From a virus: 26,776 nucleotides of DNA. The number at the start of each line of letters is the position of its first letter. The first letter of the stretch is position 1. The notes under the pieces are model-generated. The model did no database searches, was not told the origin of the DNA, and saw only the letters and a list, made by a program, of their open reading frames with translations. The position numbers and the translations under genes are program-made. Of the stretch, positions 1-26,776 are shown one piece after another. The DNA lies in IMG/VR virus record IMGVR_UViG_3300032323_000316, positions 1-26,776 of that record; one strand, given 5' to 3'.

Positions 1-1
1 A

Positions 2-217
2 ATGACAACACCAGAGCAACTGATGACACAGGAAGAGCTTGCGTTCCGCTGGAAGATCAGCGAGGCCACACTGGAGCGCGACAGGTCACTTAAGCAGGGC
101 TGTCGATACCTCAAGCTGGGCGGCCTGATCCGTTACCGCATTCAGGATGTGTTGGATTATGAAGAAGCCTGCACGCATGAGCCGAAAGCCAAACTCAGGA
201 TTAAGAACAATGGATAA
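2..217 (+). CDS. Small HTH (excisionase/MerR-type) DNA-binding protein
   Basis: This 71-residue protein has the layout of an HTH_17/excisionase-type helix-turn-helix. Residues about 8-26 (MTQEELAFRWKISEATLER) form the HTH, followed by a short wing-like strand (YLKLGGLIRYR) and a closing helix (IQDVLDYEEA). Such proteins bind DNA as small phage regulators or recombination directionality factors. With no integrase in view a regulatory role is more likely, but this is inference. The ATG at base 2 could be internal to a longer gene because upstream sequence is missing; a second ATG lies at base 23. The stop overlaps the next gene by 8 nt, so it is part of a coupled chain of small genes running to 1851. 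Confidence 0.75.
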   Translation: MTTPEQLMTQEELAFRWKISEATLERDRSLKQGCRYLKLGGLIRYRIQDVLDYEEACTHEPKAKLRIKNNG

Positions 218-446
218 GACGATAGACATGGCCCGTGAGGCTGGATGGAAAGACCTACGTGACTATGACTCAGAAATGCGGCATGACTTTTTCATGGGCA
301 ATACAGACTCCCTCAAAGCCTTTGAAGCCCTTGTTCGTGCTGATGAGCGTGAGGCGTGTGCAAAGGTGTGTTCGGAATGGTCTGATTACACCAAAGGCAT
401 TGCCCCAACATTGGCTGAACGCATCCGAGCAAGGGGGAACACATGA
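210..446 (+). CDS. Conserved small phage protein, function unknown
   Basis: A 78-residue protein starting at the ATG at 210, chosen because AGGA at 197-200 sits 9 nt upstream and because the longer upstream reading would overlap the previous gene by 70 nt. It is mainly helical and contains ADEREACAKVC (about residues 43-53), a pattern I know from many small phage hypothetical proteins, followed by a short basic C-terminus. No catalytic motif is seen. It ends in an ATGA overlap with the next gene (443-446). Function is not recognised. Confidence 0.7.
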   Translation: MDKTIDMAREAGWKDLRDYDSEMRHDFFMGNTDSLKAFEALVRADEREACAKVCSEWSDYTKGIAPTLAERIRARGNT

Positions 447-643
447 CCTGTAAGCACAACTGGAACTTCATCAGCGCCGACACAGACACCTTGAAATGCC
501 AGCGCTGTGGCATAGAGACAGGACCGAAACCCTACGAAGAGAGGGTCAAGGACATACTGGAAGAGCCAAGGGCTTGGTACACGATACCTGAGTTAAACGA
601 CTGGGCTGACAAGTACGAAGCCAAACAAAAGGAGAGGTCATGA
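443..643 (+). CDS. Small zinc-ribbon-like protein
   Basis: A 66-residue protein with Cys3-x-His5 and Cys19-x2-Cys22, enough for a single compact zinc-binding knuckle. The remainder is an acidic and aromatic helix (PRAWYTIPELNDWADKY). A strong AGGGGG purine run (about 432-437) precedes the start, which overlaps the previous stop as ATGA; its own stop overlaps the next ATG by 4 nt. Zinc binding is inferred from Cys/His spacing only. The partner could be DNA or protein. Confidence 0.7.
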   Translation: MTCKHNWNFISADTDTLKCQRCGIETGPKPYEERVKDILEEPRAWYTIPELNDWADKYEAKQKERS

Positions 644-840
644 ACGACCAAAAACAATATGAGCTTGCTTGCCAGATCGTTCAAGATGCCGGAAAGCCCG
701 GGCTGTCAATGTTGATGCGTGGACTCAATGTTGGCTTCAACACTGCGGCCAGATTGATGGATCAAATGGAGCAGGCCGGAATCATCTCAAAAATGCAGCC
801 AAGCGGAGAACGGCATTTAATCAAGAAGGAGAAGCCATGA
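640..840 (+). CDS. Stand-alone FtsK gamma-domain-like winged-helix protein
   Basis: The whole 66-residue protein resembles the C-terminal gamma domain of bacterial FtsK/SpoIIIE translocases (Ftsk_gamma family), which reads oriented KOPS sites and touches XerD. The order matches: YELACQIVQDAG (helix 1), LSMLMRGLNVGFNTAARLMD (helices 2 and 3, residues 22-41), QMEQAGIISKMQPSGERHLI (wing). In host proteins the recognition helix reads GYNRAARIIEQMEAQGIV; here G32-F-N34-T-A-A-R38-L-M-D41-Q-M-E44-x-x-G-I-I. Asn34 and Arg38 are kept and Asp41 stands where host proteins have Glu. No translocase motor is attached and none is encoded in the window. It is coupled by ATGA at both ends. Family assignment is strong; the role in the phage is unknown. 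Confidence 0.85.
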   Translation: MNDQKQYELACQIVQDAGKPGLSMLMRGLNVGFNTAARLMDQMEQAGIISKMQPSGERHLIKKEKP

Positions 841-1016
841 GCGAGACCACCATGAGCGAGTACATCAAGGGCTTCAACGCTGGCGTAGACTGCGTTTTGA
901 CCGAAATTGAGCGACTTGAGAAAACAGGGCCTATAAGCCTCGAACAGCTTCTCAAGCACCTAGACCCTAGGCGAGACGAGAAAACGCCTCAAAAGCCCGA
1001 GAAAGTGCCTTCATGA
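837..1016 (+). CDS. Small hypothetical protein
   Basis: A 59-residue protein starting at the ATG at 837, which overlaps the preceding stop as ATGA and has an AAGGAG-type site about 6 nt upstream. An amphipathic helix (SEYIKGFNAGVDCVLTEIER) is followed by a short helix (LEQLLKHLDP) and a charged Lys/Pro/Glu tail. A longer in-frame reading from 669 exists but lies inside the FtsK-gamma-like gene and is rejected. Family not recognised. Confidence 0.6.
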   Translation: MSETTMSEYIKGFNAGVDCVLTEIERLEKTGPISLEQLLKHLDPRRDEKTPQKPEKVPS

Positions 1017-1213
1017 GCTTTGCTGAGCAGCAAATACAACTTAGCCCCAAGCAACCTTGCCATCCATTCAAGATTTGTGGCCGATGCAGCAAGAACAAAC
1101 CACCAGAGGGCGGGATAGACATGGGGGCTCGTTGGGTGTGCGCTGGATGCTGGACGCGCCAATCATCTAAGAAAAAACCACTACAAATTCGTTACAGCAA
1201 GGAATCAAAATGA
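1013..1213 (+). CDS. Small four-cysteine zinc-ribbon protein
   Basis: A 66-residue protein with Cys22-x2-Cys25 and Cys43-x2-Cys46, the classic four-Cys zinc ribbon, plus an extra Cys16-His17. The second knuckle is ARWVCAGCW. The C-terminal third is strongly basic (SSKKKPLQIRYSKESK), compatible with nucleic-acid contact. It is coupled by ATGA overlaps to both neighbours. Possible roles are a transcription-modifying peptide or a structural knuckle; the sequence does not decide between them. Confidence 0.7.
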   Translation: MSFAEQQIQLSPKQPCHPFKICGRCSKNKPPEGGIDMGARWVCAGCWTRQSSKKKPLQIRYSKESK

Positions 1214-1461
1214 GCATGGCTGTCATCAACAGCATCAGGGTGGCGCTAAGAGGAGTACCTGATGGCATGACGCTGAATGATCTGGCTGAGCTGCTTGGCC
1301 GGGATCACAACAACGTGCGAAAGGTACTGAGGAACATGCCAGACACATACATCGACAGGTGGGAGACCGCGCCAAGGGGGCAATACAAAGCCGTATGGTG
1401 CATCGTGGTTCCACCGAGTGACTGCCCAAGACCAGACGGGAGAACAGATGACGAAAAATAA
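1210..1461 (+). CDS. Small winged-helix DNA-binding protein
   Basis: An 83-residue protein. Residues about 19-41 (GMTLNDLAELLGRDHNNVRK) read as a helix-turn-helix of the type found in replication initiators and transcriptional regulators, followed by an antiparallel wing ending in YKAVWCIVV. The C-terminus is Pro/Asp-rich and probably disordered. An alternative start two codons downstream (1216) is possible. The previous stop overlaps the ATG by 4 nt. It is likely a phage regulator acting on DNA; the target is unknown. Confidence 0.65.
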   Translation: MSMAVINSIRVALRGVPDGMTLNDLAELLGRDHNNVRKVLRNMPDTYIDRWETAPRGQYKAVWCIVVPPSDCPRPDGRTDDEK

Positions 1462-1645
1462 ACTGAAAGTTATATTCACAGAGGGATGCTTCGACAGCTT
1501 TGAAGGCACGCCAGAGGAGTTGGCTGAGCTTATAGCGGAGATCCAGAAGATGGCTGATGACGGAACCATCATGGATGGGGCTATACCTCTGACCGACGAA
1601 GAAGAGCTTGAGCTGGCCATGGCCAAGAGGGAGACAAGGCAATGA
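1448..1645 (+). CDS. Small acidic helical protein
   Basis: A 65-residue protein starting at the ATG at 1448, which has GGGAG (1438-1442) 5 nt upstream; the reading could extend to 1418 but without a better site. A short beta stretch (KLKVIFTEGCFDSFEG) leads into acidic helices (TPEELAELIAEIQKMADDG and DEEELELAMAKRE). Low net charge and no motifs. It overlaps the preceding gene by 14 nt and the next by 4 nt. Function unknown. Confidence 0.65.
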   Translation: MTKNKLKVIFTEGCFDSFEGTPEELAELIAEIQKMADDGTIMDGAIPLTDEEELELAMAKRETRQ

Positions 1646-1851
1646 CTGAGCAGATCTGGGCGCCGGAATGGATAGAACAAAACCCTGAACTGGCCAACAA
1701 AGCCATCACAACGCTTCAGGAGAAGGTGCAGGAGCTTGAGAGTAAGCTGCGGTACATGATTGAAAAAGCCGCGAAACTGGAAAGCCAAAACAGAGAGTTC
1801 AAGCAAACCATCAAGAACATGGACAGGAGAATCCTCAAAGGACTCAAGTGA
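1642..1851 (+). CDS. Small coiled-coil protein
   Basis: A 69-residue protein, almost entirely a predicted coiled coil from about residue 19 to 65 (heptad-like hydrophobics in ITTLQEKVQELESKLRYMIEKA), with a basic end. It begins in an ATGA overlap and ends the chain of small coupled genes, just before the intergenic segment upstream of the terminase. It probably dimerises; its function is unknown. Confidence 0.6.
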   Translation: MTEQIWAPEWIEQNPELANKAITTLQEKVQELESKLRYMIEKAAKLESQNREFKQTIKNMDRRILKGLK

Positions 1852-1903
1852 TCATTGCGTAAAGCCAAACATCCGTTAAACTTTACGTTAAAGGAGTCCA
1901 GCA
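1852..1903 (+). promoter_or_regulatory. Intergenic segment with small repeats; candidate late promoter or operator
   Basis: One of the few gaps between genes, 52 nt. It holds CGTAAAG (1858-1864) and its inverted copy CTTTACG (1881-1887), spaced 16 nt, plus a direct repeat CGTTAAA at 1874-1880 and 1886-1892 (12-nt period). TTGCGT (1855-1860) and TAAACT (1877-1882) are spaced 16 nt but match sigma-70 boxes only partly (3/6 and 4/6). The position between the small-gene chain and the terminase fits a late-transcription control site. AAGGAG at 1891-1896 is the ribosome binding site of the next gene. Confidence 0.35.
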
Positions 1904-2461
1904 ATGGCAAAGAAACCAAAGAGTCTTTCCAGCGATGATGTCGCCGATGTGACAGGTGAGCCACAAACAGGAAAAGTCACAACAAGGGGGCGTCCATCCT
2001 CATACACAGAGCAGATGGCCAACTACATCTGTATACGCTTAGCAGAGGGCGAAAGCCTGAACAAGATGTGTAGGGATGAGAACATGCCAGATAAGGCGAC
2101 AGTGTTCCGTTGGTTAGCTTCCAACGCAGACTTCTGCGACAAATACGCTCGTGCGCGTGAGTTGCAGGCCGAGACTCAGTTCGACGAATTGATCGACATC
2201 GTTGACCAGCCGCCCGAGCTTAGCTACGTGACTGGCAAGAACGGGGAGCTGATCGAGGTCAAGTTCGACAGCTCTTACGTGGCTTGGATGAAGCTTCGGG
2301 TCGATACCCGCAAGTGGACAGCCGCACGCATGGCGCCCAAGAAGTACGGGGAGCAAAAGCAGCCAGAGCAGGCTGTTGACCCGACTGTCATTGATGTGAG
2401 CGTCCGGGACATGATGGACGTGGCCATCAAGCGCCTTGAGCTGATCCGGGTTGCTGAATGA
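1904..2461 (+). CDS. terS: Terminase small subunit
   Basis: A 185-residue protein of the Sf6-type small terminase kind. After a disordered N-terminus, residues about 28-80 (GRPSSYTEQMANYICIRLAE, MCRDENMPDKATVFRWLASN) form the helix-turn-helix DNA-recognition domain. A helical oligomerisation region (YARARELQAETQFDELIDIV) and a C-terminal tail follow. TerS rings bind the packaging site on concatemeric phage DNA and load the large subunit. The start is supported by AAGGAG at 1891-1896, 7 nt upstream. The stop overlaps the large-subunit ATG (ATGA, 2458-2461), as is usual for this gene pair. Confidence 0.92.
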   Translation: MAKKPKSLSSDDVADVTGEPQTGKVTTRGRPSSYTEQMANYICIRLAEGESLNKMCRDENMPDKATVFRWLASNADFCDKYARARELQAETQFDELIDIVDQPPELSYVTGKNGELIEVKFDSSYVAWMKLRVDTRKWTAARMAPKKYGEQKQPEQAVDPTVIDVSVRDMMDVAIKRLELIRVAE

Positions 2462-3894
2462 CGCTGGCGTTCGACCAAGATGTCTTAGACATCCTGCGGG
2501 ACAAGGACATCCTTGCCAAGCTTGGGCCGTATCACGGTGCAGCCTACGCCAGCCGAGCCAAGTGGCTGTCTGGTGCTCACAACCACCAGAAGCTCCCCCA
2601 AGGCACGTATTGGTCTATCTGGCTGATGCTGGCAGGCCGAGGGGCAGGGAAAACCCGTACTGCGGCTGAGCAGCTCTGGTGGTGGGCATGGGAGAACCCC
2701 GGCACACGCTGGCTGGTGTCTGCCCCCACGTCTATGGATGTGCGGGGTACGTGCTTCGAGGGTGAGTCAGGACTGATCGCCGTCATCCCGTCAATACTGA
2801 TCAAGGACTACAACAAGGCGCTGCACGAGATCACGCTGATCAATGGGAGCCTGATCAAGGGGATCTCAGCCAGTGAGCCTGACCGCTTCCGTGGTGGCCA
2901 GTATCACGGCGCATGGCTGGACGAGCTGGCCGCTTGGGACTACCTCGACGAAGCTTGGTACAACATCCAGTTCGCCGTCCGTCTGAAGAAGGCTGACAAC
3001 CGCACCCAGATCATTGCCACTACCACACCGCGCCCCAAAGACCTGATCGTGGAGCTGGTGGGCAGGGAAGGCGACGACGTGGCCCTGACGACCGCATCCA
3101 CGTATGTGAACATCGACAACCTCGCGCCCAGCTTCCAAAAGCAGATTTTGTCCTACGAAGGTACTAAGATTGGCCGTCAGGAGATCCACGCAGAGCTGAT
3201 AGATCCAGAAGAGTCAGGCATCGTCAAGCGAGACATGTTCAAGCTGTGGGCGCCCAACAAGCCGTTCCCCAAGTTCGAGTACATCATCCAGAGCTACGAC
3301 TGCGCCAGCTCGGAGAAGACGGTCAACGACCCGACCGCTGCCATCACGTTCGGGGTGTTCAAGCCGCTCGACGGGCCAATGTCGGCCATGGTGATCGACT
3401 GCTGGCAAGACCGCTTGCAGTATCCTGACCTGCGCCCCAAGGTGATCGACGAGTACGACGTGGTCTACGGCGAGGGCAAGGACAAGAAGCGGGTTGACCT
3501 GATCCTTGTGGAGGACAAGTCCGCAGGCATCGCCCTGATCCAAGACTTGCGCCGTGGCCACCTGCCGGTCAGGGCGTACAACCCCGGACGGGCTGACAAG
3601 ATCCAGCGGCTGAACATCGTGTCCAACATCATCGCCGCTGGCCGGGTGTGGATACCCGAGAGCAGCGTCAGGAAGGGCTACGTCAAGGACTGGGCTGAAG
3701 GGTTCGTGTCCCAGATCTGCTCGTTTCCTGACTCGACCCATGACGACTTCGTGGACGCCTGCACCCAAGGGCTGCGCTTCCTGCGGGATGCTGGCTGGCT
3801 GGACATCGACGGCGCACCACGGGAAGACTACGACATGGACGACTACGTGGACAGCGGCATGGCCCGTAAGCTGGAGAATCCGTATGCCGCCTAA
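2458..3894 (+). CDS. terL: Terminase large subunit (packaging ATPase and nuclease)
   Basis: This 478-residue protein is the DNA-packaging motor. The N-terminal ATPase has Walker A AGRGAGKT at residues 59-66, Walker B with Asp155-Glu156 in GAWLDELA, and the coupling motif IATTTPRP (186-193). The C-terminal RNase H-like nuclease shows its acidic clusters: Asp281 (IIQSYDCASSE), Glu352-Asp353 (LILVEDKSAG) and Asp429/Asp430/Asp433 (STHDDFVDA). Length and motif order fit the Terminase_6 type. It pumps DNA through the portal and cuts the concatemer. Nothing looks truncated. Its end overlaps the next small gene by 11 nt. Confidence 0.97.
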   Translation: MTLAFDQDVLDILRDKDILAKLGPYHGAAYASRAKWLSGAHNHQKLPQGTYWSIWLMLAGRGAGKTRTAAEQLWWWAWENPGTRWLVSAPTSMDVRGTCFEGESGLIAVIPSILIKDYNKALHEITLINGSLIKGISASEPDRFRGGQYHGAWLDELAAWDYLDEAWYNIQFAVRLKKADNRTQIIATTTPRPKDLIVELVGREGDDVALTTASTYVNIDNLAPSFQKQILSYEGTKIGRQEIHAELIDPEESGIVKRDMFKLWAPNKPFPKFEYIIQSYDCASSEKTVNDPTAAITFGVFKPLDGPMSAMVIDCWQDRLQYPDLRPKVIDEYDVVYGEGKDKKRVDLILVEDKSAGIALIQDLRRGHLPVRAYNPGRADKIQRLNIVSNIIAAGRVWIPESSVRKGYVKDWAEGFVSQICSFPDSTHDDFVDACTQGLRFLRDAGWLDIDGAPREDYDMDDYVDSGMARKLENPYAA

Positions 3895-4093
3895 GTACGG
3901 ATGCCACAACCGCAAGGCATACAAGCCAAAGTTCTTTGTGCAGAACGGCTGGTGGGTGGATGGCCAGACCAAAACAGCCAAGGTCGAGCAGGCTGAGTTC
4001 CGCATGGCGCCTGACTGCCAGTACACAAAGACCGACTTGGGGCGGGTTGACGAGCGGTGTAAGGGTTGCAAGCACAGGATGGACGCGCCTTGA
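3884..4093 (+). CDS. Small Cys-rich (zinc-binding-like) protein
   Basis: A 69-residue protein starting at the ATG at 3884 with GGAG (3873-3876) 7 nt upstream; the reading frame extends further up but inside terL. It has Cys7, Cys45, Cys59-x2-Cys62 and His64, a plausible single zinc site, and an aromatic patch (FFVQNGWWVDGQ) near the middle. It is very basic. Placed between the terminase and the large PcfJ/ART gene. Zinc binding is inferred from spacing; the family is not recognised. Confidence 0.65.
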   Translation: MPPKYGCHNRKAYKPKFFVQNGWWVDGQTKTAKVEQAEFRMAPDCQYTKTDLGRVDERCKGCKHRMDAP

Positions 4094-4141
4094 CCGCCAC
4101 GGTATCATCGGGGCAACAGCAACAACTCAGCGGGATAAGCC

Positions 4142-7100
4142 ATGGCTGATCGCAAACCGTCAGACGACAAAGCCGCCTTTGGCGTTTTCCCACAGATGAG
4201 GGGCAAGCGCTCCAAACAAGATCCAGAAGCCGCCAAGAATGTCCCGGTTGACCTCGCCCGAGGGTTTGTTGCTGGCGCTTTGGGTATGCCCGGTGACGTC
4301 GAGTCCTTGGTTCGCCTGCCTTACGAGCTGATCACAGGCAACGAGTCCCCAACATTCCTGCCCACGTCCGAAGACATTGAGAAGCGCCTGCCATTCAGGA
4401 GCGACACCCCCGTCAGCCGTGCTGCATCCGGGCTGGGCATCTTGAGTGGCGGCTTCTATACCGGCCCCGGCTCTGGTGCTCGGGCCATCACTGCTGTGCC
4501 CAAGGCCGTCAAGCGTGCTGGTCTGGACTTTGCCCAATCGATCAGCCCCGTGAACGTGATCAAGCCTAAGGGTGGCAACTTCCTAACGGGTAGCGTTGAG
4601 GGGGCGTTGAAGGGATTGAAGCGCAATACAGCCGCTGGAAATGATCCTGCTGAAATGCTCAATCGGATGCGTGAGCGCTATACGCCAGAAGAAATTGCAA
4701 AATTACAAGAAGGCACAATGAAGCAGCATGTGCTTGACAGCATCACAGACTTGGAAAAAGACGTGGCGCTCAACAACTGGGTCGAACGCAACTTGACCAA
4801 CTACGTCAAGAGAGATATGGCAACCCCAGAAGACCCTGTTCGCCGGTTGGCAGACCAAGGAATTGTTCATGTATCTCCTGATGAGGTTGGCATGAACCGA
4901 TACAGAGCAGGCGCTCATAGGTCAACATTTGGTGGGCAGCGGGAGGGTATATCAGAAGCAGCAAGAGCATGGGAAGATTCCGCAGATGTTGCAATTTCTC
5001 CATATACCGTTGGCGAGATAAAAAAAGCAAAAGAGACTGGTGGCCCATTGAGCGGCTTATATGAGCCTTGGATGGATAAGGCCGATGAAGCCACAGAAAT
5101 TTATAAAGCAAGCAAAGAATTGCACCCCAACTATCTTGGCTTTGATCACATCATGGACGTTCTGCGCCAAGACGTAGCTTCTGGCCGCATCCGCCCCGAC
5201 CAGCTCAACAAGGTCAGCATGGAGCAGGCAGTACGCCGCACCTACGAGTTTGACCAAGAGATGGCGAAGAAGATGCGTGAAGCCGCCATTAAGCAGCAAG
5301 AGGGCTTCCCCGTCTACAAGGAGTACCCAGAGGGCTATCGGTGGATCGAGCTTACTACGCCGAAGAACATGAAGTTGCCAGAGGGGTACTCGGTAAAGCC
5401 CGATCCAATCACAAACCGCAAGACTGGCGTTGTTGACACAAACAGCTATAGATTGGTTGACAAAGAAGGCAAGGCAGTTGGCTGGGGCAAAACCGAAGAG
5501 GAGGCAATCTCATCTGGCCTTGGTGAGCAGGTACTCAAAGACGCCCTCAAGTACGAAGGCGACACGATGGGCCACTGCGTTGGTGGCTACTGCCCTGACG
5601 TGCTGGAAGGCCGCTCCCGCATCTTCAGCCTGCGGGATGCAAAAGGTGAGCCGCATGTGACGATTGAGACATCTCCGCAGGTGGATTACGAGCAAGCCGC
5701 AAGGTTGATGGGTGTTGACGATCCAACAAAAGGCGACATTGCCAGACTCGTTGCAGAAGGCAGACTGCCAAGCACGGAGAAGATTGTCCAGATCAAAGGC
5801 AAGCAGAACGCACGACCCATCAGCAAGTACGACCCATTCACGCAGGACTTCGTGAAGAGCGGTCAGTGGTCTGAAGTGCGGGACTTGCAGAATACAGGGT
5901 TACGCCGTCGTGACACGCCTGAAGGCGTAAAGTATATGAACGACGCCGAGTATTCCGACGATCTTCTCCGAGAGCTTGGGATGCCGCCCGAAGAAGGCAT
6001 GAAGCGTGGCGGTGTTGTCGTATCCAACAATCCCGACACCATGATGCTTGAGTTGAACAACCACAAGATGGCTGGTGGTGGTCTTCTCAAGGGTTTGGCC
6101 AAAGCCGTGAAGGGCACGAAAGCGCCTCAAGACAAGGCTTTGTCACTGGCCCAGCAGCGTGCCGCATTGCCTGTCGAACAGGGTGGATTAGGACTACCGG
6201 CCAACAACACGCCTGAACAACGCGCCAAAGCGATGGGGTACATTGATTACCTTCATGGCACTCAACGAATGGATCGTTTGCTTGAAGGCAAGACGCTTAA
6301 CCCTCGGCGTGCAACCTCAGGCCCCATGCCCTACGGGACAACAACGCCAGAGTTGGCATCAAGCTATGCCACATCAAAGGCTGACACCTCGCGCAGAGCG
6401 ATGGACGAAGGCGATGTCCGTCGTTACTTTGAGGTTGCCCCTAAGGACATTGGCGTTCAAGGGTTTCGGACTCCAATTCCTGTTGAGCAGGCATGGAACT
6501 TCATGAGTCCTGAGCAAAAAGCCCGTATCAGCAATCTTGCCCCGCGAGTCGGTTACGAGGATCTTGATCAGTTCACTGGTGAATTTATTGTCCACCCAGA
6601 GGGCGTCAATGCCACGTTGAGTCCATCCCAGTGGGACTGGTTTATGAAGAATGAGGCCAGAGGAAACCCTTTGACGGCTTTGCGAAACATGTGGTACGAG
6701 TCGGGTCAGCTTGTAGATGAGCCTGAAAAACTAGGCGAGATTTATCGGTTGGCTGGCATTGAAGCGCCAATCAGCCAAACAAACGCCCCGTGGACTGAAG
6801 CTCAAGGTGTGTTGCTTGGTAAGGCTAGGATCACCAACCCAATCGACACTTCAAACACCGAACAGATTGCTGCACTCATTGAGCCTTTGAAGCAAGCCTT
6901 TGCAAAAGACCGCAGTCGCACAAAAGCAGGAGGCCCAGATCAGTGGGCCAAGGATTCTCGGTATACGCCAAAAAGCTGGGTGTCTGAACTTGAGAAGGAT
7001 ATTGCCGATAACAAGGAATCGTATGTTTGGACGAGCATCCCAGACAAAGTCACGCAAGAGCTGATCAGGTTGGGTTTCAACGGAATTATTGATCGTTCTG

Positions 7101-7720
7101 GCAAGGGCGGGGGCGCAAAGGAGCCTGTGGTCATACCATTCACTCCCGAGCAAGTACGCTCACGCTTTGCGGCCTTTGACCCATTCCGAAAGACAGCAGC
7201 AACAGCCGCAGCGATGGGTGTGGCCGCACCTGACTTGTTGGCAGAAGAAGCGTCGAAAGAACGTGTCCAAATCTCCGATGATCCGCAAGTGATGGAGCTG
7301 GAGATAAATAAAGCCAAGGGTGGCGCAGTCCACATGCAAGTTGGTGGCATCGTCAACTCGCTGGCCAAGACCGAAGCGTTGGCCAAGCTTGCCAAGCTCA
7401 GGGAAGAGATGGCCACACGTTCCGAAGCAGTCAAGAACCTGACCGCCAAGGACGAGAACAAGTACCTGAGCGACGTTACCCCCAACTCACTGACCAAAGC
7501 TGAGATTGAGGCTGAGATCGCACGCATGAAAGCCCGTGTTCAACCTGAAGTTAAAAAGGCTGACGGTGGCGCAATAGATTTCAACACCACGCCCGATACC
7601 TCCGATAAGGGGCGTATCATGGAAGGTGCTCCATTTAAACATGGTGGTAAAGTCAAGATGACTGCCAACCGCGACGCAATGTTCTTGGAACTGAGCAACA
7701 AGAAGCTCAAAAGGAAATAA
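4142..7720 (+). CDS. Two-module protein: PcfJ-like domain plus ADP-ribosyltransferase-like (polyvalent-type) domain
   Basis: A 1192-residue protein between terminase and portal. The N-terminus has a Gly/Ala amphipathic segment (VDLARGFVAGALGMPGDVES). Residues about 440-515 match the PcfJ-like family around EGDTMGHCVGGYC (472-484, His478/Cys479) with a following beta pair ending PHVTIE. Residues about 650-1014 look like an ADP-ribosyltransferase of phage and plasmid polyvalent proteins: YLHGT at 703-707, a fold-typical segment GTTTPELASSYA, FNGIIDRSGKGG, then Glu994 and the closing RSRFAAFDP at 1006-1014. A motif D/P-x-M-x-LELNxxK..GG recurs at 632-647, 1048-1063 and 1173-1192. DNA around 4640-5140 is AT-richer. 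Possibly an injected effector or head-internal protein. Domain calls are by eye; the activity is unproven. Confidence 0.75.
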   Translation: MADRKPSDDKAAFGVFPQMRGKRSKQDPEAAKNVPVDLARGFVAGALGMPGDVESLVRLPYELITGNESPTFLPTSEDIEKRLPFRSDTPVSRAASGLGILSGGFYTGPGSGARAITAVPKAVKRAGLDFAQSISPVNVIKPKGGNFLTGSVEGALKGLKRNTAAGNDPAEMLNRMRERYTPEEIAKLQEGTMKQHVLDSITDLEKDVALNNWVERNLTNYVKRDMATPEDPVRRLADQGIVHVSPDEVGMNRYRAGAHRSTFGGQREGISEAARAWEDSADVAISPYTVGEIKKAKETGGPLSGLYEPWMDKADEATEIYKASKELHPNYLGFDHIMDVLRQDVASGRIRPDQLNKVSMEQAVRRTYEFDQEMAKKMREAAIKQQEGFPVYKEYPEGYRWIELTTPKNMKLPEGYSVKPDPITNRKTGVVDTNSYRLVDKEGKAVGWGKTEEEAISSGLGEQVLKDALKYEGDTMGHCVGGYCPDVLEGRSRIFSLRDAKGEPHVTIETSPQVDYEQAARLMGVDDPTKGDIARLVAEGRLPSTEKIVQIKGKQNARPISKYDPFTQDFVKSGQWSEVRDLQNTGLRRRDTPEGVKYMNDAEYSDDLLRELGMPPEEGMKRGGVVVSNNPDTMMLELNNHKMAGGGLLKGLAKAVKGTKAPQDKALSLAQQRAALPVEQGGLGLPANNTPEQRAKAMGYIDYLHGTQRMDRLLEGKTLNPRRATSGPMPYGTTTPELASSYATSKADTSRRAMDEGDVRRYFEVAPKDIGVQGFRTPIPVEQAWNFMSPEQKARISNLAPRVGYEDLDQFTGEFIVHPEGVNATLSPSQWDWFMKNEARGNPLTALRNMWYESGQLVDEPEKLGEIYRLAGIEAPISQTNAPWTEAQGVLLGKARITNPIDTSNTEQIAALIEPLKQAFAKDRSRTKAGGPDQWAKDSRYTPKSWVSELEKDIADNKESYVWTSIPDKVTQELIRLGFNGIIDRSGKGGGAKEPVVIPFTPEQVRSRFAAFDPFRKTAATAAAMGVAAPDLLAEEASKERVQISDDPQVMELEINKAKGGAVHMQVGGIVNSLAKTEALAKLAKLREEMATRSEAVKNLTAKDENKYLSDVTPNSLTKAEIEAEIARMKARVQPEVKKADGGAIDFNTTPDTSDKGRIMEGAPFKHGGKVKMTANRDAMFLELSNKKLKRK

Positions 7721-7723
7721 GTT

Positions 7724-10273
7724 ATGGCGATTCAATTCCCGCAAGACCCGAACGCTGGGCGTTTCATTGACGGTCTACAAGACCAGCAAGCCAGTGCAGA
7801 TGAGGGCATGGAGTTTGAGACGCCAACTGACGACGCCGACGTTGAGGAGCTTCCTGACGGCTCAGCCATCGTCCGCATGGAGACGACTGGCCCCATGGAG
7901 GACGCTGACTTCTACGCCAACTTGGCCGACGTGCTCGACCCCTACGATCTGAACAAGATCGCCATGCGCTACATGGACTTGGTCGAGAACGACAAGAAGT
8001 CCCGTGAGGAGCGCGACAAGAAGTACGAGGAAGGCTTGAAGCGCACCGGCATGGGCAACGACGCCCCCGGTGGCGCAACCTTCATGGGCGCATCAAAAGT
8101 GGTACACCCCGCCATGGCTGAGGCTTGCGTTGACTTCGCCAGCCGCGCCATCAAAGAGATGTTCCCGCCTGACGGCCCTACCCGCACCAAGATCTTGGGT
8201 GACGTGGACGAGGAGAAGATCCAGAAGGCCGAGCGCAAGCGCGACTACATGAACTGGCAACTCACCGAGCAGATCGAGGAGTTCCGCGACGAGCAAGAGC
8301 AGCTCCTGACCCAGCTCCCACTGGGCGGCTCTCAGTATATGAAGCTCTGGTACGACGAGAAGAAGAAGCGCCCCTGTGCTGAGTTCATGCCGATTGACAA
8401 CATCCTGTTGCCTTTCGCTGCGGCCAACTTCTACACGGCCCAGCGCGTCACCGAGATGCAGACCATCACCGAGTGGGAGTTCAAGAACCGCATCCGCTCT
8501 GGCCTGTACCGCGACATCGACCTGATCCGTGTCAGCGCAGAGCCAGAGGAGACCCACTCCGAGAAGGCCAACAACAAGATCGAAGGCCGCAAGTACGAGG
8601 ACAACGAGGACGGCCTGCGCAAGGTGTATCACATCTACACATGGCTGGAGCTGGAGGACGACCCACTGACCAACGGTGAGTCCGCCCCCTACATCCTGAT
8701 GATCGACCAGCACGAGAACGAGTGCGTCGGCCTGTACCGTAACTGGGAAGAGGGCGACGAGACCCAGACCAAGCTGGATTGGCTGGTCGAGTTCAAGTTC
8801 ATCCCATGGCGCGGCGCCTACGCTATCGGCCTGCCACAGCTCATTGGTGGCCTCTCAGCGGCCCTTACAGGCTCCTTGCGTGCCTTGCTGGACTCTGCCC
8901 ACATCAACAACGCCGCCACGATGCTCAAGCTCAAGGGCGCCAAGATCTCTGGCCAGTCCCAGCAGGTTGATGTGACTCAGGTCTGCGAGATCGAGGGCGC
9001 TCCCGGCGTGGACGACATCCGCAAGATCGCCATGCCTATGCCGTTCAACCCACCGTCGGCGGTTCTGTTCCAGCTTCTGGGCTGGCTTGACAGCGCAGCC
9101 AAGGGCGTCGTGACCACGGCTGAGGAGAAGATCGCTGACGTGAACTCCAACACACCGGTGGGCACGACTCAGGCTTTGATCGAGCAGGGCGCTGCGGTGT
9201 TCTCTGCCATCCACGCACGCCTGCACGAGTCACAAGGGCGTGTCCTGAAGATACTTGGCCGCTTGAACCGCTGGTACTTGGAAGAGCAGCGCAAGGGCGA
9301 GATCGTTGCTGACCTTGAAATCCGCAAGGAAGACTTCGCATCCAACACGGATGTGATCCCTGTCTCTGACCCGCACATCTTCTCTGAGACCCAGCGCATG
9401 GCCCAAAGCCAAGCGGTGATGTCCATCATGGAGAAGAACCCCGACCTGTTCAACCGCAAGGTGGTGATTGAGCGTTTCTTGAAGCAGATCAAGGTTCCCG
9501 GCATCAATGAACTGATGATCGACGTGCCTGCACCTGAGAAGCGTGACGCCGCCAACGAGAACGTGGCCATGATGCTTGGACAAGCTGCCTTTGCTTACAT
9601 CGAGCAAGACCACCTGTCCCACATCCAAGCCCACTTGGAGTTCTACCAAGACCCGATTTTCGGCTCCAACCCGGTTATGCAGCCGATCATCCTGCCCCGC
9701 ATGATGGAGCACATCAAGCAGCACCTGTCCTTGTGGTACTTGAACCGCATGAACGGCTACGTGACCAAGTCTTTGGGGCGTCAACCCACCGATTACGACA
9801 ATCCACAGATCACGCCGATGGCCGACAAGCTGTTTGCTGGCGCCTCGCAGAACGTCACGCTGGACACTTCCAAGGTTTTTGCCAAGGTTGTGCCGATCAT
9901 GCAGCAGATGGCCCAGCAGATGCAGCAGTTGAAGCAGACACAGACCCCGCCAATGACGCCAGAAGCGCAGGTTTTGCTCCAAACAAGCATGGCCGAGACC
10001 CAACGCTTGACTGCAAAAGACCAAGCGGACAACCAATTGGCTGGAATGAAGCTTCAAAACCAGCAACAACTCGACGCTGCAAAGCTCCAGCAGAACCAGC
10101 AGCAGTTCGACGACGAGCAACAGCTCAAAGCGGCGATGGAAACAGAGAAAAACCTCACGCAAGAGCGCATAGAGTCTGCAAGATTGACGCGAGATGCGGC
10201 AAAACTGCAACAAGAGCAGGTGAAAACTGCAAACATGCTTCAAAAAGAAGCGCAAACCTACCTAGGAAACTGA
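7724..10273 (+). CDS. Portal protein
   Basis: An 849-residue protein directly downstream of the terminase block and upstream of the scaffold, the usual portal position. An acidic N-terminus (about 1-65) leads to a helical domain and a core with ATFMGASKVVHPAMAEACVD (about 118-137), a wing-type region (YMKLWYDEKKKRPCAEFMP), and the stem/crown region with VNSNTPVGTTQALIEQGAA (about 471-489). From about residue 725 on the protein is Gln/Met-rich coiled coil (MQQMAQQMQQLKQ and further KLQQNQQQF-type stretches), resembling the long C-terminal barrel of P22-like portals. The dodecamer would form the DNA channel and the adaptor docking site. AAGGA (7711-7715) lies 8 nt before the ATG. Confidence 0.9.
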   Translation: MAIQFPQDPNAGRFIDGLQDQQASADEGMEFETPTDDADVEELPDGSAIVRMETTGPMEDADFYANLADVLDPYDLNKIAMRYMDLVENDKKSREERDKKYEEGLKRTGMGNDAPGGATFMGASKVVHPAMAEACVDFASRAIKEMFPPDGPTRTKILGDVDEEKIQKAERKRDYMNWQLTEQIEEFRDEQEQLLTQLPLGGSQYMKLWYDEKKKRPCAEFMPIDNILLPFAAANFYTAQRVTEMQTITEWEFKNRIRSGLYRDIDLIRVSAEPEETHSEKANNKIEGRKYEDNEDGLRKVYHIYTWLELEDDPLTNGESAPYILMIDQHENECVGLYRNWEEGDETQTKLDWLVEFKFIPWRGAYAIGLPQLIGGLSAALTGSLRALLDSAHINNAATMLKLKGAKISGQSQQVDVTQVCEIEGAPGVDDIRKIAMPMPFNPPSAVLFQLLGWLDSAAKGVVTTAEEKIADVNSNTPVGTTQALIEQGAAVFSAIHARLHESQGRVLKILGRLNRWYLEEQRKGEIVADLEIRKEDFASNTDVIPVSDPHIFSETQRMAQSQAVMSIMEKNPDLFNRKVVIERFLKQIKVPGINELMIDVPAPEKRDAANENVAMMLGQAAFAYIEQDHLSHIQAHLEFYQDPIFGSNPVMQPIILPRMMEHIKQHLSLWYLNRMNGYVTKSLGRQPTDYDNPQITPMADKLFAGASQNVTLDTSKVFAKVVPIMQQMAQQMQQLKQTQTPPMTPEAQVLLQTSMAETQRLTAKDQADNQLAGMKLQNQQQLDAAKLQQNQQQFDDEQQLKAAMETEKNLTQERIESARLTRDAAKLQQEQVKTANMLQKEAQTYLGN

Positions 10274-10274
10274 A

Positions 10275-10430
10275 ATGGCCACTTCTAACCCCTACCACAA
10301 CGAAGCCGTGCCCATGCACAAGCGTATTGCCGCTGGCGAGAAGCTTGATGGCACATCCCTGAAGTCAAACGGCGGCGCCCAGCCAGCCAAAAAGCAAGGA
10401 GGAGCCCTATCGCAAGCTAAGAAAAAATAA
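10275..10430 (+). CDS. Tiny basic conserved protein
   Basis: A 51-residue gene, easily missed, starting MATSNPYHNEAVPMHKRIAA and ending Gly/Lys-rich (KKQGGALSQAKKK). AGGA at 10264-10267 lies 7 nt before the ATG, the previous stop is 1 nt upstream and the next ATG shares the last base of its TAA (TAATG), so it is tightly coupled. The C-terminal K-x-GG-A pattern resembles motifs in the larger structural-region proteins of this window. Function unknown; it may bind DNA or the portal. Confidence 0.65.
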   Translation: MATSNPYHNEAVPMHKRIAAGEKLDGTSLKSNGGAQPAKKQGGALSQAKKK

Positions 10431-10621
10431 TGTTGTTCAATTTGGGTGATCTGATCGGCGCAATCAAGGCGCGTCAAGCTGAAATAGCTTCTTCCTTAGC
10501 GGCTGGAAATGTCGCGTCATGGGAAACGTACCAACGCACGGTCGGCACAAACTTGGGGCTTCAAGAAACTCTTGACCTCATTAACAAAATGTTAAAGGAA
10601 GATGAAGAAGATGAGCGATAA
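10430..10621 (+). CDS. Small conserved phage protein, helical
   Basis: A 63-residue all-helical protein (LGDLIGAIKARQAEIASSLA, then a second helix ending in an acidic tail). The type is familiar from phage genomes between portal and capsid genes, but I know no function for it. Its ATG overlaps the preceding stop by one base and its stop lies inside the next gene by 11 nt, so translation is probably coupled across all three genes. Low charge bias except the C-terminal KEDEEDER. Confidence 0.65.
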   Translation: MLFNLGDLIGAIKARQAEIASSLAAGNVASWETYQRTVGTNLGLQETLDLINKMLKEDEEDER

Positions 10622-11045
10622 CCCGGAAGTGTTGGAAAACGCTGAAGTTAAGTGGGCATTCCCCGCTGTGAATCCCGGTGCTAAGCCTCTTGGTGGTCGA
10701 ATCTTGGTGCAACTCCGTCGCACTAGGCACAAAACGTCAGGCGCAGGGATTATCTTGGTTGAAGAGACCAAGGAAACCGAGAAGTGGCAGAACATGGTGG
10801 CGAAAGTCATCGAGGTTGGCCCTCTCGCATTCAAAAACCGCGACACGATGCAAGGATGGCCCGAGGGGTCATGGTGCGTCGCAGGCGACTACATCCGTGT
10901 CCCTAAGTGGGGCGGAGATCGTTGGGAAGTGAAGGTTGATGGCGAGGATGATCGTGAAGATCCAGCCTTGTTCATGATCTTGAACGACCACGAAGTCATC
11001 GCCAAAGTTACTGGTGATCCCTTAGCCATGAAAGCCTACCTATGA
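10611..11045 (+). CDS. GroES-like co-chaperonin
   Basis: A 144-residue protein with the GroES fold order. PLGGRILVQLRR (26-37) matches the first strand, TSGAGIILVEETKETEK (42-58) the mobile loop with the Ile47-Ile48-Leu49 tripeptide where GroES has Ile-Val-Leu to dock on GroEL, VAKVIEVGP (63-71) the next strand, then AGDYIRVPK (Cpn10-like turn) and ALFMILNDHEVIAKV near the end, like the closing strands of GroES. Phages T4 (gp31) and RB49 (CocO) encode such proteins for capsid folding; its place between portal and scaffold fits. The ATG at 10602 has its AAGGA only 2 nt away, so 10611 (11 nt) is preferred, though uncertain. Confidence 0.85.
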   Translation: MSDNPEVLENAEVKWAFPAVNPGAKPLGGRILVQLRRTRHKTSGAGIILVEETKETEKWQNMVAKVIEVGPLAFKNRDTMQGWPEGSWCVAGDYIRVPKWGGDRWEVKVDGEDDREDPALFMILNDHEVIAKVTGDPLAMKAYL

Positions 11046-11998
11046 CCACAGAAAACGAATTTGACAAGATTGTTGTTACCGAGTCGGCAGACGGCTCAGC
11101 CGTCATTGATCTGCCAGACAGCATTGAATCGCCTGACAACCAAGATGATGACAACAGCGTAAGCGCTGGTGAGTCTTCCGAGGGCGGTGACGACGATATA
11201 GCCCCCGAAAATGAGTCAGAGTACCAGCGTGCCCGTCGTGAGAAGCGCCGTGCCAAGCGGGATCTGGCCAAGAAGACGGGCGTAGAAAAGGATATGAAGC
11301 TCCAGCTTCTGGAACGCAAGAACCAAGAGTTGATGGAGCGTTTGGCGGTGGTGGAGCGCAAGACCCACTCCGCTGACTTGGCCCGTATTGACAAGGCTAT
11401 CGAAGACCAAGAGCTTCGCCTGCAATACGCCAAGATGAAGATCTCCGAGGCAGCAAGCGCGGCAGACGGCAACGCCATGACCGAAGCGCAGGAAATCATG
11501 TATGACGCACGCCGTCAGATGGAGGCCCTGACCAACTTCAAGAAGGCGGCTGTTGACCCACGCCAAGCCCAAGGAAACGTCCCAGATCCCCGCCTGCAAC
11601 GTCTGGCGGCGAACTGGATGGAGAGGAACGATTGGTACGACCCGAATGGTCGGGATACCGATTCGAAGATTGCAAAGCAGATTGACGAGGGCCTAGTAGC
11701 CGAGGGCTGGAACCCCACCACCCAAGACTACTGGGAGGAGCTTGACAACCGCTTGCAAAAGTACTTACCACACAAGTACAATGACAACACGGGCGTACGT
11801 TCGTCTACAAAGAGACCAAGGAGTGTTGTAACCAGTTCCGGTCGTGAAAGCGTCAACGGCAGCACCAACAGAAACACGTTTGTTTTGCAACCAGAACAAG
11901 TTCGTGCCATGAAGGATGCAGGCTTTTGGGATGACCCCACAAAGCGTGCCAAGATGATTAAGCGATATGCGCAAGAAGCTCGTAACAACTCTTACTAA
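11042..11998 (+). CDS. Scaffolding protein (putative)
   Basis: A 318-residue protein with an acidic disordered N-terminus (many Asp/Ser/Glu to about residue 60), a long coiled coil (about 65-165, rich in Arg/Lys/Glu) and a C-terminal part with WMERNDWYDPNGRD, DYWEELDNRLQKYLP and a basic helical end (MKDAGFWDDPTKRAKMIKRY). This layout, with charged coiled coil and a basic C-terminal helix near the capsid gene, is typical of scaffolding proteins that guide procapsid assembly and leave. It is coupled to the GroES-like gene by ATGA. No protease is fused or seen nearby. Confidence 0.75.
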   Translation: MTTENEFDKIVVTESADGSAVIDLPDSIESPDNQDDDNSVSAGESSEGGDDDIAPENESEYQRARREKRRAKRDLAKKTGVEKDMKLQLLERKNQELMERLAVVERKTHSADLARIDKAIEDQELRLQYAKMKISEAASAADGNAMTEAQEIMYDARRQMEALTNFKKAAVDPRQAQGNVPDPRLQRLAANWMERNDWYDPNGRDTDSKIAKQIDEGLVAEGWNPTTQDYWEELDNRLQKYLPHKYNDNTGVRSSTKRPRSVVTSSGRESVNGSTNRNTFVLQPEQVRAMKDAGFWDDPTKRAKMIKRYAQEARNNSY

Positions 11999-12008
11999 GG
12001 AATCCAGT

Positions 12009-12560
12009 ATGACCGAATCCCGTCTGAAAAAATCTCTGAACGCAGGTGGCCGCAATGATCGCTCAAGCGAGGACGCTAGCCGCGCAGCACCAGAAACAAA
12101 GTTCGCAAGCTCACAGGAACGTCGAAAGATGTGGAGTGATGAATGGAACCAATCAGCTTTGCCAAAAGTACCAGAGTTGCCGGGTTGGCATCTCATTTGG
12201 CTTTCGACCACCAACGCATACGACACCATTGATAAGCGGATGCGACTTGGCTACATTCCCGTGAGAGCGGACGAGATGGCCGGGTTCGACAACTACAAAG
12301 TCAAGGCTGGCGAACACGTTGGGTACATATCATGCAACGAGATGTTGTTGTTCAAATTGCCCATGGATGTCTACCAAGACGTTATGGCGCAACTGCACTA
12401 TGAAGCCCCACTTGAAGAACAGGAAAAAGTCCGTGTTCAAGTTGAGCAACTTCAGGGGCAGCGTGACAGCAGCGGTCGTTCGCTGGTACGGACGGAAGGC
12501 GATGGTCTGGGCAAATTTGACCAGTCTCAATCAAATCGTGCCCCCATTTTTGAGGGCTAA
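12009..12560 (+). CDS. Conserved structural-region protein, function unknown
   Basis: A 183-residue protein starting at the ATG at 12009, with AAGGA (11997-12001) 7 nt upstream, rather than the longer frame from 11967 that runs into the scaffold gene. A disordered basic N-terminus (about 1-40) is followed by a compact domain around LPGWHLIWLSTTNAYDTI and RLGYIPVRADEMAGFDNYK (about 63-110), a strand-rich part (GYISCNEMLLFKLP), a coiled coil (about 135-155) and a disordered tail. The family is familiar from phages just ahead of the capsid gene, but the role is not known to me; a capsid-associated or assembly function is inferred from position. Confidence 0.65.
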   Translation: MTESRLKKSLNAGGRNDRSSEDASRAAPETKFASSQERRKMWSDEWNQSALPKVPELPGWHLIWLSTTNAYDTIDKRMRLGYIPVRADEMAGFDNYKVKAGEHVGYISCNEMLLFKLPMDVYQDVMAQLHYEAPLEEQEKVRVQVEQLQGQRDSSGRSLVRTEGDGLGKFDQSQSNRAPIFEG

Positions 12561-12578
12561 CCTTCAAGGAGTAAGACT

Positions 12579-13154
12579 ATGTCTTCTACAAATGCTCCGT
12601 TTGGTTTGCGTCCTGCCTTCCACCCTTCCGGGCTGGATCGTGCAACGGCTCTTGCTGACGGTATCACCTCGACCTTCGGGTCTAACATCCTCAAAGGCCA
12701 ACCAGTCAAGTATGTGACTGGCGGCGTCATTCAACCTGCTGCCGCAGATGAAGCCTTCGTTGGCGCATTCTCTGGCGTTGAGTTCACTGACACCACTGGT
12801 CGTCGTCGCGTCTCGAACTACTGGCCTGCCTCTACGGCTTACCAGACTGGCTCGTGCATCGCCTATTTCTACGCCGATCCCAACATCGTGTACGAAATTC
12901 AGGCTGACGGCCCCTTGGCCCAAACCTCGATTGGCGACGAAGCCAACTTGAGCAACACCACCGCTGGTTCTGCGACCACTGGTTTGTCCGCTTGCACCTT
13001 GTCGACCACCTTGGTCGGTGCTGGTAACAGCGCTCAAATGCGTATCGTGAACCTCGCTCCGTACCCCGACAACGCTTGGGGTGATTCTTTCACTATTGTC
13101 CGTGCAGTCATCGCCGAATTCCAATTCGCTGGCGCTGCTGGAACAGCAATCTAA
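12579..13154 (+). CDS. Conserved virion protein, possible head decoration or minor capsid protein
   Basis: A 191-residue protein, mostly beta-strand and Gly/Ala/Thr-rich, starting MSSTNAPFGLRPAFHPSGLD. It contains FVGAFSGVEFTDTTGRR (about 60-76), a DPNIVYEIQADG stretch (about 99-110) and a C-terminal PDNAWGDSFTIV. There is no coiled coil or membrane segment. It sits immediately before the capsid gene with a strong AAGGAG (12566-12571). The placement suggests a capsid-stabilising or decoration protein; this is inference. Confidence 0.7.
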   Translation: MSSTNAPFGLRPAFHPSGLDRATALADGITSTFGSNILKGQPVKYVTGGVIQPAAADEAFVGAFSGVEFTDTTGRRRVSNYWPASTAYQTGSCIAYFYADPNIVYEIQADGPLAQTSIGDEANLSNTTAGSATTGLSACTLSTTLVGAGNSAQMRIVNLAPYPDNAWGDSFTIVRAVIAEFQFAGAAGTAI

Positions 13155-13168
13155 GGAGGGAGTGAACC

Positions 13169-14086
13169 ATGGCCGCTCCAATGCGCAGTACCGACTTTCG
13201 TAGCATCGTCGAACCTATCTTGAATGAATGTTTCGACGGTGTCTACGATCAACGTGCCGATGAATGGTCTCGTGTTTTCACGGAACAAGAAGGCATCCCA
13301 CGTAACTACCACGAAGAACCCGTCCTGTACGGCTTCGGCGCTGCTCCCCAGCTTCCTGACGGCACTCCAGTGTCGTATCAGCAAGGTGGCGTGCTGTTCC
13401 TGAAGCGCTATGTGTACAGCGTGTACGGCTTGGCCTTCGCTTTGACCAAAGTTCTGGTTGAAGACGGCGACCATATCCGTATCGGTCAGGTGTACGCCCG
13501 TCACTTGGCTCAGTCCCTGATTGAGACCAAGGAGACTTTGTCTGCCAACGTGCTGAACAACGCCTTCACCGGCGGTCAGTACGCTGGTGGTGACGGCGTC
13601 GCCCTGAACAGCGCTTCTCACCCAATCGTGAGCGGCACTTTCAGCAACTTGCTGTCTACCGCAGCTAACCTGTCCCAGACTTCTCTGGAGCAGATGTTGA
13701 TTCAGATCCGTCAGGCTGTGGACAACAACGGCAAGAAGATTCGTCTGGTTCCACGCCAACTGGTCGTGGCCCCCGGCAACGTCTTCCAAGCTGAAGTTCT
13801 GCTGAAGTCCGTCCTGCGTGCTGGTAACGCAAACAACGACATCAACCCTGTCAAGTCCATCGGCCTGTTGGACGAAGGCGCGGCTGTGTTGTCACGTTTG
13901 ACCAACGCATCGGCATGGTGGGTGCAGACTGACGCTCCAGAAGGCATGAAGCTCTTGATGCGTCGCAAGCTGGAAAAGACCATGGAAGGCGACTTCGAAA
14001 CCGACTCCATGCGCTACAAGGCTACCGAGCGTTACGACGTGGGCTTCACTGACCCACGCGCAATGTACGGCACACCCGGCGTCTAA
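13169..14086 (+). CDS. Major capsid protein (Mu gpT-like, HK97 fold)
   Basis: A 305-residue protein. An N-terminal segment with LNECFDGVYDQRADEWSRVF leads to the core with YVYSVYGLAFALTKVLVEDG, a long helix (LAQSLIETKETLSANVLNNA), SLEQMLIQIRQAVDNNGKKI (about 172-190), LVPRQLVVAPGN and a C-terminal ETDSMRYKATERYDVGFTDP. This ending, with the IRQAVDNNGK pattern, is typical of gpT-type HK97-fold capsid proteins. It has the best ribosome binding site in the window, AAGGAGGG at 13153-13160, 8 nt before the ATG, as expected for the most abundant virion protein. A hairpin follows the stop at 14093-14112. Confidence 0.9.
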   Translation: MAAPMRSTDFRSIVEPILNECFDGVYDQRADEWSRVFTEQEGIPRNYHEEPVLYGFGAAPQLPDGTPVSYQQGGVLFLKRYVYSVYGLAFALTKVLVEDGDHIRIGQVYARHLAQSLIETKETLSANVLNNAFTGGQYAGGDGVALNSASHPIVSGTFSNLLSTAANLSQTSLEQMLIQIRQAVDNNGKKIRLVPRQLVVAPGNVFQAEVLLKSVLRAGNANNDINPVKSIGLLDEGAAVLSRLTNASAWWVQTDAPEGMKLLMRRKLEKTMEGDFETDSMRYKATERYDVGFTDPRAMYGTPGV

Positions 14087-14092
14087 ACCCAA

Positions 14093-14112
14093 GCGGGGGC
14101 TCCGGCCCCTGC
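14093..14112 (+). terminator. GC hairpin with UNCG tetraloop after the capsid gene (no U-tract)
   Basis: Stem of eight pairs, one of them G-U (14093-14100 against 14105-14112), closed by C(TCCG)G, an extra-stable UNCG-type tetraloop. No T-run follows (GCTACAAGG comes next), so it is not a standard intrinsic terminator. More likely it protects the 3' end of, or processes, the capsid mRNA, or acts as a weak pause site. Confidence 0.6.
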
Positions 14113-14131
14113 GCTACAAGGAGAAAAGACA

Positions 14132-14581
14132 ATGGCACAAACCTATTTTGGTTCTACCCTGCGAGCAGGCTCTGGCACGTTGACTGATACTGTGGATGGC
14201 GGCTTCGTCGTCATGACACAGACCACCACTGTGACCACTGTTTCCGCAGGCACGGCTGTTAGCGCATCGCTGACCCTTCCCGCATCCTCGCAAATCATCA
14301 ACATCTTTGTTGACATGGTTCGTGATGAAGTGGTGGGTGGCGGAACCGCTACTACCTTGCCGATCACCGTTGGCACAGTCGCCGCAGGTACACAGTACGT
14401 GTCCTCGACCGACCTGTTCGCTGGTGGCCGCGCAGCAGCATCTTTCACTACCGCTCAGTTGCTGGCGATGTCTGACATTGGTACAAACACCTCTGTCGTC
14501 CTCACCGCCGACCCTAACGGCACGATCAGCACAACACAGGCGATTATTCGCATGACCGTTGTGTATGCTCAGAAAGTCTAA
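14132..14581 (+). CDS. Beta-rich virion protein, unknown
   Basis: A 149-residue, Thr/Ala/Val-rich protein with alternating beta pattern (FVVMTQTTTVTTVSAGTAVS, then IINIFVDMVRDEVVGGGTAT and SVVLTADPNGTISTTQAII). No charged domain or cysteines. It lies directly downstream of the capsid gene hairpin, with AAGGAG at 14118-14123. Composition and placement suggest a small head-surface or head-completion protein, but no family is recognised with confidence. Confidence 0.65.
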   Translation: MAQTYFGSTLRAGSGTLTDTVDGGFVVMTQTTTVTTVSAGTAVSASLTLPASSQIINIFVDMVRDEVVGGGTATTLPITVGTVAAGTQYVSSTDLFAGGRAAASFTTAQLLAMSDIGTNTSVVLTADPNGTISTTQAIIRMTVVYAQKV

Positions 14582-14591
14582 GGAGCGCATC

Positions 14592-15647
14592 ATGGGTCAA
14601 TTCAAACCAATGGTGAAGATGGAGACCACTGAGCCCTCGATTGAGCTGAAGCTTAAAAAAGGTGGTTCTGTGAAGAAAGCTATGGGCGGCTCTATGAGCG
14701 CTCCCATGGCCTCTTCGGCGCCTGCTCGTGGCGGCATGATGCCCGTCGCACGTCCTAAGCGTCCTACTATGGCAGCACGTCGTGCGGCCATGATGGGCAT
14801 GACGGGCATGAAAGAGGGCGGCGAGTCCAAGTCCACGCACATGGCCGAGATGTCGAAGATGAAGGGTCTTGAAAAAGATCTGAAGTCTCACGAGTCCAAG
14901 CCTGCAAGCAAGGCCCACAAAGGTCTGAAGTCTGGTGGTATGGCTTGCGCTACTGGCGGCATTGCCAAGTCTACAAAGCCCGGTGGTTATGCCACTGGCG
15001 GCGTAGTAAATGGTCAAGGCGGCTTCAAAAAGGGTGGTGCTATCGCTAAGAGCGGCATCATCAATACTGAAGGCCAAGGCGGCGAGTATCGCAACACCAA
15101 GATGGTCACAGCCAAACCTGACACAAACAGCGCCCCCACGGGTGATGTGAAGTTGGGCAACGGCGGTGGTTACAAAAAAGGCGGTGCGACAAAAAAGCAC
15201 TACGCTACGGGGGGAGCTGTTAATAACAGCGGTCGCGCCGTAGCATACCCAGCCAAAAAGCCATCTGCTCCCGTCAGCAATGATCGTCAATCTGGCACTT
15301 TTAAAACAGGTGGCAGCGTGACTCCAGCCCAGAAGAAAGAGCAATCTGCCTTCAAAGCTGAGAACGCAACAGCGATGAAGCAAGCGAAAGCCCAGAGCAA
15401 CCTGAAGTATCAATCTGGCGGTAGTGTGACTGACCTTTCAAAAGGCGCTTACGACAAAGCAATCGGCCCAAGCGAGGAAGAAATGGATATGGCCAAGGCC
15501 ATCCGTGCCGTCCCGCGCAAGCTGTATGAGGGTGCGAAGAGCCTGTTTACTAGCAAGGACGAAAAGCCGAAAGGCTCTGTTACCAAGACTGAAAAGTCCG
15601 TGACGGTGACTCCTGCAAAGAAACGTGGCGGATCAGTTACTTGCTGA
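14592..15647 (+). CDS. Lys/Gly-rich repeat protein with recurring GG motifs
   Basis: A 351-residue basic, low-complexity protein starting at the ATG at 14592 with AAGGAG (14580-14585) 6 nt upstream. The N-terminus includes METTEPSIELKLKKGGSVKK. At least ten K/A-x-x-GG-x-x units follow, such as KSGGMACATGGIAK, YATGGVVN, FKKGGAIAK, YKKGGATKK, YATGGAVNN, FKTGGSVT, YQSGGSVTD and the C-terminal KRGGSVTC. There are no enzyme motifs. It is probably disordered and nucleic-acid- or capsid-binding (inferred). The motif is shared with several other proteins in this window. Confidence 0.75.
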   Translation: MGQFKPMVKMETTEPSIELKLKKGGSVKKAMGGSMSAPMASSAPARGGMMPVARPKRPTMAARRAAMMGMTGMKEGGESKSTHMAEMSKMKGLEKDLKSHESKPASKAHKGLKSGGMACATGGIAKSTKPGGYATGGVVNGQGGFKKGGAIAKSGIINTEGQGGEYRNTKMVTAKPDTNSAPTGDVKLGNGGGYKKGGATKKHYATGGAVNNSGRAVAYPAKKPSAPVSNDRQSGTFKTGGSVTPAQKKEQSAFKAENATAMKQAKAQSNLKYQSGGSVTDLSKGAYDKAIGPSEEEMDMAKAIRAVPRKLYEGAKSLFTSKDEKPKGSVTKTEKSVTVTPAKKRGGSVTC

Positions 15648-15653
15648 ACCTAG

Positions 15654-15680
15654 GTGGGGGCTTCGGCCCCCGCTTTTATT
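15654..15680 (+). terminator. Intrinsic (rho-independent) terminator
   Basis: Eight-pair stem from 15654-15661 against 15666-15673, with one G-U pair and loop C(TTCG)G, the UUCG tetraloop, followed by TTTTATT (15674-15680). It starts 6 bases after the stop of the Lys/Gly-rich gene, so the capsid transcript probably ends here in part. Readthrough or a promoter I cannot identify is required for the tail genes. Confidence 0.85.
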
Positions 15681-15691
15681 TGGAGATTTAG

Positions 15692-15976
15692 ATGTCAACA
15701 TTGACGAATGTATTTTCGGCACACCTTGAGGCCACCGGCGTTATTTATGCGGGTGCAACAAATCTTGGTGGCTATCAAATTTTGCCCGGTGGCACGGCTG
15801 GTGACATCATCTTTCGTGACGGTGGAGCTTCCGGCACTGAGCGACTGAGATTTAACATCGCTACGGCCCCATTGAACGCGCTGTCTACACTACTTCCCGG
15901 TAACGGCATCCGCTTCACCACAAACATCCATGTGACTTTGCCTGCTAACGCAAGGATCACAGTTTTCTGCGGCTGA
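15692..15976 (+). CDS. Small conserved structural protein, unknown
   Basis: A 94-residue protein. Beta-rich, with AGATNLGGYQILPGG, FRDGGASGTERLRF and LLPGNGIRFTTNIHVTLPAN segments, ending FCG. Such small beta proteins occur among phage head/tail genes, where they may form small trimeric or decorating units. No signal peptide or membrane segment. TTGGAGA precedes the ATG. First gene after the terminator. Confidence 0.65.
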   Translation: MSTLTNVFSAHLEATGVIYAGATNLGGYQILPGGTAGDIIFRDGGASGTERLRFNIATAPLNALSTLLPGNGIRFTTNIHVTLPANARITVFCG

Positions 15977-15978
15977 TC

Positions 15979-16314
15979 ATGCCAGCGAAGTCTCAGGCCC
16001 AGTTCCGCTTGATGAAGGCGGTCGAGCACAATCCCAAGATCGCAAAGAAGACTGGGATCAGCAAGAGCGTTGCCTCAGAGTACACCGAGTCCAACAAGGG
16101 CAAGAAGGCGTTCTCCAAGCTGCCTGAGAAGATGGCTGACGGCGGCAAGGTCAACGCTGCTGGCAACTACACCAAGCCCGAGCTGCGCAAGCGGATCGTG
16201 AGCCAAGTTAAGTCCGCTGCAACGCAGGGCACTGGAGCGGGCGAGTGGTCGGCTCGTAAGGCCCAACTCGTGGCGAAGAAGTACAAGGCCGCTGGTGGCG
16301 GGTACAGGGACTGA
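15979..16314 (+). CDS. Small basic phage protein (DUF3008-like N-terminus)
   Basis: A 111-residue, strongly basic protein. The start MPAKSQAQFRLMKAVEHNP resembles the DUF3008-type opening (MPAKSKAQ...) known in phages. A middle KMADGGKVNAAGNY carries the K-x-x-GG-x-V motif seen elsewhere in this window, and the C-terminus has GAGEWSARKAQLVAKKYKAA then GGGYRD. All helical and Lys-rich; a nucleic-acid or capsid-lumen role is inferred. Closely spaced with its neighbours. Confidence 0.65.
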   Translation: MPAKSQAQFRLMKAVEHNPKIAKKTGISKSVASEYTESNKGKKAFSKLPEKMADGGKVNAAGNYTKPELRKRIVSQVKSAATQGTGAGEWSARKAQLVAKKYKAAGGGYRD

Positions 16315-16315
16315 C

Positions 16316-16552
16316 ATGAAAGCCCCTCAACAATCCCTCAAAGACTGGGGCAAACAAGATTGGACGACCAAAAGTGGCAAAAAATCTTCTGAAACTGGTG
16401 AGCGATACCTTCCAAAAGCTGCGATCAAAAGTCTCAGCTCTGCTGAGTACGCTGCGACGACCAAAGCCAAACGCGCAGGAAAAGCCGCCGGAAAACAATT
16501 CGTAGCCCAACCTGCCAAGATCGCCAAGAAAACAGCCAAATACAGGTTCTGA
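16316..16552 (+). CDS. Small Lys-rich protein (DUF5872-like)
   Basis: A 78-residue protein starting at the ATG at 16316 with AGGGA 5 nt upstream; the ORF extends back to 16295 in frame but overlaps the previous gene. Pattern SLKDWGKQDWTTKSGK, GERYLPKAAIKSLSSAEYAA, PAKIAKKTAKY matches the DUF5872-type basic proteins common in marine and freshwater phages. About one-fifth of residues are Lys. No known activity; DNA or RNA contact is plausible. Confidence 0.7.
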   Translation: MKAPQQSLKDWGKQDWTTKSGKKSSETGERYLPKAAIKSLSSAEYAATTKAKRAGKAAGKQFVAQPAKIAKKTAKYRF

Positions 16553-16554
16553 CC

Positions 16555-16965
16555 ATGACAAAGAGCAATTCATCGGTAGCTAAGTCGCTGAAGAAGGCTG
16601 GTTTCTACGAACCGTCCAAAAGCAAGCCTGAGCGGGTCAAAATCATCAACGAGGTGACGACCAAGCCTCAGCGGCTGAACATGGTCGAGAAGATGTTCTC
16701 GGACAAGAAGCTCAAGAGCGGCGGCAACGTGTCTCTTGCGATTGGCCGGGGCGAGAAGCTGCCTGCCGACAAAGGCGCTGGTTTAACGGCCAAGGGCCGC
16801 GCCAAGTACAACCGTGAGACCGGCTCCAATTTGAAGGCTCCACAGCCCCAAGGAGGCCCCCGCAGGGACGCTTTTTGCGCGAGAATGGGGCCTGTGGCAG
16901 AAAAGAGTGAAAAGGGCAGTCGTTCCCGCGCTTCTATGCAGCGTTGGAATTGCCCCGGTTGGTAA
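16555..16965 (+). CDS. Small basic protein (DUF6321-like C-terminus)
   Basis: A 136-residue protein. The N-terminal third is helical and basic. KKLKSGGNVSLAIG (about 51-64) carries the GG motif. The C-terminal region, GAGLTAKGRAKYNRETGSNL, APQPQGGPRRDAFCARMGPV and ASMQRWNC, is the conserved block of the DUF6321-type family, seen repeatedly in aquatic phages. Cys at about 109 and 133. Basic composition is shared with both neighbours. Function unknown; the only T/K-type feature is strong positive charge. Confidence 0.7.
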   Translation: MTKSNSSVAKSLKKAGFYEPSKSKPERVKIINEVTTKPQRLNMVEKMFSDKKLKSGGNVSLAIGRGEKLPADKGAGLTAKGRAKYNRETGSNLKAPQPQGGPRRDAFCARMGPVAEKSEKGSRSRASMQRWNCPGW

Positions 16966-16974
16966 GGAAACACA

Positions 16975-18045
16975 ATGGCGTACTCAGATACATACGGTCA
17001 GACAGTCAACGTCCAAACCCTGATTGATCATGGTGCAAGACGCGCTGGCAAGCTTGCAGAAGAGCTGACCTCTGAGCAACTTGTATCTGCCCGTCAGTCG
17101 CTTGGATTCTTGCTTCAGCGCTTGATCAACATCGGCATCCAGTATTTCGCCATCGACAAGATCGTTTTAGGCGTTTCCGCGAACAATTACATCTACAGCC
17201 TGCCTGTGGGTGCGAATGACGCCTTAAACGTGCTGTATCGCAAGATGTCGCGCCCCAATTGCAGCTATTCAAGCTCTGCTGGTGGGGTGGTGGGCAACGT
17301 GGGCGACAACAATGTGGACACGTTTTGCCAGCAGACCAGCACAAACGGGAACATTTCGGCCAATTTTGGGACAAACAACCCCATTTATGCTGGCTCCATC
17401 GGCATCTTGCCCTACGTTGCAGGCGGCGGAAGCGCTATTTGGACGCTGACCCTCGAATACTCGACCGACAACAGCACTTGGACGACTCTGGAGAACCTTG
17501 GATCGGTCACTGTGACCGACAACCAGTGGATCTGGACGGACATCAACCCCGGCCAAGACGTTCAGTACTACCGTGTGCGTGCTTCTAACGGCACAACGCT
17601 GGCTTTGCGTGAGTTTTTCGTGGGCAACAACTCAACCGAGATCACCATGTCTCGTTTGAACCGCGACGACTATACAAACCTGCCCAACAAGAACTTCACA
17701 GCCAACCAGCCCTTCCAGTTTTGGTTCGACCGCACGATTCCCCAGCCTACGCTGTACCTGTGGCCAGTCCCAAGTGACCCGTTTGTGCAGATCACCGTGT
17801 GGTACAGCAAGCAGATCATGGATGTGGGCGCCCTGACGGACGAGCTGTACATCCCAACGCGCTGGTATGAGGCCACTTTGATGATGTTGTCGCACAGGAT
17901 GGCGCTTGAGCTGCCCGGTGTTGATCTGGCACGCATCCAGTACCTTGAGGCGCAGGCTGAGAAGTACCTGAACGAGGTTGAGCAAGAAGAGCGCGACAAG
18001 TCGCCAATCTACTTCGCCCCGAACATTTCTGTCTACACAAGGTAA
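16975..18045 (+). CDS. Head-tail adaptor (P22 gp4-like) with an inserted beta domain
   Basis: A 356-residue protein. Residues 1-91 are a helical connector start (LIDHGARRAGKLAEELTSEQ, QSLGFLLQRLINIGIQYFAI, then a short YIYSLPVGANDALNVLY strand). Residues about 223-356 resume the adaptor core (ITMSRLNRDDYTNLPNKNF, FWFDRTIPQPTLYLWPVP, IPTRWYEATLMMLSHRMALE, and EERDKSPIYFAPN). Between them, about 92-220, is a beta insertion with AIWTLTLEYSTDNSTWTTLE and VQYYRVRAS, like a carbohydrate- or discoidin-type sandwich. P22 gp4 is 166 residues, so this one is about doubled. The role is to close the portal and attach tail parts; AAGGA (16964-16968) precedes it. Confidence 0.75.
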   Translation: MAYSDTYGQTVNVQTLIDHGARRAGKLAEELTSEQLVSARQSLGFLLQRLINIGIQYFAIDKIVLGVSANNYIYSLPVGANDALNVLYRKMSRPNCSYSSSAGGVVGNVGDNNVDTFCQQTSTNGNISANFGTNNPIYAGSIGILPYVAGGGSAIWTLTLEYSTDNSTWTTLENLGSVTVTDNQWIWTDINPGQDVQYYRVRASNGTTLALREFFVGNNSTEITMSRLNRDDYTNLPNKNFTANQPFQFWFDRTIPQPTLYLWPVPSDPFVQITVWYSKQIMDVGALTDELYIPTRWYEATLMMLSHRMALELPGVDLARIQYLEAQAEKYLNEVEQEERDKSPIYFAPNISVYTR

Positions 18046-18048
18046 GCC

Positions 18049-18396
18049 ATGCCTATCTTTTTGGACACTCGTGGAAATGCAACTTTATCTATAGCGGTCT
18101 GTGACCGCTGCAAGATGAAGCGCGACCACGACCAGATGCGTCCTGATCCCAACTTTCCGGGCTTGCAGGTGTGTGGCCAAGGGTGTGCGGACGAGTTAGA
18201 TCCATACAGGCTTCCGGCCCGTAAAACTGAGAGAATAACGATCAGATTCCCACGTCCTGACGTGAGCGTAGCCGCCAACGACAACAACCTTGTCACGACC
18301 CAAAACGGCATCACTGGTGGCAGCTTCATCATCTCGACTGAAGGCAATACTCAGACGCCCGAGAATAACGGCAACCTTGACCAACTGAGCCCATAA
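18049..18396 (+). CDS. Zinc-ribbon-like virion-region protein
   Basis: A 115-residue protein. CDRC (about 18-21) and a later CGQGC (about 42-46) with DELDPYRLPARKTERI form a two-knuckle zinc-ribbon-type N-terminus; the last 50 residues are polar and disordered. The N-terminal half is typical of small proteins next to adaptor genes in environmental phages. Zn binding and any adaptor- or fiber-linking role are inference from spacing and neighbours. It begins 3 bases after the adaptor stop. Confidence 0.65.
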   Translation: MPIFLDTRGNATLSIAVCDRCKMKRDHDQMRPDPNFPGLQVCGQGCADELDPYRLPARKTERITIRFPRPDVSVAANDNNLVTTQNGITGGSFIISTEGNTQTPENNGNLDQLSP

Positions 18397-18397
18397 T

Positions 18398-20599
18398 ATG
18401 TCCGCACAAGTAACGATCACCCAACTCCCACAGGCTGGCGCGATTACGGGCACAGAGCTTGTCCCCATCGTTCAAAATGGCCAGACGGTGCAGACTACGA
18501 CTGCGGCCATCTCGGCAAGCCCGTCGCAAACTTATCAGTACCTGACGACCGTCCAAACCCCGCAGTTGCCAAACAGCCGCTTCCTGTCCACAGGGACGGG
18601 TTTGGGGCTTGTGGATGGTGGTGCTCAGAGCTTCTACCGGATCACGCTCAACGGCGTCTCTGGCACTTTGGAGAGCATGGGCAACGGCTTTGGCGTGAAC
18701 GTGGGCGGCACAATGACCGCTCGTTCGATTGCTGTGTCTGGCGCTGGCCTGTCGATCTCCAACGGCGACGGCCAGTCGGGCAATCCAACTGTCTCTCTGG
18801 ACGGCACTGTAGCTTCTCTTGCAAACAACGGCGGCACAGGCTTCTTGGCTCTGCCCGGAAATGGCACTGTATCTGGCAGAACCCTGACAGGCACAGCAAA
18901 CCAGATAGGCATCACCAATCCCAACGGTATTGCTGGTAGCCCTGTTTTCAGTATTGCTGACAATCCCGTTCTACCCGGAACGGAAGGTGTCACAGTGCCT
19001 ATTGGGACGACGGCAGAGCGGCCTTCTTCTCCAAACAATGGTGAGCTTCGATACAACACATCAACAGCCACTTTTGAGGGCTATGCAAACAATACGTGGG
19101 GCTCAATCACCACGGGTACTGGCGTTACCTCTGTGGGGACGGGTACAGGTCTTACTGGTGGCCCAATTACTTCCACGGGCACGATCTCAATCGCCAACAC
19201 AACCGTTGTTGCTGGTAGCTATACCTCCGCCAACATCACAGTAAACGCCCAAGGCCAGATCACTGCTGCGGCAAACGGTGCGGCAGGTGGTGTGACGAGT
19301 TTCAGTGCTGGCACGACAGGCTTCACACCCTCTTCGGCCACCACTGGTGCGATCACCCTTGCAGGCACTTTGAATGTCGCAAACGGCGGAACTGGTGCAA
19401 CCTCGCTGACTGGCTATCTTGTCGGCAGCGGCACAAGCCCAGTCACGGCTGTAGCCACAATTCCAAATGCTGGGCTGACAAACAGCTCAATCACCGTAGG
19501 CACAACGGCAATCGCCTTGGGTGCGACAAGCCTCACCCTTGGTGGGTTGACCTCTGTCGCGGTAACGCAAGATCCAACATCTGCGCTGCAACTGGCAACC
19601 AAGCAGTACGTGGATGCAGTGGCCGAGGGCCTTCATATTCACGGGGCCTCCGCTGCGGCAACAACAGGCACTCTGGCGTCCATCACTGGTGGTACGGTGA
19701 CCTACAACAACGGCACGGCTGGTGTTGGTGCAACTCTGACTTTGTCGGTTGCTTTGACCGTTTTGGATGGCTACACGCTGCTCAATGGCGACCGTGTGCT
19801 TGTCAAGAACGAAGCCACGCAGGCCAACAACGGCATCTACACATGGGCAACCGGTGGGACTGTTCTAACCCGTGCGACTGACTTTGACACCGCTGCCGAG
19901 ATGGCAAGTGGTGACTTCACGTTCGTTGTAAACGGAACCTTGTACGCCAACACCGGGTGGGTTCAGATTGATCCCGTTACAACTGTGGGAACAAGCCCTG
20001 TAGTTTGGGTTCAGTTCTCTGGTGCGGGTGCATACACCGCAGGGACTGGCCTGACCCTCTCTGGGACTCAGTTCAGCATCACCAACACTGCGGTGACTGC
20101 TGGCTCCTACGGTTCAACCTCTTCTGTCCCGACTTACACGGTCAACGCGCAGGGTCAACTGACTGCCGCATCCAACACCACAATTGCCATCGCCAACACT
20201 CAGGTGAGCGGTCTTGGGACGATGTCCACGCAGAACGCCAACGCTGTGGCAATCACTGGCGGAGCGATTAACGGGGCAACTGTCGGGGCAACAACTGCGG
20301 ACACGGTTCGCGGCACAACGATCACAGCCACCACTCAGTTTGATGGCCCCGGTACGGGGTTGACCGGCACAGCCGCAGGTCTGTCGATTGGCGGGAACGC
20401 TGCGACAGCCACATCGGCCACCACAGCCACGAACGCAACAAACGTCACCACAACAGCAACAGGCACGGACGCCAACTTCTTCATTCCCTTCGTGGCAGCG
20501 TCCACAACGGGAAATCAAGCGCTTGGAGTTGACGCAGGCATTACTTACAATCCATCAACCAACGCACTGACCGCAAGCATCAACGGAGGGACATTCTGA
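18398..20599 (+). CDS. Long tail-fiber-type protein
   Basis: A 733-residue Thr/Gly/Ala/Ser-rich fiber. N-terminal SAQVTITQLPQAGAITGTEL is a common phage tail attachment start. A GTTAERPSSPNNGELRYNT-type segment (about 209-227) is followed by paired shaft repeats at about 247-295 and 548-600, each running GTGLTxSGT-like, then xxAGSYxxxxxTVNAQGQxTAA. Between them is a globular unit with ATKQYVDAVAEGLHIHG and DGYTLLNGDRVLVKNEATQA then NNGIYTW. The chain ends just after YNPSTNALTASINGGTF, which in related fibers is usually followed by more shaft. Its last base overlaps the next ATG (TGATG). Likely a trimeric tail fiber or fiber base; receptor unknown. Confidence 0.8.
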   Translation: MSAQVTITQLPQAGAITGTELVPIVQNGQTVQTTTAAISASPSQTYQYLTTVQTPQLPNSRFLSTGTGLGLVDGGAQSFYRITLNGVSGTLESMGNGFGVNVGGTMTARSIAVSGAGLSISNGDGQSGNPTVSLDGTVASLANNGGTGFLALPGNGTVSGRTLTGTANQIGITNPNGIAGSPVFSIADNPVLPGTEGVTVPIGTTAERPSSPNNGELRYNTSTATFEGYANNTWGSITTGTGVTSVGTGTGLTGGPITSTGTISIANTTVVAGSYTSANITVNAQGQITAAANGAAGGVTSFSAGTTGFTPSSATTGAITLAGTLNVANGGTGATSLTGYLVGSGTSPVTAVATIPNAGLTNSSITVGTTAIALGATSLTLGGLTSVAVTQDPTSALQLATKQYVDAVAEGLHIHGASAAATTGTLASITGGTVTYNNGTAGVGATLTLSVALTVLDGYTLLNGDRVLVKNEATQANNGIYTWATGGTVLTRATDFDTAAEMASGDFTFVVNGTLYANTGWVQIDPVTTVGTSPVVWVQFSGAGAYTAGTGLTLSGTQFSITNTAVTAGSYGSTSSVPTYTVNAQGQLTAASNTTIAIANTQVSGLGTMSTQNANAVAITGGAINGATVGATTADTVRGTTITATTQFDGPGTGLTGTAAGLSIGGNAATATSATTATNATNVTTTATGTDANFFIPFVAASTTGNQALGVDAGITYNPSTNALTASINGGTF

Positions 20600-21039
20600 T
20601 GTCACAAGCAGGTTTTACCCCCATTCAACTCTACCGCACAGCCACGGCTTCTGCGGCTCCTACGGCTGGCAACTTGGCTGATGGCGAACTTGCCATCAAC
20701 ACGCTAGATGAGAAGCTGTACTTCAAGAACTCGGCTGGCACTGTCAAGCTGCTTGCTTCAAGCGCTGGCGCTGCTGGTGATGTTGTAGGCCCAGCATCGG
20801 CCACAAACAACGCTCTGGCGGCTTTTGATGGCACTACAGGCAAGCTGATCAAGAACGCTAGTTTGACCGCCAACAACGTACTGCTTGGCAACGGAACCGG
20901 CGCTCCTCTGGTAGTGGCTCCGGGCACTGCTGGCAACGTCCTGACGTCCAACGGAACCACATGGACATCTGCGACCCCAGCGGCTACAGGAGCCACAAAG
21001 GGTCAGGCAATCGCCTTCTCAATCATCTTCGGTCTGTAA
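20599..21039 (+). CDS. Small fiber-associated protein
   Basis: A 146-residue protein. Its N-terminus FTPIQLYRTATASAAPTAGN, DGELAINTLDEKLYFKNS is the short repeat-like module found at N-termini of many phage fibers and receptor-binding proteins (ADGELAIN..KLYFKN). Glycine-rich triplet-like stretches follow (LLGNGTGAPLVVAPGTAGNV), ending in IIFGL. It is coupled to the large fiber by TGATG, with GGAGGG at 20585-20590. Probably a tail-fiber segment or accessory protein. Confidence 0.7.
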   Translation: MSQAGFTPIQLYRTATASAAPTAGNLADGELAINTLDEKLYFKNSAGTVKLLASSAGAAGDVVGPASATNNALAAFDGTTGKLIKNASLTANNVLLGNGTGAPLVVAPGTAGNVLTSNGTTWTSATPAATGATKGQAIAFSIIFGL

Positions 21040-21048
21040 GGAACCATC

Positions 21049-21447
21049 ATGGCAAATCCAAACATTGTAAACGTCACGTCCATTCTTGGTACGACCACGT
21101 ATCTCACACCCAGCGGTACAACAGCAGTTGTTTTGCTGCCTAACGCAGCTTCAAGCAACACGGTCTTCAAGATCAACCAGATCGTTGCTGCCAACGTGAA
21201 CGGCTCTGCGGCGGTGGACACCACGGTGTCAATCTATACCAACGGCGCTGTGGCTCAAGGCTCTGCACCTTCTGGCGGCACGGCCTTCCCAATCGTCTCG
21301 ACAGTCTCAGTGCCTGCTGATGCTTCGCTGATTGTGGTGGACAAGACCACGGCCCTGTACTTGATGGAAGGCACATCGATTGTTGTGACCTCCGGTACGG
21401 CTAACGGCATCACATACAGCATCTCTTACGAAGTCATCGCAAGCTAA
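21049..21447 (+). CDS. Small beta-rich tail/virion protein
   Basis: A 132-residue, hydrophobic beta pattern protein (YLTPSGTTAVVLLPNAAS, DTTVSIYTNGAVAQG, TVSVPADASLIVVDKTTALY). No cysteines or catalytic motif. Such proteins occur with fibers in aquatic phages; probably a small tail- or fiber-linked protein. AAGGA lies 6-10 nt upstream of the ATG. Confidence 0.65.
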   Translation: MANPNIVNVTSILGTTTYLTPSGTTAVVLLPNAASSNTVFKINQIVAANVNGSAAVDTTVSIYTNGAVAQGSAPSGGTAFPIVSTVSVPADASLIVVDKTTALYLMEGTSIVVTSGTANGITYSISYEVIAS

Positions 21448-21457
21448 GGGGTAGCCC

Positions 21458-23092
21458 ATGTCCATGCGCTACAAAGGTGGGGTTATCTCCGCCACACCAC
21501 CTGCTACAACCACATCAAGAGGCATCTGGACGCTTGAGCAACAGTTTCAGGCGGCAGGTGGCGGGGTTTGGCCAGCAGTACCCGGCGCACCAACCAGCGT
21601 CAGCGCCACAGCCGGTAATGCATCTGCTACGGTGTCTTTTGTTGCGCCTTCATACACTGGCTATCCTGCGGGTATTACGGGGTATAGCGCCACGTCTACG
21701 CCCGGTAATTTCACGGCTACTGGATCGTCATCCCCTTTGACGGTGACAGGGCTTACCAACGGGACAAGTTACACCATCGCTGTACGGGCAATCAATGCCG
21801 CTGGCTCTGGCCCTGCGGGTACGAGCGGCAGCGTTACACCGACCAACCCATATTACATAGCCACCCTTACACCTTCCTCTGGAGCTTACTATTTGCAGGG
21901 GTTTATGTTTACTGCTGTAAATGCAAGCGGAATGTTTTTGGCCGGAGGAGACACAAGTGGCGGAAGAATTCAAAAATTAAACTATGACGGCACTATAGGG
22001 TTTCAAAACTTCATCAACGTTTCTGGAGGCTCCCCCTACTTCACCGCCACCTCCGTTGATAGCTCAGGAAATATCTACACAGGTGGTCGTGTCACCACCG
22101 GGTTTGGAAGTGGCCCTTGGATTACAAAGTACGACTCTGGCGGTTCTATCACATGGTCTGTGGGTATAGGTTTCCTTGCTCAAGATACAGCATGCGTTAC
22201 CGTAGATTCGTCGCAAAATGTGTATTACACAGGAAGAAAAAACACGAGTGCTTTTGGTGGTTCAAACCGGATTGTCGTAGGAAGTTTAAATTCTTCCGGC
22301 GCAGATAGATGGCAGACCGAGTACGGCACAGGATCTGGCGGTTTTGTGCCGGGGGGCGTTGGCATTCATAGCAGCAATTTATTTGTATCTGGAACTTGGT
22401 ACGACCCTAGTTTTACAACATACGGCGTATTCTTCACTCTTGCTCAAAGCAACGGTGCGTTGAGTTTTGAGCAGCGTTATGTTAGCGGATCACGGTTCTA
22501 CACATTGGTGACCGCTGCATCAGGCATGAGCTACATAGGCGGACAAAGCAACAACAATAGGAGCCTGATACTGAAGGTTGACTCTTCTGGAAACAAGCAG
22601 TGGGGTATGCAGCTTGCAACGGGCTACACAGACTGTGAAGTTGCAATTGATGCAAGCGAAAACGTCTACGCTGTTTCTGCTGGAAACGGAAACAGCGACG
22701 TTAGAACCATTGCAATAAGTAAGTACAACTCCTCCGGAACGATTCAGTGGCAGAGAAATTTACAAGTTGGCGCTGGTCAAGATGTATCGGCTGGGCCGAT
22801 TAGTGTGTCAGTTACAAGCGGAGGTAATATCTTTATCGCCGCACCCGTAATAGACACCGGCCCAACTTTTTATGTTTTCACTGCGCTCTTGAACCCAGAC
22901 GGTTCCGGAACAGGGACGTACACATTGGGCGGAAAGACATACACGTACTCTGCTTCATCGTACACATCGGCCACTGACACCAATACGTTTGCCTCGACTA
23001 GCAACGGCGTGAGCGTTCAAAGTCGCTCTGTATCAACAATGACAACGTCCTCCACGACCGACAATCTGATTTTGGCAAGGACTTCGTTATGA
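21458..23092 (+). CDS. Receptor-binding/fiber protein: attachment tag, FN3 domain, beta-propeller-like domain
   Basis: A 544-residue protein. Residues 1-40 are a tag (YKGGVIS...RGIWTLEQQ...GGGVWP) shared with the 681-residue protein at 23360. Residues about 41-130 form a fibronectin type III domain (APTSVSATAGNASATVSF, GLTNGTSYTIAVRAINAAG). The rest is a series of blade-like repeats: SSGNIYTGGRV, YDSGGSITWSVG, DSSQNVYYTGR, DSSGNKQWGMQ, DASENVYAVS, YNSSGTIQWQR, the pattern of SBBP-type beta-propellers. GC falls sharply at the start of the blades (about 21850). AAGGGG (21446-21451) precedes the ATG. It probably binds a host surface glycan or protein. Confidence 0.8.
   Translation: MSMRYKGGVISATPPATTTSRGIWTLEQQFQAAGGGVWPAVPGAPTSVSATAGNASATVSFVAPSYTGYPAGITGYSATSTPGNFTATGSSSPLTVTGLTNGTSYTIAVRAINAAGSGPAGTSGSVTPTNPYYIATLTPSSGAYYLQGFMFTAVNASGMFLAGGDTSGGRIQKLNYDGTIGFQNFINVSGGSPYFTATSVDSSGNIYTGGRVTTGFGSGPWITKYDSGGSITWSVGIGFLAQDTACVTVDSSQNVYYTGRKNTSAFGGSNRIVVGSLNSSGADRWQTEYGTGSGGFVPGGVGIHSSNLFVSGTWYDPSFTTYGVFFTLAQSNGALSFEQRYVSGSRFYTLVTAASGMSYIGGQSNNNRSLILKVDSSGNKQWGMQLATGYTDCEVAIDASENVYAVSAGNGNSDVRTIAISKYNSSGTIQWQRNLQVGAGQDVSAGPISVSVTSGGNIFIAAPVIDTGPTFYVFTALLNPDGSGTGTYTLGGKTYTYSASSYTSATDTNTFASTSNGVSVQSRSVSTMTTSSTTDNLILARTSL
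21521..21540 (+). repeat. Identical 20-bp direct repeat, copy 1 (fiber tag)
   Basis: Identical to 23441-23460. It encodes GIWTLEQ in the attachment tag of the 544-residue fiber. The flanking bases differ at both ends, so exactly 20 bp are identical, 1920 bp apart and in the same orientation. Confidence 0.9.
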
Positions 23093-23367
23093 CCATTTAC
23101 ATCAAACTTTCCACAGGTGAGTATCCACGGCACGAGGGTGATGTGCGGTTGGAGTACCCAGACATGGGTGAGCAATTTGTTTTGCCGGACACCTACGCGC
23201 ACGTTCAAAGCACCGAAATGCCTGAACACGACTACATCACACAGAGGGCCGTAGAAACCCCGCCCATTCAGGTTAACGGGCAGTGGATTATGCAGTGGAT
23301 GGTGCGTGACGCAACGCAACAAGAATTGGACTTTGCCGCCAAGCAAAAAGAGGTAAACAATGTCTGA
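23089..23367 (+). CDS. Small fiber-associated protein, possible assembly chaperone
   Basis: A 92-residue protein between two fiber genes, coupled on both sides (ATGA with the upstream gene; 8-nt overlap with the next). Start YIKLSTGEYPRHEGDVRLEY, then FVLPDTYAHV and a C-terminal IMQWMVRDATQQELDFAAKQ. Short acidic proteins of this type next to fibers are often fiber-assembly chaperones; that role is inferred from context, not from a catalytic motif. Confidence 0.65.
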   Translation: MTIYIKLSTGEYPRHEGDVRLEYPDMGEQFVLPDTYAHVQSTEMPEHDYITQRAVETPPIQVNGQWIMQWMVRDATQQELDFAAKQKEVNNV

Positions 23368-25405
23368 ACGTTTCCCCGGTGGCATCATCACCAACAACCC
23401 CGCAACTCCTACGGGGCCGTTTGAGAATGGCTCTGCTCCCGGCATCTGGACGCTTGAGCAGCAAGCAGAGTTTGTCAGGCAAGGCATCTGGCCGATTGCT
23501 GGCAACGTGCCCAACTACATCGAAGACGTATTCAGCACTTGGCTGTACACAGGCAACGGCTCTACACAGACCATCACCAACGGGATTGATCTGGCGGGTA
23601 AGGGCGGGATGACATGGATTAAACCGAGGAACCAAGCTACCAGCAATATGCTGTTTGACACCAGCCGAGGCACGGGAAGGATTATTTATTCCGATGCCAC
23701 TGCTGCACAATCCACCGATAACAATTCACTGACCGCTTTTAATTCGAATGGCTTTAGTCTTGGAACTAGCGGTCAAGGCAACGGATTGTTTAACTACGCC
23801 TCATGGACCTTCAGAGAGCAGCCGAAGTTTTTTGATGTGGTGACGTACACGGGGAATGGTTCTGCAAGGACTATTGCCCATAACCTTGGCTCTGTGCCCG
23901 GTTGCATGATTGTTAAGCGTACAGACGCATTAGCAGATTGGGCTGTGTATCACAGATCAGTGGGAGAGTTTGTTTACTATTCATTGAACAGTTCTTCAAC
24001 TTTTACTGTGTCAGCGACTGTTTGGAATAGCACATCCCCTTCCAGCACGGTTTTCAGTGTCGGTAATAATTCAGTAGTAAACGCCTCTGGCGGTACATAT
24101 GTGGCTTACCTTTTTGCCCACAACGCAGGAGGCTTTGGACTAACGGGTACGGACAATGTAATTTCATGTGGAACATATGGCGGTAATGGAAGTACAACTG
24201 GCCCTGTAATTGACTTGGGATATGAGCCGCAATGGTTAATGATTAGAAACGTCAATAGCACTGGAAACTGGCAAATTATTGACAATATGCGTGGTATGCC
24301 AGTTGGTTCTGCTGATGCAACGCTGCAAGCAAACTTAACCAATGCTGAGTCGTCTGTTGATTACGTCAGTCCAACCGCCACAGGCTTTCAAGTTGTCTCA
24401 ACAAGCAGCGAAGTAAATAGCGAATCAACTGCTTATATGTACATCGCCATACGCCGTGGCCCGATGAAAGTGCCGACAACGGGGACGAGTGTGTTTGCGC
24501 CTGTTGCTGTCACTCCTACCGCTGGATCATCTTTCACAACAAACTTCCCCTTTGATTCTTCGTTACTTGGGTATCGTCTTGGCAACGATGGTGGGAATTG
24601 GACTTTTATTGATCGTCTTCGTGGGTATGCAAATGCATCAGGCGATGGTCAACCAGTTCTTAGGACATCAAGCACAGGCGCTGAATTTGCGGCTGGAACC
24701 ATTGTCTATAACACAAATAATACAGGCGGTTTGTGGGGTAGTGCATACGCAGGATTGAGTGATATTTTTTATTTTCTGCGCCGTGCCCCCGGCTTCATGG
24801 ATGTTTGTTGCTATACGGGGACGGGTGTTGCAAGGACTGTGGCGCACAACTTGGCAGCAGTGCCTGAGTTGATGATTGTAAAAAGTCGCAGCCAAGGCGG
24901 AGATTGGCCTGTTTATGCCGCCATAGAGGGTCCATCGCGGGGTACTGAAATTAATTCTACGGGTGGTTTTTATGATGCCTCTACCCAATACTGGAATTCC
25001 ACAAACCCAACATCCACCCAATTTACGGTTGGAACAAATGCCGCCTTAAACGCTTCAGGCGCAACATACGTAGCCTACCTATTTGCTTCATGCCCAGGCG
25101 TAAGCAAAGTCGGCAGCTACACTGGTACAGGCGCAACACAAGTTATTGATTGTGGTTTTACAGGTGGCGCTAGATTTGTTCTCATTAAGCGTAGAGATTC
25201 AACTGGCGGCAATTGGATGGTGTGGGACTCTGCCCGAGGAATCGTATCGGGTAACGATCCATACATCTCTTTGAACAGCACAGCCGCTGAAGTCACCAAC
25301 ACCGATTGGGTAGATACCGCAGCCTCTGGGTTTGAACTGAGCAACGCTGGCGGCAACTTGGCTAACAGCAATGGTGGAGCCTACCTCTTCTTGGCAATCG
25401 CATAA
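23360..25405 (+). CDS. Receptor-binding/fiber protein with six related beta units (DUF7483-like)
   Basis: A 681-residue protein. Residues 1-50 carry the same attachment tag as the previous fiber (RFPGGIIT...GIWTLEQQ...QGIWP). The rest holds six related beta units opening with a Y-x-GNGS/GTG strand, a hydrophobic strand and a MIVKR/WMVWD-type strand ending in RG: around 55-105, 154-200, 258-306, 378-430, 481-525 and 574-620. Several share NSTxPxSTxFxVGxNxxxNASGxTYVAYLFA (split here by positions 223-247 and 550-571). The pattern matches DUF7483-type phage proteins. AT-richer than the capsid genes. Likely a receptor-binding protein; ligand unknown. Confidence 0.75.
   Translation: MSERFPGGIITNNPATPTGPFENGSAPGIWTLEQQAEFVRQGIWPIAGNVPNYIEDVFSTWLYTGNGSTQTITNGIDLAGKGGMTWIKPRNQATSNMLFDTSRGTGRIIYSDATAAQSTDNNSLTAFNSNGFSLGTSGQGNGLFNYASWTFREQPKFFDVVTYTGNGSARTIAHNLGSVPGCMIVKRTDALADWAVYHRSVGEFVYYSLNSSSTFTVSATVWNSTSPSSTVFSVGNNSVVNASGGTYVAYLFAHNAGGFGLTGTDNVISCGTYGGNGSTTGPVIDLGYEPQWLMIRNVNSTGNWQIIDNMRGMPVGSADATLQANLTNAESSVDYVSPTATGFQVVSTSSEVNSESTAYMYIAIRRGPMKVPTTGTSVFAPVAVTPTAGSSFTTNFPFDSSLLGYRLGNDGGNWTFIDRLRGYANASGDGQPVLRTSSTGAEFAAGTIVYNTNNTGGLWGSAYAGLSDIFYFLRRAPGFMDVCCYTGTGVARTVAHNLAAVPELMIVKSRSQGGDWPVYAAIEGPSRGTEINSTGGFYDASTQYWNSTNPTSTQFTVGTNAALNASGATYVAYLFASCPGVSKVGSYTGTGATQVIDCGFTGGARFVLIKRRDSTGGNWMVWDSARGIVSGNDPYISLNSTAAEVTNTDWVDTAASGFELSNAGGNLANSNGGAYLFLAIA
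23441..23460 (+). repeat. Identical 20-bp direct repeat, copy 2 (fiber tag)
   Basis: Identical to 21521-21540, inside the attachment tag of the 681-residue fiber. Same orientation and same reading frame as copy 1. It could support recombination between fiber genes. Confidence 0.9.
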
Positions 25406-25414
25406 GGAACAATC

Positions 25415-25918
25415 ATGCAAATCAGAATCCGACAAACAGGCGCGGTCGTTTTTGAAAACGAGTTCCGCACATACGCTCAAACTCAGGGGGCCGTCTTTGG
25501 CGCACCCGTGACTGAAGAGTTCATCAACCAGTACGGTGGCGACATCGTGTTTGAAGGCCCACAGGCTACTGGCGGCACGGTTTACCAATACAGTCAGCGC
25601 GATGGCGTTGTCCAAATTGGCGACAAGTGGTACACCAAGTACATCCTCGGCCCCGTCTTTACCGACCGCCCAGCCACCGACACCGATCCAGCCAAGACCG
25701 CTGCCGAGCAGGAAGCTGAGTACAAGGCCATGAAGGATGCAGAGCAAGCCCAATCTGTACGCAACTCACGTACCCAGATGCTCAAGGACAGCGACTGGAC
25801 ACAGATCGCCGACAGCACTGCTGACAAGCAAGCATGGGCTGCGTACCGCCAAGCCCTGCGCGACATCACCGCACAAGCTGGCTTCCCTTGGACGATTGAC
25901 TGGCCTGTTGCGCCTTGA
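25415..25918 (+). CDS. Tail fiber assembly chaperone
   Basis: A 167-residue protein. A beta-rich start (MQIRIRQTGAVVFENEFR) and then a helical C-terminus with VRNSRTQMLKDSDWTQI, DKQAWAAYRQALRDITA and FPWTIDWP, the signature of phage tail assembly chaperone proteins (Phage_TAC_12 / DUF4376-type). These fold distal fiber domains and sit directly after their fiber gene, as here. AAGGA (25404-25408) lies 6 nt before the ATG. Confidence 0.85.
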   Translation: MQIRIRQTGAVVFENEFRTYAQTQGAVFGAPVTEEFINQYGGDIVFEGPQATGGTVYQYSQRDGVVQIGDKWYTKYILGPVFTDRPATDTDPAKTAAEQEAEYKAMKDAEQAQSVRNSRTQMLKDSDWTQIADSTADKQAWAAYRQALRDITAQAGFPWTIDWPVAP

Positions 25919-25926
25919 GGTGAGTG

Positions 25927-26133
25927 ATGGCGGATCAGATTGACGCAACGGAGGCGAGATTGACCACGCACGAACAAATTTGCGCCCATCGCTATGAAGG
26001 CATTCAGGCCAGATTTGACGAGGGGTCAAAGCGCATGACCAAGATCGAGTACCTGCTCTACGCAGTGATCGCTGCTGTTCTTCTTGGCCCCGGTGTTGCG
26101 GCTGAGTTGTTCAAGAAGCTCTTTGGAATCTGA
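25927..26133 (+). CDS. Small one-TM protein (XhlA/holin-like topology)
   Basis: A 68-residue protein: a helical N-terminus (DATEARLTTHEQICAHRYEG, FDEGSKRMTKIE), then one membrane segment about 41-60 (YLLYAVIAAVLLGPGVAAEL) and a basic end. The ATG at 25927 is preferred to the GTG at 25924 because GAGG (25917-25920) is better spaced. The topology resembles the hemolysin XhlA family found in phage lysis cassettes; direct family membership is not certain. First of four consecutive membrane-protein genes. Confidence 0.65.
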   Translation: MADQIDATEARLTTHEQICAHRYEGIQARFDEGSKRMTKIEYLLYAVIAAVLLGPGVAAELFKKLFGI

Positions 26134-26135
26134 TC

Positions 26136-26231
26136 ATGCGAGAGTTTGCCGAGGCTCTTGTCGCGGCATTCTGTGTTGTTGGGTTTGTTGTTTGGTGCGT
26201 CTATTTCATTGTCCCGTTGCTTAGGTGGTAG
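26136..26231 (+). CDS. 31-residue single-membrane-segment protein
   Basis: A very small gene with the sequence layout MREFAEALVAAF, then a membrane stretch CVVGFVVWCVYFIVPLL and a final RW before TAG (26229-26231). It starts 2 bases after the preceding stop and ends 2 bases before the next ATG, so it is probably translated by coupling. Possible holin/antiholin or small lysis-related peptide; no homologue recognised. Confidence 0.55.
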   Translation: MREFAEALVAAFCVVGFVVWCVYFIVPLLRW

Positions 26232-26233
26232 GT

Positions 26234-26680
26234 ATGTTGGCGGAAATTGCAGCAGCGAATGCGGCCTTCGCAGTAATAAAAGGCGCACTGGCAAACGGCA
26301 AAGAGCTGCACCAGCTTGGCTCTCGGGTCTTTGATTACTTCGACAACAAGGCGAAGATTCAAGAAGCGGCCACCAAAAAAGGCGGAGGCTCGGACCTTGA
26401 AGAGTTCATGGCGCTGGAGCAACTGCGGCAACAGGAAGAGGAACTGCGTGAGCGCATGGTCTACGCTGGCCGTCCGGGCATGTGGAATGACTGGGTGAAG
26501 TTTCAAGCCGCCGCTGCTCGTAAACGCAGAGAAGACGCCGAAGCCGCTGTGAAGGCCGCGAAGCTGCGTAAGGCCAAGATGGAGAGGCTGGTTGAGTACA
26601 TCGCTGTCGGCGTCGCCACGGTGATCCTTGCTGGCCTGATCATTTACGGAATTGTTTTGTACATGTTGCACCTGAGATGA
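26234..26680 (+). CDS. Conserved coiled-coil protein with C-terminal membrane segment
   Basis: A 148-residue protein starting at the ATG at 26234 (the in-frame GTG at 26225 is a weaker choice; AGGTGG at 26223-26228 fits 26234). N-terminal MLAEIAAANAAFAVIKGALAN, then KKGGGSDLEEFMALEQLRQQ, MVYAGRPGMWNDWVKFQAAA, a charged helix and a C-terminal membrane segment about 120-144 (YIAVGVATVILAGLIIYGIV). This family is frequent in aquatic phages near lysis or tail ends, but its role is unclear. It shares a GG-containing KKGGGS with other genes. Confidence 0.65.
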   Translation: MLAEIAAANAAFAVIKGALANGKELHQLGSRVFDYFDNKAKIQEAATKKGGGSDLEEFMALEQLRQQEEELRERMVYAGRPGMWNDWVKFQAAAARKRREDAEAAVKAAKLRKAKMERLVEYIAVGVATVILAGLIIYGIVLYMLHLR

Positions 26681-26776
26681 GCGATGAGAAGCTGAACGCC
26701 AACACAACACTCGACAAGGTGCTCGGGTATGTGGACTCGCCGTTCAAGCTGTTTGCCATCCTCCTCATGGGCATTG
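26677..26776 (+). CDS. Partial membrane protein (cut by window end)
   Basis: The first 33 codons of a gene that runs off the window. MSDEKLNANTTLDKVLGYVD leads into a hydrophobic segment (PFKLFAILLMGI). It overlaps the previous stop as ATGA. Phage holin-like proteins of this start are familiar to me, and it continues a set of four small membrane proteins, but only 33 residues are visible. Confidence 0.5.
   Translation, partial: MSDEKLNANTTLDKVLGYVDSPFKLFAILLMGI

Follow-up and report, generated by a model that had tools for sequence, protein, structure and literature searches.

Two classes of N-terminal tag, in fixed order, precede exchanged heads in paired fibre genes of uncultured phages

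Introduction

Why should a phage carry, side by side, two fibre genes whose products begin alike and then continue as unlike proteins? Receptor-binding proteins with a conserved N-terminal anchor and an exchanged distal part, sometimes two of them in one phage, are established for T7-, K1-5-, G7C- and Klebsiella-type phages (PMC6872550). In Klebsiella KP32-type phages and in G7C, the N-terminus is conserved, horizontal exchange affects the part with enzymatic or binding activity, and a second protein, which is sometimes lost, is attached by a conserved peptide of about 29 residues (PMC6872550). The locus analysed here raises the question whether both fibres dock in one common tail socket, as the first-pass annotation of this DNA supposed, or whether each has a place of its own, and by what route their distal parts are replaced.

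Results

Two neighbouring fibres with related N-terminal tags

The window, that is, the whole stretch of 26,776 nucleotides that was analysed (IMG/VR record IMGVR_UViG_3300032323_000316), encodes a 544-residue fibre A (21458-23092) and a 681-residue fibre B (23360-25405). Residues 1-46 of fibre A and 1-51 of fibre B are 44% identical and have in common MSxR..GG.I, GIWTLEQQ and G.WP; when the tag of fibre A was used as query against the whole record, the two fibres were the only matches. The distal parts are unlike, fibre A consisting of tag, FN3 domain and beta-propeller, the latter recognised by matching its AlphaFold2 model to known propellers, and fibre B of tag and two DUF7483 copies (Table 1). 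The first-pass description of two fibres with a shared N-terminal tag and dissimilar distal parts was therefore correct. In the monomer model of fibre A, the first 21 residues are of low confidence and unstructured, and a helix spans residues 26-34. At E 0.1, no profile of Pfam, PHROG or NCBIfam matched the tag of either fibre, and homology to the T7 gp17 anchor domain was not seen in this search, which may miss so short a tag; among 45 B tags, a single one weakly matched a tail-fibre family of PHROG, and a literature search with the tag motif returned nothing relevant.

Table 1. Features of the fibre locus, in coordinates of the window
Feature	Position	Strand	Evidence
146-aa protein, tail-fibre-like N-terminus, C-terminal FSIIFGL	20599..21039	+	phrog_10316 and others
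132-aa jelly-roll protein, candidate socket	21049..21447	+	homologue in place; AF2 model
Class-A docking tag (predicted), fibre A residues 1-39	21458..21574	+	alignment, class scores; AF2 model
20-bp direct repeat copy 1, within GIWTLEQ core	21521..21540	+	exact match
FN3 spacer domain, fibre A	21587..21820	+	PF00041, E 2e-8
Beta-propeller head, fibre A	21854..23089	+	AF2; Foldseek to CylK E 1.9e-13, NHL propellers
92-aa small ORF, possible assembly helper	23089..23367	+	phrog_4998, unknown function
Class-B docking tag (predicted), fibre B residues 1-45	23360..23494	+	alignment, class scores
20-bp direct repeat copy 2	23441..23460	+	exact match
Fibre B head, two DUF7483 copies	23525..25402	+	PF24299, E 2.1e-93, 2 stretches
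Tail fibre assembly chaperone	25415..25918	+	PF16778 Phage_tail_APC, E 1.1e-18

Scans of IMG/VR with the tag and both fibres found about 240 loci among the matches listed, and the B-tag scan gave at least 539 relatives; 138 non-redundant loci were the basis for counting tag order and number. Scores of the tag HMM were sharply bimodal, members reaching at least 49 bits, with the exception of two A tags that are shortened and score about 25 bits. Nearly all of these relatives are metagenome contigs, picked by their likeness to the tag or the fibres. The only published phage record with the tags is DSL-LC04, which was itself assembled from a metagenome (Dishui Lake, OR003939); it has one A and one B tag, downstream of an adaptor gene and of the same upstream gene as in the window. 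A scan of bacterial genomes for a prophage or host link yielded just three weak MAG contigs, leaving such a link unsupported.

Tag class and gene order

Exactly one class-A tag upstream and one class-B tag downstream were present in 110 of the 138 loci. The order BA and the pair AA were never seen (0 loci each), and the remaining single-tag loci were mostly cut by a contig end. The class-A consensus reads RYKGGVISATPP...GxWTLxQQMQ...WP, that of class B xYPGG[IF]ITKxP...GxWTL[DE]Q...GxWP. Searches of whole records (29 and 27 records) found two tags in nearly all of those that were not truncated. When each half of the tag was scored against both class models, the A-minus-B scores of the classes showed no overlap (90 and 92 tags), and neither half changed class in any of the 110 pairs. 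A tree placed all of 98 A and 99 B tags with their own class, with a moderate support of 0.63 for the A|B split over about 40 aligned residues; since the tags are short, trees resolve little. Judged by these comparisons, tag class follows gene position, and the A and B tags look like old paralogues that have been kept distinct. A class that follows position contradicts a simple common socket. The single tail socket of the first-pass annotation is thus not upheld, every pair being composed of one A and one B tag in fixed order with no half crossing class.

Heads exchanged behind constant tags

The regions behind the tags fell into 23 strict families, the large ones occurring behind both A and B tags. 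Families common to the two slots are DUF7483 (27 in slot A, 49 in slot B), the beta-propeller (23 and 16), Gly-rich, LamG and Lcl_C; Pfam calls among heads and spacers comprised propellers (SBBP, RCC1), LamG, Gly_rich_2, Lcl_C, DUF7483 and FN3 spacers. Since one head family can stand behind either tag, heads can change slot and tags do not. Among 179 same-slot pairs whose tags were at least 90% identical in DNA, 20 had unrelated heads, a count that rests on a lenient comparison and is corrected for the BLAST composition adjustment by which our first head-family counts overstated unrelated glycine-rich heads; in 136 more, the heads were less than 60% identical. In the pairs with unrelated heads, the jelly-roll genes upstream were about 89% identical; these pairs represent no more than about four or five sets of related phages.

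Alignment of the DNA located the border of the exchange. In several B pairs, the homology formed a tag-sized island with unrelated DNA on both sides; the island of L020/L195 covered positions 0..126 at 95.2% identity, and those of L024/L014 and L010/L007 positions 6..122. In several A pairs, homology ran from the upstream gene as far as the end of the tag, and in L013/L242, L191/L033 and L076/L227 it stopped at or near that end. Over all pairs with divergent heads, the end of homology lay at -6 to +12 nt from that of the tag in 80 of 119 A pairs and in 53 of 135 B pairs. Among related phages the tag is therefore conserved while the distal domains differ, the pattern of N-terminally anchored modular receptor-binding proteins, and the modular exchange proposed in the first-pass annotation is borne out. 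As a separate observation, the 68-kb contig G005 (L013/L242/L245) holds two related AB cassettes that are 83-89% identical outside the A head; their A heads differ, and homology stops at the tag.

Could these be ordinary paralogous fibres, descended from an old duplication, with heads that diverged fast under host selection and with only the general mosaicism of phages? Most same-slot pairs do have related heads, of about 50% identity, and because such heads are far commoner than unrelated ones, much of the head divergence may be ordinary fast evolution instead of swapping. Moreover, tag distances are correlated among themselves and, weakly, with those of the jelly-roll gene (Mantel r 0.33, 0.25 and 0.19), as they would under mainly vertical descent. 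Against this stand the unrelated heads behind near-identical tags, with homology stopping at the tag border, and the head families common to both slots; together they require recombination, and we consider paralogy with divergence alone unlikely. Both slots of a genome held heads of one family in 62 loci out of the 110; the expectation was 20.5. Head types are thus matched within a genome, perhaps since both fibres serve the same host. Recent duplication of a head within the genome was rejected as a source, since A and B heads of one family resemble each other little more inside a genome than across genomes.

The 20-bp repeat is a by-product of the conserved core

The identical 20 bases noted in the two tags were confirmed (GGCATCTGGACGCTTGAGCA; Table 1). 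The repeat is exact at both sites and unique when up to 3 mismatches are allowed, and 0.01 matches would be expected by chance. It lies inside the sequence coding for GIWTLEQ; with the codon usage of the window, two copies of one peptide would have identical GIWTLE codons with a probability of 0.0056. Over the 110 paired loci, the longest exact match between A and B tags had a median of 8 bp, and its maximum, 20 bp, was that of the window; as the longest of 110, one case of 20 bp is unremarkable. Tags A and B from different genomes matched over at least 20 bp in 0.36% of comparisons, the longest match being 30 bp. The mean A/B match was 8.9 bp within a genome versus 8.3 bp on random pairing (p 0.001), a slight excess that may stem from common base composition and codon usage; synonymous identity at A/B sites with the same residue was 41% within and 38% between genomes, which is not significant (p 0.09).

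These figures bear on the proposal that both fibres use one common socket and that the A/B repeat is a point of recombination within the genome, leading to deletion or head switching. Three loci speak in its favour. L070 and L071 have one fibre each, with a tag whose front half is of class A and whose back half is of class B (whole-record searches found this single tag), and L186 retains of its A fibre just a frameshifted tag remnant that stops in the core, the head being gone and B following directly. However, A/B identity is not conserved, codons at same-residue sites are hardly more alike within than between genomes, and tag class changed in none of the 110 pairs. Exact patterns for direct A-to-B junctions of the window phage were sought in IMG/VR and none was found. 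Chimeric tags are rare, at 2 loci; chimeric-tag patterns run over all viral contigs returned L071 only and missed L070, probably owing to its codons. Resolvase, integrase and reverse transcriptase (PF00078) had no match in the window record, which is possibly a fragment. We therefore regard this proposal as very improbable, and a dedicated A/B recombination site as a feature of the family is rejected. The repeat of the window phage is a by-product of the conserved GIWTLEQ core and no dedicated switch. Of the recombination point suggested in the first-pass annotation, what remains is that the common core is, on rare occasions, a breakpoint, as the chimeric tags and the head deletion of L186 indicate. 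Other switches were considered for the window as well. The invertible tail-fibre switch of the Mu/Min type has a recombinase and inverted crossover sites, whereas the 20-bp repeat is direct and the only inverted repeats in the window are short and imperfect; the zero matches to recombinases and reverse transcriptase, in a record that may be a fragment, speak against a site-specific switch or a retroelement there.

Split and chimeric tags

Two fibres are not an absolute rule, as seen from a few one-fibre loci and one three-fibre lineage. In the latter, the A tag is split over two genes, the first starting MSMRYQAGIVLPGYN and the next MPNFSGIWTVTQQMQAKG..WP, and B comes after them. This arrangement suggests that the tag is made of two separable docking elements. 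Single-fibre cases are few, and assembly errors could produce some of the frameshifts or junctions. A possible reading, which we hold tentatively, is that the tag is bipartite: its RYxGG front and its GxWTxxQQxQ..WP back would fill separate sites on a hub with fixed, non-equivalent positions, so that the distribution of half-tags among genes would set the number and arrangement of fibres while heads are exchanged via tag DNA. If so, one fibre would fill both sites in cis, two would share them in trans, as in the split-A lineage, and chimeras with an A front and a B back would give virions with one fibre.

The chimeric-tag fibre of L070 also resembles a known system of another kind. The region 1084-3987 of L070/L243 comprises this single fibre, with an Lcl_C head, a variable repeat at 1666-1791 and a template repeat at 2319-2444, 82% identical, an Avd-like ORF and a reverse transcriptase; the fibre appears to be an adhesin diversified by a retroelement, like the Mtd-type C-type lectins of diversity-generating retroelements. 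A reverse transcriptase was present in 1 of 34 records checked, that of L070.

Neighbouring genes and the candidate socket

In 89 of 101 loci, the gene next upstream of fibre A codes for a homologue of the jelly-roll protein, of about 130 residues; most of the others have either a further split-A fibre or a putative GIY-YIG endonuclease in between. The latter, an ORF of about 186 residues (MANVAHLYKITN...MVYIGVTKNP) located behind the jelly-roll gene and ahead of the A tag in L103, L040, L113 and L081, could promote local gene conversion. The AlphaFold2 model of the jelly-roll protein (pLDDT 91.7) has nine strands. It matches no known family in Pfam, and in structure it best matches the cement protein of phage KHP40, a trimer (Z 9.4; 109 residues at an rmsd of 3.0); its function is not identifiable from the fold, many jelly rolls matching at Z 7-9.4. 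By their position, this protein and the 146-aa protein that precedes it are the best candidates for the socket. Homologues of the 146-aa protein end in the motif [AS]x[ILV][FY]Gx at 70 of 94 loci, and a conserved extreme C-terminus resembling KxIAxAMIFGF suggests a C-terminal docking motif.

The small genes behind the fibres allowed another possibility to be weighed, namely that the tag, instead of anchoring the fibre in the virion, is recognised by an assembly chaperone or directs processing, and is removed or comes to lie buried elsewhere. Chaperone-like genes do come after the fibres, and the front of the tag is unstructured in the monomer model. Homologues of the 92-aa ORF, however, follow 22 of 23 propeller fibres in slot A versus 2 of 16 in slot B, and those of the assembly chaperone follow 30 of 37 DUF7483 fibres in slot B versus 2 of 27 in slot A. 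The small genes thus travel with head type and slot while the tag is constant, so that the tag does not track the chaperone; moreover, known phage receptor-binding proteins are anchored N-terminally as a rule (PMC6872550). We find a chaperone or processing signal very improbable.

Elsewhere in the window, an SU10-type adaptor (PF24175; 16975-18045) has an F5/8 type C (discoidin) domain match at residues 98-205, two large ORFs (4142-7720 and 14559-15647) contain repeated Lys-Gly-Gly motifs (KKGG, KHGGKV, MKRGG), and the 1192-aa one of these has a YLHGT...YGTTTPELASSYA stretch resembling, by eye, an ADP-ribosyltransferase-like domain.

Discussion

The explanation that we consider probable is a two-slot receptor-binding module, in which each slot has its own tag and heads are exchanged by recombination. 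Each of two neighbouring fibre genes would start with a docking tag of about 40 residues, A before B and one of each, usually just behind the conserved jelly-roll gene. The tags most likely dock the fibres at a tail hub, each tag at a separate position, and the jelly-roll protein would be part of that hub; the heads would bind the receptor. The head behind each tag would be replaced through recombination between phages; from where homology ends, we infer that the homology used is the same-slot tag (about 120 bp) plus, for slot A, the upstream jelly-roll gene.

The nearest known arrangements differ in several respects. In K1-5, K1E and SP6, the adapter gp37 holds two receptor-binding proteins via different short N-terminal peptides of 7 and 11 residues; the tags described here are about 40 residues long, are clearly paralogous to each other and in one lineage are divided into halves, and nothing like the gp37 adapter was recognised. 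With KP32-type phages and G7C they have in common the conserved N-terminus and the exchanged distal part. The first protein of those phages, however, has a long anchor and a T4gp10-like domain at which the second one docks, whereas both fibres here have equivalent short tags; at E 0.1, Pfam gave no match to such a domain in either fibre, and the fibre A model holds only tag, FN3 and propeller. Thus, the tag family and the two-slot rule are new, and the principle of anchored, swappable receptor-binding proteins was already known.

A fixed pair of neighbouring fibres with position-specific tags and replaceable heads is carried by many uncultured water-borne phages. The tag is a sequence handle that the searched profiles of Pfam, PHROG and NCBIfam lack. 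With it, candidate adhesins can be recognised across a large set of aquatic phages not yet cultured: whichever head a protein has, an A or B tag at its start suffices. It allows the constant parts, position-specific tags and jelly-roll partner, to be told apart from the exchanged heads, and split tags, chimeric tags and head loss are natural experiments that make the docking rule testable. By a swap of heads, such a phage could alter what it grips and leave the mounting unchanged.
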